This document shows, one piece after another, positions 1-64,000 of a stretch of DNA of 64,000 bases. Source of the stretch: an uncultured Caulobacteraceae bacterium (GTDB lineage: Bacteria; Pseudomonadota; Alphaproteobacteria; Caulobacterales; Caulobacteraceae); NCBI GenBank assembly GCA_937138625.1, contig CAKZPF010000004.1, forward strand, positions 124,001-188,000, in the 5' to 3' direction. The translations under genes and the position numbers were made by a program. The notes under the pieces are model-generated. The model was given only the letters and a program-made list of their open reading frames with translations. It did not search any database and was not told the DNA's origin. Each line of letters opens with the position of its first letter. The first letter of the stretch is position 1.

Positions 1-259
1 CGGCCTGCAACTGTTCGAGCGCCTGAACGTGCCCGTCTTGGGCTTGGTGGAAAACATGGCGCATTACCAAACGCCCGATGGCGATATCCACCACATATTC
101 GGCCAAGGCGGCGCGCAAGCCCTGGCCCAAGCTGTCGACCTGCCCATTCTGACAAGTCTGCCCATTGATCCTCAGCTCAATGAACACCACCAAGGCCTGC
201 AAGACTTGGCACAACAGGTGATGGACGGGCTGAGGCTGAAAGCGTCAGAACTGGCCTAG
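1..259 (+). CDS. Mrp/ApbC-family P-loop ATPase, C-terminal end (partial)
   Basis: Only the last 85 or so residues are in the window; the frame is open from base 2. The motif NVPVLGLVENM followed by IFGQGGAQ and LPILTSLPID is characteristic of the C-terminal half of Mrp/ApbC (NBP35-like) iron-sulfur cluster carrier ATPases, whose Walker A motif would lie upstream of the window. Family proteins bind and transfer Fe-S clusters in the cytoplasm. The stop overlaps the stop end of the convergent folA gene by four bases. Identification is firm at family level; the exact member cannot be decided from the fragment. Confidence 0.85.
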   Translation, partial: GLQLFERLNVPVLGLVENMAHYQTPDGDIHHIFGQGGAQALAQAVDLPILTSLPIDPQLNEHHQGLQDLAQQVMDGLRLKASELA

Positions 260-771
260 GGTTTTCGGCGCAAGGTGCGGACGACAAAGGGATAATCGTC
301 GTGCTCGCTGGTGGGGAAGGCTTGGTGTTCAATCTCCTGCCAGGTTTCGGGATTTGGCAGATCGAAATGGGCGTCACCCTCCACATTGGCATCCACTTCG
401 GTCAGGTAGACCGTTTTGGCCAAAGGCAAGGCTTGGGCATAGATATGGGCCCCGCCCATGACGATCACCTCGTCCACGCCGTCATCATGGGCCTGTTCGG
501 TGGCGATCTCGATGGCCTCTTCCAGACTGGTGACGGTGATGGCCCCAGGCGCGTCGTAAAATTCATCACGGCTGAGCACGATGTTCATACGGCCCGGCAA
601 GGGGCGCTTGGGCAGGCTTTCCCAGGTTTTGCGGCCCATGATCACTGGCTTGCCCAGGGTCACGCGCTTGAAGGTTTGCAAATCCGAACGCAGCCGCCAA
701 GGCAAGTCCCCGTCCCGACCGATGACACCATTTTTGGCGCGGGCCACGATCAGGGCGAGCGAGATGCTCAC
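256..771 (-). CDS. folA: dihydrofolate reductase
   Basis: 171 residues, the normal size for bacterial FolA. It reduces dihydrofolate to tetrahydrofolate with NADPH in the cytoplasm. Visible family signatures are [20 protein letters not shown] (N-terminal substrate region), [10 protein letters not shown] (NADPH-binding region) and [12 protein letters not shown] near residue 105. The start is a GTG at 769-771 that overlaps the thyA stop in a GTGA arrangement and is preceded by a GGTGGCGGT ribosome site inside thyA. This tight coupling with thymidylate synthase makes sense: ThyA oxidises methylene-tetrahydrofolate to dihydrofolate, which FolA recycles. Confidence 0.97.
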
Positions 772-1562
772 ACCGCCACCGGGGCTTTGATGTGGGGATG
801 GGGGTCGTAATCGAGGATCTCAAAATCCTCGAATTTAAAATCAAAAATGCTGTCAACGTCTGGGTTGATGCGCAATTTCGGCAGAGGCCGGGGCGCGCGG
901 GTCAGTTGCAGCTCGGCCTGTTCAAAATGGTTTTGGTAAAGGTGCGCGTCGCCCAAAACATGAGAAAACACCCCCGGCCTCAGGCCCGTGACCTGGGCCA
1001 TCATATGGGTCAGCAAAGCATAAGAGGCGATGTTGAACGGCACGCCCAAAAACACATCCGCCGAGCGTTGATAAAGCTGGCAGTTCAACCGCCCGGCCAT
1101 GACCTGAAACTGGAACAGACAATGGCACGGCGGCAAGGCCATATCGGGCACATCCGCCGGGTTCCAGGCCGAGACAATCAAACGGCGCGAGTTGGGATTG
1201 GTTTTGATTTGCGCTTCGACCTCGGCGATTTGGTCGATGGTCCCGCCACGCCCATTGGGCCAGCTGCGCCATTGGTGGCCATAAACGGGGCCGAGGTCAC
1301 CGTTGTCATCGGCCCATTCGTCCCAGATGCTGACGCCGTTATCCTTGAGGTAGCGGATGTTGGTGTCGCCGGACAGAAACCACAACAGCTCGTGAATGAT
1401 CGAGCGTATGTGCAGCTTTTTGGTGGTCAACAGCGGAAAGCCATCAGCCAAATCAAAGGCCATGCGGTGGCCAAAAATGGCGCGGGTGCCCGTGCCGGTG
1501 CGGTCATCGCGATCGACGCCGGTTTTTAGAATCAGGTCCAGAAGCTCGTGATAGGTTTGCAT
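768..1562 (-). CDS. thyA: thymidylate synthase
   Basis: 264 residues, the same length as the E. coli enzyme. It methylates dUMP to dTMP using methylene-tetrahydrofolate. The catalytic cysteine lies in [13 protein letters not shown] (about residue 146), with the [10 protein letters not shown] and HLYQNHFEQ motifs in expected positions. ATG start at 1560-1562. First gene of a thyA-folA operon (four-base overlap); the upstream 130 bases lead to the tmRNA gene on the opposite strand. Confidence 0.98.
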
Positions 1563-1689
1563 AAACGTGTCTTACTGCGCGCGGGCGCATTTGCCAACAG
1601 AAAGGCTTACGGGTTCAAATCTAAGCTTTAGTCGATCCCCCTGCCTCTGGGCTCCAAAGGAATTGGTGCGCACCCGACAACGCCCCCTG

Positions 1690-2030
1690 GAAAATTAACG
1701 CGTTATGGCTTATATTGGTAAGGTCAGCTTGCTGACTATGGCGATAAATGTTCGTGCAATAAGCGATCTGGACCCGGGGGCGGTACCCGGCGGCTCCACC
1801 CTTGATCATCGGTGTTATATGTTTCCGGTGATCAACGGCGGGGCCGAAATAGGTTCGACAGGCGTGTAAAGACGAGGCGTTCGCCCGGCATAGTACCACC
1901 GTTATCGGGCTGTTTTATAGTTGCGAACGATAACTTCGCTGAGGATATGGCTCTGGCTGCGTAAGCGGTTCGAGCAATCCAACTTAAGCCCTAAGGTTTC
2001 AGACCCTTAGGCGGGGCTTCGGGTGGGGGC
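1690..2030 (+). ncRNA. ssrA: circularly permuted two-piece tmRNA
   Basis: Permuted gene order is visible directly. The acceptor half comes first: a T-arm-like CCGGGGGCGGTACCCGG followed by CGGCTCC at 1791-1797 and then ACC. The coding half begins with GGGGCCG at 1840-1846, which pairs with CGGCTCC to make the seven-pair tRNA-like acceptor stem, with one G-U pair. The 38-base intervening segment forms a hairpin (TTGATCATCGG with CCGGTGATCAA). The coding half continues AGGTTCGACAGG and carries the tag frame at 1923-1964, reading ANDNFAEDMALAA and then TAA. A further hairpin CCTAAGG/CCTTAGG follows at about 1989-2011. The outer ends (about 1690 and about 2030) are estimates; the mature RNA should be two pieces after removal of the intervening segment. 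This gene form is typical of alphaproteobacteria. The tag marks stalled products for ClpXP, and sspB lies 0.7 kb downstream. Confidence 0.93.
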
Positions 2031-2070
2031 CTGGCAACAGAATCCCGCCCACTTCCTCAACCTTTTCATT
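2029..2070 (+). repeat. short repeat, copy A
   Basis: Begins GCCTGGCAACAGAATCCCGC and is identical to copy C (2281-2307) over 27 bases; copy B at 2097 is a diverged version. It sits immediately after the tmRNA coding half, and part of it could be the 3' trailer of that gene. Confidence 0.6.
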
Positions 2071-2096
2071 AGCCAGGCCCATCATATTTTGGATTT

Positions 2097-2155
2097 GCTT
2101 GGCAACAGAAACGGGCCCACTTCTCTCATATATCTTGTAACCACAAAGCGCGACC
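2097..2155 (+). repeat. short repeat, copy B
   Basis: Reads GCTTGGCAACAGAAACGGGC, then CCCACTTCTCTCATATATC and CCACAAAGCGCGA. It matches copy C at 2281-2338 over nearly its whole length with a few substitutions. Confidence 0.6.
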
Positions 2156-2192
2156 GCGCGTCGGCGCGATGAAGACTTTTCGGAAAAGCGCC

Positions 2193-2276
2193 CAGCGGTT
2201 TTGCTGAAAAGTCAGCATCCTTTGTGCGCCGCCCCCGCGGAGCCGCGAAGGCACTGAGCTGGCGCGAGCGAAATAA
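2193..2276 (+). repeat. dispersed repeat, copy 1
   Basis: Shares the core 'GCGGAG.CGCG.AG', then 'GAGCTG.CG.GAGCGAAA', and a preceding CAGCGGTTTT segment, with copies at 6935-7020, 48038-48099 and 48206-48267. All four copies point the same way in this window. No coding capacity is evident. Confidence 0.55.
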
Positions 2277-2280
2277 ACCC

Positions 2281-2338
2281 GCCTGGCAACAGAATCCCGC
2301 CCACTTCTCTCATATATCTGTGACCACAAAGCGCGATG
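2281..2338 (+). repeat. short repeat, copy C
   Basis: Identical to copy A over its first 27 bases and close to copy B over the remainder (CTCATATATCT, then ACCACAAAGCGCGA). It directly follows dispersed repeat copy 1 and precedes the DnaA-box cluster. Confidence 0.6.
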
Positions 2339-2356
2339 GCCGCTCTGCACCACAAA

Positions 2357-2580
2357 GATATCCACAGATTATCCACAGCCCACCCCTTCAATGCGCCTTC
2401 GAATGTGCAGGGCTTGACGCGATCTCAAAGCCCAATGGAGACTTTATCCACAGCTGGGGAAAACTTATCCCCAAGGCGTGCGGCCTATGCACAGGTTTAT
2501 CGCCCTAAAACTTGTCCCAAATTCGGCTGAAACGGGTGATGGCCACACCCTGGGCGGACGCAAAAAAATCTTCTCTCTTT
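2357..2580. other. DnaA-box cluster; candidate replication origin or DnaA-binding region
   Basis: Two perfect TTATCCACA boxes lie at 2369-2377 and 2444-2452, with one-mismatch forms ATATCCACA at 2358-2366 and TTATCCCCA at 2465-2473, and a weaker CTATGCACA at about 2487. All are on the plus strand within 140 bases. A run of A and T (AAAAAAATCTTCTCTCTTTTT, about 2561-2583) and an AT-rich stretch at 2653-2675 follow. No gene lies in 2031-2723 apart from these sites and the repeats listed. The boxes are directly seen; an oriC function is inference. Confidence 0.55.
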
Positions 2581-2723
2581 TTGCGCGAGGGGAGTTGACG
2601 GCGGCCAATAGCGCGGTAGGGTCAGGGCTTCGGTTGTCCAACAGCCGAGGGATCAAAACATAATCAATAAAGAACTCGAGAGCTGCCGCAAACGGGAGCC
2701 TGCAGTGCCAAGGAAACTGTGAT

Positions 2724-3254
2724 ATGGTGTGGAGTATGGACGCGACCAACGATCTGATGCGGTATGACCAGCTGGCGCAAAACGCCCTGCGCAGTGTCGT
2801 TCGCGAAGCCCTGAAGCGCACCGCCGCCAAGGGCCTGCCCGAGCCGCACCATTTTTATATCACCTTCAAAACACAGGCCGAAGGCGTCAGCATTCCGTCT
2901 GATTTGGTGGAAAAATACCCCGACGAAATGACCATCGTGCTGGAGCATCAGTTCTGGGATCTGGCGGCCTCGGAGCACAGTTTTTCTGTGACCTTGCGAT
3001 TCGGTGGCGCGCCCAAGCGTTTGACCGTGCCTTATACGGCCATCACCCGGTTCTTTGATCCCTATGTGCGCTTTGGGCTGCAGTTCGATGTCGAAGCCCC
3101 CGAGCCATCCGAGCAAACCATGGCGGTCGCCACGGACATGGTGGCTGAAATGGACAGCCCAGCCCCGCGCAAGGCCGCAGCCAAACCGGCGCCAGAGGCC
3201 CGCGAGGACGCCGGCGCCAAGGTGGTCAGCCTGGATCGGTTTCGCAAGAAATAG
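2724..3254 (+). CDS. sspB: SspB-family ClpXP adaptor (alphaproteobacterial type)
   Basis: 176 residues. The core RYDQLAQNALRSVVREAL, then FYITFKTQAEGVSIPS, then FDPYVRFGLQF matches the alphaproteobacterial SspB family, which binds ssrA-tagged proteins and hands them to ClpX. The C-terminal third is low in complexity (Pro, Ala, Glu) and ends KVVSLDRFRKK, as expected for a flexible linker with a ClpX-docking tail. The ATG at 2724 has AAGGAA eight bases upstream; an ATG at 2736 (MDATNDLMRY) is an alternative. Nearness to the tmRNA gene fits the shared pathway of tagging and degrading stalled translation products. Confidence 0.93.
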   Translation: MVWSMDATNDLMRYDQLAQNALRSVVREALKRTAAKGLPEPHHFYITFKTQAEGVSIPSDLVEKYPDEMTIVLEHQFWDLAASEHSFSVTLRFGGAPKRLTVPYTAITRFFDPYVRFGLQFDVEAPEPSEQTMAVATDMVAEMDSPAPRKAAAKPAPEAREDAGAKVVSLDRFRKK

Positions 3255-3299
3255 CCTTAACTCGTTTTGAGCTAAACCGGTTGTGTGACGGCCGTGGCT

Positions 3300-3830
3300 C
3301 TAGTGGGCTGCCGGTTGAAAATACACAATGGTGCGTTTTTGCCGCACTTCGGTCACGCTGTCGGGGTCGTTGTAGGCATCCCGTGCCGTGCCTCCCTCAA
3401 ACCACATAAACCGTTCCCCACTGTCGAGGACATTGCTTTGGTTTCGCGAGACATTGGATATACCATCCATACTCAGGTCAGCGGTCCACTCGCCCTGCGC
3501 ATTTTGCCCCAGGTACAAGCTTTCTGGCTCTGCGTCCCCATCCATATTTCCCGTCAGCGTCAACGAGGCCTGATGTTCTCCATACATATGGCCCCTGGCC
3601 GCATGATCTGGATAGCTTTCCACCCATACCCCTCCGTTTGAAGCCCGATCACCCAGCCGGGCCTTGGCAGTGAAGTTTGTGCCACCATGCCGGTTGCCAT
3701 ATTGGATTTCGACCTTGTGCAAAGCGCCGCTGTCATCATAGGTCGCTTCGACCGTGTCCAGAAACCCATCGTCGTTCAGATCGGCGACCTTGTGAAACTC
3801 AACGGCGGTGTAATATACAGGATCAGACAT
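3300..3830 (-). CDS. small protein with two calcium-loop-like motifs (paralogue 1)
   Basis: 176 residues from the ATG at 3828-3830, chosen because GGAG lies six bases upstream; an ATG at 3842 has no ribosome site. It has no signal peptide or membrane segment. Two Asp-rich loops are visible: DLNDDGFLD at residues 17-25 and a degenerate NMDGDAEPE near 95-103. They resemble the Ca-binding loops of EF-hand, dockerin or FG-GAP/VCBS repeats. The same plan (loop near residue 15-20, second loop 75-90 residues later, total 175-195 residues) recurs in the proteins at 10887, 11466 and 12051. Function unknown. Confidence 0.75.
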   Translation of the reverse strand: MSDPVYYTAVEFHKVADLNDDGFLDTVEATYDDSGALHKVEIQYGNRHGGTNFTAKARLGDRASNGGVWVESYPDHAARGHMYGEHQASLTLTGNMDGDAEPESLYLGQNAQGEWTADLSMDGISNVSRNQSNVLDSGERFMWFEGGTARDAYNDPDSVTEVRQKRTIVYFQPAAH

Positions 3831-3981
3831 ACGAAGCTCCATTTCATAAAAACTGAATATAAACTACAAGAATATAGGCATATTGTCAATTCGATACGGC
3901 ACCAAGATCTCATCCCTGAGCCCTTTGACCTGGGCTCGCAGCATGCTATGCCACGGCATCTTTTCACCTTAGACCCCACAG

Positions 3982-5391
3982 ATGACCATGGATGCCCCGA
4001 TGACCAACACCCGCACCGAAACCGATACCTTTGGCCCCATTGATGTGGCGACAGACGCCTATTGGGGGGCGCAAGCCCAACGCAGCCTAGGGAACTTTAA
4101 GATCGGCTGGGAAAAGCAGCCGGCCTCTATTGTTCGCGCCCTGGGCATTGTCAAACGGGCTGCCGCCGAGGCCAATATGGCCATGGGCAAGCTGGATCCC
4201 AAACTGGGTGAGGCCATTGTCGAAGCCGCGCAAGAGGTCATCGACGGCAAGCTGACCGATCACTTCCCCCTGGTGGTCTGGCAGACGGGGTCGGGCACGC
4301 AATCGAACATGAACGCCAACGAGGTGATTGCGAATCGCGCCATCGAGATTTTGGGCGGCGAGATGGGCAGCAAATCGCCCGTGCATCCCAATGATCATTG
4401 CAATATGTCGCAGTCCTCCAACGACACCTTCCCCACCGCCATGCACATTGCCTGCGCCGAGGAAGTGGTCCACAGCCTGTTGCCCGCTTTGCATCATCTG
4501 CACGAAGCCCTGGACGCCAAAGCCAAGGATTGGGCTGATATCATCAAGATCGGCCGCACCCACACCCAAGACGCCACGCCCCTGACGCTGGGTCAGGAAT
4601 TTTCGGGCTATGCCAAACAGCTGGAAAACGGCATTGCGCGGATCGAGCTCACCTTGCCTGGCCTGATGGAATTGGCCCAAGGCGGCACCGCCGTCGGCAC
4701 GGGCCTCGCCTCGCCTAAGGGCTTTGATGTAAAGGTCGCCGAGCGCATCGCCGAGATCACCGGCCTTGAGTTCAAAACCGCGCCCAATAAATTTGAGGCC
4801 TTGGCCGCCCATGACGCCATGGTCATGACCCATGGGGCCATAGCCACCGTGGCCATGAGCTGTTTTAAAATCGCCAATGACATTCGCTTTTTGGGCTCGG
4901 GGCCCCGTTCGGGCCTTGGGGAGCTGGCCCTGCCGGAAAACGAGCCCGGCTCGTCGATCATGCCCGGCAAAGTCAACCCCACCCAATGCGAAGCCCTGAC
5001 CCAGGTCTGCGCCCATATTCACGGCAACAACGCCGCCATTGGTTTTGCGGGCTCTCAGGGCCATTTCGAGCTGAATGTCTTCAACCCCATGATGGCTTAT
5101 AACTTTTTGCAATCTGTGCAGCTGTTGGCCGATGCCACCGTCTCGTTCACCGACAAATGCGTGGTGGGCATTGAACCTCGGCGCGAGAACATTCAGCGGG
5201 GTCTGGAAAATTCCTTGATGCTGGTCACGCCGTTGAAGGAAAAATACGGCTATGACCGCGCCGCCAAGATCGCCAAGACGGCCCATAAAAATGGCACCAC
5301 CCTGCGCGAGGAAGCCATCAAAGACGGCATCCCCGCTGACGACTTTGACGCCATTGTTCGGCCCGAGCTGATGATCGCCCCGCAGTCGTAA
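3982..5391 (+). CDS. fumC: class II fumarate hydratase
   Basis: 469 residues, normal for the iron-independent class II fumarase of the citric acid cycle (fumarate to L-malate). The fumarase/aspartase superfamily signature [13 protein letters not shown] is intact near residue 325, with the substrate-binding motifs [12 protein letters not shown] and [11 protein letters not shown] upstream and [17 protein letters not shown] around residue 190. The start is uncertain: ATG at 3982, 3988 or 4000 ([14 protein letters not shown]) are all possible and none has a strong ribosome site. Confidence 0.97.
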
Positions 5392-5412
5392 TGTTATGAA
5401 ATTTATTGTCCG

Positions 5413-5545
5413 GTCATCCCGGACCCCGATCCGGGATCCAGTAAGCCTGCGTCTGCAGGCGCAAAAAAAGCGCCATTGGCGCATTGATATTCGCTTACTG
5501 CCCCCCCGCGATCATCAGTCTTCGCTTTTCAGACTTCGCCATGAC
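5413..5545. repeat. palindromic intergenic element
   Basis: Bounded by GTCAT (5413) and ATGAC (5545), with nested inverted repeats: CCCGGACCCCGATCCGGGAT, GCCTGC/GCAGGC at 5445-5460, CAGTAAGC at 5439-5446 against GCTTACTG at 5494-5501, and GCGCCATTGGCGC. Such GTCATCCCGG elements are common between genes in alphaproteobacteria. It lies between fumC and the inserted nuclease gene. Confidence 0.6.
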
Positions 5546-5604
5546 AAGCGTCGCGGGGTGAACGGCGTGGTGACAAGCATGAAAAACTGACATAGTAATG
5601 CTAG

Positions 5605-6513
5605 ATGCAAAATCCGAATAAAGGAAAATCACTTGAGCTGTTCTTTGTTGATGGACAGCCAGATGGTATGCTGACAGCAACCATACCGTTCCAATGGTCT
5701 GGTCATATTTTGTATGCCAATCGCACCCAGTTAAGAGAGGCTCTAATACGACCGGAAACCTCACGAGCCGGAGTATACATTTTGGTTGGCCAGGTTGATG
5801 AAGGCCAGCAAATTTACATTGGTGAAAGCGACGTGATTGGCCAGAGGATTCGCACACACGATTCCGCTAAAGACTGGTGGACTGAGGTTCTGTTCATATC
5901 ATCCAGTGGAGAGCAACTGAATAAGGCCCATATTCGATATTTAGAGAGTCGGCTTGTAGAGAGAGCCAAAATTGTGGGCAAAGCCTTCGTTGAAAACAGC
6001 ACCGCGCCTAACTGCCCTGCCCTTAGTGAGGCAGCGAAGTGTCATATGGAGAACTTTCTGGAAAATATTTACCTAGTCATGCCAGCACTACGCTTTGACT
6101 TCATGACACCAGTTACAACGACTGATAGCAATACACCCCATAAATCCGATATTATTTCGCCTTTATTTGAAATATCTCTTCACAAACATGGGGTATATGG
6201 TACAGCCTATGTCGATAATAATGGTAAATTTGTTGTTCAGAAAGGGGCACAGGGACGTCCCAAATGGTGCGGCGGGCGGGACAGCGCACCACATATCCAA
6301 AGAATTATAAATGACCTAATAAATAATGGCATATATAACCTTCAGGGTAAAAATAGAAAACTAGAAGAAAATTTTTCATTTAATAGTCCGTCTGCTGCTG
6401 CTGCAACGTTAACCGGACGGTCTTCAAATGGCCAAACCGAATGGAAAATAAAAGGCACAAAAACAACATACAAAGAATGGGAAGCATCGCAGATAGAAGA
6501 TGTTGCCTCATGA
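5605..6513 (+). CDS. GIY-YIG nuclease-domain protein with C-terminal DUF4357-like domain
   Basis: 302 residues. A GIY-YIG nuclease core is seen at about residues 52-110: GVYILVG, then IYIGES, the conserved RIRTHD region, and a glutamate in YLESRLVERA. The C-terminal FNSPSAAAATLTGRSSNGQTEWK-type segment (about residues 258-281) is typical of DUF4357. The gene is clearly more AT-rich than its neighbours, with codons such as ATA and TTA that are rare elsewhere here, and it sits between fumC and a DUF4169 gene. It is therefore probably an acquired gene, perhaps linked to restriction or mobile DNA. Its stop overlaps the next start (ATGA). Confidence 0.8.
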   Translation: MQNPNKGKSLELFFVDGQPDGMLTATIPFQWSGHILYANRTQLREALIRPETSRAGVYILVGQVDEGQQIYIGESDVIGQRIRTHDSAKDWWTEVLFISSSGEQLNKAHIRYLESRLVERAKIVGKAFVENSTAPNCPALSEAAKCHMENFLENIYLVMPALRFDFMTPVTTTDSNTPHKSDIISPLFEISLHKHGVYGTAYVDNNGKFVVQKGAQGRPKWCGGRDSAPHIQRIINDLINNGIYNLQGKNRKLEENFSFNSPSAAAATLTGRSSNGQTEWKIKGTKTTYKEWEASQIEDVAS

Positions 6514-6686
6514 CCAACCCCATCAATCTGAACCAGTTTCGCAAAGCCAAGCAAAAGGCCGAGAAGGCCAAACTGGCCGAGGAAAACCGCATCAAATTCG
6601 GCCGCACCAAGGCCGAGAAGAATTTGGCGAAATCAAAAGCCGACAAAGCCAAAAGCGATTTGGATGGCCACAAGCGAGAGAAATAA
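6510..6686 (+). CDS. DUF4169-family small basic protein
   Basis: 58 residues starting MTNPINLNQFRKAKQKAEKA. The pattern INL..FRKAK, then ENRIKFGRTKAEK, then LDGHKREK is that of DUF4169, a small Lys- and Ala-rich alphaproteobacterial family of unknown function often found near fumC and sspB. The ATG at 6510 overlaps the stop of the GIY-YIG gene. A longer in-frame opening from 6441 is rejected because it reads through the end of the upstream gene. Confidence 0.8.
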   Translation: MTNPINLNQFRKAKQKAEKAKLAEENRIKFGRTKAEKNLAKSKADKAKSDLDGHKREK

Positions 6687-6692
6687 CCTTCC

Positions 6693-6814
6693 GTTCATCC
6701 CCGCACCCTAGCTCACGCGGGCATAAACTCCGGCGGGGATCCATACAGCATATATTGCACCCACAATGCCTTGCCTATATTTGGCTTGGATCCCAAATCA
6801 AGTTTGGGATGAAC
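6693..6814. repeat. palindromic intergenic element
   Basis: Flanked by a nine-base perfect inverted repeat, GTTCATCCC at 6693 and GGGATGAAC at 6806-6814, with an inner hairpin (ATCCCAA/TTTGGGAT). A second palindrome (GACCCTGGACCAGGGTC, 6829-6845) and GGGATGAC follow. Same style as the element at 5413. Together with the dispersed repeat at 6935 it fills the 338-base gap before the next gene. Confidence 0.6.
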
Positions 6815-6934
6815 GGATTGCGGACTGAGACCCTGGACCAGGGTCCGGGATGACGAGTATAACCGACGAGTACAACGAGGAGGCAAGGGCGACTGCCCGC
6901 CGGGGCTGTGGAGGGTTTTTAGCAAAAGTGCTTT

Positions 6935-7020
6935 TGCGGTTTTGCGGTTCGAAAATTCGACCATAAATATGCCCCGCCCCCGCGGAGACGCGAGTGGGGC
7001 GAGCTGTCGTGAGCGAAATG
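6935..7020 (+). repeat. dispersed repeat, copy 2
   Basis: Contains TGCGGTTTTGCGGTTCG, then CCGCGGAGACGCGAG, then GAGCTGTCGTGAGCGAAA, matching copies at 2193, 48038 and 48206. It runs up to four bases before the start of the ribbon-helix-helix gene, so it also supplies that gene's leader. Confidence 0.55.
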
Positions 7021-7024
7021 AATC

Positions 7025-7240
7025 ATGCTGATAAAACGATCATTTACGCTGTCGGGCCATGCCACATCGGTTGCGCTGGAGCCTGAGTTTTGGCAGGTTT
7101 TGGATCGCCTGGCCCGCAGCCAAAATCGTGCTTTGGCCAGTCTTATCAACGAAATTGACCAAGACCGAGGCCAGCAGCCATTGGCGTCTGCGTGTCGGGT
7201 TTTTGTCGTCAAGCGGCTGAATTCTACCACAGAGGGCTAG
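7025..7240 (+). CDS. ribbon-helix-helix domain protein (RHH_4 type)
   Basis: 71 residues. KRSFTLSGHATSVALEPEFW, then LDRLARSQNRALASLINEID and ACRVFVVKRL fits the RHH_4 group (a short beta strand followed by two helices), common as stand-alone small proteins in alphaproteobacteria near fumC, sspB and DUF4169 genes. DNA binding is expected from the fold, but no target is known. The start ATG at 7025 has only a weak ribosome site, supplied by the end of a dispersed repeat. Confidence 0.8.
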   Translation: MLIKRSFTLSGHATSVALEPEFWQVLDRLARSQNRALASLINEIDQDRGQQPLASACRVFVVKRLNSTTEG

Positions 7241-7302
7241 CGCCCGCCCCTATCCCGACATAAGGTGGTGACGTTCACCATCTAACCACACAGGAGACGG
7301 GT

Positions 7303-7635
7303 ATGACCACGACAGAAACCAGCAAATATTTCGAAGACATCAAGCAATACGACAGCAGCGCCGACGAGGCCATTGTCGACAAAATCGCCAGCAACCTGCG
7401 CCTGGTGATGCAGAACGATGACGCCAAATGGGTGTCCGCCAGTGATAGCGCCGAGCTTGAGACCGTGCGCGAAAACTACCTGAAGAAAAAGCTCGAGCTG
7501 AGCCATTCCGATGAGGAGCTCGATGCCGGCATCACCGCCGTCATGGAACAGCTGAAGGGCGTCAACAAAAAAAGCCGCGTCACGGTTTACTATCTGTTGG
7601 CCAAACATTTCGGCAAGTTGGACATCTACAGCTAG
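7303..7635 (+). CDS. DUF2853-family protein
   Basis: 110 residues with a clear ribosome site (CAGGAGACGGGT) before the ATG. The sequence, with VDKIASNLRLVMQNDDAKWV, then DSAELETVRENYLKKKL and VYYLLAKHFGKL, matches the DUF2853 family of small soluble alpha-helical proteins of unknown function. It is monocistronic and followed by a strong terminator. Confidence 0.8.
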   Translation: MTTTETSKYFEDIKQYDSSADEAIVDKIASNLRLVMQNDDAKWVSASDSAELETVRENYLKKKLELSHSDEELDAGITAVMEQLKGVNKKSRVTVYYLLAKHFGKLDIYS

Positions 7636-7656
7636 CGGCCGTTTGATCAGAACAGC

Positions 7657-7690
7657 ACATCCCCTGGCCCTGCCAGGGGATGTTTTCTTT
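7657..7690 (+). terminator. intrinsic terminator after the DUF2853 gene
   Basis: Twelve-pair stem ACATCCCCTGGC / GCCAGGGGATGT with loop CCT, followed by TTTCTTT. Confidence 0.85.
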
Positions 7691-7730
7691 GGCCTTGCCA
7701 CACGAATATGTTCATACTATGTTCCAAGAA

Positions 7731-9941
7731 ATGCCTGATGATATGAGTCTCGATCTTCCGCCGTTCTTACAGGGCCTGAACACCCGCCAAGAGGACGCCG
7801 TGCGCCAATTGGATGGCCCGGTTCTGGTCTTGGCCGGTGCCGGTGCCGGCAAAACACGGGTGCTGACCACGCGTCTGGCAAACCTGTTGTATGAACGCCG
7901 AGCGGGCCCGGGCGAGATTTTGTGCGTCACCTTCACCAACAAAGCGGCGCGTGAAATGCGCGAGCGCGTGGCCGGGCTGATCGGCCCCATGGCCGAGGGC
8001 TTGCGGTTTTTGGGCACTTTCCATTCGGTTTCGGCGCAGATTCTGCGTCGTCATGCGGAACTGGTGGGCCTGACGCCCCAATTCACCATTTTGGACACCG
8101 ATGACCAGCTGCGTTTGATCAAGCAAATTCTGCGCGCGGAAAACATCGACGACAAAAAATGGACGCCCAAGCAATTTGCCAATCTGGTGGATGCTTTCAA
8201 AAACCGAGGCTGGACGCCCGATAAGCTGCCGCCTGGCGACGGCAACCATTTCGCCCAAGGGCGCGGCGCGAAGCTTTATACACTCTACCAAGACCGCCTG
8301 CGCACCCTGAACGCCTGTGATTTTGGCGATCTGTTGCTGCATAGTCTGACCATATTTTTGAACCATCCTGATGTGTTGGCCAGTTATCAACGACGGCTGA
8401 AATACATCTTGGTCGACGAGTACCAAGACACCAATGTGGCGCAATATTTGTGGTTGCGGCTGTTGGCCCAGGCCCACCACAACATTTGCGTGGTCGGCGA
8501 TGATGATCAGTCAATTTACGGCTGGCGCGGGGCCGAGGTGGACAACATCCTGCGCTTTGAGACCGATTTTCCCGGGGCGCATGTGGTGCGGCTCGAGCAA
8601 AATTATCGCTCGACGGGGCACATTCTGGGCGCGGCCTCAAGCTTGATTGCCGAAAACCAACGTCGCCTCGGCAAGACCCTGTGGACCGAGGCCGATATGG
8701 GCACCCCCGTTCGCGTGCGGGCTGTGTGGGATGGCGAGGCCGAGGCACGCTTGATTGGTGACGACCTCGAAGCCTGGCTCGCCCGCGGGCGTAAACTGAG
8801 TGACGCGGCCATTTTGGTGCGCGCCGCCTTTCAGATGCGCGCCTTTGAGGAGCGTTTTATCACCCTGGGCCTGCCCTATGTGGTCATTGGTGGTCCGCGC
8901 TTTTTCGAGCGTCAAGAAATTCGCGACGCCCATGCCTATTTGCGCTTGATGGTGGCCGATGATGACCTGGCCTTTGAGCGCGTGGTCAATACCCCCAAGC
9001 GCGGCATTGGTGACGCCACCCTGCAAAAGCTGATGCAGATGGCGCGCATGACCAATATGCCCCTGATGAGCACGGTGCGGGAAGTGGTGCAAACTGATGA
9101 ACTGCCTGCCCGTGCCCGCAACGCGCTGGCCCGCTTTCTGAACGATATTGATCGCTGGCGACAAGACGCCCAGTCGCGATCGCACCAAGAGCTCGCCGAG
9201 CTGATTTTGGACGACAGTGGCTATACGGCCATGTGGCAAGCGGACAAATCCCCGAACGCGCAAACCCGTCTCGAGAACCTGAAGGAACTGGTGCAGTCGC
9301 TGGCCACCTTTGACAGCCTGCCCGCTTACCTTGAGCATGTGGCCTTGGTCATGGATCTGGAGCGTGATGCCGGCGAGGATGCGGTGAAAATCATGACCCT
9401 GCACGCCGCCAAGGGCTTGGAGTTCCCCTTGGTGTTCTTGCCCGGTTGGGAAGATGGCATTTTTCCCTCGCAGCGCGCCTTGGATGAAAGTGGCCAAGCG
9501 GCGCTGGAGGAAGAACGGCGTCTGGCCTATGTCGGCCTGACTCGCGCCCGCGAGGATGCCCGCATCAGCCACGCCGCCAACCGTTTGGTCTATGGCAGTT
9601 GGCAGTCCTCCCTGCCCTCACGCTTTGTCGATGAACTGCCTGAACAACACGTCGATACGGTTTCGGAGCTGGCGCCCCAATCCGGTGGCTGGTCAGCCTA
9701 TGGGCAGATGGGATCCGATCGCGCCGCCCCCCTCGGTCATCATCATAACAAGGCCGCCCTGCCCCAACGCCGACGCAACCCCGCCCATGACGAGCCGAGC
9801 TTTCATCGCGGGGCCCTGGTGCGTCACAGCACCTTTGGCATTGGCGAGGTCATTGCCGTTGAGGGCAACAAGCTGGTGGTGTCCTTTGATGATGCCGGCG
9901 ACAAACGGGTGATGGCCAGCTTTTTAGAGGCGGTGGATTAA
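7731..9941 (+). CDS. uvrD: UvrD/PcrA-type superfamily 1 DNA helicase
   Basis: About 736 residues from the start chosen. All SF1 helicase motifs are visible: GAGAGKTRVL (Walker A), VDEYQDTN (motif II), VGDDDQSIYGWRGA (motif III), EQNYRST (IV), MTLHAAKGLEF (V) and YVGLTRAR (VI). The C-terminal tail RHSTFGIGEVIAVEGNKLVV is the small domain typical of UvrD/PcrA. The enzyme unwinds 3'-5' in excision and mismatch repair and clears RNA polymerase or RecA. The frame is open from 7680, but that ATG lies inside the preceding terminator; the ATG at 7731 (MPDDMSLDLPPF) is preferred, with 7719 or 7743 possible. Confidence 0.95.
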   Translation: MPDDMSLDLPPFLQGLNTRQEDAVRQLDGPVLVLAGAGAGKTRVLTTRLANLLYERRAGPGEILCVTFTNKAAREMRERVAGLIGPMAEGLRFLGTFHSVSAQILRRHAELVGLTPQFTILDTDDQLRLIKQILRAENIDDKKWTPKQFANLVDAFKNRGWTPDKLPPGDGNHFAQGRGAKLYTLYQDRLRTLNACDFGDLLLHSLTIFLNHPDVLASYQRRLKYILVDEYQDTNVAQYLWLRLLAQAHHNICVVGDDDQSIYGWRGAEVDNILRFETDFPGAHVVRLEQNYRSTGHILGAASSLIAENQRRLGKTLWTEADMGTPVRVRAVWDGEAEARLIGDDLEAWLARGRKLSDAAILVRAAFQMRAFEERFITLGLPYVVIGGPRFFERQEIRDAHAYLRLMVADDDLAFERVVNTPKRGIGDATLQKLMQMARMTNMPLMSTVREVVQTDELPARARNALARFLNDIDRWRQDAQSRSHQELAELILDDSGYTAMWQADKSPNAQTRLENLKELVQSLATFDSLPAYLEHVALVMDLERDAGEDAVKIMTLHAAKGLEFPLVFLPGWEDGIFPSQRALDESGQAALEEERRLAYVGLTRAREDARISHAANRLVYGSWQSSLPSRFVDELPEQHVDTVSELAPQSGGWSAYGQMGSDRAAPLGHHHNKAALPQRRRNPAHDEPSFHRGALVRHSTFGIGEVIAVEGNKLVVSFDDAGDKRVMASFLEAVD

Positions 9942-9960
9942 AGGCGGCTGATAAATTTTG

Positions 9961-10890
9961 ATGGCCTTTTCTATTCGCACTCGCTACACCGCGCCTATGG
10001 ATCAACACCCGTCTTCTGCCCCGGATATCGCCCCGCGCAAACTGTCTGCCCGTGGCACCAAGACCCAGTGTGAGGCTTTGGTGCGCGCCCTTGACGCCGA
10101 CCCGGTGCTCGAGGATCTGACCCACGCCATTTACGTCATCGAGGAACCGGACCACTGGTGCGTCGATACCTACCCGATGAACGAGCATTTGCCGGCGTTG
10201 CGGGCGGTGATGGCGCAGCACCCCGAGCTGAAACACAGCGACGAACCCTTAGGCGATGCCGATTGGATCGCCATGTCGCTGTCGGGTCTGCCACCCGTGG
10301 AAGCCGGACGGTTTTTTGTGTATGGCGCCCACGACAAAGGGCGCGTGCCACAAAACGCCATCAGCTTGGCCATCGAGGCCGGTGTGGCCTTTGGCACGGG
10401 TCACCACGGCACCACCGAGGGCTGCCTCAGCGCCTTTCATGATGTGCGCAAACAGCGCGCCTTCCCCCGGGTTTTGGATGTGGGCACGGGCACAGGTGTG
10501 TTGGCCATGGCGGCGCGCAAAACCGGATCGCGCGTGGTGGTGGGCACGGATATGGACCCCGACAGTGTGCGCATCGCACGCGAAAACACCCGCCTGAACC
10601 GGGCACCCGCCCGCATGGTCGAGGACAGCAGCCTGACCCACCCAACCGTACGAGAAAATGGGCCCTATGATTTGGTTTTTGCCAACATTTTGGCTGGGCC
10701 CTTGGTGCAGCTGGCGCCAAAAATCGTGCGCCTGACCCAACCGGGCGGGATCATTATTTTATCCGGACTGTTGCATTACCAAATGCAAACGGTGTGCGCC
10801 GCTTATCGCCGCCAAGGGGCTGTGTTGAAATCCAACGTCCGCCGGGATCCCTGGCGGACGCTGGTGTTGCAGCACCAACCTCGTTTTTAA
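9961..10890 (+). CDS. prmA: ribosomal protein L11 methyltransferase
   Basis: 309 residues. The SAM-binding motif VLDVGTGTGVLAMAA, upstream AFGTGHHGTTEGCL and downstream VFANILAGPL are diagnostic of PrmA, which trimethylates L11. The N-terminal substrate-recognition region is shorter and more diverged than in E. coli, as is usual in alphaproteobacteria. ATG at 9961 is used; a second ATG at 9997 (MDQHPSS) is possible, and neither has a strong ribosome site. Its stop overlaps the stop of the convergent calcium-loop gene by four bases. Confidence 0.93.
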   Translation: MAFSIRTRYTAPMDQHPSSAPDIAPRKLSARGTKTQCEALVRALDADPVLEDLTHAIYVIEEPDHWCVDTYPMNEHLPALRAVMAQHPELKHSDEPLGDADWIAMSLSGLPPVEAGRFFVYGAHDKGRVPQNAISLAIEAGVAFGTGHHGTTEGCLSAFHDVRKQRAFPRVLDVGTGTGVLAMAARKTGSRVVVGTDMDPDSVRIARENTRLNRAPARMVEDSSLTHPTVRENGPYDLVFANILAGPLVQLAPKIVRLTQPGGIIILSGLLHYQMQTVCAAYRRQGAVLKSNVRRDPWRTLVLQHQPRF

Positions 10891-11444
10891 AACCTCACAA
10901 TCCGATCACCTGGCTGGTCTTCGGTGTCAGGGGCGCGGACCACCTCATACGGTTCGCGGGTTTCTATGCGGCCGTCTTCAAACAAGGTTTTGCGATATTC
11001 GGCACTAAAGTAAGCGTCATCATCCCCCTGCTGCTGAGCGCGGTGCATTTGTTCATCGCGACTGAGGGCCTTGGTTGAGGCAAACAGCGTCAGCTTGGGC
11101 CGCTCGGCCATGAAATCCATGATCATGATGTCATCGATCCCGTCTTGATCGAGGTCTGTGTACCAAATGCCGTAAACCCCCTCGGCCAGGTCCGCGGGCA
11201 AGCCATCGTCCTGGGTGGTCAGCGCCTCATAGGCTGCGGGGGCAATGCGCACCATCTCAAGGTCCATTTCAGATTGGCCAGCGGGCCCAATGCGCATCAC
11301 CATTTCCCCGATAAAATCGGTGTCCGGCGTAAAGGTCTCGCCGTCACGGGTGAGGATCAAGGTTTCCCGCTCGCCATCGCCATCAAAGTCATGAAAGGTT
11401 TCGATGGTGACCTGGTGTTTGGGCTCGGAAACGGTGGGGGTCAT
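10887..11444 (-). CDS. small protein with two calcium-loop-like motifs (paralogue 2)
   Basis: 185 residues; ATG preceded by GAGGCCTTC. The first loop, DFDGDGERE, is at residues 19-27 and the second, DLDQDGIDD, near residue 95. There is no signal peptide and no transmembrane stretch. It is the last of three tandem, same-strand paralogues (12638 down to 10887) separated by 21-24 bases, so they are probably co-transcribed. It shares with the others the plan of a hydrophobic beta-strand-like stretch after each loop (ETLIL, DIMIM). Function unknown. Confidence 0.75.
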   Translation of the reverse strand: MTPTVSEPKHQVTIETFHDFDGDGERETLILTRDGETFTPDTDFIGEMVMRIGPAGQSEMDLEMVRIAPAAYEALTTQDDGLPADLAEGVYGIWYTDLDQDGIDDIMIMDFMAERPKLTLFASTKALSRDEQMHRAQQQGDDDAYFSAEYRKTLFEDGRIETREPYEVVRAPDTEDQPGDRIVRF

Positions 11445-11465
11445 GAAGGCCTCTTGTGGTCTGGA

Positions 11466-12026
11466 TTAGTCCTCGCCAGAAATGGCACCCCCCACATCTG
11501 GGGCGGCAAATTTAAGAGTGCGCAAAGTTGAGCCATCGTCAAGAGTAAGATCTTTTTGCCCGCTGATCCCAGACACCTGCTGTACCTCTGACAGTGCCGA
11601 TTGATACGCCTCATGGTCGATCTGTCCATTTTCGTAAAGTAACGGCACCATAGGATCTGAGAAATTCGTCGTATAGGTCGACAAGCGCCCATAAGGCCCC
11701 TGGTAAAACACCGTCACCGTATCAAGGGCCCCATCCCCATCCAGATCGTCAATAATTTTCACTGATGGCAAAGGCTTGCCTGTGACCGTGCTTTGGGACC
11801 CAAAGATAACCACCGGCAAATCGTCTCGGGTGGTGTTGGCCAAGCTGACCGTCTCAAGGACTTGTGGCGCTCCCTCCTGGGTTTTGGTCATGAAAACAAT
11901 TTGCTCATTGTCCACTTGCTCTGCGCTGACCTGACGAAACCGGATGTGGTCCGCCACGCCGTCACCATTAAAATCAGCGACGTTCTGAAGCTCAAAACTG
12001 ATGGGGTATGGAGAAACCTGGGTCAT
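11466..12026 (-). CDS. small protein with two calcium-loop-like motifs (paralogue 3)
   Basis: 186 residues. The loops DFNGDGVADHIRF (from residue 18) and DLDGDGALDTVTVF (about residue 94) match the FG-GAP/VCBS and EF-hand loop consensus D-x-D/N-x-D-G-x-x-D best of the family. No export signal. Middle gene of a tandem triplet; the start ATG at 12024-12026 is preceded by GATCATCTCCC, a weak ribosome site. The C-terminal end is Gly/Ala-rich and acidic. Function unknown. Confidence 0.78.
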   Translation of the reverse strand: MTQVSPYPISFELQNVADFNGDGVADHIRFRQVSAEQVDNEQIVFMTKTQEGAPQVLETVSLANTTRDDLPVVIFGSQSTVTGKPLPSVKIIDDLDGDGALDTVTVFYQGPYGRLSTYTTNFSDPMVPLLYENGQIDHEAYQSALSEVQQVSGISGQKDLTLDDGSTLRTLKFAAPDVGGAISGED

Positions 12027-12050
12027 GGGAGATGATCTCGGTAAACTATG

Positions 12051-12638
12051 CTAACCTTGATCCGGGCTAAGCGCCTGATCAAAAACGATGGTGCGATGCA
12101 CCTGGGTGTGGTGGCCATTGGGGTCTTGGCTGGTGGTTTCGTAGGCCTGATACGCTTGGGCCTCTTGGGCGTTGCTCAGCAAGACGCTCATATGCTCGGC
12201 TGGTCCCACCACACCATTCAGCGCCTTTTGCACATGCCAGGGGTCCTGGAGGTCTGTGGTTAGACTGCTCAGACGCACGGGGTCAGCCCCGTCAAAGCGA
12301 TAAATCAAAAGGTCCAAAACCTGGTCACCATCCATATCAGCATAAAACTGCAGGCACTGCCCTGCGGGCAGGCCTTGGGTCTCTTTGGTCTCGATAATTT
12401 CGGAAAAGACAGGTTTGCCTACCCAATCGGGAAGCGGCTCTTGGGACAGGCGATCAATCTGCTGTTGGTTTACGGCGGGGTCCTCCGAGGGCGTGTAGCC
12501 CAAATCAATGCCATATGAATTGACGTTCACCAGCTTACCCGCGTCATCCCGATAGGCGGTGAAGCGAATGCTGTCCATATAACCGTCTTGGTTGAAATCA
12601 TAGGCACCATTGATGCGGTAATGAATGGGGCTATTCAT
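12051..12638 (-). CDS. small protein with two calcium-loop-like motifs (paralogue 4)
   Basis: 195 residues from the ATG at 12636-12638 (MNSPIHYRINGAYDF), chosen because this aligns the first loop (DFNQDGYMDSIRF, residue 14) with the paralogues and because AGGA lies upstream; the frame stays open to 12773, but that extension has no family resemblance. The second loop, DMDGDQVLDLLIYRF, is near residue 106. First gene of the tandem triplet. The upstream region to pepP (about 130 bases) must hold divergent promoters. Confidence 0.75.
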   Translation of the reverse strand: MNSPIHYRINGAYDFNQDGYMDSIRFTAYRDDAGKLVNVNSYGIDLGYTPSEDPAVNQQQIDRLSQEPLPDWVGKPVFSEIIETKETQGLPAGQCLQFYADMDGDQVLDLLIYRFDGADPVRLSSLTTDLQDPWHVQKALNGVVGPAEHMSVLLSNAQEAQAYQAYETTSQDPNGHHTQVHRTIVFDQALSPDQG

Positions 12639-12767
12639 GGCAAAATGTCCTGATGGTCTGTCGATATTTTCGCGCATTGATAACAAAATTTCACAAAAAT
12701 AGCAAGCGAGACCTAAATTCTGATATCCATTGCCCTCCCCCGCTTCACAGGACCCACCAAACCGGCT

Positions 12768-14603
12768 ATGCACACACCCATGCTAGAGACACACACCATG
12801 CGACAAACCTTCGACGAATTGGCTTCACCGGATTATGGAAAACAGCACCTGCCGCGCCTGCGGGCAGAAATGGCCAAACAGGGCCTGGATGCCTTTCTGA
12901 TCCCCCATGAAGACGAGTACCAAAACGAGTACCTGCCCGCCTGCAACGAGCGCTTGATGTGGATCAGTGGCTTTGGTGGCTCGGCAGGGGCGGCCATCGT
13001 GATGGCCGATCAGGCCGCGATTTTTGTCGATGGGCGCTACACCACCCAGGTGCGCGACCAGGTGGACCAAAGCCTGTTCAGCATTCATGACCTGGTGGAT
13101 GCGGGTCCGGACACATTCCTGAAGGCGAACATCAAAGCCGGCCAGGTGGTGGGCTATGACGCGCGCTTGCATTCCGCCAATTCCATTGAGCGTCTGCGCC
13201 AAGCCGTGGACAGCGCCGGCGGGACCTTCAAGGCCGTTGAGCAGAACCCGCTCGATGCCGCCTGGGGCGATGAGCGGCCCGCAGCGCCCCTGACCATGGC
13301 CGTGCCCCACAGCACCGAATATGCCGGCGAAGATCATGCCAGCAAACGCACCCGTGTGGGCCAAGACCTGAAAGGCGAGGCCGCCGTCCTGACAGCCCCC
13401 ACATCTCTGGCGTGGCTGTTGAACATGCGCGGGGGCGATGTGCGCTGCACGCCGCTGACTTTGGGCTCGGCGATTTTGCATGCCGATGGGCGCACGGAAC
13501 TGTTTTTAGACCCGCGCAAAGTCAATGATGAGTTGCGGGCCCATTTGGGCAATCAAGTCACCCTGCGCACACCCGATGATGTGGCCGACAGTTTTGCGCA
13601 GTTGCGCGGCCAGCGCGTGCACATCGACCCCGCCGTCAGTGCGGCCTGGTGGTTTGATCAGTTGGAAGCGGCCGGGGCTCAGATCGTCAAAGCCGAAGAC
13701 CCCTGCGCCCTGCCGCGTGCTTGCAAAAATGAAACCGAGGTCGAAGGCAGTCGCCAAGCCCACATTCGTGATGGGGTGGCCATCACGCGCTTTTTGCATT
13801 GGCTGGCCACATCCGCCGAGCAAGATCGACCCGACGAGATTGAAATCGCCACCCGCCTCGAGCAGTTCCGCGAAGACACCGGTGCGCTGAAGGACATCAG
13901 CTTTGAAACCATTGCCGCCGCCGGGCCCAATGCCGCCCTGCCCCATTACCGGCCCACGACCCGCACCAATCGCCGTGTCGAGTCCGGTGGGATTTTGCTG
14001 GTGGACAGCGGTGGGCAATACCTAGACGGCACCACCGACATCACCCGCACCATTATCGTAGGCCAGGCCAGTGACGAGATGCGCGATCGCTTTACGCGGG
14101 TCTTGAAAGGTCACATCAATTTGGCTCGCGTGCGCTTCCCCACCGGCATTTCTGGCTCGAACCTCGACACCTTGGCCCGCGAGCCCTTGTGGGCCGGTGG
14201 TTTTGATTTCGACCATGGCACGGGTCATGGTGTGGGCTCGTATTTGGGTGTCCACGAAGGTCCACAGCGCATCGCCAAGCCCGCCAATTCACAAGCCATG
14301 ATGCCCGGTATGATCGTTTCAAACGAACCGGGATATTACAAGGAAGGCCATTACGGCATCCGCATCGAAAATCTGCAGGTTGTCACCCCCGCCCAAGACA
14401 TTCCCGGCGGGGATCGGCCTATGTTGGGTTTCGAAGCCCTGACCATGGCTCCCATTGATCGCAATCTGATCGCCCCCGAAATGCTGACCCCGGATGAGAA
14501 AACTTGGCTCAATGGCTATCACGCCTTGGTGGTCGAGCGCCTGAGTGCGCACCTGCCTGCGGATGTGCGCGCCTGGTGCGAAGAAGTCTGTCGGCCGCTA
14601 TGA
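12768..14603 (+). CDS. pepP: M24-family Xaa-Pro aminopeptidase
   Basis: 611 residues, the long three-domain form of aminopeptidase P, with two creatinase-like N-terminal domains and a C-terminal pita-bread domain. It releases the N-terminal residue from X-Pro peptides using two metal ions. Ligand motifs are intact: LLVDSGGQYLDGTTDITRT (two Asp), DHGTGHGVG (His), SNEPGYYKEGHYGIRIEN (two Glu). The frame opens with ATG at 12768; ATG at 12798 (MRQTFDELAS), with GAGA upstream, may be the real start. The stop end overlaps the convergent gene at 14598 by six bases. Confidence 0.93.
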   Translation: MHTPMLETHTMRQTFDELASPDYGKQHLPRLRAEMAKQGLDAFLIPHEDEYQNEYLPACNERLMWISGFGGSAGAAIVMADQAAIFVDGRYTTQVRDQVDQSLFSIHDLVDAGPDTFLKANIKAGQVVGYDARLHSANSIERLRQAVDSAGGTFKAVEQNPLDAAWGDERPAAPLTMAVPHSTEYAGEDHASKRTRVGQDLKGEAAVLTAPTSLAWLLNMRGGDVRCTPLTLGSAILHADGRTELFLDPRKVNDELRAHLGNQVTLRTPDDVADSFAQLRGQRVHIDPAVSAAWWFDQLEAAGAQIVKAEDPCALPRACKNETEVEGSRQAHIRDGVAITRFLHWLATSAEQDRPDEIEIATRLEQFREDTGALKDISFETIAAAGPNAALPHYRPTTRTNRRVESGGILLVDSGGQYLDGTTDITRTIIVGQASDEMRDRFTRVLKGHINLARVRFPTGISGSNLDTLAREPLWAGGFDFDHGTGHGVGSYLGVHEGPQRIAKPANSQAMMPGMIVSNEPGYYKEGHYGIRIENLQVVTPAQDIPGGDRPMLGFEALTMAPIDRNLIAPEMLTPDEKTWLNGYHALVVERLSAHLPADVRAWCEEVCRPL

Positions 14604-14960
14604 TCGGTTGGTGGCCAGTGTATACTGGCCAGCATCAACTTTGCGCTCTAAAGCGCTTTCGATCGTGGTCGTGCGAATGGTGCGACTTCGGGATCGCACA
14701 ATGTCCTCGCTCATGTAAAAATGAATGCGGCTGACATCATGCATATAGCTGCCTGGGCCACCAAACAGCTGTTCATTGGGCAGATATGCCGCCAAGGCAT
14801 AAGGCACATCCTCCAGATCGATGATGCCATCGGCGTCGCCGCCGGCATATGTGTCGAGACCATTGATAAGAAATTGAAACTTAAGGGGATCAATAACCTT
14901 GTCGATTTTGCCATCCAGGCCATCAGCCGCACGTAGTATGGCATCCGTAATTTTGGTCAT
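14598..14960 (-). CDS. small protein with one EF-hand/dockerin-like loop
   Basis: 120 residues, ATG preceded by AGGGG at a good distance. GGDADGIIDLEDVPYALAAYL, about residues 40-60, looks like a dockerin/EF-hand loop followed by a helix. The rest has no recognised domain; the C-terminal part is Arg/Ser/Thr-rich. It lacks the two-loop plan of the four proteins at 3300 and 10887-12638 but sits in the same interval and may be related in role. Function unknown. Confidence 0.65.
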   Translation of the reverse strand: MTKITDAILRAADGLDGKIDKVIDPLKFQFLINGLDTYAGGDADGIIDLEDVPYALAAYLPNEQLFGGPGSYMHDVSRIHFYMSEDIVRSRSRTIRTTTIESALERKVDAGQYTLATNRS

Positions 14961-15027
14961 AGCGTGTACCCCTTTTATAATTCAACAAAATATACATTAA
15001 TATGTAATTTTTATCAAGACGCATGAA

Positions 15028-15489
15028 TTATAACTTACGCACCAGCACGGTCTTTTTTTCTATGCGCCCGGTTATGGTAAGCATGTCACCCGCATAGACC
15101 GGCCCCTCGCCTTCCAGCACCGCTTGCCATTCTTCGGTGCCGACATGAACAAACCCTTGGGCACCTTGAAAATCTGAAATGGCTTTGGCTTTGCGCCCCG
15201 CCAAAACCTGGGCACTGCCGGTGTTGGGGCTTTCGCCCCGCAGCCACTTTTTGGCATAGGGCCGCCCCGCCAAGGTGGTCACACCGGCCAAAATCACGAA
15301 CAGCACCACCTGACGCTGAGGGTCCTGAAACTCATCCGACAAGGCCGCCACACCCGTCAGCCCCGCCGCGCACGCGGGCCAAAACAACCACGCCGAGCCC
15401 AACAGCAAATCCAGCGCCATGATCACGAACCCCACCGCCAACCAGGTCAGCAAGGGATGATCGATCATCAAATTCAAAACACTGTCCAT
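15028..15489 (-). CDS. NfeD-like membrane protein
   Basis: 153 residues. Two or three hydrophobic segments fill the N-terminal half (LLTWLAVGFVIMALDLLLG, AWLFWPACAAGLTGVAAL and QVVLFVILAGVTTLAG). The soluble C-terminal half, with QGAQGFVHVGTEEWQAVLEG and PVYAGDMLTITG, has the OB-fold pattern of NfeD. Short NfeD proteins are usually paired with a stomatin/SPFH protein; none is next to this one. It is downstream of ligA on the same strand, six bases away. Confidence 0.85.
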   Translation of the reverse strand: MDSVLNLMIDHPLLTWLAVGFVIMALDLLLGSAWLFWPACAAGLTGVAALSDEFQDPQRQVVLFVILAGVTTLAGRPYAKKWLRGESPNTGSAQVLAGRKAKAISDFQGAQGFVHVGTEEWQAVLEGEGPVYAGDMLTITGRIEKKTVLVRKL

Positions 15490-15495
15490 ACTGTC

Positions 15496-19267
<3,772 letters not shown>

Positions 19268-19269
19268 AC

Positions 19270-20112
19270 CTAGCCCCGTTGGGGTGTATCCCCACGCTCC
19301 AGCTTGGCTCGGGGCGGCAATTGCATGGGCACGCCCTCTTTTTTGCTCATGGTCTCATAGGCCTTTTTGTACCATTCTGAGCCCGGATAGTTGTGGCCCA
19401 GCACGGCGGCGTTGCGGAAGGCTTCGTCGGTCACGCCCATCAGCAAATAGGCTTCCGTCAAACGATAGAGCGCTTCAGCGGTATGCGCCGTGGTTTCATA
19501 GTCATCAACCACGGTTTTAAAACGGTTGATGGCCGCCAACAGATTGCCATTGCGCAGATACCAACGGCCAACTTCCATTTCTTTACCGGCCAAGTGGTCC
19601 TGAGTCATATCCAGTTTGTATTGCGCATCACGGGCGTAATCGGTCTCGGGGAAACGGCGTACGACCTCAGTCAGGGCAGCGACGGCCTGTTTGGTGGCCC
19701 CTTGGTCCCGGCCCACATCATGAATGCGTTCGTACCAGCACAGCGCCTTGAGGTAATGGGCATAGGGCGCACCCGCCCCGCCGGGGTGAAGGGCGATGTA
19801 GCGATCCAGCGACGACAAAGCGTCTTCGTACTCATTGCCTTGGTAATAGGCAAAGGCGCTCATCAACATGGCGCGGCGGGCCCATTGTGAATAGGGGTGC
19901 TGACGTTCGACCTCTTCGAACAGCAAAGCCGCCGGAATATAGGCCCCGGCATCCAGCTTGCGGGCTGCCACCGTATAGAGCTCGCCTACAGGTCTTTCCA
20001 CGTAAGGGGTTTCGCGCTCTTCGTTACCAGCGCAACCGGTCACGCCCAGCGAGATCATCGCCAAGCCTAGACCCACGGAGACAGACTTCAGAAAAGGAAT
20101 CGCACGTGTCAT
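19270..20112 (-). CDS. bamD: outer membrane assembly lipoprotein BamD
   Basis: 280 residues. An N-terminal lipoprotein signal with lipobox GVTGC (Cys27) is followed by tetratricopeptide-like helices (AAALLFEEVERQHPYSQWA, RYIALHPGG, VVRRFPETDYARDAQYKLD) typical of BamD/ComL. It is anchored in the inner leaflet of the outer membrane and works with BamA to insert beta-barrel proteins. Position between lpxC and recN is the common alphaproteobacterial order. Confidence 0.95.
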   Translation of the reverse strand: MTRAIPFLKSVSVGLGLAMISLGVTGCAGNEERETPYVERPVGELYTVAARKLDAGAYIPAALLFEEVERQHPYSQWARRAMLMSAFAYYQGNEYEDALSSLDRYIALHPGGAGAPYAHYLKALCWYERIHDVGRDQGATKQAVAALTEVVRRFPETDYARDAQYKLDMTQDHLAGKEMEVGRWYLRNGNLLAAINRFKTVVDDYETTAHTAEALYRLTEAYLLMGVTDEAFRNAAVLGHNYPGSEWYKKAYETMSKKEGVPMQLPPRAKLERGDTPQRG

Positions 20113-20235
20113 GGTTCCGATTTAGCACGGCAAATCTGAACGCGCCAGATGGTCTGGGCTGCAGATGGCATTTTCAAGGAAAGCTCGGCTTGGAAGACGT
20201 TCGACTCGGAAGGACGTTCAGCTTGGAAATTTTGG

Positions 20236-21123
20236 CTAGGCTTGGGTGCGCGCGGCCGCCAATTCGTGCTCGGAAACCACATCCCAGCACTGTGGCTGTT
20301 GCAGCACGGCGCGCACCAGGCTGTTGTTCAGGGCGTGGCCGGGCTTATAGGCCTCGAACCGGCCCAAAACCGGCATACCCAGCACATAAAGGTCGCCAAT
20401 GGCATCCAGCGCCTTGTGACGAACAAATTCATCAGCGTAACGCAGGCCACCGGGATTTTTCACCTGATCGTTTTCAATGACAATGCAATTGTCCAGCGAA
20501 CCCCCACGGGCCAGCCCTTGCGCGCGCAAAGCCTCGACATCCTTGGCAAAACCAAAGGTGCGGGCCACAGCCAGCTCTTGGCGGAAGGCCCGATCGCTCA
20601 TGGCCAGCACAATGCGCTGGCGGCTGATCAGCGGGGTGTCAAAATCAATGGCGCAGTCCACGGTGAAAGTCTGGGCGGGTTCAAGACGCGCCCACTTGTC
20701 GCCCTCGTCCACTTCGATGGGGTGCAGGATGCGCAACACATGGCGGGTGGCCTGTTGACGCTGCACGCCCGCCTTGTCGATGATGGCGACAAAATCCCGC
20801 GCCGAGCCATCCATGATCGGCACTTCGGGGCCATCGAGCTCGAGAATGGCGTTGTCCACCCCCAGCGCCGACAAAGCCGCCATCACATGTTCGATGGTGG
20901 CCACCGAAACGCCGGCGGCATTGGAAATGATGGTCGATAAGGTGGCCGAGGTCACAGCCGTGGGCTTGACAGGCACATGGTTGTCAGGCCCCAGCACATC
21001 GGTGCGCACAAACACGATGCCCGTGTTCACCTCGGCCGGTTTCAGACGCAGGATCACTTCGGCGCCCGTATGGACACCGATGCCCTGAACCTCTGTTACC
21101 GATGCCAAAGTGGTTTGCGGCAT
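20236..21123 (-). CDS. lpxC: UDP-3-O-acyl-N-acetylglucosamine deacetylase
   Basis: 295 residues from the ATG at 21121-21123 (MPQTTLASVTEVQGIGVHTG), which has GGGAA at the right distance; the frame stays open 55 codons further but without family similarity. LpxC catalyses the committed, zinc-dependent step of lipid A synthesis. Zinc-ligand motifs are visible: TIEHVMAAL, HKALDAIGDLYVLG with its second His and Asp, and MDGSARDF near the active site. Located downstream of ftsZ behind two hairpins. Confidence 0.96.
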   Translation of the reverse strand: MPQTTLASVTEVQGIGVHTGAEVILRLKPAEVNTGIVFVRTDVLGPDNHVPVKPTAVTSATLSTIISNAAGVSVATIEHVMAALSALGVDNAILELDGPEVPIMDGSARDFVAIIDKAGVQRQQATRHVLRILHPIEVDEGDKWARLEPAQTFTVDCAIDFDTPLISRQRIVLAMSDRAFRQELAVARTFGFAKDVEALRAQGLARGGSLDNCIVIENDQVKNPGGLRYADEFVRHKALDAIGDLYVLGMPVLGRFEAYKPGHALNNSLVRAVLQQPQCWDVVSEHELAAARTQA

Positions 21124-21268
21124 GTTTGTTCCCGTATGATGCTTGGATCGCATGTAGTGTTTCTTTGTGACGCCAGAAGCGCCAGCCTGGGCAAAGCCCC
21201 GCATCACAGGGATACCCATTTCATCGTGTCCAGGCAAAACACCTTCCATTACGGAATGTTTCAACTGT

Positions 21269-21313
21269 GCGTTTACCCCCAAACGCACAACAAGCCCGGC
21301 TCGCCGGACTTGT
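21269..21313 (-). terminator. hairpin pair between ftsZ and lpxC
   Basis: An 11-pair stem, ACAAGTCCGGC / GCCGGGCTTGT read on the minus strand (21290-21313), is followed by a second small stem (GCGTTT/AAACGC, 21269-21286). There is no clear U-run, so it may be an attenuating or mRNA-stabilising structure rather than a full terminator. Confidence 0.45.
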
Positions 21314-21336
21314 GTAAAATTCTATTTTTCAGATAG

Positions 21337-23013
21337 TTATCGACGCAAGAAAGCGGGAATATCCACCACGTCATCGTCTTCGGGCTGGTCCGCGAACAGA
21401 TCAGCTTTCTGGTGGGTTTGCGGTTGTGAAGACGGCGCTGCAGCGGCAGGCCCGCTCGCCCCATAACCATAGGACGGCGTGCGGGCCTCGGGTTGCGGGG
21501 CGGTTGGGGTTGGCTCCACATGCGGGGTCTGCTGATCTTGTCGAGCACTGTGATGGGTTTCACGCACGCGCACGCTGTGGTCGGCCGGCTCGGTATAGCT
21601 TTGGCGGTCATCGCGAACCTTGCCTTTGCCCCAGCCAAACAGACTGAATTTCTTTTGGGGTTTGGCCTCGTGGTCGTGGGGGCGCTCGTAAGATTGGGCC
21701 TGCATGGATGTGGCTTGCACCTGCTGGTGCTCTTGGTGATGTTCTTGTCCATGACGCGGCATGGACGGCACATCATGATCCGCATGTGCCTGGTGTTGTG
21801 GTGCTTCTGGCTGGTGATGAGAGGTCGCCACCTGAGGCTCGGTATGCTGGCTGTGATCTTCGGCTTCGTGATGCGCGGGCTCTTGTGGGGTTTCGTCGAC
21901 CTCATGAGACAATCGGGCCGCCACTTCGGCTTGCATATCGTGCACGGTCGGTTTCTGAGCCTGGGCCATGGCGGGTGGACGCCAGCCCACGGTAGGGCGT
22001 TGGGCCGGGCGCTGAATGGGTTTTTCTGGCTCGTGTTGGGCGAAGACCTCGGACTCGATGCCGGTGGCCACCACAGAGACGCGCATGGTGCCTTCCATGT
22101 TCTCATCCAAAGATGAGCCCACGATGATGTTGGCGTCAGGGTCAACCTCTGAGCGGATTTCGTTCGCCGCCTCGTCCACTTCATAAAGAGTCAGGTCATA
22201 GCCGCCGGTGATGTTGATCAACACGCCCTTGGCGCCTTTCATCGACACTTCGTCCAACAGCGGGTTGTTGATGGCGGCTTGGGCCGCTTCGACGGCGCGG
22301 CGTTCACCTTCAGCCTCGCCCGAACCCATCATGGCCTTGCCCATCTCGCTCATGACGGTGCGCACATCGGCAAAGTCCAGATTGATCAAACCGGGCATCA
22401 CCATCAGATCGGTGATCGACCGCACGCCCGAGCACAAAACCTCGTCGGCCATGCCAAAGGCTTCGGCAAAGGTTGTGCGCTCGTTGGCAATGCGGAACAG
22501 ATTTTGGTTGGGAATGATGATCAGGGTGTCAACATGCTTTTGCAGCTCAGAAATGCCTGACTCGGCCAGTTTCATACGGCGACCGCCTTCGAACTGGAAC
22601 GGCTTGGTCACCACGCCAACGGTCAGAATGCCTTTGTCACGAGCACATTGCGCGATCACAGGCGCCGCCCCGGTGCCGGTGCCCCCGCCCATGCCGGCGG
22701 TGACAAACACCATATGGGTGCCTTCCAGGTGTGCTTCGATATCGCCCATGGATTCTTCGGCGGCCTGCTGGCCCACTTGTGGCTGAGCCCCGGCCCCGAG
22801 CCCCTGGGTGATGTCCGCGCCCAGTTGGATGCGGGTATCGGTTTTGGAACGCTGCAAGGCCTGCGCATCTGTATTGGCCACAATAAAGTCGCACCCCATA
22901 ACGCCCGCATCGATCATATTGTTCACGGCATTGCCACCGGCGCCACCGACGCCAAACACCGTAATGCGGGGGTTGAGCTCCGTGGTTCGGGGAGCAGACA
23001 AATGCAAAGTCAT
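21337..23013 (-). CDS. ftsZ: cell division GTPase FtsZ with long His-rich linker
   Basis: 558 residues from the ATG at 23011-23013 ([16 protein letters not shown]), with AGAGG upstream. The tubulin-like GTPase core is complete, including [15 protein letters not shown] and the signature [11 protein letters not shown]. The conserved C-terminal peptide [10 protein letters not shown] that binds FtsA and ZipA-like partners is at the very end. The linker between them is about 220 residues, Gln/Pro/Glu-rich, and holds about 23 His, often as HH or HxH (e.g. [21 protein letters not shown]). Polymerises into the Z ring at the membrane. Confidence 0.97.
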
Positions 23014-23184
23014 CACAGCCTCTTTAGTGCGTATGTTATTCCAGAAGGTGCATATACAATCTGGCAACAATGGTTAATGGCGGTTTAAGCCTGGGCTGTG
23101 TTTGCGGCGATTTTTAGATGGCTGGGATGCGAAAAATGGGGAAAGCACTGCGCATTCCAGATCTTAATGGGCAAAATCTTTGCC

Positions 23185-24525
23185 TTAGAAATTTTCCATC
23201 ACCCAGGCCATGGCCCGCTTCATCACCGGCAGATGGGCGTGGGGCATTTCACGCTTGCGGGTGGGGTCTTGGCTGAACACCCCCGCCGTGGTCACGGCGT
23301 CTTGGGGGCCAAAACAACCATGCATCAGGCCACCGGTGGCGGAGGCAAAGCCTGGTCCCTCGGCGCCATCTATCAAGCCAATCAAGCGCATAGGCCGCCC
23401 CAGGCGCGTTTGCCGCCCCAGGATGCGGGTCGCCACCTCACGTACACCTGGCAGCTGGCTGCCGCCACCCACCAACACCACACGCGGGCACTGAGCCGGC
23501 GTATAGCCCGCCGCCGTCAGACGCGCCGCAACCATTTCCAAGGTTTCTTCGATGCGGGGGCCAATGATTCGGTTTAGGTAAATTTTGGGGCTTTGCACTT
23601 GGTTTTGTGCGGGATTGTGCCCTTCGCCCAATTGCGGGAATTCGATTTGCTCGTAATCATCGCGGGGGCCAATGACGGCGGCCCCCTTCATGGTTTTCAA
23701 ACGCTCGGCCACCGCCAAAGGCGTCGACAGGCCGCGAGCAATGTCATTGGTGATGTGATGCGAGCCCACGGCAATGGTATCGGCATATTGCACCGTGCCA
23801 TCACGAAAAACACTGAGGCCCGTGGTGCCCCCGCCCAAGTCCACACAAACGGCCCCCAGTTTTTTCTCGTCCGCCGTCAGGGCCGACAACCCGGCGGCAT
23901 AGGGGCTTGCGGTGATGCCCGCCACATCCAAATGACAACGTTCCACAACATGGCGCAGGTTTTTCAAACCCACCGTCGGCACGGTCATCAGGTGCAAATC
24001 TATGCTCAGGCGTTCGGCAAACATGCCGCGCGGATCATACACCCCGCCCCGGCCATCCACCGCATAATTGGTGGGCAAGGCATGCAGCAAGCTGCGGCCC
24101 GGTGTCGGGAATTGGGCAATGGCGGCATGATAGGCGCGCATCAAATCGCGATCTGTGACCTCGTGACCGCCAATGTCGATGTCCACACTCAGGTGATGAC
24201 TGCTGATGTTGCCAGCGTTCAAACACAACCGCACCTGGCTGAGGGTTTGGCCCGCCATGCGCTCAGCCTTGTCGACGGCGGCGCGAATGGCGCTTTCGGC
24301 GGCGTCCATATCCACCACCACCCCGCCGCGGATCCCGCGTGAGCATTGATGCCCCTGGCCGGCAATGCGCAGCACCTGGTCTTCACGGCGCACGCCCTCG
24401 GGGCGCACAATCAAACAAGCGATTTTGCTCTCGCCGATATCCAAAACCGCCAAGGGTTCCGGACGGCTGGCAGGCAGCACACGGATGCCATTCAGCGCTT
24501 CATGTTTCTTGCGGAACGGTGCCAT
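23185..24525 (-). CDS. ftsA: cell division protein FtsA
   Basis: 446 residues. Actin-fold ATPase that tethers FtsZ to the membrane: phosphate-1 motif LAVLDIGESKIACLIV, phosphate-2 VCVDLGGGTTGLSVF, adenosine motif VVLVGGGSQLPG. The C-terminus (RAMAWVMENF) is a short amphipathic, membrane-targeting segment. ATG at 24523-24525 with AGAGG upstream. It sits between ftsQ and ftsZ as in nearly all dcw clusters. Confidence 0.96.
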   Translation of the reverse strand: MAPFRKKHEALNGIRVLPASRPEPLAVLDIGESKIACLIVRPEGVRREDQVLRIAGQGHQCSRGIRGGVVVDMDAAESAIRAAVDKAERMAGQTLSQVRLCLNAGNISSHHLSVDIDIGGHEVTDRDLMRAYHAAIAQFPTPGRSLLHALPTNYAVDGRGGVYDPRGMFAERLSIDLHLMTVPTVGLKNLRHVVERCHLDVAGITASPYAAGLSALTADEKKLGAVCVDLGGGTTGLSVFRDGTVQYADTIAVGSHHITNDIARGLSTPLAVAERLKTMKGAAVIGPRDDYEQIEFPQLGEGHNPAQNQVQSPKIYLNRIIGPRIEETLEMVAARLTAAGYTPAQCPRVVLVGGGSQLPGVREVATRILGRQTRLGRPMRLIGLIDGAEGPGFASATGGLMHGCFGPQDAVTTAGVFSQDPTRKREMPHAHLPVMKRAMAWVMENF

Positions 24526-24539
24526 ACTTACGCCTCTTG

Positions 24540-25454
24540 CTATGCCTCTTGGCCTGATGTCAGGCGCGCCGTGACTTCGCGCGCGGGCTTGGGCTTTTCT
24601 TTAATCGGGCGCAAAGCCATCTTGCCGTCAATGCGCAGATCGATGCGATCCATGGGCACCTTCAGGATCGGGTTTTCTGCCTCGAGGCGTTGCAGACGCG
24701 CCAATGCGGCCTCGGCCCCCACCTCCGGCAGCATAACATCCGCCCCCGAATTCAGACGCAAATTCCAACGGCGGTTGCCGACAAAAATCAAGGCCTGGAC
24801 CTCCTCGGCCACCCGCGGGTAACGCGCCAGCGCGGCGATCATGTCTTGGGCGTGTTGCTCGGCCCCCTCTCCCACCACCAGCGGCAGATGCATATGGTTT
24901 TTCACATCCGCCGCGCGAATGGGCATGCCGGTTTCGTCGATCACATAAACTCGTCCATTGTTTTGCCACAAGGCAAAGGGATGGCGCGGCGTCACCGCCA
25001 CATAGACCGTATGGGGCAACAGGCGCATGACGTGGGCTTCTTGTACCCAATCGACACTTTCCACCCGGCTTTTCACATCCCGCAGGCTCAGGCCCAAAAT
25101 GCTCTGGCCAGAATAGACACGCATGGCGGCCATCACATCGGTCTTGGGTTTGCCATCCAGGCCACTGATCTCGACTTGACCCACCTGAAAGCCCAAGCGT
25201 TGAAACTGCTGATCAAGGCCATAGCCCAGTTCCGATGCCGCCCAGGCCAAGGGCCCCGTCACCCACAAGCCCAAAGCGCACACACCCGCCAAGCCAATGC
25301 CCACCGCCGGACGCAAAGGGGTCGGCACACGCTGCCAAAGGGTGGTCTTCGCACGCGGGGTATCCCCTGTGGATTTGGCTTTTTTATCAGCCTTCGCTGG
25401 GGGCTTTTTCTTTTTGGTCTGTCTGTGTTCGTCGAGACGAAATATGGCGGCCAA
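24540..25454 (-). CDS. ftsQ: cell division protein FtsQ
   Basis: 304 residues. Bitopic inner-membrane protein: a Lys-rich cytoplasmic N-terminus, one membrane segment (VGIGLAGVCALGLWVTGPLAW, about 51-71) and a periplasmic POTRA domain (VGQVEISGLDGKPKTDVMAA) followed by the FtsQ beta domain. The start is a TTG at 25452-25454, supported by GGAGG six bases upstream; as a result the first 68 bases lie within the 3' end of ddl. Confidence 0.93.
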   Translation of the reverse strand: MAAIFRLDEHRQTKKKKPPAKADKKAKSTGDTPRAKTTLWQRVPTPLRPAVGIGLAGVCALGLWVTGPLAWAASELGYGLDQQFQRLGFQVGQVEISGLDGKPKTDVMAAMRVYSGQSILGLSLRDVKSRVESVDWVQEAHVMRLLPHTVYVAVTPRHPFALWQNNGRVYVIDETGMPIRAADVKNHMHLPLVVGEGAEQHAQDMIAALARYPRVAEEVQALIFVGNRRWNLRLNSGADVMLPEVGAEAALARLQRLEAENPILKVPMDRIDLRIDGKMALRPIKEKPKPAREVTARLTSGQEA

Positions 25455-26361
25455 GGGCGTCCTCCGTCATCCACGCCACCAGCGCCTGAAAATCCATGCC
25501 ACAATGGGCGGCCTGTTCCGGCGCAAGCGATGCTGGGGTCATTCCGGGTTGCGTATTGACCTCTAGAAGAACAAGTTTGTCGTTAACAAGGTCATAACGG
25601 AAGTCCGATCGTGACAATCCCGCACAGCCCAGTGCCCGATGGGCCACAGTTGAAAAGTGCAAAATATCCCGTTCAACATGTTCAGGAATATCGGCGGGCA
25701 CCACATGCGCCGAGCCTCCATCGCTGTATTTGGCGGCAAAATCATAAAACCCGGATGCGGGCACAATTTCCGTCACCGCCAAGGGGCGATCCCCCAGAAC
25801 GGCACAGGACAATTCCTTACCGGGGATGAATTTTTCCACCAAAACATCTTCGCCATAGGTCCAACCGTCGGCGGCGATCTCTTGGGGGGGCGGCAATGTC
25901 TCGTCTTCGATGATAAAGACACCGAAGCTTGAGCCCTCCGCCACCGGCTTGATGACATAGGGCGGGGTCATGATGTGCGCTTTGGCGGCCGTGTGACGGT
26001 TGACAAGCTTGTCATCCGCTAGCGGCACACCAAATTCACGCAAAATGGCTTTGGTCTTGTGTTTGTCCATGGCCACTGCCGAGGCCAATACGCCGGAGTG
26101 CGTATAAGGGATATCTAAAATATCCAACACCGCCTGAATACGCCCGTCCTCGCCCCAGGGGCCGTGCAGCGCATTAAAGGCCACATCGGGCTTTAAAGCG
26201 TTCAAAACCTCGGCGATGTCGCGGTCGACATCGACCTCGTGGACATGAGCCCCCAAGTCTCGCAGAGCCTTGGCCACGGCCCGGCCTGAGACCAAAGAGA
26301 CCTCACGTTCAGACGACCAGCCCCCCATCAAGACGGCTATGGATTTTCCCGATATGCTCAT
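25387..26361 (-). CDS. ddl: D-alanine--D-alanine ligase
   Basis: 324 residues. ATP-grasp ligase that makes the D-Ala-D-Ala end of the peptidoglycan stem peptide. Motifs seen: MGGWSSEREVSLVSG at the N-terminus, HGPWGEDGRIQ, YVIKPVAEGSSFGV (ATP binding) and LLEVNTQPGMTPASL at the C-terminal metal-binding site. The C-terminal tail (RTQTDQKEKAPSEG) overlaps the start of ftsQ. Nine bases downstream of murB. Confidence 0.96.
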   Translation of the reverse strand: MSISGKSIAVLMGGWSSEREVSLVSGRAVAKALRDLGAHVHEVDVDRDIAEVLNALKPDVAFNALHGPWGEDGRIQAVLDILDIPYTHSGVLASAVAMDKHKTKAILREFGVPLADDKLVNRHTAAKAHIMTPPYVIKPVAEGSSFGVFIIEDETLPPPQEIAADGWTYGEDVLVEKFIPGKELSCAVLGDRPLAVTEIVPASGFYDFAAKYSDGGSAHVVPADIPEHVERDILHFSTVAHRALGCAGLSRSDFRYDLVNDKLVLLEVNTQPGMTPASLAPEQAAHCGMDFQALVAWMTEDALGRHISSRRTQTDQKEKAPSEG

Positions 26362-26370
26362 GATGACATC

Positions 26371-27300
26371 CTATGATGAAACGGTATGGGACACGGGCAT
26401 CGGTTCGCCCAGGCGTTTGATTTCCCAGTGCAATTCGACGCCCGTTTGGTCTTTGACCTGTCGGCGAGCTTGCTCGCCCGTGGCCTCGAGATCCGCGGCC
26501 GTGGCCGTGCCGGTGTTGATTAGAAAATTGGCGTGCAGGTCGGAAAACTTGGCCCCACCGACGCCGCGTCCACGCCAGCCCGCTTGGTCGATCAATTGCC
26601 AGCTTTTGTGCCCATCGGGGTTTTTGAACGTCGAGCCACCGGTCTTTTCCCGGATGGGTTGGCTTTCGGCGCGGCGGGCGCTGATCTCGTCCATACGGGC
26701 CTGAATATTGGCAGGCGTATCGGCACGCCCCTTGAAGGTGGCGGCGACAAAAATCAGCCCCCGTGAAGCGGCCTGTGAACGACGATAGGAAAAGCCCATA
26801 TCTTCAGGCGATAAGCGCACCGTTTGGCCATCTGGCGTTAAGGCCTCGGCCTCGACAAACACATCACAGGTCTCGGCGCCATAACAGCCGGCGTTCATCA
26901 CACAGGCCCCGCCCACGGTGCCGGGAATGCCGCAAAAAAACTCAAGGCCAGCGATCCCCGCCTTGGCCGCCGTCTTGGCCACCATGGCGTCGGGCACGGC
27001 CGCCCCGGCACGCAGGGTGTGGTCATCGCCAACCGCAATGCCGTTGAAGCCAGAGCCCAAGCGCACCACCAAGCCGCGAATGCCCCCATCGCGTACCAAC
27101 ACATTCGAGCCCACCCCCAGAACCGTTAGCGGCACATCAGCGGGCTTCGTGCGCAGCACCTGGGCCAGGTCCTCGGGGGTTTTGGGCATGAATAACCATT
27201 GCGCTGCCCCACCAACGCGAAACCAGACATACGGTGCCAAGGGCGCGTCCGGCATCACCGCGCCGTCTGCCCCCTGCAGCCAATCCGGAAGGCTGGTCAT
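26371..27300 (-). CDS. murB: UDP-N-acetylenolpyruvoylglucosamine reductase
   Basis: 309 residues. FAD enzyme that reduces the enolpyruvyl group to make UDP-MurNAc. Family motifs: [43 protein letters not shown] and GGSTFKNP with the catalytic Ser region; type IIa-like length as in other alphaproteobacteria. ATG overlaps the murC stop (ATGA). Confidence 0.96.
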
Positions 27301-28730
27301 GCCTCGACCTCGGCCTTTTCAGCACTAAGAGCCTCCAGCGCCTTGGGCAGACGCCCCATCCACTGGCTGATGTCGCCGGCCCCCAGGCCCACGACCACGT
27401 CACCGGGCTTGGCGATTTCGGCAATCGCGGGGGCCAGTTCAGCCTCGCCGGCAATGCCGCGCACATCACGATGCCCCCAGCGGCGAATGCCTTCCACCAG
27501 GGCTTGGCGATCGACGCCTTCTTTGGGCTCTTCGCCCGCGGCATACACATCCGTGACCACCACCGCATCGGCATCAAGGAAGCAATCGCAGAACTCAGCA
27601 AACAAAGACTGCAAACGGCTGTAGCGGTGCGGCTGCACCACCGCCACCACCCGGCCTTCGGTCACCTGGCGGGCGGCCTTCAGGACAGCGGCGATTTCCA
27701 CGGGGTGGTGCCCGTAATCATCCACCAGACGCACATCGTTCCAGGTGCCAACGGTGGTAAAGCGCCGCTTGACCCCCGTAAACCCAGACAAGCCCTTGAG
27801 AATGGCGGTATCACTGGCCCCGAGCTCACGCGCGACCGCAATCGCCGCCAACGCATTCAACAAATTGTGGGGCCCTGCCATAGGCAGGTGCAGGTCAATC
27901 ATGGTCATGGGCGGTTCACCGCGCACCTGCCAGACGACATCGAAATGGGTGCCATCATTGGCATGGCGCACATTGTCGGCGCGCACATCGGCCTGGGGGT
28001 TGGTGCCATAGGTGATGACCCGGCGGTTATCGGTGCGCGCCGCCAAGGCCGCACTTTCCGGATGATCGGTGCACACCACCGCAAACCCATAAAAGGGGAT
28101 GTTGCCGATGAAATCATCAAAGGCCTCTTTGATGGCTTCGAAATCGCCATAATGATCCAAGTGCTCGGGGTCGATATTGGTGACAATGGCGATGGTGGAT
28201 TTCAGCTTCAGGAAGCTGCCGTCGCTTTCATCGGCCTCGACCACGATCCAGTCGCCCGTACCCACCTTGGCGTTGGTGCCATAGGCGTTGATGATGCCAC
28301 CATTGACCACAGTGGGGTCCAAATCCGCCGCATCCAACAAACTGGCCACCAGCGAGGTCGTGGTGGTCTTGCCATGGGTGCCGCCCACCGCCACGGAAAA
28401 TTTCAGCCGCATCAGCTCAGCCAACATTTCGGCCCGGCGCACGATGGGTAGGCCGCGTTTCAGAGCCTCTTTGACCTCGGGGTTGTCGCGCTTGACGGCT
28501 GTGGAAACCACAATGGCCCCGGCCTCGCCCAAATTGCGGGGATCGTGGCCAATGCTGATGGCGATGCCTTTGTCACGCAGGCGATCCGTGTTGGCGCTGT
28601 CCTTTTGATCAGAGCCTTGCACCTCATAGCCAAGGGTCAACATGATCTCGGCAATGCCGCTCATACCAATGCCGCCGATGCCCACAAAGTGCACCGGCCC
28701 GACATCAAAGGGAATGGGTCGTTTTGTCAT
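27297..28730 (-). CDS. murC: UDP-N-acetylmuramate--L-alanine ligase
   Basis: 477 residues. Adds L-Ala to UDP-MurNAc, the first amino-acid ligase of the Mur series. N-terminal Rossmann motif [18 protein letters not shown]-binding [14 protein letters not shown], then EADESDGSF and [13 protein letters not shown] are intact. Overlaps murG by four bases upstream and murB by four downstream. Confidence 0.97.
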
Positions 28731-29827
28731 ACCCTTAGCTTTAATCGGCTTTCGATCTCGTCTGCAAGTCTCTTTGCGGCATCGGGTTGGGCTTGGTGGC
28801 GGGCGGCCTGGGCCATGGCCAACAGCCGATCAGGCGTTTGCAAAAGCGGCTGTAGAGTTTGGACGATATGTTCAGGCGTGGCTTCGGCCTCACTCAGCAT
28901 CACGGCCGCCCCGGCCCGCACCAGGGTTTGGGCGTTGCCGGTTTGGTGGTCATCCATGGCGGCGGCAAACGGGATCAGCAGGCTGGGGCGACCACTGGCC
29001 GCCAGTTCGCTGACGCTGCTGGCCCCGGCACGCGAAATCACCAGATGGGCCGTGGCCAGCCGATCGGGGATGTCAGAAAAGAACGGAGCCACCTCGGCGC
29101 TTATGCGGGCCTTGGCATAGGTTTGGGTGACCATATCGGCTTGCTCGGCGCGGGCCTGTTGCACGACCCGCAAGCGATCTCGTAAGGGTGCGGGCAGCGC
29201 GCACAAAGCCTGGGGCAGCTGAGCGCCCAAAATGCGCGCGCCCTGACTGCCGCCCAAAATCAAAAGGTTAAGGGGGCCATCCGGCTCGGGTGGCTGATAA
29301 TCCGCCAAATTGGCAATCGCCGCCCGCACCGGATTGCCCACCACCGTGGCACGCCGGGCAAATGCGCTGGTACCGGCCACAGGAAACCCCGAAAACACCG
29401 CATCCACCCGCCCGGCAAACAGCCGATTGACCCGGCCGGGCACAGCGTTTTGGTCATGAATAATGGTGGCAATATTGGCAGTCTTCGCCGCCAGCAAACC
29501 TGGCACGGTGGGATAGCCACCAAAACCCGCCACACACCCCACATCATAGTGTTTGATGGCCTTGTGAGCGGCCTTGATACCGGCACGAATGCGCATCATG
29601 GCCCCAGGCCACGCCCAGGGTTTGCGCAGGGGCAATTGCGCAGCCGGCAAGGTGATGATCTCGTCAGCGGGGAAACCATCCGTATAGCGCGCGCCCCGGG
29701 CATCGGTACTGAGGATCACCGTGATGCCGCGTGCCCGCAAGGCGTCTGCGGTGGCGCGTGCGGGAAACATATGTCCGCCTGTACCGCCCGCAGCCAACAT
29801 CACGGCTTGTGTGTTCGCAGCGGTCAT
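28727..29827 (-). CDS. murG: undecaprenyl-PP-MurNAc-pentapeptide GlcNAc transferase
   Basis: 366 residues. Converts lipid I to lipid II at the cytoplasmic face of the inner membrane. N-terminal [12 protein letters not shown] (lipid-linked acceptor loop), [14 protein letters not shown] and the C-terminal donor site [18 protein letters not shown] are typical of GT28 MurG. Four-base overlaps with ftsW and murC on either side. Confidence 0.97.
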
Positions 29828-31002
29828 GGGGTTCCTTTCTGGGCGGCCTTGACCTCGAACGGCGTCTTGACCTCAAAGGCCCCTGGACGCCGCCGCGTCA
29901 GGGCCAAAGCAAACCCCAAGGTAAAGGCCATGGCCAACATCGAGGACCCCCCATAGGAAATGAACGGCAGGGTCATGCCCTTGGGCGGCACCAAGCGCAA
30001 ATTCACCGCCAAATTGATGAAGGCCTGGAAGGCAAACAGGATGAACAAACCCGAGGCCGCCAGCTGTTCAAAATGCCGCCCCAGCCGCAAGGACCGCCAC
30101 AGCCCCCGCGCGGTGATCAGGGCAAACAAAGCGATCAACAGGATCCCCATCAGCACGCCAAATTCCTCGGCAGCTACGGCATAAATAAAATCGGTATGGG
30201 CATCGGGCAACAGATGCTTCACGCGCCCTTCCCCCGGCCCCGTGCCCCAAAAGCCCCCTTCGGCAATGGCGTGAAAAGCGCGATCAATTTGATAAGTGTC
30301 GGCGTTTTCCGGATTGATGAACATCTCGACCCGGTCAGCCACATGGGGAAAGATCAGATACGCGCCCCAAGCCCCGGCCATGGCCAGCACCCCCAAAACC
30401 GCAATCCACAAAATGGGCACGCCCGCCAAAAAAAACGTCGCACCAAAGCTGGCGGTGATCAGCACCGTTTGGCCAAAATCCGGCTGCAACAGCAACAACA
30501 CCACCGCCAGCCCATACAGACCAAAGGCCACGGGAATGCCGGGGAAACGATCAACGGTGTTGCTTTCGGCGAACATCCAGGCCGCCAAAATGATCAGGGC
30601 CGGTTTCATAAATTCCGAAGGTTGCAAGGTGAAACCCGCCACCGAAATCCAGCGCGCCGCGCCTTTCGCTTCGTGGCCCATGAACAAAATCGCCACCATC
30701 AGCAGCAGACTGCCCAGATACATCAGCGCCGCCAAGCGTCGCACCCCACGGGGATTGAGGTTTGAGACCACAAACATCACCACCAAACCCAAACCCGCGA
30801 ACACACTTTGGCGACTAAAAAAATAAAAGGGCTCGGACAAGCCAATGCGATAGGCCGCCGCCGGTGAAGACGACAAGGACAGCAACACCCCGATGGCGAT
30901 CAAACCAAACGCCGAAAAGGCAATGGGGCGATCAATGGTCCACCACCAGTTGGCCAGCCAACTGCGGTCCGTGCGGGCCACGCCATGCACGGGATCAGCC
31001 AT
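29824..31002 (-). CDS. ftsW: SEDS-family peptidoglycan glycosyltransferase FtsW
   Basis: 392 residues, around ten membrane segments. Signature PPKGMTLPFISYGGSSMLA near the C-terminus and EFGVLMGILLIALF are those of FtsW. It polymerises lipid II at the septum together with FtsI. The ATG at 31000-31002 gives a one-base TGATG junction with murD, preceded by AAGGGTG; a GTG one codon upstream would give a GTGA overlap. Confidence 0.95.
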   Translation of the reverse strand: MADPVHGVARTDRSWLANWWWTIDRPIAFSAFGLIAIGVLLSLSSSPAAAYRIGLSEPFYFFSRQSVFAGLGLVVMFVVSNLNPRGVRRLAALMYLGSLLLMVAILFMGHEAKGAARWISVAGFTLQPSEFMKPALIILAAWMFAESNTVDRFPGIPVAFGLYGLAVVLLLLQPDFGQTVLITASFGATFFLAGVPILWIAVLGVLAMAGAWGAYLIFPHVADRVEMFINPENADTYQIDRAFHAIAEGGFWGTGPGEGRVKHLLPDAHTDFIYAVAAEEFGVLMGILLIALFALITARGLWRSLRLGRHFEQLAASGLFILFAFQAFINLAVNLRLVPPKGMTLPFISYGGSSMLAMAFTLGFALALTRRRPGAFEVKTPFEVKAAQKGTP

Positions 31003-32423
31003 CACCCTTGGGCCACTTCGGTTTGCGAATTTGTCAGGGCCGCCACCTGGGCCCGGAAGTCATCGCCGCGATGTTCAAAATCACGGTATTGATCAAAGGA
31101 TGCGCACGCCGGTGACAACAAAACCGTGGGTGCAGAACTGAGCGGAGCAATGGCCGCCTTGGCATCGGCAAAAGCCGCCCGCACGGCCTCGGCCATGGTC
31201 TCCAACACCTGCACCTGGGTGTGAGCTTTGATGGCCTCGGCGATCTTGGCGCCGTCTCGGCCGATCAAATAGGCGGTGCGCACGCGGGGCAAGATATCGG
31301 CAATTTCAGTAAAATCGTCACCCTTGGCTTGGCCACCAGCGATCCAAAAAATGGGATCGAGGGCCGAAAGCGCCTGACGGGCCGCATCCAAATTGGTGGC
31401 CTTGCTGTCATTGACAAAGCGCACGCCCTCAATCTCGGGCAAAACCTCCATACGATGTGCCAGGCCCTGGAAGCTCAGCAGGGCTTTGGCGATGGTGCGG
31501 CTGGCATGGCCCAGGCCGCGGGCCACCGCATAGGCCACCGCCGCGTTTTGCCAATTGTGCGCCCCCAGCAACGCAGGCGCCGAGCGCAAATCCACCACCC
31601 GTTCGGGCCGTCCCGCCATTGCGTCATACAGCATCCCGTTCACCACATAGACCCCACGGTTCAGCACGCGCTTGACGGACACCGGCACAATGGTGCGCCC
31701 GTTTTGCGCCACCAGGTCGGTACATATTTCTTGGCCATAGGCATCATCGACCCCGATCACCGCCAGATCGCCGGGGCCTTGATTGCGGAAAATCCGAGCC
31801 TTGGCCGCCACATAGTGTTCCATACGGCCATGACGGTCGAGATGATCCGGCGTGATGTTCAGCAGCACCGCCGCCGACAGCTTGTGCTGGTGCATCAAAT
31901 CCAACTGATACGATGATAGCTCCAGGACATAGCTGGTGTTGGCCTTGGGTGGGCGCAGCCCCATCACGCCTGTGCCAATGTTGCCACCCACTTGCGCATC
32001 CCGCCCACAGCGCGCCAACACGTGGCCCAACAGGGACGTGGTGGTGGATTTGCCGTTGGTGCCGGTGATGCCAATGATTTGCGGCGCGAGCGTATGCGCC
32101 TGCAGGGTGCGGGCAAAGACTTCGGTATCGCCGATAATCTCGACCTTAGCCTTACGGGCCTTGTCCACCACGCCGTGCGGTTTGGGATGGGTCAAGGGCA
32201 CACCTGGCGACAAGACCACGGCCGCCAGCCCTTTGAAGTCTTGTTTGCGCCAATCCACCGGTTTGGCGCCCAGACCCGCAGCCAGTTTCAAGGCCTCAGG
32301 CCGGTCATCGGCCGCCAAGACCATGGCACCCCCGGCCACCAGCCCCTCAACCGCCTTCAGGCCCGAACGGGCCAGGCCAAAGACCAAAACCGTTTTGCCG
32401 TGAAAGGGGGTGGCGCTGATCAT
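31002..32423 (-). CDS. murD: UDP-N-acetylmuramoylalanine--D-glutamate ligase
   Basis: 473 residues. Third Mur-family ligase in the pathway order, adding D-Glu. ATP-binding motif GITGTNGKSTTTSLLGH, NITPDHLDRHG and RFVNDSKATNLDAA are conserved. The start ATG at 32423 has GTAGGAG upstream and follows mraY by three bases. Confidence 0.97.
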   Translation of the reverse strand: MISATPFHGKTVLVFGLARSGLKAVEGLVAGGAMVLAADDRPEALKLAAGLGAKPVDWRKQDFKGLAAVVLSPGVPLTHPKPHGVVDKARKAKVEIIGDTEVFARTLQAHTLAPQIIGITGTNGKSTTTSLLGHVLARCGRDAQVGGNIGTGVMGLRPPKANTSYVLELSSYQLDLMHQHKLSAAVLLNITPDHLDRHGRMEHYVAAKARIFRNQGPGDLAVIGVDDAYGQEICTDLVAQNGRTIVPVSVKRVLNRGVYVVNGMLYDAMAGRPERVVDLRSAPALLGAHNWQNAAVAYAVARGLGHASRTIAKALLSFQGLAHRMEVLPEIEGVRFVNDSKATNLDAARQALSALDPIFWIAGGQAKGDDFTEIADILPRVRTAYLIGRDGAKIAEAIKAHTQVQVLETMAEAVRAAFADAKAAIAPLSSAPTVLLSPACASFDQYRDFEHRGDDFRAQVAALTNSQTEVAQG

Positions 32424-32426
32424 CTC

Positions 32427-33533
32427 CTACCTCAGTTTCAATGTGGACAGACCGATCATGGCCAAGATGACGGCGATGATCCAAAAACGAATGACGATGG
32501 TGGGCTCTTTCCAGCCTTTTTTCTCGAAGTGGTGGTGAATGGGGGCCATGCGAAACACGCGCTTGCCGGTCAGCTTGAACGAGGCCACCTGCACCATCAC
32601 CGACACGGCCTCGAGAACAAACAGCCCACCAATGATGGCCAGCACAATTTCGTGTTTGACCGCCACCGCAATGGCACCGAGCGCCCCGCCCAAAGACAAC
32701 GAGCCCGTATCCCCCATGAACACCATGGCGGGCGGCGCGTTGAACCACAAAAATCCAAGGCCCCCGCCGATCAGGGCCGCGCAAAAGACAGCGATCTCCC
32801 CTGCCCCTGGCGTAAAGTGCACGCCCAGATAATTGGCGAAAATAAAGTTGCCCACCAGATAGGCGATCACGCCAAAACTGGCGGCCGCGATCATCACCGG
32901 CACAATGGCCAAACCATCCAAACCATCGGTCAGGTTAACCGCGTTCGAGGCCCCGACGATCACCACCGCCGTGAAGACAAAATAGAAAAGCCCCAAATTC
33001 AGCAGCGCGTCTTTGACAAAGGGAAAGGCCAATGAGGTCTTATATTCCGGCCCCACATCGGGGGGCAAATCCCCGAGTGTCAGCATCATGCCCACGGCCA
33101 AAAAGGCGATCAGAAACTGGAACGCCAGCTTGGTTTTGCCCGACACACCCGCGGTGGATTGTTTGGTGACCTTGGCATAATCATCCATAAAGCCCAGCAG
33201 GCCATAGCCCAGCGTGACAAACAGCACCGCCCAGACATAGACATTTTGCCAATCCATCCACAACAGGGTGGCCAACAGAGCCGGCAGCAAAATCAGCAAA
33301 CCGCCCATGGTAGGAGTGCCGGCCTTTTCGACAATGTGATTTTCCGGGCCATCATGGCGAATGGGCTGACCCTTGCCCTGTTTTTTCTTTAACCACTGAA
33401 TGAAGGGCCCGCCGAAGACAAAGGCCAAAATCATGGCCGTCAGCATCGCCCCGCCCGAACGGAAGGTGATGTAGCGAAAGACATTAAAAAGGGAAATGTC
33501 ATCCTTCAGCGGGTACAGCCATTCATAAAACAT
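32427..33533 (-). CDS. mraY: phospho-N-acetylmuramoyl-pentapeptide transferase
   Basis: 368 residues with about ten membrane segments. Makes lipid I by moving phospho-MurNAc-pentapeptide to undecaprenyl phosphate. Catalytic signatures [23 protein letters not shown] and [13 protein letters not shown] are complete. TGATG junction with murF upstream. Confidence 0.97.
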
Positions 33534-34927
33534 CAGCGTCTCTCTAACTCTGTTACACTGTTCTGGATTGACAGTGCCCGAACCCCCTCGGCCAAGCGCG
33601 CCGCGCCCGACGCGTTCGACCCCTTCACCAACACCACGTCACCCGGTCGCAAGGCGTCATGCACCGTCGCCGTCGCATCCTCGGGCGTGGATGCCCAAAT
33701 CACAGATAGCGAATTCCCAACCTGATCCGCTAGCCCCTTCATCAAGGTGCCAACCACAATCAAAAGCTCGACGCCCGCAGCCTTGACCGCTTCGGCCAAA
33801 TCGCGGTGGGCCGCGACGGCGTGGTCGCCCAGCTCCAGCATATCCGTCAGGATGGCCACTTTGCGGCCCGAGGCCGCAGCCAACACCGACAAGGCCGCGC
33901 GCACCGAGGTGGGATTGGCGTTGTAGCTGTCGTCTATCAGTTCAAGCGTGCCGCCTTTAATCTGCACCCCCTCGCGCCCGCCCCGACCCAGCGGGGGACG
34001 ATACGCCTCAAGGGCCGCCACACCATGCCCAAGATCAATCCCCGCCGCCTGCACCGTCAGCAGAATGCCCGCCGCGTTCTCCGCCCAATGGGCACCCAAG
34101 GTCTGGAGTGTGACCTCGACGGTCTCACCGCCCACCCGCACGCTCAGGTGTTGGCGCTGGCCATCCACCCGACATGACAGGCACTCGGCATCGCCGTCGG
34201 GACCAAAGGTCAGGCGCTTGGCCCCGGCACGCTCAGCAGCCTGCTGGAAAATGGTTTCAAACGGCGTGCCCGCGGGCGTGCACAACATGCCGCCGGGCTG
34301 CAGCCCCTCGGCGATGCTGGCCTTTTCCCGCGCGATGCCGGTGATGTCCTCGAAGGCTTCGATGTGCACGGCGGCGACCTTGGTGATCAGCGCCACTTGG
34401 GGGGCCACCCATTTTGAAAGCGGCGCGATTTCACCGGGCGCGTTCATGCCTAACTCATAGACGGCGGCCTGGGTGTCATGGGGTGTACGCGCCAAAGTCA
34501 GCGGCACGCCAATATGGTTGTTGAACGATTTCACAGGACCGTGGGCTGAGCCCGCGTGGCCCAAGGCGGCCAAAAGGATTTGCGTCACCGTGGTCTTGCC
34601 AACGCTACCCGTGACCGCGATGCGGGTTTGCGCCCGACGCCGCGCCGCCACGCCCAAAGCCTCCAGGGCACGGGGCACATCCTCGACCAGCACTTCGGGG
34701 CCATGGCCTTGGCCCTCGGAGACGATGGCGGCCACCGCCCCCTTCTTCATGGCATCGGCCACAAATTCGTGCCCATCCCGCGCGCCCGGCATGGCTAAAA
34801 ACAAATCCCCAGGCATCACTTGGCGACTGTCGAATTGCACACCGGTGGCGGCGAAGGGCACCGTCCCCTGTCCGCCTGTGGCGGCCAAGACCTGGTCTAA
34901 TGTCCACAAACTGGTCTGCTCAGACAT
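33533..34927 (-). CDS. murF: UDP-MurNAc-tripeptide D-alanyl-D-alanine ligase
   Basis: 464 residues from the ATG at 34925-34927 ([12 protein letters not shown]), which has GGAGGCGGTGG just upstream inside the end of murE. It adds the D-Ala-D-Ala dipeptide made by Ddl. Motifs: [16 protein letters not shown] (ATP), [29 protein letters not shown]. The upstream open frame has no family similarity. Confidence 0.96.
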
Positions 34928-36353
34928 CCACCGCCTCCAAGGCCTCTTGCGCGACTTTGACATCATCAAAGGGCACGGTGCGGTCAGCCAGAATTTGCCC
35001 TTGCTCGTGACCTTTGCCCGCGATCAGCAGCACATCGCCATCCCCAAGGTTTTGCATGGCCTGATGAATGGCGGCCCGGCGATCGGCTATCTCGGTGGCC
35101 TTAGGGCACCCCGTCAGGATGGCGGCGCGGATGCTGGCGGGGTCTTCGCGACGGGGGTTATCATCGGTGACGATGACATGATCCGCTAGGCGCTGGGCAA
35201 TGGCTCCCATTTTGGCGCGCTTGTCACGATCACGATCACCACCGCAACCTAAGACCACATGCACTACCCCCCGCGCATGTTCAGAGATGGCTTGTAAAGC
35301 GGTCTCTAAACCATCGGGCGTGTGGGCATAATCGACATAGACCGCGGAACGACCCACCCGTTGCATACGACCGGGGATAGGCTGCAAACTTTCAAGCGCG
35401 CGGACCAATTCTGCTGTGGGCATGTCCAGGCTGTGGGCCATGGCCAAAGCCAACAGGGCGTTGTGCGCCTGAAACGCACCCACCAACGGCAGCTCAGCCG
35501 CGAAGGGCTCGCCGTTCACTTCAAACGCCAGCGCCTGGCCGGTTTCGTGGGCTTGGCGGTTCAGCAAACGCACGCTCACATCTGAACCGTGACCACAGGT
35601 GATCACCGGCAAACCGTTCAGTTCGGCATGATCCAGAAACAGATCGGCACCGGGCGCATCTTTCCAAATCACAGCCTTCGTGGTGGGCGTGGCCAGGCGG
35701 TCGAACAGGCGCAATTTGGCCTGCGCATAGGCGGCCATACTGCCGTGATAATCTAAATGATCTTGGGTCAGGTTGGTAAAGGCCACCACTGACGGCACCA
35801 CACCATCCAGACGCCGTTGATCAAGGCCATGGCTTGAGGCCTCAAGCGCCACATGAGTCACACCCGACTTCGCCAGCGATTGCAGCGCCTTGTGCAGGGT
35901 TATGGCGTCTGGCGACGTCATGCCCAGATCTTGGCGCGTGTTCGCCGTGCATACGCCCAGGGTGCCCACCGAAGCCGCCTCATCACCACAGGCCAAGCAC
36001 AGCTGACGCAGCAAATCCGCGACCGAGGTTTTGCCGTTGGTGCCCGTGATGCACATCAGATGTTGCGGCTGGGGGGCATAAAACTGCGCGGCGATTTGTG
36101 CCAGCAAACTGGCGGGGTCTTCCACCGCCAACCAGGCCGCTTCGCAGCCTTCGGGCTTGGGTGTGTCGGCATGCGTTAAAATGGCCACGGCCCCGTTGCT
36201 GAGGGCTTGGGGGATAAAGGTCCGACCATCGACCTGGGTGCCCTTGAGGGCCGCGAACACGACACCGGGCTGAACCTGACGACTGTCGAGCACCAGATCT
36301 GAAATTTCAGGATCAGGTCCCATGTGACCGCTGATCACGTCCGAAAGCTTCAT
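34920..36353 (-). CDS. murE: UDP-MurNAc-tripeptide synthetase (meso-DAP adding)
   Basis: 477 residues from the ATG at 36351-36353, which overlaps the ftsI stop (TGATG) behind a GGGGGGC site. ATP motif CITGTNGKTSVADLL, NLTQDHLDYHGSMAAYA, and the specificity motif DDNPRREDP, in which DNPR marks addition of meso-diaminopimelate rather than lysine. Eight-base overlap with murF. Confidence 0.97.
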   Translation of the reverse strand: MKLSDVISGHMGPDPEISDLVLDSRQVQPGVVFAALKGTQVDGRTFIPQALSNGAVAILTHADTPKPEGCEAAWLAVEDPASLLAQIAAQFYAPQPQHLMCITGTNGKTSVADLLRQLCLACGDEAASVGTLGVCTANTRQDLGMTSPDAITLHKALQSLAKSGVTHVALEASSHGLDQRRLDGVVPSVVAFTNLTQDHLDYHGSMAAYAQAKLRLFDRLATPTTKAVIWKDAPGADLFLDHAELNGLPVITCGHGSDVSVRLLNRQAHETGQALAFEVNGEPFAAELPLVGAFQAHNALLALAMAHSLDMPTAELVRALESLQPIPGRMQRVGRSAVYVDYAHTPDGLETALQAISEHARGVVHVVLGCGGDRDRDKRAKMGAIAQRLADHVIVTDDNPRREDPASIRAAILTGCPKATEIADRRAAIHQAMQNLGDGDVLLIAGKGHEQGQILADRTVPFDDVKVAQEALEAVDV

Positions 36354-38131
36354 CACCGCCCCCCCGTGACCGCTTGGGCGATGGCATCGTTCTGTGCGCG
36401 CCATTGGGCCAGGCTTTGGGCCTTGGCTGGCTCAGGCACATCAAAGCGGCGCTCTACGCCCAAGAAGGACGCCGTGCGCGCAATCACCCGCCCCACCACT
36501 GGGGCCGCCGTCCAGCCGCCCGTGGCATAGCCATAGGTTTCAGGCAAGCCTTTCGGCTCATCTAATATAACCAACACGGAATATTTCGGGGCGTCCGTGG
36601 GATACACCGCCGCGAACGACGACAACAGACGGTCGCGATCATACCCCCCCGCCCCGGACTTTTCCGCCGTGCCCGTTTTGCCGCCCACGCGATAGCCCGG
36701 CACATCAGCCTTGGAGCCCGAGCCTCGCACCACATTGGCTCGCATCAATTGCAACATCGCGTGTGAGGTCTCGGCCGAGACCACTTGGCGGCCTTGGACA
36801 TCTTCATGAGCCCCCCGTTTTTTCAAGGTTAGGGGCACATACCGGCCGGTGTTCATCAGGGCATTGATGGCCGCCGTCAAAGCCAGAGGACTGACTGACA
36901 TCGCATGCCCAAACGACACCGAAGCCGCCGTGCTGTCATTCCATTTTTTCGGCAACAACGGCCGCGCGCTTTCCACAAGTTCCACATCAGCAGCATCGAA
37001 TAAACCCAATTGTTTTAGAAACTTCTGAAGTGTTTTTGGACCCGCATCCAAGGCCAACTGCGCCGTGCCGATATTCGAGGAATGGGTGAAAATCTCCTCG
37101 ACGGTCAGCTGACGGTTTTCGGCGTGATAGTCATGAATAACCCGACCACCGATCTTCAGGGGCTTGGTGGCGTCATAGCTATCCTCGAGCGTCACCACAC
37201 CCTCATCCAGGCCCATGGCCACGGTAAAGATTTTGAAGGTCGAACCCATCTCGTAAACACCGCGCGCCGCCCGATTGAACTGCGCAGCCCCTTCGGCGGA
37301 TTGGGGATCATTAAGGTCGTAATCAGGCAAAGACGTTAGGGCCAAAATCTCGCCCGTGGTGATGTCGGAAATGATACCCACCGCCCCCTTGGCTTGGTGC
37401 TTGTCCATGGCCTGGCGCAGTTCATCATCCAGCGCGTTTTGCACCCGCACATCCAAGGACAACTGGAACGGTTGACCACTTTCTCCGCCAGCCAAGATCT
37501 CCTGGTCAAACGCCAACTCGGCACCGGACAGCCCTTTGTTGTCCACACCCGCATAGCCCATGGCGTGCGCCGCCAAGGTGTTGCGTGGATAGATGCGCCG
37601 TTCCTCGAGCTTAAAGTCGAGACCCGGTTGCCCGAGCTCAAAAATGGCTTGTTTTTGTTTGGGCGTCAGGTTGCGGGCCACCCACTGAAAGCGGCCTTTG
37701 CCCCCCAGGGCTTCGTCCAATTTGGCCACGTCTAAATCCGGCAAGACGGTCAAAATGGCTTCGCGCGTTTCCCGCGGATCCCAAACCTGGCTGGGATCCA
37801 CGAACAGCGAATAGGTCGTCAAAGTGGTGGCCAGCAACTGTCCATGGCGGTCCAACACATCGGCACGGCGCGGCACTTCGGCAGCGGCATAAGTGGAAGC
37901 GGACGGGGCATGGGGCGACAAAATGGCCACCTCGACTGCCCGCAGCCCCAGGACAAAAAAGCCCGCCATAAAAATCGACAACAGCGCAATCAGCCGATAG
38001 CGCGCCGCCTGCAGAACCTGTTTGCGCTCGCCTTCAAACTGCAGCGCTTGCCCCACGGCCGCCCATGCCGATACCGTGACGGGACGCTGCCCATCCAGGT
38101 CTTGGGACACGGCGGCAAACGGCTCACTCAT
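36353..38131 (-). CDS. ftsI: septal peptidoglycan transpeptidase FtsI (PBP3)
   Basis: 592 residues from the ATG at 38129-38131 (MSEPFAAVSQDL), with GGAGGGC upstream. One N-terminal membrane anchor (YRLIALLSIFMAGFFVLGL) is followed by the PBP dimerisation domain (RADVLDRHGQLLA) and the transpeptidase domain: active-site GSTFKIF (SxxK), SSNIG (SxN) and GGKTGTAEK (KTG). It cross-links septal peptidoglycan with FtsW. Eight-base overlap with ftsL. Confidence 0.97.
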   Translation of the reverse strand: MSEPFAAVSQDLDGQRPVTVSAWAAVGQALQFEGERKQVLQAARYRLIALLSIFMAGFFVLGLRAVEVAILSPHAPSASTYAAAEVPRRADVLDRHGQLLATTLTTYSLFVDPSQVWDPRETREAILTVLPDLDVAKLDEALGGKGRFQWVARNLTPKQKQAIFELGQPGLDFKLEERRIYPRNTLAAHAMGYAGVDNKGLSGAELAFDQEILAGGESGQPFQLSLDVRVQNALDDELRQAMDKHQAKGAVGIISDITTGEILALTSLPDYDLNDPQSAEGAAQFNRAARGVYEMGSTFKIFTVAMGLDEGVVTLEDSYDATKPLKIGGRVIHDYHAENRQLTVEEIFTHSSNIGTAQLALDAGPKTLQKFLKQLGLFDAADVELVESARPLLPKKWNDSTAASVSFGHAMSVSPLALTAAINALMNTGRYVPLTLKKRGAHEDVQGRQVVSAETSHAMLQLMRANVVRGSGSKADVPGYRVGGKTGTAEKSGAGGYDRDRLLSSFAAVYPTDAPKYSVLVILDEPKGLPETYGYATGGWTAAPVVGRVIARTASFLGVERRFDVPEPAKAQSLAQWRAQNDAIAQAVTGGR

Positions 38132-38594
38132 CCGCGCCCTCCACGCCATGGGCCGGCGTTTGCACCTGAACTTGCGCCAAGCCAAACGGGGCAGGCTTGG
38201 GCGGTGTCGGCCGGGTCTGCAGCGGCCTGATGTCAGTAGGCGCAGTTTGGATGGCGGCAGGGCTTTGGGCCACGCCCAGATTGTGCAACGCTTCGTTCAG
38301 CATGACCTCTTGCTCGGCTTCCAGCGGGGTCATTTGCAAATAGGTGCGAGAGAGATCTTTCAGGCGATCGGCGCGTTCCAGATGGGCAACCTCGGCCCGC
38401 AGCACCGAAACGGCCCTTTGGTGCTCGACGATGTCCGCGCGCAAATCGGCAATGCGCTCGCGGGCTTCGGCGGCTTCGATTTTGGCCTTATACAGACCCA
38501 GCGCCGTCACGCCCAACATCAGCGCCGCCAGCCAATTGACCAGGCGCACAGACAAAAACCGCTTTTGGAATAACGAGGCCCACACTGTGTTCAT
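38124..38594 (-). CDS. ftsL: cell division protein FtsL
   Basis: 156 residues. Small bitopic protein: membrane segment LVNWLAALMLGVTALGLY, then a leucine-zipper-like coiled coil (AARERIADLRADIVEHQRAV region) and a Pro/Gln-rich periplasmic tail. Identification rests on this layout and on the place between rsmH and ftsI. The ATG at 38592-38594 forms a TGATG junction with rsmH. Confidence 0.88.
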   Translation of the reverse strand: MNTVWASLFQKRFLSVRLVNWLAALMLGVTALGLYKAKIEAAEARERIADLRADIVEHQRAVSVLRAEVAHLERADRLKDLSRTYLQMTPLEAEQEVMLNEALHNLGVAQSPAAIQTAPTDIRPLQTRPTPPKPAPFGLAQVQVQTPAHGVEGADE

Positions 38595-39538
38595 CACACG
38601 CCCTCCGTCATCCGCGCCCAGGCCGGGGCCTCTGTTCGCGCCGCCGCCCGCAGCTTGGCGGATCGTGCGCGCGGATTGACCGCCAATTCGGCATCCGTGG
38701 GCAACACCGTGCGGCGCGTGATGACCTCGAAACTCGGGTCAGGCAGACGGTCCTCAGGCAAAGGCTGATGACGGCTGACGCCCCGGCGCTTGCCCCCGCG
38801 TGCGGCCATGAACCGTTTGACCAAACGATCTTCGAGCGAGTGGAACGTCACCACCACCAATCGCCCGCCCGGTTTTAAAATGGCCTCGGCGGCCTCCAGG
38901 CCCTGGCGCAATTCGCCCAGCTCGTCATTCACGGCGATGCGCAAAGCCTGAAACGTCCGCGTGGCGGGATGGGTTTTGCCCCCGTGCCCCACGGCGCCCT
39001 TGACCACATCCGCCAAATCCAGCGTGCGCGCAAATGGTGCCTCGTCCCGACGGCGCACAATGGCCGCGGCAATGCGACGGGAGGCGCGTTCCTCGCCATA
39101 TCGCCAAATCAGATCTGCCAGATCGAATTCCTCGAGGGTATTCACCAAATCGGCGGCGCTGGGACCCGATTGGCTCATGCGCATATCCAGCGGACCATCC
39201 TTTTGAAACGAAAAGCCCCGTGCCGGATCATCCAATTGCATCGAGGACACCCCAATATCGAACACCACCCCATCCACCGGCGTGACAATATGCTGATCGA
39301 GCGCGCTGAAACACGCCGGCACGAAGGAAAACCGATCACCAAAGATTTGCACCATCTGTTGGGCCAAACCTTCGGCACGGGGGTCGCGATCCATGCCGAT
39401 CAGTTTACAGTCTGCCGCCTGCAAAATGGCGCGGCTGTAGCCCCCAGCCCCGAAGGTGGCATCGACATAAGTTTTGTCAGGCGCCACCGCCAGGTGCTGC
39501 AAAACTTCGGGCAACATCACGGGTTCATGCAAGTTCAC
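38594..39538 (-). CDS. rsmH: 16S rRNA (cytosine-1402-N4) methyltransferase
   Basis: 314 residues. The start is a GTG at 39536-39538, reading (M)NLHEPVMLPEVL as in other RsmH proteins, overlapping the mraZ stop (GTGA) with GGGGGTGG upstream; a longer frame to 39655 lies inside mraZ. SAM-binding motifs YVDATFGAGGYSRAIL, GMDRDPRA and FHSLEDRLVKRF are visible. Formerly called MraW. Confidence 0.96.
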   Translation of the reverse strand: MNLHEPVMLPEVLQHLAVAPDKTYVDATFGAGGYSRAILQAADCKLIGMDRDPRAEGLAQQMVQIFGDRFSFVPACFSALDQHIVTPVDGVVFDIGVSSMQLDDPARGFSFQKDGPLDMRMSQSGPSAADLVNTLEEFDLADLIWRYGEERASRRIAAAIVRRRDEAPFARTLDLADVVKGAVGHGGKTHPATRTFQALRIAVNDELGELRQGLEAAEAILKPGGRLVVVTFHSLEDRLVKRFMAARGGKRRGVSRHQPLPEDRLPDPSFEVITRRTVLPTDAELAVNPRARSAKLRAAARTEAPAWARMTEGV

Positions 39539-39984
39539 TGGCCACCCCCTTGTGCGCTTGACGACATCTGCTGGCGCGCGGCCGGCAGGGTCTTTTGGAT
39601 GGCGGCCTGGGCATCGGGTGACATCACGAAAAATCGATCCCCCGCCCCCACACAATGGGCACCCGCTTGCAAAGCCGCATGATCGATCAGGGCCTGGGGC
39701 ATGCGCACTCGCCCCCCGGCATCGAATTTCAACTCTTGGGCGTCTGCAAACATATCCAACCCCAGAACCAAGCGATCTTCGGCAAAGGGCGCAGACTGAC
39801 GAATGGCCGCCAGCGCCTCTTCCATGGCCGCAACATCACAACACGACAGACAGGCGACACCCAGCACCGCCGTTGGGCGCACCACCAAGGTTTCGGCATG
39901 ACCCCGCAAAGCGGCACGAAAGCGCGCCGGGACCCCCAAGCGTCCCTTGGCGTCCACGGCCCCAATGTGTGTGCCCATAAACAT
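39535..39984 (-). CDS. mraZ: MraZ transcriptional regulator
   Basis: 149 residues from the ATG at 39982-39984 (MFMGTHIGAVDAKGRLGVPA), with GGGGGAC upstream. Two SpoVT/AbrB-like halves are seen: DAKGRLGVPARFRAAL and DAGGRVRMPQALIDHA, each with the DxKGR-type motif. MraZ represses the dcw operon, including itself, and the matching operator repeats lie just upstream at 40016-40060. First gene of the 25-kb leftward block. Confidence 0.96.
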   Translation of the reverse strand: MFMGTHIGAVDAKGRLGVPARFRAALRGHAETLVVRPTAVLGVACLSCCDVAAMEEALAAIRQSAPFAEDRLVLGLDMFADAQELKFDAGGRVRMPQALIDHAALQAGAHCVGAGDRFFVMSPDAQAAIQKTLPAARQQMSSSAQGGGQ

Positions 39985-40015
39985 GAAATTCGTCCCCCGC
40001 CCAACATATTCATAT

Positions 40016-40060
40016 TGGGTATATATGGGATAGCATGGGATGAAATGGGCTGCAATGGTC
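40016..40060 (+). promoter_or_regulatory. MraZ operator: tandem TGGGN boxes
   Basis: Four TGGGN boxes at 40016, 40026, 40036 and 40046, each exactly ten bases apart (five-base box, five-base spacer), with a degenerate fifth (TGGTC) at 40056. This is the known MraZ-binding pattern, read on the plus strand. It lies 32-76 bases upstream of mraZ, so it probably overlaps the promoter. Confidence 0.88.
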
Positions 40061-40153
40061 AGGGCGCACAAAATGCAAAAAATTCACGCACAAAGCGCCC
40101 TGCCCGTTGGACATAAAGCCAACCAGAAAACAGACCCTTAAGAGAAAAAGAAA

Positions 40154-40527
<374 letters not shown>

Positions 40528-40530
<3 letters not shown>

Positions 40531-41055
40531 GGAGGATATAGCCTTTTGCTGGCGTCGGCGCAATTCATCCCGTGGCCACACCGCCAAGCCCTGTTGCGCC
40601 AAATGCGGCCAGGGAAACAGCTCGCCCGGATCTTGCTTGCGGCCGGGCGCCACCTCGTCGTGACCCACCAAGGCCTCAGGCCCCAACTCATGACGAGCAA
40701 AGATCTCTTGCAACAGCTGGCTCAGGGTGTTGATTTGGGCGTCGGGGAACGGGCGATAACCCCATTCGTGCCCTGGGTTCACAAGCTCGATACCAATAGA
40801 GGCCGAATTGACATCATCCACCCCAGCCCAATGCGATACACCGGCATGCCAGGCGCGCTTGTCTTCGGGCACCAGTCGAAACAGACGACCATCTTCTTCG
40901 ATCATATAATGCGCCGAGACTTGGGCCGCCGGATCACGCAAGCGCGCCAGGGCCTCTGCCCCCGTTTTCATGCCGGTATAGTGCACCACCACCAAGCTGA
41001 TGGGCAAACGCCGGTCGTTGAAATTGGGCGAAGGGGCTTCGATCATCTGCATCAT
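40528..41055 (-). CDS. N-acetylmuramoyl-L-alanine amidase (AmpD/AmiD type)
   Basis: 175 residues. Amidase_2 fold: zinc-ligand region VVVHYTGM, AQVSAHYMIEEDG, RAWHAGVSHW, IGIELVNPG and the C-terminal LVGHDEVAPGRKQDPG holding the second His and Asp. No signal peptide, so a cytoplasmic AmpD-like role in recycling anhydro-muropeptides is more likely than cell-wall cleavage outside. It ends within three bases of the rnpB 5' end. Confidence 0.88.
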
Positions 41056-41098
41056 AAGCGCAGACTAGAAAGATTTGCACACCAAGAAAAGTATCGCG

Positions 41099-41350
41099 CT
41101 AGCTTTTGTGGTCACGGAACGGGCGCACAGAAATCCAGCCCTGGGCCGTCATATTGGAATGGGTGGCACGCGCCTGTTGCGGGCGGGCGCGGCGCATCAC
41201 ATCCGCCAAAGCCGTCGCCAACAGAACAAGACCGGCGAACGCCGCCGCCGCCGAGGCCGCAATGACCACCAGCACCGCCAACATGGCCGTCAAGACCACT
41301 TGAAGGGTAGCAACACAAAGCCCTGAAACGGATAAAGAATGGCGGCCCAA
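41099..41350 (-). CDS. hypothetical small membrane protein
   Basis: 83 residues if it starts at a TTG (41348-41350) that has GAAGGAAC eight bases upstream; an ATG at 41284 would give 61 residues. One or two membrane segments (VVLTAMLAVLVVIAASAAAA and FAGLVLLATALA) precede a basic tail. No family recognised. The TTG start lowers certainty; the hydrophobic pattern and ribosome site argue that it is real. Confidence 0.45.
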   Translation of the reverse strand: MGRHSLSVSGLCVATLQVVLTAMLAVLVVIAASAAAAFAGLVLLATALADVMRRARPQQARATHSNMTAQGWISVRPFRDHKS

Positions 41351-41561
41351 ATCGATGTTCCTTCTGAAGACAGATCAGATGGCGACCCATAGCCCGCGTA
41401 TGCGGTCTCGTGGTCGACTATGTTAAAGCTATCTTAATTTCGCGCACATTGCAAACCAACGGCCCCGACCTCACGGGCTTTTGATACGAGGTGTCATCGT
41501 GTTTGGGGCGCTGCGCTCATAGGTTTATGCGGGGCGCCGGTTTATACGGGGTCCCCAAGGG

Positions 41562-42386
41562 TTACGCCGTGCGCCCTTGCCCACGTTCGGCGCGAATGGC
41601 CTGATAAGCCGCATTGATGGCCGCCGTTTTTTGTCCCGACATGGCCACAAACGCCCCGGCAAACCCCCGCGCCATGGCTTTGTCGGGGTGATTGGCCACC
41701 AAGGCATGCCGCCAGGCCCGGCGCACATCCTCATCGCTGGCATCATGACTGATGCCCAAGATGACATAGGGGTGATCTGTGGGGTCATCGGCCCCCCACC
41801 CCACATGGCTGGCGCGGATGCGCGCAAATTCATGCCCATGAAAGCCAAAGGCCTCGGCCACCGCCTGCAGATACTCATGCTCAGAGCGCGACAGATGCCC
41901 ATCCGCCTTGGCGATAAAAAACAACACATCCAAGACATCTTCAAGGATCGAGGGCTGGCCACAATAGCGTTTGGCCAATTTTTGCGCATAGCCTTCGAAC
42001 CCGCGCGAGGTCTGTTGCGCCAAGTCGAACAGGTGGTCCACTTGCCGCTGACTGTGGGGATCGGCCTGAAGCGCCATGCGAAAAGCGGCCTGCTCCTCCG
42101 GCAGGACCACGCCGTCCACCCGCGCCAACTTGGCGGCCAGGGCGATCACGGCGGCGGCAAACACAGGATCCGTGTCCGGATGGCGCGTGGGCTCCACCAA
42201 GCGCAAAAAAGCCAAAATCCGCTGCCAAAATCCGCGGGGACGTGTGGGGTATACAGGGGTCTGCGACGATCCCGGCGCCAGCGCCACGCCCACATCGGAC
42301 CCATCCCCCACCCCATCAGAGGGCGCAGACAGCATATCAGAGGATGTCGAGGTTTCAGAAGGCAACAGATCCAGCACTAGGCCCAA
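41562..42386 (-). CDS. DjlA-like TerB/DnaJ-domain protein
   Basis: Up to 274 residues. A TerB-like helical domain (about 78-190, with AKLARVDGVVLPEEQAAF and FFIAKADGHLSRSEHEYL) is followed by a C-terminal J domain (about 205-270) with the HPD motif in VANHPDKAMA. That order is typical of DjlA co-chaperones. No membrane segment is seen at the N-terminus, unlike E. coli DjlA. The start is uncertain (TTG at 42386, GTG at 42377 or ATG at 42335); it overlaps the upstream gene end. Confidence 0.82.
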   Translation of the reverse strand: MGLVLDLLPSETSTSSDMLSAPSDGVGDGSDVGVALAPGSSQTPVYPTRPRGFWQRILAFLRLVEPTRHPDTDPVFAAAVIALAAKLARVDGVVLPEEQAAFRMALQADPHSQRQVDHLFDLAQQTSRGFEGYAQKLAKRYCGQPSILEDVLDVLFFIAKADGHLSRSEHEYLQAVAEAFGFHGHEFARIRASHVGWGADDPTDHPYVILGISHDASDEDVRRAWRHALVANHPDKAMARGFAGAFVAMSGQKTAAINAAYQAIRAERGQGRTA

Positions 42387-42973
42387 TAGATCTGTTTCAT
42401 GATCAAATTGCCTTGATCATCAGGCTCCAGCATCATGCTGGATGTCAGCATAAAGTCAGGGGCCTGCTGTATGTTTTGATCACTGGCTTGGGCCTCATCG
42501 GCGGATTGCATGGGGACCGAAATGTTGCTGGCCTCTTCAGCAGGATTGGCGGCGGCCATACCCGCATCACCCTGAGCGGCCGTGTCAGAAATTTGGAAAT
42601 TTTCAGCCGTGATCTGCGCCGCATAGGCCGCATTGGTTTCGGGCGCCTGGTCAACGCCCATATCGCTGAGAACCTGTTCAAAGCCATTATAGATGCCGCC
42701 CGCCGCCATGCGGTTAGGGTCAAGTCCTTCTAAACTGGCGTTGTTTTGTCCGATTGACGACATTTGATCCGAAAGCTTTGTGTTTTTCTGGCCAAAGATT
42801 GACCGACCCAGTACCCCCAAGAGGCCAGCATTTTGCCCTGCAAGGCCGATGCCATCAGACCCTACAGAAAAAACGCCGCCAGGGCCAGTCCATTTTAGAC
42901 CCGTTTGACGTTCCCACCCATCGAGCCAATTTTGGCGCGCCGGGGACAGCAATGCGGTTTTCGTCTCCATCAT
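42377..42973 (-). CDS. hypothetical protein
   Basis: 198 residues, not recognised. The N-terminal third is hydrophobic and Gly-rich (GGVFSVGSDGIGLAGQNAGL), the middle is rich in Ala, Asn and Asp, and the C-terminus ends DDQGNLIMKQIYWA. No signal peptide or membrane helix is clear. It ends inside the start of the DjlA-like gene, so the two are probably co-transcribed. The first ATG at 42973 is used; one codon later is equally possible. Confidence 0.6.
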   Translation of the reverse strand: MMETKTALLSPARQNWLDGWERQTGLKWTGPGGVFSVGSDGIGLAGQNAGLLGVLGRSIFGQKNTKLSDQMSSIGQNNASLEGLDPNRMAAGGIYNGFEQVLSDMGVDQAPETNAAYAAQITAENFQISDTAAQGDAGMAAANPAEEASNISVPMQSADEAQASDQNIQQAPDFMLTSSMMLEPDDQGNLIMKQIYWA

Positions 42974-43131
42974 CAAACCCGTGCCATGCTGTCAAAGAAA
43001 GTTTATAGTCCTTTTTATGCTCTTTGACAAGGATTAAGATTGCCACAAATCAAGACTTTTTTCAAGTTTATGGTTAATAATAAAGCGTTTGAGGGTTTGC
43101 ACAGAAACCAAAACGCGGCTAAGGACAAAGT

Positions 43132-43965
43132 ATGATGACTTTCAAAGCATGCCTGGATGATACGGCCCACGCTTACAAGGCGCTGACACGGACAGTTGTG
43201 GCCAGTGCCTTGGCATTTGGCCTTGGCATGCTGAGCACACCAACGAACGCCGTGACCTTTGGCCCCAGCGCCGATACGCCCCACCAAGCCGAAGCGGAAA
43301 ATACAGATCACATCGTTTATGACCCGTTCGAGGATTTGAACCGCGAGATCTTTGGCGTGAACATGGCTGTTGATGACGCCGTTATCCGCCCGGCCTCGCA
43401 GGCCTATGGCACCCTTCCCAATATGGCGCGTGAGGGGGTTTACAATCTTCTCAATCATTTGCGCACACCCGTGGTGTTTGTGAACACCGTGTTGCAAGGC
43501 GACCTGAAGGGCGCAGGCATCACAGCCGTGCGCTTTTGGCTGAACACCATTGGCGGCGTGGGGGGTGTGCATGATTTTGCCACCGAACGCGGCCTGAAAA
43601 AATACGAAGAAGACTTCGGGCAAACCCTGGCTGTTTGGGGCCTCGGTGATGGGCCTTACATTGTGATCCCCCTGTTGGGGCCGTCAAATGCGCGGGATGT
43701 CACAGGGCGTGTGGTGGATTATGCCTTTGATCCCCTGACCTGGGTGGGCGGCAGCAGCATTGATGCGATCCGTGCCGGCCAAACCACTTTGACGGTGTTG
43801 GACACGCGCCACCGTTTGGACCCTATCATTCGTACCATCGAGGCGCGCGGGCTGGACAATTACGCCTCGTTCCGCACGAGCTATACGCAGCGTCGCAACG
43901 ACCTGATCAGCAACAGCACCTATGACGTGCAAAGCCTGCCGGACTTTGATTACGATCTCCAATAG
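43132..43965 (+). CDS. mlaA: MlaA-family outer membrane lipid-asymmetry protein
   Basis: 277 residues. The VacJ/MlaA core is clear: YDPFEDLNREIFGVN, LNHLRTPVVFVNTVLQGD, RFWLNTIGGVGGVHDFA, FGQTLAVWGLGDGPYIVIPLLGPS. It extracts phospholipids misplaced in the outer leaflet. An N-terminal export signal (ASALAFGLGMLSTPTNA) is present, but there is no lipobox cysteine, so it appears to be processed by signal peptidase I rather than lipidated. Followed by mlaC 95 bases downstream. Confidence 0.93.
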   Translation: MMTFKACLDDTAHAYKALTRTVVASALAFGLGMLSTPTNAVTFGPSADTPHQAEAENTDHIVYDPFEDLNREIFGVNMAVDDAVIRPASQAYGTLPNMAREGVYNLLNHLRTPVVFVNTVLQGDLKGAGITAVRFWLNTIGGVGGVHDFATERGLKKYEEDFGQTLAVWGLGDGPYIVIPLLGPSNARDVTGRVVDYAFDPLTWVGGSSIDAIRAGQTTLTVLDTRHRLDPIIRTIEARGLDNYASFRTSYTQRRNDLISNSTYDVQSLPDFDYDLQ

Positions 43966-44060
43966 AAAATTTATGTCTTCTCCGGTGGGTTTGGCCAGTC
44001 ATTTACCGTTCATCTGCGATCTGCCATAAAGGTGGTGAGTCGACACATCAGAATGTCAAG

Positions 44061-44786
44061 ATGATAGCAAACAGGGCCAATATGATGACACGTTCACGCC
44101 AGCCGCTTTTCCCCCCTTCGTTTCGCGCCAAACTGATGGCTGCCGCCCTGATGGGCAGTGCGGTGGCACTGGGCGCATCGGTGCCAGCCTTGGCTCAGAA
44201 TCAGGCCGAAGTCAGCCAAGCCGAGATCAAGGATGGCATTCGTTTTGTGGAAAACAAGGCGGAAACGGCCCTCGAGATTTTGCGCAACCCCGAACTGACC
44301 GTTGACGCCAAGGCCGAAAAGTTCCGGATCTTTGTCAACAGCACCGCCGATGTGCATCGCGTCACCCGCTTTGTATTGGGCCGCTATGCCCGTGGGTTTT
44401 CCGAGGAAGAATACCAAGAGTTCACCAACCTGTTCAAAGAATATGCTTTTGGTGTCTATGAAAGCCGTCTAAGTGATTATGAGGGTGAAAACCTGAAGGT
44501 GATCGATGCTATCCCCCGCCGCCCTGGCGACATGGTCGTAACCACTGTGGCCACTGGCGGGCAGCTGAGCGAAGACACACCTGTCCGCTGGCGCATCATG
44601 AAGGACAAAACCGGCCAATGGCGCCTGGTGGATGTCGAAGTGTTCGGTGTGTGGCTGGCCATTGCCCAGCGCCAAGAGTTCACCACCATCCTAAACAACA
44701 ACGGTGGCAACCCCGAGGCTTTGCTGAATCGTCTGCGCAAAAGCGTCAACAAGGCGGATGCCGGCTCGAAAAAGCGGCAATCCTAG
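44061..44786 (+). CDS. mlaC: MlaC-family periplasmic phospholipid shuttle
   Basis: Up to 241 residues. N-terminal signal (LMAAALMGSAVALGASVPALA) followed by the MlaC/Ttg2D fold, with KFRIFVNSTADVHRVTRFVL, RYARGFSEEEYQEFTNLF, TPVRWRIMKDKTGQWRLVDV and EVFGVWLAIAQRQEF. It carries phospholipids between MlaA and the inner-membrane MlaFEDB transporter, whose genes are not in the window. Start choice is open: ATG at 44061 or the ATG pair at 44082. Confidence 0.92.
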   Translation: MIANRANMMTRSRQPLFPPSFRAKLMAAALMGSAVALGASVPALAQNQAEVSQAEIKDGIRFVENKAETALEILRNPELTVDAKAEKFRIFVNSTADVHRVTRFVLGRYARGFSEEEYQEFTNLFKEYAFGVYESRLSDYEGENLKVIDAIPRRPGDMVVTTVATGGQLSEDTPVRWRIMKDKTGQWRLVDVEVFGVWLAIAQRQEFTTILNNNGGNPEALLNRLRKSVNKADAGSKKRQS

Positions 44787-44807
44787 GGGCCGGGAGGCCT
44801 AATGGGC

Positions 44808-45290
44808 CTATTTGGAGAACAGCCCCCGCATCAGCCCCTCGAGGTGCTGCGCGTCGATCTCGTCAAAGGCCCCGAAAGCCGTGCTGTCGACATCCAAAAC
44901 CGCCATCAGGCCGCCAGCGGCATCAAAAACCGGCACCACAATTTCCGAATTTGAGCGGCTGTCACAAGCGATGTGATTGGGATGGGCGTGCATATCCGCA
45001 ACAATTTGTGTGGTGCGACTTTGGGCCGCCAGACCGCACACCCCGCGCCCAAAGGCAATGCGCAAACAGCCCAATGTGCCCTGGTAAGGCCCCACGACCA
45101 GGGTTTCGGGATCTTCAGGGTCAATGAGATAAAACCCTGTCCAGAAAAAATGATCAAAGGCCTGTGACAGCATACAGGCCACCGTGGCCATTTTGGCGGT
45201 GGGGTTGGTTTCGCCCTGCAAAACGGCCATGATCTCTTTGGTCACGTCTGTGTAAAGCTTTGATTTGTGCGATCCGGCTTCGATGGGCAT
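44808..45290 (-). CDS. msrC: free methionine-(R)-sulfoxide reductase (GAF domain)
   Basis: 160 residues from the ATG at 45288-45290 (MPIEAGSHKSK), which has GGAGG five bases upstream; an ATG at 45302 lacks a site. The three cysteines of the fRMsr family are present: GCLRIAFGRGVCG and HIACDSRSNSEIVVP. It reduces free Met-R-O in the cytoplasm. Divergent from the VOC gene, their starts about ten bases apart. Confidence 0.9.
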   Translation of the reverse strand: MPIEAGSHKSKLYTDVTKEIMAVLQGETNPTAKMATVACMLSQAFDHFFWTGFYLIDPEDPETLVVGPYQGTLGCLRIAFGRGVCGLAAQSRTTQIVADMHAHPNHIACDSRSNSEIVVPVFDAAGGLMAVLDVDSTAFGAFDEIDAQHLEGLMRGLFSK

Positions 45291-45300
45291 AGTGGCCTCC

Positions 45301-45699
45301 ATGAAATTTCATCAAGCAACCCTTCCCGTATCGGATATCGGCCGCAGCCGAAAGTTTTATCTGGATTTGGGTCTGCAGTTGATCGTCGACAGTGATCACT
45401 ATTGCCGCTTTGCGGATCCCGACCACACGGGCACCCTGTCCATCGAACAGGGTGATGGGTCCGGTGATGGGCCTATTGGCACCGGTGCCATTATGTATTT
45501 CGAATACGAAAGCCCAAGCGCGCTGGATCAGGCCGTGCGGGATTTGACCGCCAAGGGCCTCGTGGTCTCAGCACCACAGGATCAACGCTGGTTGTGGCGG
45601 GAGGCCAAACTGCAAGACCCCGACGGTCACCCCATCAAGTTGTTTTACGCTGGCAAAAACCGCCTGAACCCGCCCTGGCGGGTGACTGAACCTCAGTAA
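45301..45699 (+). CDS. VOC-family (glyoxalase/dioxygenase fold) protein
   Basis: 132 residues from the ATG at 45301. N-terminal MKFHQATLPVSDIGRSRKFY and C-terminal LQDPDGHPIKLFYAGKNR are typical of single-module VOC proteins, which dimerise to build metal sites. The candidate metal ligands are His4 and the Glu/His near DPDGHP. The substrate cannot be inferred. No clear ribosome site; its 3' end overlaps the convergent gene at 45693 by seven bases. Confidence 0.78.
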   Translation: MKFHQATLPVSDIGRSRKFYLDLGLQLIVDSDHYCRFADPDHTGTLSIEQGDGSGDGPIGTGAIMYFEYESPSALDQAVRDLTAKGLVVSAPQDQRWLWREAKLQDPDGHPIKLFYAGKNRLNPPWRVTEPQ

Positions 45700-46757
45700 G
45701 AAACCGTCTCGTTTAAACGCACAACATGATCCCAGGTTTGGTATGGGTAATTGTCGGCATCGCTTTCACGGTCGTAGCCCTCAAACGGATAAAGCTCGGC
45801 GCGCATGGTTGTTGGCGAAATCATACCTGCATTCACCTTGGCCAGTAAAAGTTCAGGGTCTGACACCATTTTAAAGGTCATCACGCCATCGTCACCAAAA
45901 ATGCGGGGGTCACTCAGACATTCTGCCAAGGTCTTTCGCCCCGCCATATTAGCAGCCTCAAACGTGCCTTGTCCTTCGATCACATCATTGGCCGCGTGCA
46001 AGGCCCCCACCTCGATCACATACAGATACTGCTGGCCATCTTCCAGCGAGGCGCCGTCATGCTGGCAGATGTTGATGGCCATGCCCGCATCACGATAGGG
46101 AACCTGTTGGATAGCTCCATTCTCTTCGCGTATGGAATTGGTCGGTATTTCATCGATAAACACCACAGGCACACTGTATTTGGCACAATGGGCCAGTTTG
46201 TACATCAAGGCATCCGCGTCTTGCTTCAGTACCGCTGGGTTTAAGGTGTATTCGCCCTCATAGGCACGGTCATATGCGCTCTCTAGGCCCTCTTTGACCT
46301 TCTCGTAAGCATTTCGGATGTCGGGGCTAAGCTGCGACACATCACCTTTGGCCTCCAGCACCAAACTCAGTTCCTGGGGGCTCAGTTTGGCCACCTTCTT
46401 TGCCGGCCCCTTAAGATCATCGGCATCATATTCAAGGCATAAGGCGGGATTGTGTCCCTCCCCGCTCAGACGCGCTATCGCGTGCAGTGTCACCTCAGGC
46501 GGCATCAATTTGTGGGGATGCCCGATCGTTACCGCCCGCACCGAAGGACTGGCATCAACGGCTCGCACCAACAAATCGGCGGCAGCCGTCACCCCCAATG
46601 GCGACGCCGACAGCAAATCTTCCATGTCATAAACGCCATTTTGATTGACGTCTTGGACGGTAAACATGGGCTGTTGGGGCAACTCCTCAGCCAAGGCAAA
46701 ATCACCCGCTGACACGAACACAGGGGCGGTTGCCAACGGTGTGATGGGGGGGTTCAT
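45693..46757 (-). CDS. calcium-loop protein with possible ChaN/TIKI-like domain (tandem copy 2)
   Basis: 354 residues, paralogous along its length to the gene at 46779. N-terminal loop DVNQNGVYDMEDLL (about residues 38-51) is EF-hand/dockerin-like. The rest carries, in order, VTIGHPHK, NPALCLEYD, PVVFIDE, PYRDAGMAINICQ and YVIEVGALHAA. That order (His motif near the start, Glu in a CLEYD strand, R-D-x-x-MA, and a late G-x-x-H) recalls the ChaN/TIKI/erythromycin-esterase superfamily, but this is inference from motifs. No signal peptide. Lies 21 bases downstream of its paralogue. Function unknown. Confidence 0.7.
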   Translation of the reverse strand: MNPPITPLATAPVFVSAGDFALAEELPQQPMFTVQDVNQNGVYDMEDLLSASPLGVTAAADLLVRAVDASPSVRAVTIGHPHKLMPPEVTLHAIARLSGEGHNPALCLEYDADDLKGPAKKVAKLSPQELSLVLEAKGDVSQLSPDIRNAYEKVKEGLESAYDRAYEGEYTLNPAVLKQDADALMYKLAHCAKYSVPVVFIDEIPTNSIREENGAIQQVPYRDAGMAINICQHDGASLEDGQQYLYVIEVGALHAANDVIEGQGTFEAANMAGRKTLAECLSDPRIFGDDGVMTFKMVSDPELLLAKVNAGMISPTTMRAELYPFEGYDRESDADNYPYQTWDHVVRLNETVSY

Positions 46758-46778
46758 GAGGGCTCTTGTTCTTAACGC

Positions 46779-47831
46779 TTAATCTTGAAGCGGATTAACG
46801 AGATAGACATGCTCCCAGGTGCCAAAGGGGAAATTATCACTATCATCATTAGGGTCTTGGCCACGGAACGGATAAAGACTGACCTGCTTACCGCCCAGAT
46901 CAACCCGCCCGTCCGCAATTTGAGAGGGCGAAGTGGTAAAGTTGACGGATATGGTGCCCTCGTCGCCGTACAACACCTCAAGACACTGCGCCAAGGGCTT
47001 GTTGTCGGCATCCAGCGAGGCACTCTGAAAATTGTATTGCTCGGGCACGGCTTGGGTGGCGGCATGCACATATCCCGTATCGATGACATAGAAATACGGG
47101 GCCTCTCCGTTTTCCTCGGTCTCGGCGTCATGTTCACAGATGGCTTTGGCCATTTCGCCATCTCGATACGGCGTTTGCACCATGCCGGAAGACGTGCGCT
47201 GCAGATCGTTCGCCTCCAGATGATCTATAAATAGCACCGGTACATCATATAAGGCACCATAAGCCAATTTCATGAACAGTTTTTCCGACGTCACACGGGT
47301 TGTCTGCGTGTCAAAACTGGCATCCCCCCCGTTGATCTCCTCACGCATGGCCACATTGGCCTTATGGAGCTTGTCAAATACCTCTTGCAATTTCGGAGAA
47401 AGCCCAGTTGGCGTTCCACCGTTGGCAATGATGGCCTGCAGTTCATTTTCGGACAATTTGTTGATGCTTTTGACCGCCTGCTTGAAATACCGACCATCGT
47501 ACTCAAGGCATAGCGCTGGCCGCTGGCCCTGCCGGCGCAAGGCTTCCACAAAATTTACGATCACAACATCCGCGTCCAAGCCATGGGTGTTGCCAATGCA
47601 CATGGTGCGCGCATGGGGTTCGTTTTCCACAAGATTCAGAAGCTTTTCAATCGTTCGCGACAGGCCGCCATCTTCGGTGGCTTCGTAATCAGCCAGATCA
47701 TAAACGCCATTGCCGTTCACATCCTTAACCTCGGGATTCTTATCCTCGGGTTTTAACGTAAAGTCGGACGCAGCGGCCGACCCAGCAGAAACAGAGCTTA
47801 TCGGGTTTTGCCTGTGTTCAATCGTTGTCAT
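46779..47831 (-). CDS. calcium-loop protein with possible ChaN/TIKI-like domain (tandem copy 1)
   Basis: 350 residues; ATG with GGAG eight bases upstream. Loop DVNGNGVYDLADYE at about residues 38-51. Then MCIGNTHGLDADVV, RPALCLEYDGRYF, VPVLFIDHLEANDL, PYRDGEMAKAICEHD and YVIDTGYVHAA line up one for one with the downstream paralogue, so the two arose by tandem duplication. The conserved Thr-His-Gly, Glu, Arg-Asp and late His suggest a metal-dependent enzyme site. First gene of a two-gene transcription unit; the accessory region begins upstream of it. Confidence 0.7.
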   Translation of the reverse strand: MTTIEHRQNPISSVSAGSAAASDFTLKPEDKNPEVKDVNGNGVYDLADYEATEDGGLSRTIEKLLNLVENEPHARTMCIGNTHGLDADVVIVNFVEALRRQGQRPALCLEYDGRYFKQAVKSINKLSENELQAIIANGGTPTGLSPKLQEVFDKLHKANVAMREEINGGDASFDTQTTRVTSEKLFMKLAYGALYDVPVLFIDHLEANDLQRTSSGMVQTPYRDGEMAKAICEHDAETEENGEAPYFYVIDTGYVHAATQAVPEQYNFQSASLDADNKPLAQCLEVLYGDEGTISVNFTTSPSQIADGRVDLGGKQVSLYPFRGQDPNDDSDNFPFGTWEHVYLVNPLQD

Positions 47832-48037
47832 AATTAGACTCCATTAGAAATTTTCCAATTAAATGATTTATTTTTGTCAAAAGGTCAACATCAAATCCCC
47901 AATCCAAGAAAAAAATAGTCCCCGCGTGGGGTGCACGATTGCGCGCCGCGACCCAAAGGCATTGCAGAAAAACCAGCTCGATCTAGCGTTAACGCCGTCA
48001 GCGGTTTTTCGGTTCGCAATGCCGCATTGAAAGATCG
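47832..48037. other. non-coding left flank of the mobilizable region
   Basis: No gene seen. With the repeats at 48038 and 48206 it makes up most of a 528-base gap (47832-48359). GTGCACGATTGCGCGCCGCG at about 47928 resembles GTGCACGACTGTGCACCGCG at 48179, so more than the 62-base repeat may be duplicated. The 5' extension of dispersed repeat copy 3 (CAGCGGTTTTTCGGTTCG) begins near 47999. Confidence 0.5.
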
Positions 48038-48099
48038 CGCGCCCTTGCGGAGGCGCGGAGCATAGTGAAGCTGCCGTGAGCGAAAAGAATGGTGGGCCT
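48038..48099 (+). repeat. dispersed repeat, copy 3
   Basis: 62 bases that match copy 4 (48206-48267) with one visible difference (TAGTG versus TAGCG), exactly 168 bases apart. The core GCGGAGGCGCGGAG with GCTGCCGTGAGCGAAAAG is shared with copies at 2193 and 6935. Confidence 0.8.
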
Positions 48100-48205
48100 G
48101 GGTGACCTCGTGGTCTTTTGCCCCACTCTCTTAGCGTAAAAAAGCACAACAGCCCCTCCATCAGCCTGGCGAATGGCGTGCACGACTGTGCACCGCGGCT
48201 CCTGC

Positions 48206-48267
48206 CGCGCCCTTGCGGAGGCGCGGAGCATAGCGAAGCTGCCGTGAGCGAAAAGAATGGTGGGCCT
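48206..48267 (+). repeat. dispersed repeat, copy 4
   Basis: Near-identical direct duplicate of copy 3. It ends about 90 bases before the MobC gene and may mark the edge of the mobilizable element. Confidence 0.8.
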
Positions 48268-48333
48268 AACGAGAGAAAGCTCGAACCAGCTTTTTCAGGC
48301 GCTTGAGGAATGGGAACGCCATCTCGCATCGAT

Positions 48334-48348
48334 AGACGCTGAGCGTCT
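48334..48348. promoter_or_regulatory. inverted repeat before mobC; possible oriT or operator
   Basis: AGACGC-TGA-GCGTCT, a perfect six-base inverted repeat, lies 12 bases before the MobC start. Relaxase operons usually have their oriT and autoregulatory sites here. Which of the two this is, if either, cannot be told. Confidence 0.4.
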
Positions 48349-48359
48349 GGGGTGCGACC

Positions 48360-48785
48360 ATGATCAGCCCACGCCATGATTTCAATGCAGTAGCCGCTGA
48401 AGAGGTGGTGGAGAAAAAGGTGTATCCACCGCCTTTTTCGCTCCGTTTGACGCTTGAAGAACGCGCGCGGCTTGAAGCCGAAGCGGATGGAAAGCCGCTT
48501 GGCGCGTATATTCGTGAGCGTTTGCTCGGTGATGATGTCACCCCGCGTACGCGGCGCGGCAATAGCCCTGTGAAGGATAAAGAAGCGCTTGGCCGCGTCA
48601 TGGGCGCGCTTGGTGCATCGCGCCTCTCCGCAAATCTGAACCAGCTTGCAAGAGCCGTGAACACTGGCTCGCTGCCTGTCACGCCTGAAACCGAAGCAGA
48701 ATTACAGCAAGCCTGCCAAGAGGTCGCCCAGATGCGGGCCGATCTCCTGCGCGCCCTGGTTGGCGCAATGGATGACGGGCCATGA
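48360..48785 (+). CDS. mobC: MobC-like relaxosome accessory protein
   Basis: 141 residues. FSLRLTLEERARLEAEADGKPLGAYIRERLL is a ribbon-helix-helix-like DNA-binding segment, and LGASRLSANLNQLARAVNTG is the MobC-family signature. Such proteins open DNA at oriT for the relaxase and often repress their own operon. Overlaps the relaxase gene by four bases (ATGA). Composition is like that of the relaxase gene. Confidence 0.85.
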   Translation: MISPRHDFNAVAAEEVVEKKVYPPPFSLRLTLEERARLEAEADGKPLGAYIRERLLGDDVTPRTRRGNSPVKDKEALGRVMGALGASRLSANLNQLARAVNTGSLPVTPETEAELQQACQEVAQMRADLLRALVGAMDDGP

Positions 48786-50101
48786 TGCTCAAGGCCAAAG
48801 AGCGCGGGGACGCCCCGCAGCTCGCCCGCTATCTTTTGGATCAGCGGGACAATGATCATGTCGAGCTGCATGAGGTGCGTGGCTTTGTCAGCGATGACCT
48901 CGCTGCCGCGTTCGGCGAAGCCCATGCCATCGCGCAAGGGACGCGCTGCGAGAACTATATGTTCGCAATGTCCTTCAACCCGCCTGAAAATGAGAATGTC
49001 AGCATCGAAGCCTTTGAGAAAGCCATCGATCAGGTCGAGGAAAAGCTCGGCCTGAAAGGCCAGCCGCGCGCGGTTGTCTTTCATGAGAAAGACGGGCGGC
49101 GTCATGCCCATGCGGTTTGGTCTCGGATCGATGCCGAACGCATGCGCTCGATCAATATGAACCACTATAGAGCCAAGCTGCGCGACGTGTCGCGCGAGCT
49201 GTTTCTGGAGCACGGCTGGAACATGCCGCGCGGGCTGGAGGATCAGCGTTTGCGTGATCCGCTCAGCTTTACGCGTGCGGAGTGGCAACAGGCCAAGCGT
49301 ATCGGGGTTGATCCCAAAGAGCTGAAGGCTGTTTTCAAAAAGGCGTGGGAGTCTTCAGACAACCGCGCGGCCTTTGAACAAGCGCTCAAAGAGCGCGGAT
49401 TTGTACTTGCGCAAGGTGATCGGCGCGCCTTTGTCGCCGTTGATTATCGCGGCGAAGTCTATGGCATTGGCCGCAAAGCGGGCGTCAGGGCAAAAGAGGT
49501 GAATGCAAAGCTCGGCGATCCGAGCGAGCTGCCGTCCGTTGATACGGTGAAGGCTGAAATTGCGGCCCGCATGACGGGCAAGATCAGGGAATTCATTGAG
49601 CAGGCCGAACGCGATGCAAAGCGTCGCTCGGCATACATAGATTTCCGCAAAGCAGAAGTCGTCGGGCGTCATCAGGAAGAGCGCAGACAACTGACCGAGA
49701 TACAGGAAAAACGCTGGCAGGCGGAAACGCTTGCCCGCGCTGCGCGTCTGCCTAAAGGCATGTCGGGCATCTGGCATCGCCTGACGGGGCGCTATGCCAA
49801 GATCAAAGCGCAGAATGAAGCCGAAGCGATGGACTCGCTGCGCCGTGATCGCGCGGAAAAAGACAACATGATCTTTCGCCAGCTTGAAGAGCGGCAACGC
49901 CTCCAGCAGGAAATCAAGACGCAGCGCGAAGCGGCGCAGCAAGAGCTGCTTCAACTGCGCCAGGATGTGGCAGAGTACCTGACGCTGGACAATCACAGCC
50001 CAGATCACGATCAGAGCCACAAGCCGGAACATGATCACGACGGCGATCATGACGGGCCAAGGCCGCCGCGCCCAAGGCGCAGGCGTGGTTTTGAACCATA
50101 A
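48782..50101 (+). CDS. relaxase/mobilization nuclease
   Basis: 439 residues. The N-terminal nuclease domain has the histidine motif KDGRRHAHAVWSRID (about residues 102-116), the metal-binding HxH of relaxases of the MobP/VirD2-like group; the Tyr for strand transfer is probably near the N-terminus (ARYLLD). After residue 250 the chain is a long coiled coil (Glu/Arg/Gln) ending in an Asp/His-rich, then Arg-rich tail (DHDQSHKPEHDHDGDHD). It nicks oriT and leads the strand into the recipient. No conjugation (type IV secretion) genes are in view, so transfer would need a helper. Confidence 0.88.
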   Translation: MMLKAKERGDAPQLARYLLDQRDNDHVELHEVRGFVSDDLAAAFGEAHAIAQGTRCENYMFAMSFNPPENENVSIEAFEKAIDQVEEKLGLKGQPRAVVFHEKDGRRHAHAVWSRIDAERMRSINMNHYRAKLRDVSRELFLEHGWNMPRGLEDQRLRDPLSFTRAEWQQAKRIGVDPKELKAVFKKAWESSDNRAAFEQALKERGFVLAQGDRRAFVAVDYRGEVYGIGRKAGVRAKEVNAKLGDPSELPSVDTVKAEIAARMTGKIREFIEQAERDAKRRSAYIDFRKAEVVGRHQEERRQLTEIQEKRWQAETLARAARLPKGMSGIWHRLTGRYAKIKAQNEAEAMDSLRRDRAEKDNMIFRQLEERQRLQQEIKTQREAAQQELLQLRQDVAEYLTLDNHSPDHDQSHKPEHDHDGDHDGPRPPRPRRRRGFEP

Positions 50102-50107
50102 TAATGT

Positions 50108-50140
50108 GAGGGGTGCGATCAGCGCCCCTCGCTTCTTGTC
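50108..50140 (+). terminator. hairpin after the relaxase gene
   Basis: GAGGGGTGC / GCGCCCCTC stem (50108-50130, one G-U pair) followed by GCTTCTTGTC. Likely end of the mobC-relaxase transcript, though the U-run is poor. Confidence 0.5.
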
Positions 50141-50307
50141 TGCATCGCTGACCTTATCAGGCGCGCAAGTCACGTAAGGCGCGCGCGGCTTTAATGCCTC
50201 TTGTCTGCTTGGGACACATTAACCTGCATCGCCGCTTCGTGTTTGCTTCCATGTGTGAGGGGATCGTTTCAGATCATCCCCCTTTTGGATTGCTTTGGCG
50301 AACACCG

Positions 50308-50374
50308 CCGAACCATCAGGCCTTCTATGGCCGATGATGTGTGCGTGAGGGCCGTAAGGCCCTGAATGGTTCGG
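50308..50374 (+). promoter_or_regulatory. structured leader before the small gene at 50402
   Basis: CCGAACCAT (50308-50316) pairs with ATGGTTCGG (50366-50374), extended by CAGG (50317-50320) with CCTG (50361-50364). Inside are GGCC-TTCTAT-GGCC (50319-50332) and, competing with the extension, AGGGCC-GTAA-GGCCCT (50348-50363). It ends 27 bases before the start codon, just ahead of the ribosome site. The remainder of 50131-50307 shows no gene. Confidence 0.5.
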
Positions 50375-50401
50375 GGCCTCCTGAAGCAAAAGGAGGATGA
50401 C

Positions 50402-50584
50402 ATGAAACTTGTCACACAATTTGAAGCAGCAAAACTCAGCACCGTGCAGCTTTACGGTCTGCGCAAAGAGGCGTTTCTTGCCTTCACGGCTGCGCCTCGT
50501 GACTCGCAAGATCAGCGCAAAGCGCTGGCATCGATGCGAGCCATCGAAAACGAGCTGGCCTATCGCGGGCCAGCTCTCTGCTAA
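50402..50584 (+). CDS. small orphan protein
   Basis: 60 residues (MKLVTQFEAAKLSTVQLYGL and on), with a very strong ribosome site (AAAAGGAGG, seven bases before ATG) and its own terminator. Predicted helical and soluble, with LRKEAFLAFTAAPRDSQDQ in the middle. No family recognised. The layout of structured leader, strong ribosome site and terminator suggests a well-expressed accessory factor of the element. Confidence 0.75.
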   Translation: MKLVTQFEAAKLSTVQLYGLRKEAFLAFTAAPRDSQDQRKALASMRAIENELAYRGPALC

Positions 50585-50591
50585 ACAAAAG

Positions 50592-50624
50592 CGGCTGGCC
50601 CAAAAGGCCAGCCGCGATTTTTTT
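50592..50624 (+). terminator. intrinsic terminator after the small orphan gene
   Basis: CGGCTGGCC / GGCCAGCCG stem with loop CAAAA, then CGA and seven T. It lies between convergent genes and could also serve the minus strand (TTTTG on that side). Confidence 0.88.
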
Positions 50625-50641
50625 CGTTCGATCTGTTGCCG

Positions 50642-50902
50642 CTAGAATAGGCTGAGCTGCGCGCCGCCCCATGCGGCGCATCCGGCTTCGTGATCAAGCC
50701 AAGCGGTCACAAAAGCGATTGCGCCGCCAAAATGAAGCACCGTGCCTGTTTGAATGAAGTGTGAGCGGTAGCCCGTCTCTGTGACGGGCAACGGCGTCTT
50801 GTTTTGGGTGCGCAGTTCGATGTGGTCGATAATCCCGAATTTTTCGGGTGTAAAAGTGATCTCGATTTCAATGCCGCGCCAGATGATTTTGTGCTGTTCC
50901 AT
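50642..50902 (-). CDS. small conserved partner of ArdC (hypothetical)
   Basis: 86 residues from the ATG at 50900-50902 (MEQHKIIWRGIEIEITF), with AGAGAGC upstream; the frame is open to 51130, but that part lies inside the ArdC gene. The sequence suggests a compact beta-rich domain (IIDHIELRTQNK, GYRSHFIQTGTVLHFGG, FVTAWLDHEAG). No named family recognised. Located 32 bases downstream of the ArdC gene and likely in its transcript. Confidence 0.7.
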   Translation of the reverse strand: MEQHKIIWRGIEIEITFTPEKFGIIDHIELRTQNKTPLPVTETGYRSHFIQTGTVLHFGGAIAFVTAWLDHEAGCAAWGGAQLSLF

Positions 50903-50934
50903 TGTGTTGCTCTCTGTATGGAAAGAGTCGCCGC

Positions 50935-51849
50935 TTACGCGGCGACTCCCTGCTTTTGCTCTTCGGTTTGGGCTTTGGGCTGAAAGCTGTGCAAATAGTC
51001 TGCGGCCTTCTGGGCATAGGCTGCGGCGCTGAAGATTGCCCGCTTGTCGTCTTTCAAGACCTTGAGCCAGCTCTGGATATAGGCTGCGTGATCCGTGCCC
51101 GCTTCGGGTGTCAGGCCAAGATCGGCACAAAGAAACGCTGCGCCAAGTTCGGCAACAAGCTCTTCCCTTGCATAACCTTCATCGCCCCATGTCTTGCGCC
51201 CGAATTCACGGTCAAGGCGGCTCTTGTGCTTCGTCCAGTGTGTCAGCTCATGCGCCAAGGTCGCATAGTAGGCCTCGGGGCTGCGGAAACACTCAAAGAC
51301 AGGCATCTGCACATGATCGCTGCCGCCGCCGCAATAGAAGGCGCGATTGCCGCCATGCCGTAAGTCTGCGCCCGTTGCCGCAAAGAACGCTTCTGCATGT
51401 TCGATCCGCTGCGCGGGGTCGATGACAGGCTCGGGCTTGACATAGTAGCTCTCGGGCAAGCCCTCGATCTGATCCACGTTGAACACGGTGTAGGCCCTCA
51501 TGAACGGGATTTTCCGCTCTTCGGTCGCGCCGTTGTCCTGCTCTTCCGTCTTTGTGATGGTGTTGGCATAGACAACGCAATTACCGCGCTCGCCCTTGCG
51601 CACATGTGCGCCAAGCTCTTTGGCCTGCTTGAAGGTCATCCAAGTCGGCGAACAAAAGCCCGCTTCCATCGCCGCGCCCCAAAGCATGAGCACGTTGATT
51701 CCGCTGTATTCCTGCCCGTTGCGGCGCAAGGGCTTCAGAACGCGCCCGTCCATGTTGCCAGCACTCCACGGCTTCAGCCATGTAAGTTCGCCCTGCTCAA
51801 GATCGGCGATGATCTTGTCTGTAACTTTCTGATAGATATCTGTTTTCAT
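50935..51849 (-). CDS. ardC: ArdC-type antirestriction protein
   Basis: 304 residues from the ATG at 51847-51849 (MKTDIYQKVTDKII), with AGGAG upstream. The N-terminal ArdC/DUF1738 single-strand DNA-binding domain (about 1-125: YSGINVLMLWGAA, TWMTFKQAKELGAHVRKGE) is followed by a zincin-like domain with the HExxH motif (TLAHELTHWTKH) and a downstream Glu in REELVAELGAAFL. Family members coat or protect incoming single-stranded DNA against host restriction. That fits a mobilizable element, and here it shares the island with a type I restriction operon. Confidence 0.9.
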   Translation of the reverse strand: MKTDIYQKVTDKIIADLEQGELTWLKPWSAGNMDGRVLKPLRRNGQEYSGINVLMLWGAAMEAGFCSPTWMTFKQAKELGAHVRKGERGNCVVYANTITKTEEQDNGATEERKIPFMRAYTVFNVDQIEGLPESYYVKPEPVIDPAQRIEHAEAFFAATGADLRHGGNRAFYCGGGSDHVQMPVFECFRSPEAYYATLAHELTHWTKHKSRLDREFGRKTWGDEGYAREELVAELGAAFLCADLGLTPEAGTDHAAYIQSWLKVLKDDKRAIFSAAAYAQKAADYLHSFQPKAQTEEQKQGVAA

Positions 51850-51922
51850 TGGTCTTTTCTCCTTTTTGCTTAGTTGGTTGCGCATGCAACCGAACTAGGC
51901 CCGCGCCAATGAGCGGGGGGAG

Positions 51923-52040
51923 ACCGTCAAGACCGCAGACAGCGGAGGGGGATCACCCGTCCTGCACAAACGAAGTGCGGAAGGACGGGGAAACCGCTGG
52001 CTGCGCCCGATGCGAACGCGCAGGGCTTGGTCTTGATGGT
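51923..52040 (+). ncRNA. highly foldable RNA candidate
   Basis: Nearly every base is in a helix. A closing helix pairs ACCGTCAAGACC (51923-51934) with GGTCTTGATGGT (52029-52040), 12 pairs including one G-U. Inside, GCAG-A-CAGCGG (51935-51945) pairs with CCGCTG-G-CTGC (51994-52004), and encloses CCCGTCCT-GCAC (51956-51967) with GTGC (51975-51978), bulge GGA, AGGACGGG (51982-51989). A second arm, GCCC-GA-TGCG (52005-52014) with CGCA-GGGC (52019-52026), completes a three-way junction. The G-U pair would be C-A on the other strand, which favours the plus strand, and a terminator-like hairpin follows at 52045. If minus-strand, it would be the leader of ardC. I do not recognise a known family. Confidence 0.65.
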
Positions 52041-52044
52041 GGAT

Positions 52045-52064
52045 GGGGTCGCAGACCCCTCTTT
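52045..52064 (+). terminator. terminator-like hairpin after the RNA candidate
   Basis: GGGGTC-GCA-GACCCC then TCTTT. It starts four bases after the folded RNA candidate. Confidence 0.55.
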
Positions 52065-52187
52065 AAAAAGGAAAGGGTTCAGCGCATCAGGGCTGGCAAA
52101 AGCTATCGCGCATGGGATGGAAGCCGAATGGCCGAGACCACCATAGGCGGGCTCGGTTCACGACAGCCCGACCCGAAGGGGGGCGCT

Positions 52188-52232
52188 ATGAAGGTAGTTA
52201 GTGAGCGCCGCTTCACTTTATGGTTGCCTTGA
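52188..52232 (+). CDS. 14-residue leader-like mini-ORF
   Basis: ATG at 52188 behind a strong AAGGGGGG site; the peptide is MKVVSERRFTLWLP and then TGA. GGCGCT (52182-52187) pairs with AGCGCC (52204-52209), placing the start codon in a hairpin loop. It ends 101 bases before hamA; the bases between are AT-rich (TATATAGAATT near 52260) and probably hold the hamA promoter. Could be a regulatory leader peptide or chance. The longer frame that ends at the same stop (from 51849) runs through the RNA candidate and is not accepted. Confidence 0.4.
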   Translation: MKVVSERRFTLWLP

Positions 52233-52333
52233 TGCGAGCAAAAGGCGAATCTGATAAAGTATATAGAATTCAGAGACGTAAGGTCGGTAAGACATTTGGA
52301 ATAGAGGTTTCGTGAAAGGAATACGGAAGGAGC

Positions 52334-53134
52334 ATGTTGCCAGGAGTTCAGTTCGAAAAGAGTGCAGAGGGCTCTCTGTGTTTCATCATCGATGATATTT
52401 CCGATGAATTGAAAACGGTCATCCGCGAACGCCTTTCTGAGATATGCAACGGAGCAGCAAAAGCGTCACGAAATTCTGTTCTGTACTCTTATCAGAAAAC
52501 TCTGAACACGTTCTTTCAAAAATTCGACCCAAAGTCCCCAGATATTCAAAAAGGAATGATAGGTGAACTGCTTACTCATGTACTCTTCTTGCATTACGAA
52601 GACGGCTTTCGCGCGGCTTCTCCGTACTTCAACATGGAAGAAGACTCGATTAAAAAGGGCTTTGACCTAGTCTTGCATCACAAAGCCACGAGCGAAATCT
52701 GGTTTGTCGAAGTCAAGGCAGGCGAGTGCGGACTAGAAACGAGCATTAACAAGCTGGGCAGTCTTCTATCACTTGCAAAGAATGGGCTCAAAACCGCACT
52801 GAGCAGTGATAGAAATACACTTTGGCAAAACGCTGTTAACGGCGCCAGCCTAGTCATCAATGATACGGGCCTCAAGACACAAGTTGAAACGCTCCTTGAA
52901 AGTTACAACGAGAAAGCTTTGAGCGGCGGTTCAATAAGCACTGACTATAACGCCGTTTTGGTTGCCGTGTGTTTTTCGGGGACTCAGGCTTTTGCCACCG
53001 GAGCAGAGTTTGATGCCAGACACCAAACACAAAAAGGCATGAACGAGTTTAAAGATTTGATGTCGATCGCGCTGCAGAAGAACACCATCCAACGTGTCAT
53101 AGATTTCCTAAGAAGCGAGATCGACGATGTCTAA
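52334..53134 (+). CDS. hamA: HamA-like nuclease of Hachiman defence (DUF1837)
   Basis: 266 residues, ATG with GGAAGGAG four bases upstream. The middle holds the DUF1837 pattern: GMIGELLTHVLFLHYEDGF, then KKGFDLVLHH and SEIWFVEVKAGE, giving the Glu, Asp and ExK residues of a PD-(D/E)xK-type nuclease site. In Hachiman, HamA is the effector nuclease held in check by the HamB helicase until phage DNA is sensed. It overlaps the helicase gene by eight bases. More AT-rich than the chromosomal flank, as expected for an acquired defence gene. Confidence 0.82.
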   Translation: MLPGVQFEKSAEGSLCFIIDDISDELKTVIRERLSEICNGAAKASRNSVLYSYQKTLNTFFQKFDPKSPDIQKGMIGELLTHVLFLHYEDGFRAASPYFNMEEDSIKKGFDLVLHHKATSEIWFVEVKAGECGLETSINKLGSLLSLAKNGLKTALSSDRNTLWQNAVNGASLVINDTGLKTQVETLLESYNEKALSGGSISTDYNAVLVAVCFSGTQAFATGAEFDARHQTQKGMNEFKDLMSIALQKNTIQRVIDFLRSEIDDV

Positions 53135-55568
53135 AGCACCGCTAAGAACGCTCCGAAACTCGGACTTTTTCGAACTCTATCAAACACTTCTGACACGCGG
53201 TGAGTTAAGCAGGGCAAAAGCGGAGACGTTGCTCTCAGCTGCCGTCCTTTTCCTGAACCACGAGAACCCTGAGGTTTCTGCCTTAGGATACCGAATTGTG
53301 GTGATGTACGCGAACCTCACCGGTGACTACGTTCCGCTCTATGACGTTGCCCTTGGCCGCGGCTTTATGCCGATTGTCGACAGTGTTCAATCTGGCTTGG
53401 CTGCGGAAGACGAGCCCATCCATTTCTTTCCGGAATATTTTTCGTCCCTGCTGGAGTTGTACGAAGTTGAAGACGCAGTCTTTACCGAACAGCAGTTAGA
53501 TTTAGGGAACTTCTTCGACGAGCACAACCTGACAGACGTCGTAGTCACGGCTCCAACATCGTACGGGAAGTCGGAACTGATTTCCAGATTTTGCAATCAA
53601 AACCTTCAAAGTAATATTTGCGTTCTAGTACCTACAAAGGCCTTGCTCGCCCAAACTAAGCAGAGATTACTGAAGAAGCGGGTTGCCGAAGACAATAGGC
53701 AAATCATTACCCACGCTGAGATGTTTCAGGGCGGCGAGCACAATTTTCTAGCGGTCTTGACCCAGGAAAGGTTGCTCAGATTCTTCATCAAACATCCGGG
53801 CGTGAACTTCAATTTTGTCTTTGTCGACGAAGCGCACAACCTGCTTGGTGAAGACTCCCGAGCCTTGTTGCTCGCGAAGGTCATCATCTTGCAAAAGCGG
53901 CGAAACCCAGCGTCACGTTTCAAGTACCTTACGCCGTTTCTTGTAGATCAAAAAAACTTGCAGATTCGTTACGCTGAAATCGAGCCAGCTGATTACAAGG
54001 TCAAGGAAGGCCTAAAGACTGAGCGGTACTATGTGATTGATTGCCGGGAGCGCGAAGCGGTTCATCTCTACGACCAGTATTTCGACAAGTTCGTTCAGTG
54101 CGGTGATGATATTTATGACGATGAGCTGCAACTGGTTTCGCAGCTGGCCGCCAAGAAGAATATCATATTCTTCAACCTACCCAAAAAGATTGAGCAGTTC
54201 ATGCGCGATTTTCTCCCGCGTAATGACGATGTCGAGAGTGAAAGCATCGCGCGGGTCTGCGAGAGCATCTCGGATTTTCTTCACAATGAGTATCTGCTTG
54301 TTGAAGGGCTGCGCAAAGGCATCCTTTATCATCACGGTTCGGTACCGGATATCGTCAAGCTCTACATTGAGCGCGCCTACACCGAGATTCCAGAAATCCG
54401 TCATATAGTATGCAACTCAACACTCCTTGAGGGTGTAAACATCCCGGCGGAGAAAATGTTCATCCTTGAAAAGACGAAAGGATCACGCAATCTTACGAAG
54501 TCTCAGTTCCGAAATCTTGTAGGACGCGTGTGCCGCTTCAATGAAATCTTCAGCGGCACAGGCAATCTTACAATGCTTGAACCGGAAATCTATCTGGTTG
54601 GAACTGATGCATATCTGGACGGGCGGGCCAACTTGCGCAAGTTTATTAAGAAGGTCGCACAAGTTGATCTAAAGCTTCAGGACGAGATCGACAATGTGCT
54701 ACTGGAAGAGATGCTAATCGAAGATGAAGAGCGCGAGGAACGTAAACTTGAAGCCGATGAATTCCTCGAAAACGTCCTTCCCGGGACGACGGGCCTAGAC
54801 GTTGCCCGTGCAGCCACGCCGGTTGGGCGCGCATGCTTTCTGAACAACATTACTGAGATCGATGTTCTGCGACACGAGGTGGAAATCCAGAGCATCCTCG
54901 ACGGTCTCGATGCGCCGCTTCAGACTTCAAACCAGGTAATGGCGCTGGTAGCCGGTGCATTTATCCCGTTCCTCAAGGATGGTGTGGCATTCGACATTAT
55001 TCGCCGTTTGCAGGAGGAGAACGCCCAGACCTTCTATGCTATGCTTATTGATTGGAAGATTAGGGGGGCGTCCTATTCCGAAATGATCGGTAACTTCCTG
55101 CGCTATTGGGAGAGCATGGGCGGTGATGAGGTCTATGTCGGAAAATGGGGTGATATCGCTAGGGAAGGTTCGTATCGCCAGAGCTGGGTGGTCATCTCAG
55201 AGAAAACCCATGCTGAGCAAGTGAATCTGGCGATTGTACGAATTAAAGAAGAGCAGGACTTTGTTGATAATCATCTACTGAAATATGTGGAGTTGCTGAA
55301 CGATCTCGGCAAGATTGATGGGGACTTGTATCTGCAAATCAAGTACGGGACTACCAATCAAGACAAGATTAGATTGATGAACTTTGGGGTGAACTCGATC
55401 CTAGCGGGCAAGCTCATCGACAATTACACAGAGTTTGTTGATGTTGAGTTGGATACTGGGGTGGTAAGTCTTCGGCCCGAGTTGATTGATCAGATGCGCC
55501 GCAATAGAGAGAATGAAATCCTGGTCTTCGAGGCTGGAATGCACTTAGGGCTGACACATGAATTTTAA
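53127..55568 (+). CDS. hamB: HamB-like superfamily 2 helicase of Hachiman defence
   Basis: 813 residues. Walker A APTSYGKSELIS (about residues 141-152), motif Ia CVLVPTKALLAQTKQ, DEAH box FVDEAHNLLGE (about 232), and C-terminal motifs CNSTLLEGVNIPAEK and QFRNLVGRVCRFNE place it in the DEAD/DEAH Ski2-like group used by Hachiman. A helical N-terminal region of about 130 residues precedes the motor, and about 270 residues follow it. The pair hamA-hamB with overlapping ends is the complete two-gene system. Converges on the YgjP gene with 63 bases between the stops. Confidence 0.85.
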   Translation: MSKAPLRTLRNSDFFELYQTLLTRGELSRAKAETLLSAAVLFLNHENPEVSALGYRIVVMYANLTGDYVPLYDVALGRGFMPIVDSVQSGLAAEDEPIHFFPEYFSSLLELYEVEDAVFTEQQLDLGNFFDEHNLTDVVVTAPTSYGKSELISRFCNQNLQSNICVLVPTKALLAQTKQRLLKKRVAEDNRQIITHAEMFQGGEHNFLAVLTQERLLRFFIKHPGVNFNFVFVDEAHNLLGEDSRALLLAKVIILQKRRNPASRFKYLTPFLVDQKNLQIRYAEIEPADYKVKEGLKTERYYVIDCREREAVHLYDQYFDKFVQCGDDIYDDELQLVSQLAAKKNIIFFNLPKKIEQFMRDFLPRNDDVESESIARVCESISDFLHNEYLLVEGLRKGILYHHGSVPDIVKLYIERAYTEIPEIRHIVCNSTLLEGVNIPAEKMFILEKTKGSRNLTKSQFRNLVGRVCRFNEIFSGTGNLTMLEPEIYLVGTDAYLDGRANLRKFIKKVAQVDLKLQDEIDNVLLEEMLIEDEEREERKLEADEFLENVLPGTTGLDVARAATPVGRACFLNNITEIDVLRHEVEIQSILDGLDAPLQTSNQVMALVAGAFIPFLKDGVAFDIIRRLQEENAQTFYAMLIDWKIRGASYSEMIGNFLRYWESMGGDEVYVGKWGDIAREGSYRQSWVVISEKTHAEQVNLAIVRIKEEQDFVDNHLLKYVELLNDLGKIDGDLYLQIKYGTTNQDKIRLMNFGVNSILAGKLIDNYTEFVDVELDTGVVSLRPELIDQMRRNRENEILVFEAGMHLGLTHEF

Positions 55569-55631
55569 CAATGCCAGAAATGGCTAATCACACCTGGTGG
55601 CCTTCAAGCCCTAAGGGCGGAAATTTCGCTA

Positions 55632-56339
55632 TCAAACGTCCAACGCGGCCCCATGCCGCTTAAGCCAGTTTTTTCGCTCCAAGTAATCTGGAAGGATTTT
55701 ATCAACCTCATTCCAAAATGCGTCTGAGTGATCTTTGACGTGTATGTGACACAGTTCGTGGACAACGATGTAATCAATGACCTTGGGCGTGGCCATGATG
55801 CATTTCCAATTGAATTTCAACTTTCCATCTTTGGAACAACTTGCCCAACGATACGCCATATCGCCTATCGAAACACTCGCTGGCCGGACCCCAACTTTTG
55901 GAGCAAAGTAGGCAACACGATCATTGATGCGCTGCTTCGCCTTGGTGGTATAAAAGTCCTCGAAAGCTTTTTTTGCAGCTTCAACTCCCTGCTCGTCAAT
56001 CAAGTTGCGGTTCAAGCAAAACCGCCCTTCTTTCAGCGTCAGATCACATTCCTGGTTGGCCTGAAGCGACAAACGGTAAGACCTACCGAGATAAAGAAAT
56101 GCCTCACCGTTGACCCACTCCCGTACCACGGCGGTCGCGTTGAGATCACGCCATTCAGCTAGATTTTGGTATATCCAAAAGCGTTTACTAGCTACGAGCT
56201 CATCAACTTGTTCGTGCGTTAGCGTCGCAGGCGGGCGCACTACAACCTTGCCGTCACGTTCAATTACAATGTCAGTCGTCTTTCGCTCTGTGCCAGGCAA
56301 GATGTGGTAATCTATGTCGCCGACGCGTCTAGGAGTCAT
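55632..56339 (-). CDS. YgjP-like zinc metallopeptidase-domain protein (M48/DUF45)
   Basis: 235 residues. HELCHIHVKDHSDAFW carries the HExxH-type zinc site with a third His, and RWASCSKDGKLKFNWKCI is the YgjP/DUF45 signature. These proteins very often accompany type I restriction operons, role unsettled. Last gene of the minus-strand hsdM-hsdS-hsdR unit, overlapping hsdR by 11 bases. Confidence 0.88.
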   Translation of the reverse strand: MTPRRVGDIDYHILPGTERKTTDIVIERDGKVVVRPPATLTHEQVDELVASKRFWIYQNLAEWRDLNATAVVREWVNGEAFLYLGRSYRLSLQANQECDLTLKEGRFCLNRNLIDEQGVEAAKKAFEDFYTTKAKQRINDRVAYFAPKVGVRPASVSIGDMAYRWASCSKDGKLKFNWKCIMATPKVIDYIVVHELCHIHVKDHSDAFWNEVDKILPDYLERKNWLKRHGAALDV

Positions 56340-59300
56340 TATGCGCCCCCTCTGATGCGTCTTTCAGTAAGTCGTTATGCCTGTTTTTCGCCAGTTTCAT
56401 TACTTCCACGGCGATGCGTTCTCTATTTGCCTTGAGCTCAGGGATTTCCGTTAGTGTGAGAGCTGTCTTAATTTCACTGCGGGTCTTCTTTTGTTTATCT
56501 GCATTGTTCCAAAAATCGATACTACCGATACTGTCTTGCATCGTCGCGACAATGGACTCCATCAGAATTTTCATTTTTGGTTTCGCGTTGGCTGGCACCT
56601 GACCATTGTCAAAGGCCTCATTGGCGATATGTTCGTAAAAAGTTGTCGCTTCCTTGCTCATACCGTCTTGTCCGGATTTCCTGCCGCTCAAAGCTTCTGC
56701 ACGGAGTTTTTCGAGGTCTTCCGTTAGCTTCACCCAGTCGTCCTGGTGTTTGTTCAAGAGGCTTTCGACTTTTTCAGACAGACTTTTATAAAATGCTGGG
56801 TCTTCGTCATTATGGACTGTGCAGTGCTTTCGAATTGCATGCTCCATTTCGCTTGCCTTGGCTTCTATATTGCCATCGGCATGCTTATTGAGGTTCAAGA
56901 TAAAATCATCGGCCAAGAGTTCGACGGGAGCTACCTTGGGGTTGATACCGAGGCTGATGAGATGGTCGTTGATGAGCTCTCTTACCTTCTCGCCTGCATC
57001 ACCCAGATTCAGGCTGGAGTCTTTATAGCGTTCCTTGGTTACTCGCAGGATGTAACCGAAGCGCTTAGCTGGCACTCTAAACGAATGAGCGGCTTCGTGA
57101 GGTAGAATGATGTCCATGCTGGTGAGAAATTTTTTCAAGTACACATCAAAGTCAGCACGGATTTTCTCGTTCTTGAGCAGTTTCACCGCCTCATGAACAA
57201 CAGCTGCATCTGCCTCCACAACTACCAGCTTACCTTGTACATACCTCTCGACGTCTTCCACACCATGAGCCGCAAATAATTGTAGCAGCCTTTGGTAGCG
57301 TTCCTCCAGAACGGGCACTTCGGACGTTATGCTTTTCAATCCAACCGCCAATTCCTCCGCTTCGTCAGCCGCAGCATAGAGGGTCAGTGCTTCGGTGAGG
57401 TTCTCGGTCAGCCCGATGTAATCAACGATGTACCCGCGCTTCTTGCCTTTCTTCACCCTATTCGTGCGAGCAATGGCTTGAAGCAGCGTGTGTTCACGGA
57501 TTTTCTTATCGATGTACATAACTTGTTCGATTGGAGCATCGAAGCCGGTGAGCAACATGTCGCAAACGATGAGAAAGGCGATGCCAGTATTCGCCTTGTC
57601 GGGATCGTCCATATCGAACGAACGACAGAAATTTTCTACGGCACTTAGTGATTTCGCGTCCTTACGCGCCTGGGTGATGTAGGCCGCTTCGTTGGTCCCA
57701 TCGCCAGATATCACAACCACAGCCTTGAGAAATTCGACGCGTTTGATCAGCTCAATATCTGGTTCAGCTTGTGCCTTCAGAGATCGGACGCGCTCATCCA
57801 GCGCTTCGGATATCGCTTTTTGGTATCGAATTGCAGCAAGCTTGGAGTGGCAGACGACTTGCGCCTTGAACCCGTTGGGGAAGATGTTTTCCAAATAGTG
57901 GTTCACCATATCCTTGGCGATGGCTTGGATACGGGATTCGGCTTCTAGAATGTCGCCGGTTGCACCGTACTTCTTTTTGATTGCTAGCAGCTCTTCGTCG
58001 CTTCTATCCTTGAACAAATTTTCAAACTCAGTCTCGAAGCCGTGCTTGTCGTTCAAAGCGGAGTCGGCAGTACGCCCTTCGTACAAAATCTGAAGCGTCG
58101 CGCCGTCATGCACCGCGTCCATCAGCTTGTACGTGTCGATGTATTCTCCAAACCGCTTGTGCGTTTTCTTCTCACCGTGCCGTTCCGTGATCAGCGGAGT
58201 ACCTGTAAAGGCTATGCGTGCGGCATTCGGGAATGCTTCGAAGATGTTGTCACCAAGATCAGAGCCTTGCGTGCGGTGGGCTTCATCGATCATCAGCACG
58301 ATGCGGGGTGAATCGTTTACAACCCCAAATGTCTCAGCACTTGGTATTGATTGATATGTTCCCAACGCCTCAGCAACCTTCAAAGGCAGGCTTTGATCGC
58401 GCTGCTGGAACTTGTGAACCATCACCATGTTCACATCAGATTGGTCCGTCGCCAAATCCTTGCGAAGCGATTGGGTGCTTTCTATCACGTTGACACGACC
58501 ACCGATGATCGTTGCTGTTTCGGCCAGCTGGTCCTCCAGGTCCACGCGGTCGCTGATCAGCAGGATTTTGAAGTCGCTCAGGTCTTTGGACGTTCGCAGC
58601 ATCCTCGCGACAAACACCATCGTTAAGCTCTTGCCTGACCCTTGTGTGTGCCAGACAACGCCGCTGCGCTCTATCACGCCTTCACCATTACGTAATCGAT
58701 CAATAATCTTGTTGGCAGCGCGAAACTGTTGGTATCGACAAACCACTTTGATGCGCGGGCCTCCATCCGTATCCATAAACACGGATGATGTGCGCAGAAT
58801 GCTAAGCAGGTTTAACTTGTTGAGCATACCGTTGATCAGCTGCTCTTGCTGGTTCATGCCTTCAGCGACGGCATCATCTTTAGGCCACTGCGTTTTCCAA
58901 GGGAAGAAATGCTCTTCGCCAGAAGTGATAGTACCGTAATCCGCCTCAAGCCCGCAGGAGCGGATGACCATCATGTTGGTGTGGAACAGCTTGGGCTCGC
59001 CTTCTTTCAAACCCTGCTGTTTCGTGGCCTTGCGCGCATTCATGTAGCGCTGCAATTGTTCGAAGGCTTCCGGCATCGGGTTGGCGCAGGTTGGGCCGCC
59101 CTTTTTGCATTCCACAACAATCAGGGGAATACCATTCACGAAGAGTACAATGTCGGGAACCATGAAGGCCTTTACACAGCCCGGCGTATCGATCCGAAAC
59201 TGGTTAATGGCGTGGAACGTGTTGTTTTCGGGATTTGCGAAGTCGATCAGCTTAACGACAGGGTCGCTTTCGCCTGTAACCTCGTTCACATCGACCTGTG

Positions 59301-59601
59301 CCTTGAATAGTAATTTCTGGATCGCTTCATTAGCCTCAAGCAGTGTGCGGTTGGGTTGGCGGGCGATCTGGTCTTGTAGGTCTTGCAGCTGCTTCGGCGT
59401 CAGCCATTCGGAGCCGTCGGCGGTGGTGTTGATGCGAGAGACGGAGGACGCAAAAACTTCGGGCAAAAGCCATTGGCGGAAAGATGGGCGCAGGCTTTTA
59501 ACCGGGTCTTGCGGGATGTCCGCGCCCTGATCGATGGCAATCCAGCCAAGGCCTGCGAGTTGGTCTAGGAAGGGCTGTTCGACCTCGGTATATTCAGACA
59601 T
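56329..59601 (-). CDS. hsdR: type I restriction endonuclease subunit R
   Basis: 1090 residues. An N-terminal PD-(D/E)xK nuclease domain (PDIVLFVNGIPLIVVECKK, about residue 140-160) is followed by the SF2 translocase: HTQGSGKSLTMVFVA (Walker A), LMIDEAHRTQ (motif II), RIAFTGTPL (III) and LLQAIARTNRV (VI). The C-terminal helical region binds the methylase complex. It cuts unmodified DNA after ATP-driven translocation. Overlaps hsdS by eight bases; looks intact. Confidence 0.96.
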   Translation of the reverse strand: MSEYTEVEQPFLDQLAGLGWIAIDQGADIPQDPVKSLRPSFRQWLLPEVFASSVSRINTTADGSEWLTPKQLQDLQDQIARQPNRTLLEANEAIQKLLFKAQVDVNEVTGESDPVVKLIDFANPENNTFHAINQFRIDTPGCVKAFMVPDIVLFVNGIPLIVVECKKGGPTCANPMPEAFEQLQRYMNARKATKQQGLKEGEPKLFHTNMMVIRSCGLEADYGTITSGEEHFFPWKTQWPKDDAVAEGMNQQEQLINGMLNKLNLLSILRTSSVFMDTDGGPRIKVVCRYQQFRAANKIIDRLRNGEGVIERSGVVWHTQGSGKSLTMVFVARMLRTSKDLSDFKILLISDRVDLEDQLAETATIIGGRVNVIESTQSLRKDLATDQSDVNMVMVHKFQQRDQSLPLKVAEALGTYQSIPSAETFGVVNDSPRIVLMIDEAHRTQGSDLGDNIFEAFPNAARIAFTGTPLITERHGEKKTHKRFGEYIDTYKLMDAVHDGATLQILYEGRTADSALNDKHGFETEFENLFKDRSDEELLAIKKKYGATGDILEAESRIQAIAKDMVNHYLENIFPNGFKAQVVCHSKLAAIRYQKAISEALDERVRSLKAQAEPDIELIKRVEFLKAVVVISGDGTNEAAYITQARKDAKSLSAVENFCRSFDMDDPDKANTGIAFLIVCDMLLTGFDAPIEQVMYIDKKIREHTLLQAIARTNRVKKGKKRGYIVDYIGLTENLTEALTLYAAADEAEELAVGLKSITSEVPVLEERYQRLLQLFAAHGVEDVERYVQGKLVVVEADAAVVHEAVKLLKNEKIRADFDVYLKKFLTSMDIILPHEAAHSFRVPAKRFGYILRVTKERYKDSSLNLGDAGEKVRELINDHLISLGINPKVAPVELLADDFILNLNKHADGNIEAKASEMEHAIRKHCTVHNDEDPAFYKSLSEKVESLLNKHQDDWVKLTEDLEKLRAEALSGRKSGQDGMSKEATTFYEHIANEAFDNGQVPANAKPKMKILMESIVATMQDSIGSIDFWNNADKQKKTRSEIKTALTLTEIPELKANRERIAVEVMKLAKNRHNDLLKDASEGAHNDS

Positions 59602-60862
59602 GGGCGACCTCCGCTTCGTCTATCTTGACTGGAACTTCGCCAGTCAGGAGATCGTGCATGAGACCAGCTTTTTGAAGTTGCAGTTTTCCAAGGCGTTCCT
59701 GTTCAAAGCGAAGCTGGCCGCTCAAAGCAGTGTAGCGATCAGCGATTAGAATTTGCTCAGGCATTGGTGGAACAGGCAGCTTGAGAGTCTTAAGAGTCTT
59801 CGACTGAATGGCATCCATGATCCCGCCTTGGGTTTCACGCCTGAACCATTTCTTGACCCAAAATGCGTAATTCATCTGCCAACAAACTAATGCCGGAATG
59901 ACAGCCGATTGATCGAGACTAATTGTCCATAGGTGCTTTGACGATAGGGCTGTCTCGACTGTTTCAGGAACAACAGCGCATCTGCCAACTGTCCCCATAA
60001 TCGTGATTACTAGGTCATTTGGCCGAACCGAATATTTGATCAGTTCTCGATACTTACGGTCTGAAACAAACCTTCGGTATACCGGAACGAACCTCTCAAC
60101 GTGAATGTTGTCGATCCCTAGGAAAGGTATACCGTCTTCAACAAGTTCCGATTTCAAGAGCGCACTGCCAAACGGTCCACTTCTAAGGTTGTTGGGCAAA
60201 GGAGCCAACAAGTCTTGCAGGTCGGAGCAATCCCATTCCTTCGGAAGCCAACCAATCGGCGTCTCTTTGTACAGGTCTGGGGCCTCTTCGCGAGGGGGGC
60301 GGAGTTTGCCGTCGGGGGTGAGGCCTCGGGTAAACAGATCATGCATCATCCCCGCTTTGACCAAGCTGTACTTCTCGATTAACGCTTCGGTTTGCTCGAT
60401 TGCTTCATCAATGGTTTGGAGGATGGTAGTGATCTGTTTTTGGGTTTCTTCGCACTTCGGAAAATCCACAGACATGATCCGCCCCAAATCTTTTGGAACG
60501 TGAGGCACACCGGTACCCGTGCGGCGGTTCTGAATCCATTCGAAATTTCTGCTCAAGAAATAGTACAGATACGGAGCTGTTACCTCGCCCAACGTTGCCA
60601 GCTTTGAAACAGTAGAAGAAACGACGCCTTCTAGGTTGTAGCCAACCAAGCCACTTCTCTCGCCATCCCATAACATCAGGACATCTTTTGAAGTCGCGCG
60701 CACTGCGTTCACGGTGGAAGCATATCCGTCATTTTTTCCGACAAGCGACCCAGCTCCGAGATACCTTTGATACCCAGGCAGTTCTTCTGCGCTCGTTTCA
60801 ACCTTCCTGCCTTTTTGGAAGGTTACAGTTTTCCCGAGCGGCTTTGATATCCACTCACTCAT
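59594..60862 (-). CDS. hsdS: type I restriction-modification specificity subunit S
   Basis: 422 residues with two target-recognition domains. The first begins [18 protein letters not shown] (about residue 7); the second begins [19 protein letters not shown] (about 225). Each is followed by a conserved helix: [20 protein letters not shown] and the region near [19 protein letters not shown]. These helices set the spacer length of the split DNA site. Overlaps of eight bases join it to hsdM and hsdR. Confidence 0.94.
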
Positions 60863-63605
60863 AACCGAGGTCCTCTAGGAATTTTTGCAGTTGCGCTGAA
60901 GCCTTGTCCCGGTCACCCTCTATCGATTTTGCTGTCACAGCATATTTTGACCAAAGGTTCTCAATCGCACGCACACACGCCCGCTGATCAGTGCGCAAAT
61001 AGGCGGCAAAGGTATCCATCAGAGTCTTACGCAACCGCTCAACGATCACCTGTCGAGCTTCATCTGTTGAAATCTTGGCACGCGCGCTTTCAACCAGTTC
61101 GTCTCGTTTACCTTCGATCTGCTTGATCGTCGCCTTCAGCTCTTTCACCTCGTCTTCCAGGAGCTTGTGCGTTTCCAGCGATTTGGTCAAAGCCTGCGCC
61201 TGAGCGTGGGTAACTTTGCCCCGCGCCATCGCATCACTCAGCGGTACTGCGTACTCAGAAGCCAGCTCAACCTTTTGGGCCAAATCCAGGATGCGCTGGC
61301 CATTGTCGAACTGCGCATCTTTTGCGGCGAGTCCTTCAGTGCAGTAGAAGGCTTTCTTCGCTCCGACAGGCAGCAGGCCTGCGGCCTGAACCTCGATGAA
61401 CATGTTGGCAGCTAGGTCTTTAACGAGCTTGAGCTGCGCCTTCCACTCCGCCGTGGCAGTCTTCAGGTCGCCTTTCTTGTTCTTAACCTCGTCGGCAGGC
61501 AAGACGCCGGTTTCATCGGTATCTTCGAAATCTTCCTCACCCGCTGCTGCGAACAGCGCCTGAAGTTCTGCCAAACGCCCTTGGGCTGTTTCGAGTTCTT
61601 CCAGCACCTCGGGGAATTGGCTTTGCAGGATATCTTCGTCAGGGATCAAGACGGCACTCCAACCGCTCGCCGCGATTGATTTGAAGTCAGCCTTGAGGCG
61701 GTCAACATATTGAGCAAAGGCCCCACGCACCTGAAAAGGTGTCAGCAGAGACTGGTCGGCCAAAGTCTTTTCAATGCTTGCCAGCATGGTGCTGCGCATG
61801 ACGTAGACGTTGCCCGCCGTTTCATTTTGGTTTTCCGGATCGGGGGCAAGTGCTTCGATGATCGGGAAGTTGGCCTGCCACCAGGTTTCAAGCGTGTCCA
61901 TGAGCGCGGTATGGCTGGAGGTGACGCCCTGGTGTGTTGTGACGGTTTCCGCGATCTCGCGTTTTTCAGCGATTACGGGGGCCAGATCGAGATACTTGGC
62001 GTCGCGCGGCACAAAGCAATCTTCACGGAGTTGTGGGTAGTTGGACCAGAATTGCTCCAACGCATCGACTTCCGCGATTGGCACGCCACCATGTAAGTGC
62101 GCGCGCACGTCTTGTGGTTCAGGCGGCGGCGCGTTGTCCACATATCGACGGATATTGCAGTTGTAGTCTTCGCCCTTAATTTCTGAGACAGGGACGCTGC
62201 GTGCATAGGCGGGAATGTCTTTGCCAGACCGGTAAGCATGGACAATCTTGTCGATGTCCTCAGGGCGCAGGTGGTTTTGCGCTTTGCCTTCTCTATATTC
62301 ACGATCCGCGTTGATGAAGAGAACGTGGTCGCGCTTGGTTTTCCCGTCGGTGCCTTTCGCACCCTGTTTGTTCATGACTAGGATGCAAGCCGGAATGCCG
62401 GTGCCGTAGAACAGGTTGCTGGGCAATCCTATGATCGCTTCCAGATAGCCTTGTTCAATGAAGTACTTGCGCGCTTCTTGCTCGTCACCGCCTCTAAAAA
62501 GGACTCCGTGCGGCATTACTGTCGCTAGTTTACCGTCTTGCTTCAGAACTGACAGCATATGTTGGACGAACATCATGTCGGCCTTCTTGCCCTTTTCCGG
62601 CATCATCACCGGGAAGCGGCCCGAGAATTTAAGGTCTTTCTTGATGTAGTTTTGGCTGAACGGTGGGTTTGCGAGGACGCGGTCGAAACGCTTTAGCTCA
62701 TTGTTTTCGCCAAAGTGTTGCGGTTCGCGAATAGTGTCTTCTTGGCGTATGTCGGCATGAGAAATCCCATGTAACAGCATATTCATCTTACAGATTGACC
62801 AAGTCGTTCCTATTTTTTCTTGGCCGTACAGTGCAATCTCATCCGCGTTGCCGTTGTTCTCGCGCAAATAATCCCGTGTTTGAATTAGCATACCGCCCGA
62901 GCCAACTGTCGGATCATATATACTCATTCCCTCTTGTGGATCGCAGACCTCAACACACACACGAACAACCTCAGCGGGTGTGTAGAATTCGCCCGCTTTC
63001 TTACCAGCGGAGTCTGCAAAGTACTTAATCAGCCATTCGTATGCTGCCCCAAGCAGATCGGGGAACTCAAAGTCTTCATCTCTTAGCGGAATCTTTTCAA
63101 AGTTCTGAACGAAGTCGGCCAGAGTATCATCGTCTAAGGTTCGCTGGCCGATCTTGCGGTTAAAGTTGATGCTCTTGAGAACGTCTTGCAAAGCATCAGC
63201 GTTTGCATCTTCAATAGCTTCGAGGGCCTTGTTTAGGGCTGTCCCTACGTTTTCTTTAGTATGCTTTAACGCAGGCCGCTGGACGACTTTGGTTTCGCCA
63301 TCTTCGACTATTTCTTCTTCCCAACCTTGGTTCCAACGAGCTCGTTTAGGTACAAAGAAATACTTTCCTGAATAATTGTCTGGATCGTTCAGCTCGACAG
63401 AAATGTCAGCATCACTCATTCCCTGAGCCTTAAGAGTTGCTCCAAGTTCTTCGCGGCGTTGGTCAAATAGGTCACTGGCTCTCTTCAGAAACAGCATGCC
63501 GAAAATGTATTCCTTGTACTCACTTGCATCCATGCTGCCGCGCAGATCATCGCAGGCGGTCATAAGGAGGCTTTCAAGCCTTGCGAGAGTGAGTTTGAGT
63601 TTCAT
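60855..63605 (-). CDS. hsdM: type I DNA methyltransferase subunit M with long C-terminal extension
   Basis: 916 residues, far above the 500-550 of classical HsdM. The N-terminal helical domain ([20 protein letters not shown]) and N6-adenine methylase core ([18 protein letters not shown] for [18 protein letters not shown] as the catalytic NPPF motif) end near residue 480. A further 430 residues follow, with stretches of coiled coil ([19 protein letters not shown] and the region [19 protein letters not shown]). Starts at ATG 63605; promoter region upstream at 63606-63750. Confidence 0.93.
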
Positions 63606-64000
63606 TCTGTGTTTCTTTCGTCTTCAATAATTTGATTTTACCGCGACAATGGCTCTACGCGGCGACTACTTCGTTATCATCTGAACCTAGCAGCTAGCCT
63701 TGTTGTGTGCATCCACAGACACACAAAATCTAGCGGATATCCACATCCCAGAAAAGGGTACGCATTTGGCGCTTTTGACGTGATCCATCTTAGGCAAGAT
63801 GCGCATCCAATCCGCGCAAGGTTGGTCGATGGGAGGTCTAGGCAGGGAGAGCGACGTCTCCCTCCTGGTCAGGGTTCCAAGGGGCTCGAAGGCCTTTTGG
63901 TCGACGGGAAGGTTCCAAGGAAGGGTAGCGCGAATGCTCCCTTACCCTGGTCCCGATGAAGTCGTCTCCATGAAGTGGCCTCAATGGAGTTGTCAGGGGT
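63606..64000. other. non-coding region upstream of hsdM, to the window edge
   Basis: No gene that I can support. It contains the inverted repeat TTGTGTG (63703-63709) with CACACAA (63720-63726), a possible operator about 100 bases before hsdM; a hairpin GGGAGA/TCTCCC at 63845-63862; and a direct repeat GTTCCAAGG at 63874 and 63912. A small open frame at 63705-63959 has no ribosome site and is not accepted. Confidence 0.5.

Follow-up and report, generated by a model that had tools for sequence, protein, structure and literature searches.

What is the almost fully base-paired segment of 118 nucleotides that separates ardC from the Hachiman genes in this alphaproteobacterial genome, and does it act as RNA or as DNA? 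A first-pass annotation of the window, i.e., of the whole stretch of 64,000 nucleotides analysed here, had described it as a three-way junction made of a 12-pair closing helix, a long interrupted arm and a second arm, and had taken it for a plus-strand RNA. This architecture was confirmed by folding (Table 1), including the single G-U (in DNA, G.T) pair of the closing helix, and the minimum free energy (MFE) amounts to -66.0 kcal/mol. That the complementarity exceeds chance was also correct, the z-score being -6.47 with none of 200 shuffled sequences equally stable, and the junction folded together with its flanks has a z-score of -5.49. The hairpin that directly follows the junction is present as well, but it is not terminator-like: no terminator-like site was found in 51840-52340, and an intrinsic terminator at the element, that is a GC-rich hairpin followed by a T run, was rejected.

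Table 1. Features of the element and of its surroundings, in coordinates of the window.
Feature	Position	Strand	Basis
Candidate oriT region	48268..48345		conserved block in relatives of the island, upstream of mobC
mobC-like gene	48360-48785	+	NikA-like 4.9e-07; MobC 1.3e-04, below its cut-off
Relaxase gene	48782-50101	+	Relaxase 1.4e-16
ardC (anti-restriction, ssDNA-binding, zincin domain)	50935..51849	-	Pfam
Two gene-proximal hairpins, ardC-to-junction interval	51876..51919 (51876-51891, 51900-51919)	+	fold; relatives' sequences
Three-way junction	51923..52040	+	fold, homologous copies, core-arm covariation, closing-helix test
Closing helix, 12 pairs including one G.T	51923-51934 with 52029-52040	+	fold
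Conserved core matched by covariance model R1	51934..52006	+	87 bits in the window
Core arm (long interrupted arm)	51935-52004	+	fold and covariation
Second arm	52005-52026	+	fold
Hairpin 3' of the junction, not terminator-like	52045..52059	+	fold, terminator scan
Domain D (second covarying structure)	52107..52187	+	likeness to the domain beside Frpo positions of F-type plasmids

The fold is under selection, and its closing helix is more loosely kept than its core arm. In 17 homologous sequences, the core arm shows 72 cells changed on both sides of a pair, whereas shuffles give 25.9 +/- 3.9 and a slid-partner control gives no more than 23, so that this arm is kept in homologues by compensatory changes of the kind that had been asked of a genuine structure. 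Over the same sequences 86.7% of the cells of the named core structure are paired, and the small apical helix of the arm is poorly kept (54%). For the closing helix, an exact-run test on 33 divergent copies gave a mean longest run of 6.42, against 5.83 +/- 0.16 with permuted flanks and a maximum of 6.45 in 5000 permutations; taken singly, seven of the 33 copies exceed 95% of flank swaps, and a duplex-energy test was weak, the own flank ranking best in two of the 33. Hairpins analogous to the gene-proximal pair recur in many relatives, as judged by sequence comparison. In four copies (L009, L011, L014, and L015), the core arm carries an apical-loop insert of about 25-30 nt of unrelated sequence.

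The hairpin cluster before ardC represents a single copy of a DNA element that is widespread on plasmids. The alignment of copies reveals an invariant core motif, GGAGGGGGATC(A/G)CCC..CCTGCA ... GGAAGG..GGGGA.ACC, around which the sequence of the stem varies while its pairing is retained. Of 21 distinct copies, 17 went into the covariance model R1, those with the long apical insert being omitted. BLAST found copies on alphaproteobacterial plasmids, often several per plasmid. R1 has a single match in the window's genome, which is counted among the 13 of 385 genomes of the class with matches at E <= 1e-4 and among the 11 of 398 genomes of the phylum with matches at E <= 1e-5. The exact 23-base core pattern is present in at least 120 stretches of genome contigs; among the 120 matches listed, about 109 are alphaproteobacterial, judging titles by eye, and the other 11 belong to Thiothrix, Pseudomonas, Pseudoxanthomonas, Methylumidiphilus, Microbulbifer, three metagenome-assembled genomes of Chlorobiaceae or Saprospiraceae, and one unspecified proteobacterium. 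In viral contigs the same pattern matched once (L165 2219-2241), beside a long opposite-strand ORF at 84-2120, and this contig may be a plasmid filed as viral. A BLAST search of 50,697 phage records yielded three matches, each covering 26-29% of the query, of which two are unannotated faecal records (E 2e-5 and 7e-5). The proposed comparison with Rfam led to no family: at gathering score or permissively, release 15 gave for the window only unrelated families and chance scores, and the same holds for six loci of relatives at gathering score and for one copy permissively.

The copies share a position relative to genes. The likely start of ardC, read from the sequence, is the ATG at 51849, which has a ribosome-binding site and lies 85 nt from the core; its Pfam matches (ArdcN, 2.1e-43; MPTase-PolyVal, 5.5e-54) were obtained on a longer frame from 51885. 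On 16 annotated plasmid stretches, whose feature tables were judged by eye, R1 has 40 matches, and in 34 of them the start of an opposite-strand gene is found 50-201 nt from the R1 edge (77-111 nt in 26 of these). Two of the remaining six overlap the annotated start of an opposite-strand gene, one (L006 32) is at the end of its stretch, and three (one in L021, and L003 12050 and 7902) have no annotated opposite-strand gene within 250 nt. An ORF survey used 121 of the 127 distinct copies, six being dropped as too close to a stretch end. In 61 of the 121, the longest opposite-strand ORF among those starting 30-260 nt away has its start at 80-99 nt. Of these longest ORFs 69% reach at least 200 aa, compared with 33% for random positions and 24% for the far side of the element. 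Among the 121 proteins, with redundancy kept, Pfam recognized ArdcN (26), MPTase-PolyVal (24), DUF932 (16), HTH_ParB (15), ArdA (7), DUF3768 (7), ParB_N (4), and N6_N4_Mtase (3), and NCBIfam models of ParB type matched 34. Anti-restriction genes, methylases and SSBs are reported from leading regions (PMC11541004), and the F-like locus L019 carries DUF932, psiA, psiB, and ssb. Seen from the side of ardC, in a sample chosen independently of the element (30 loci, from 32 places in 24 of 240 alphaproteobacterial genomes), the core stands 85-117 nt upstream of the ardC match in six loci, the window's included and two at only 32 bits, and is absent from the other 24. It is also absent from all 11 ardC relatives examined on viral contigs.

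Mismatches within the stems bear on which strand is folded. At twelve stem positions of 39 non-redundant copies, 45 G.T and 10 A.C combinations were counted on the element's own strand, and the observed-to-expected ratios against column shuffles are 0.66 for G.T, 0.25 for A.C, and 0.40 for other mismatches. The count had been made first on all 127 copies (44 G.T and 14 A.C at ten lower-stem positions, 78 and 3 at two middle-helix positions), and the effect is weaker, although still present, in the non-redundant set. Preference for G.T over A.C is moderate, and the plus strand is the preferred one. In 32 tRNAs from stretches of the same genome, the corresponding ratios are 0.55 for G.T and 0.01 for other mismatches, the latter comparison being partly confounded by stem register slips. 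Since this spectrum differs from that of the element, the element does not resemble a classical RNA, and the excess of G.T on its own strand speaks against folding as part of the downstream gene's mRNA. The choice of the plus strand in the first-pass annotation is thus favoured, while its RNA label finds no support. With RNA parameters, the MFE of the plus strand is the lower one in 44 of 49 copies; this comparison was dropped, because dinucleotide shuffles reproduce it. A linear sigma-70 scan found no -35/-10 match on either strand of the window and is uninformative, because an F-like control region likewise yields none.

The strand of the element can be related to conjugative transfer where a nic site is present. 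Among 12 regions examined in front of mobilization genes, six have an RP4-like nic, TATCCTG^C, which lies on the other strand from the genes. In MOBP systems, the transferred strand runs 3'-ward from nic. With the strand assigned by this polarity, 15 of the 18 elements on the six nic-bearing plasmids are on the transferred strand: both copies in each of L166, L167, and L168, and three of four in each of L003, L174, and pMM1 (L004 and L170), with the proviso that L003 and L174 are related and their counts not independent. The three wrong-strand copies are not explained by a single-stranded DNA (ssDNA) model. Those at L003 7902-7974 (-) and L174 15965-16038 (-) are corresponding copies beside mobC, and that at L170 29244-29318 (-) is on the lagging side; the copies of L174 and L170 stand 111 and 92 nt before a gene. 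The possibility that the element is itself an oriT was rejected, as a plasmid may carry as many as four copies, most of them kilobases away from nic. On the nic-bearing plasmids the relaxase genes are across nic from the elements; in the window, mobC and the relaxase gene lie between the candidate oriT and the element.

The island of the window is organized as mobC-like gene, relaxase gene, ardC in reverse orientation, element, and then cargo. The first four components are common to the window and to L158, L002, L077, and L151, and L065, which begins inside the relaxase gene, has ardC and the element. The cargo differs between relatives: in the window it consists of Hachiman (HamB, 1.1e-75; HamA weak, 7.5e-4 in PADLOC and, in Pfam, below the cut-off) and of the type I restriction genes hsdR and hsdS, and in L002 of a nuclease-helicase, SIR2-HerA, and a type I system. 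Scanning the window for the nic pattern gave no site near mobC, and the conserved block upstream of mobC does not reveal which strand is nicked in this island family. For the element to be on the transferred strand here, the plus strand would have to lead, in which case mobC and the relaxase gene would enter earlier; we infer that the plus strand of this island is the one transferred first. Other observations on the region are a 72-aa ORF at 50366-50584 between the relaxase gene and ardC, which has no Pfam match and is shared with L002, with an inverted repeat before it in both; 62-nt direct repeats, 98% identical, at 48038-48099 and 48206-48267, a few hundred bases upstream of mobC; and two adjacent, similar-looking ORFs at 45693-46757 (354 aa) and 46779-47831 (350 aa), with EF-hand-like stretches by eye and, for the former, no Pfam match. 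The window also has ordinary RNA genes, namely an alphaproteobacterial permuted tmRNA at 1684-2055 and RNase P RNA at 40153-40527.

A connection with enterobacterial plasmids is provided by domain D. It hits 3,160 plasmid records, for the most part from conjugative and enterobacterial plasmids; taken singly, each hit is weak (about 75% over 80 nt, E about 3e-3). Its alignment comprises 22 sequences, four of them gammaproteobacterial, from 24 pattern hits, L006 and L125 having been dropped by eye for lacking the rest of the domain; 10 of its 22 predicted pairs have compensatory changes, and a pair of its closing helix differs in a compensatory manner between E. coli and alphaproteobacteria. In pO26-L (L017) and pKP1034 (L019), a match is found upstream of ssb, which is where PMC9849209 places Frpo2. 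L019 has a second match, on the DUF932 side, in a unit that by analogy would be at the Frpo1 position; its two units are 98% identical over 621 bp, and in the fold of the corresponding L017 region a hairpin of about 320 nt precedes domain D. The units of L017 and L019 are putative Frpo, identified by position alone and not by comparison with published Frpo sequences. The 118-nt structure thus occupies the place of the Frpo hairpin of F-type plasmids, beside a similar domain. The core itself is unrelated to Frpo by model search, R1 having no match in the F-type loci L005, L017, and L019, and domain D is perhaps a distinct family of its own. A strict domain D pattern was found within 330 nt of 23 of 119 core copies and in none of the left-side controls, which means that most copies have no domain D or a divergent form. 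With domain D of pKF715A as query, BLAST found 41 nt of an IncN plasmid (E 8e-4), about 500 nt before ccgD, as well as another MOBF plasmid of E. coli and a Burkholderia plasmid; these three matches are weaker and were not recovered by the domain D pattern.

These features invite comparison with the ssDNA promoters of enterobacterial plasmids, F and ColIb-P9 among them, for which PMC9849209 and PMC7736820 report tests. Like the Frpo and ssi sites of those plasmids, as they are described in PMC9849209, PMC7736820, and PMC3817090, the members of the family are structured elements of the leading region, are on the transferred strand for most copies of the nic-bearing plasmids, are upstream of early anti-defence or establishment genes reading toward oriT, and occur in several copies per plasmid; in the window, the adjoining domain D adds to the likeness. 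In contrast, the core hairpin differs from Frpo in sequence and architecture, no -35/-10 boxes were identified in it, and its activity is predicted. The Frpo' and Frpo* of Samuel et al. (2024; PMC11541004) are likewise computed ssDNA-promoter candidates upstream of leading-region genes, but the search for them required -35/-10 boxes, and they can be compared with the core family by description only. Among the matched open-text papers that name both Frpo and an ssDNA promoter, none mentions alphaproteobacteria.

Transferred ssDNA accounts for the strand, position and distribution of the element better than an RNA does. It most likely represents, for alphaproteobacteria, a variant of the ssDNA promoters known from leading regions, the case being good, not decisive. 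More specifically, we consider it probable, at about two chances in three (0.66), that the element acts in the manner of Frpo, as an ssDNA promoter or priming site by which ardC is turned on at entry, and RNA synthesis would then begin from it. On arrival of the mobilizable island, or of a plasmid with a relative of the element, as a single strand in a recipient, this strand would fold into the three-way junction and its companion hairpins, and the folded DNA would recruit a transcription machinery, either a plasmid primase or, as at Frpo, the RNA polymerase of the host. RNA would be started toward the 5' end of the transferred strand, so that ardC, templated by that strand, could be made before second-strand synthesis and protect the incoming DNA from restriction. 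This RNA might also serve as primer for the second strand, and conversion to duplex would dissolve the structure and shut expression off. According to PMC7213743, the ArdC protein of R388 is required in the recipient and not in the donor, which fits expression of ardC at entry. The suggestion of the first-pass annotation that the structure might be part of an anti-defence switch is in keeping with its distance from the likely ardC start.

Among the alternatives, the element might be no more than an ssi site, the folded transferred strand recruiting a primase for the second strand with no role in gene expression. The evidence from strand and position would be the same, several element-bearing plasmids have primase or toprim genes, and Frpo too makes primer RNA (PMC7736820); a near-fixed distance before start codons, and before several genes per plasmid, is however needless for priming, and this explanation appears unlikely. 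A duplex operator or cruciform recognized by a plasmid repressor, as in CUP-type leading regions, has very little probability. CUP elements of the IncN leading region are regarded as repressor-controlled duplex promoters; there too a conserved element is repeated before several leading-region genes, which recalls the many copies found here before genes of one functional class, and the short domain D match stands before ccgD of an IncN plasmid. Stem sequences that vary while pairing is retained are not what an operator predicts, nor would the G.T strand asymmetry be expected for a duplex.

The two RNA readings account less well for these data. A minus-strand 5' leader of ardC and of the other genes, acting as an attenuator or regulatory leader, would also be conserved 85-110 nt before start codons, and hairpins just before the start codon recur; the leader would, however, carry the G.T pairs as A.C mismatches, the opposite of what is counted on the element's strand, and no match to a double-stranded promoter is found upstream, so that the leader on the other strand, one of the possibilities raised initially, fits poorly and is quite improbable. 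A plus-strand small RNA agrees with the G.T preference and with the strong covariation. On the other hand, it would have neither a promoter-like nor a terminator-like site, T runs to the right of the element are not in excess (13 of 127 copies, versus 124 of 635 random windows), the copies are antisense to the nearby gene, and the mismatches are unlike those of tRNA stems; like the duplex operator, it seems highly improbable.

Beyond the ssDNA promoter reading itself, it can be proposed, tentatively and at somewhat less than even odds, that a second, unrelated lineage of ssDNA promoters, characterized by an invariant internal-loop motif rather than by rebuilt -35/-10 boxes, governs the anti-defence genes of conjugative and mobilizable elements of alphaproteobacteria, and that domain D is an older module which these elements have in common with F-type plasmids. 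If this is true, the existence of a second family, recognizable by its sequence signature, would point to early expression of anti-defence genes from incoming ssDNA as a general phenomenon. R1 or the 23-base pattern would provide a searchable marker of alphaproteobacterial leading regions, and the genes behind the element, such as those for DUF932, DUF3768, DUF4942, DUF6884, and ParB-like proteins, would be flagged as likely establishment or anti-defence genes. By the same reading, mobilizable defence islands, here one with Hachiman and type I restriction-modification genes, would bring along an anti-restriction switch of their own for the entry phase.
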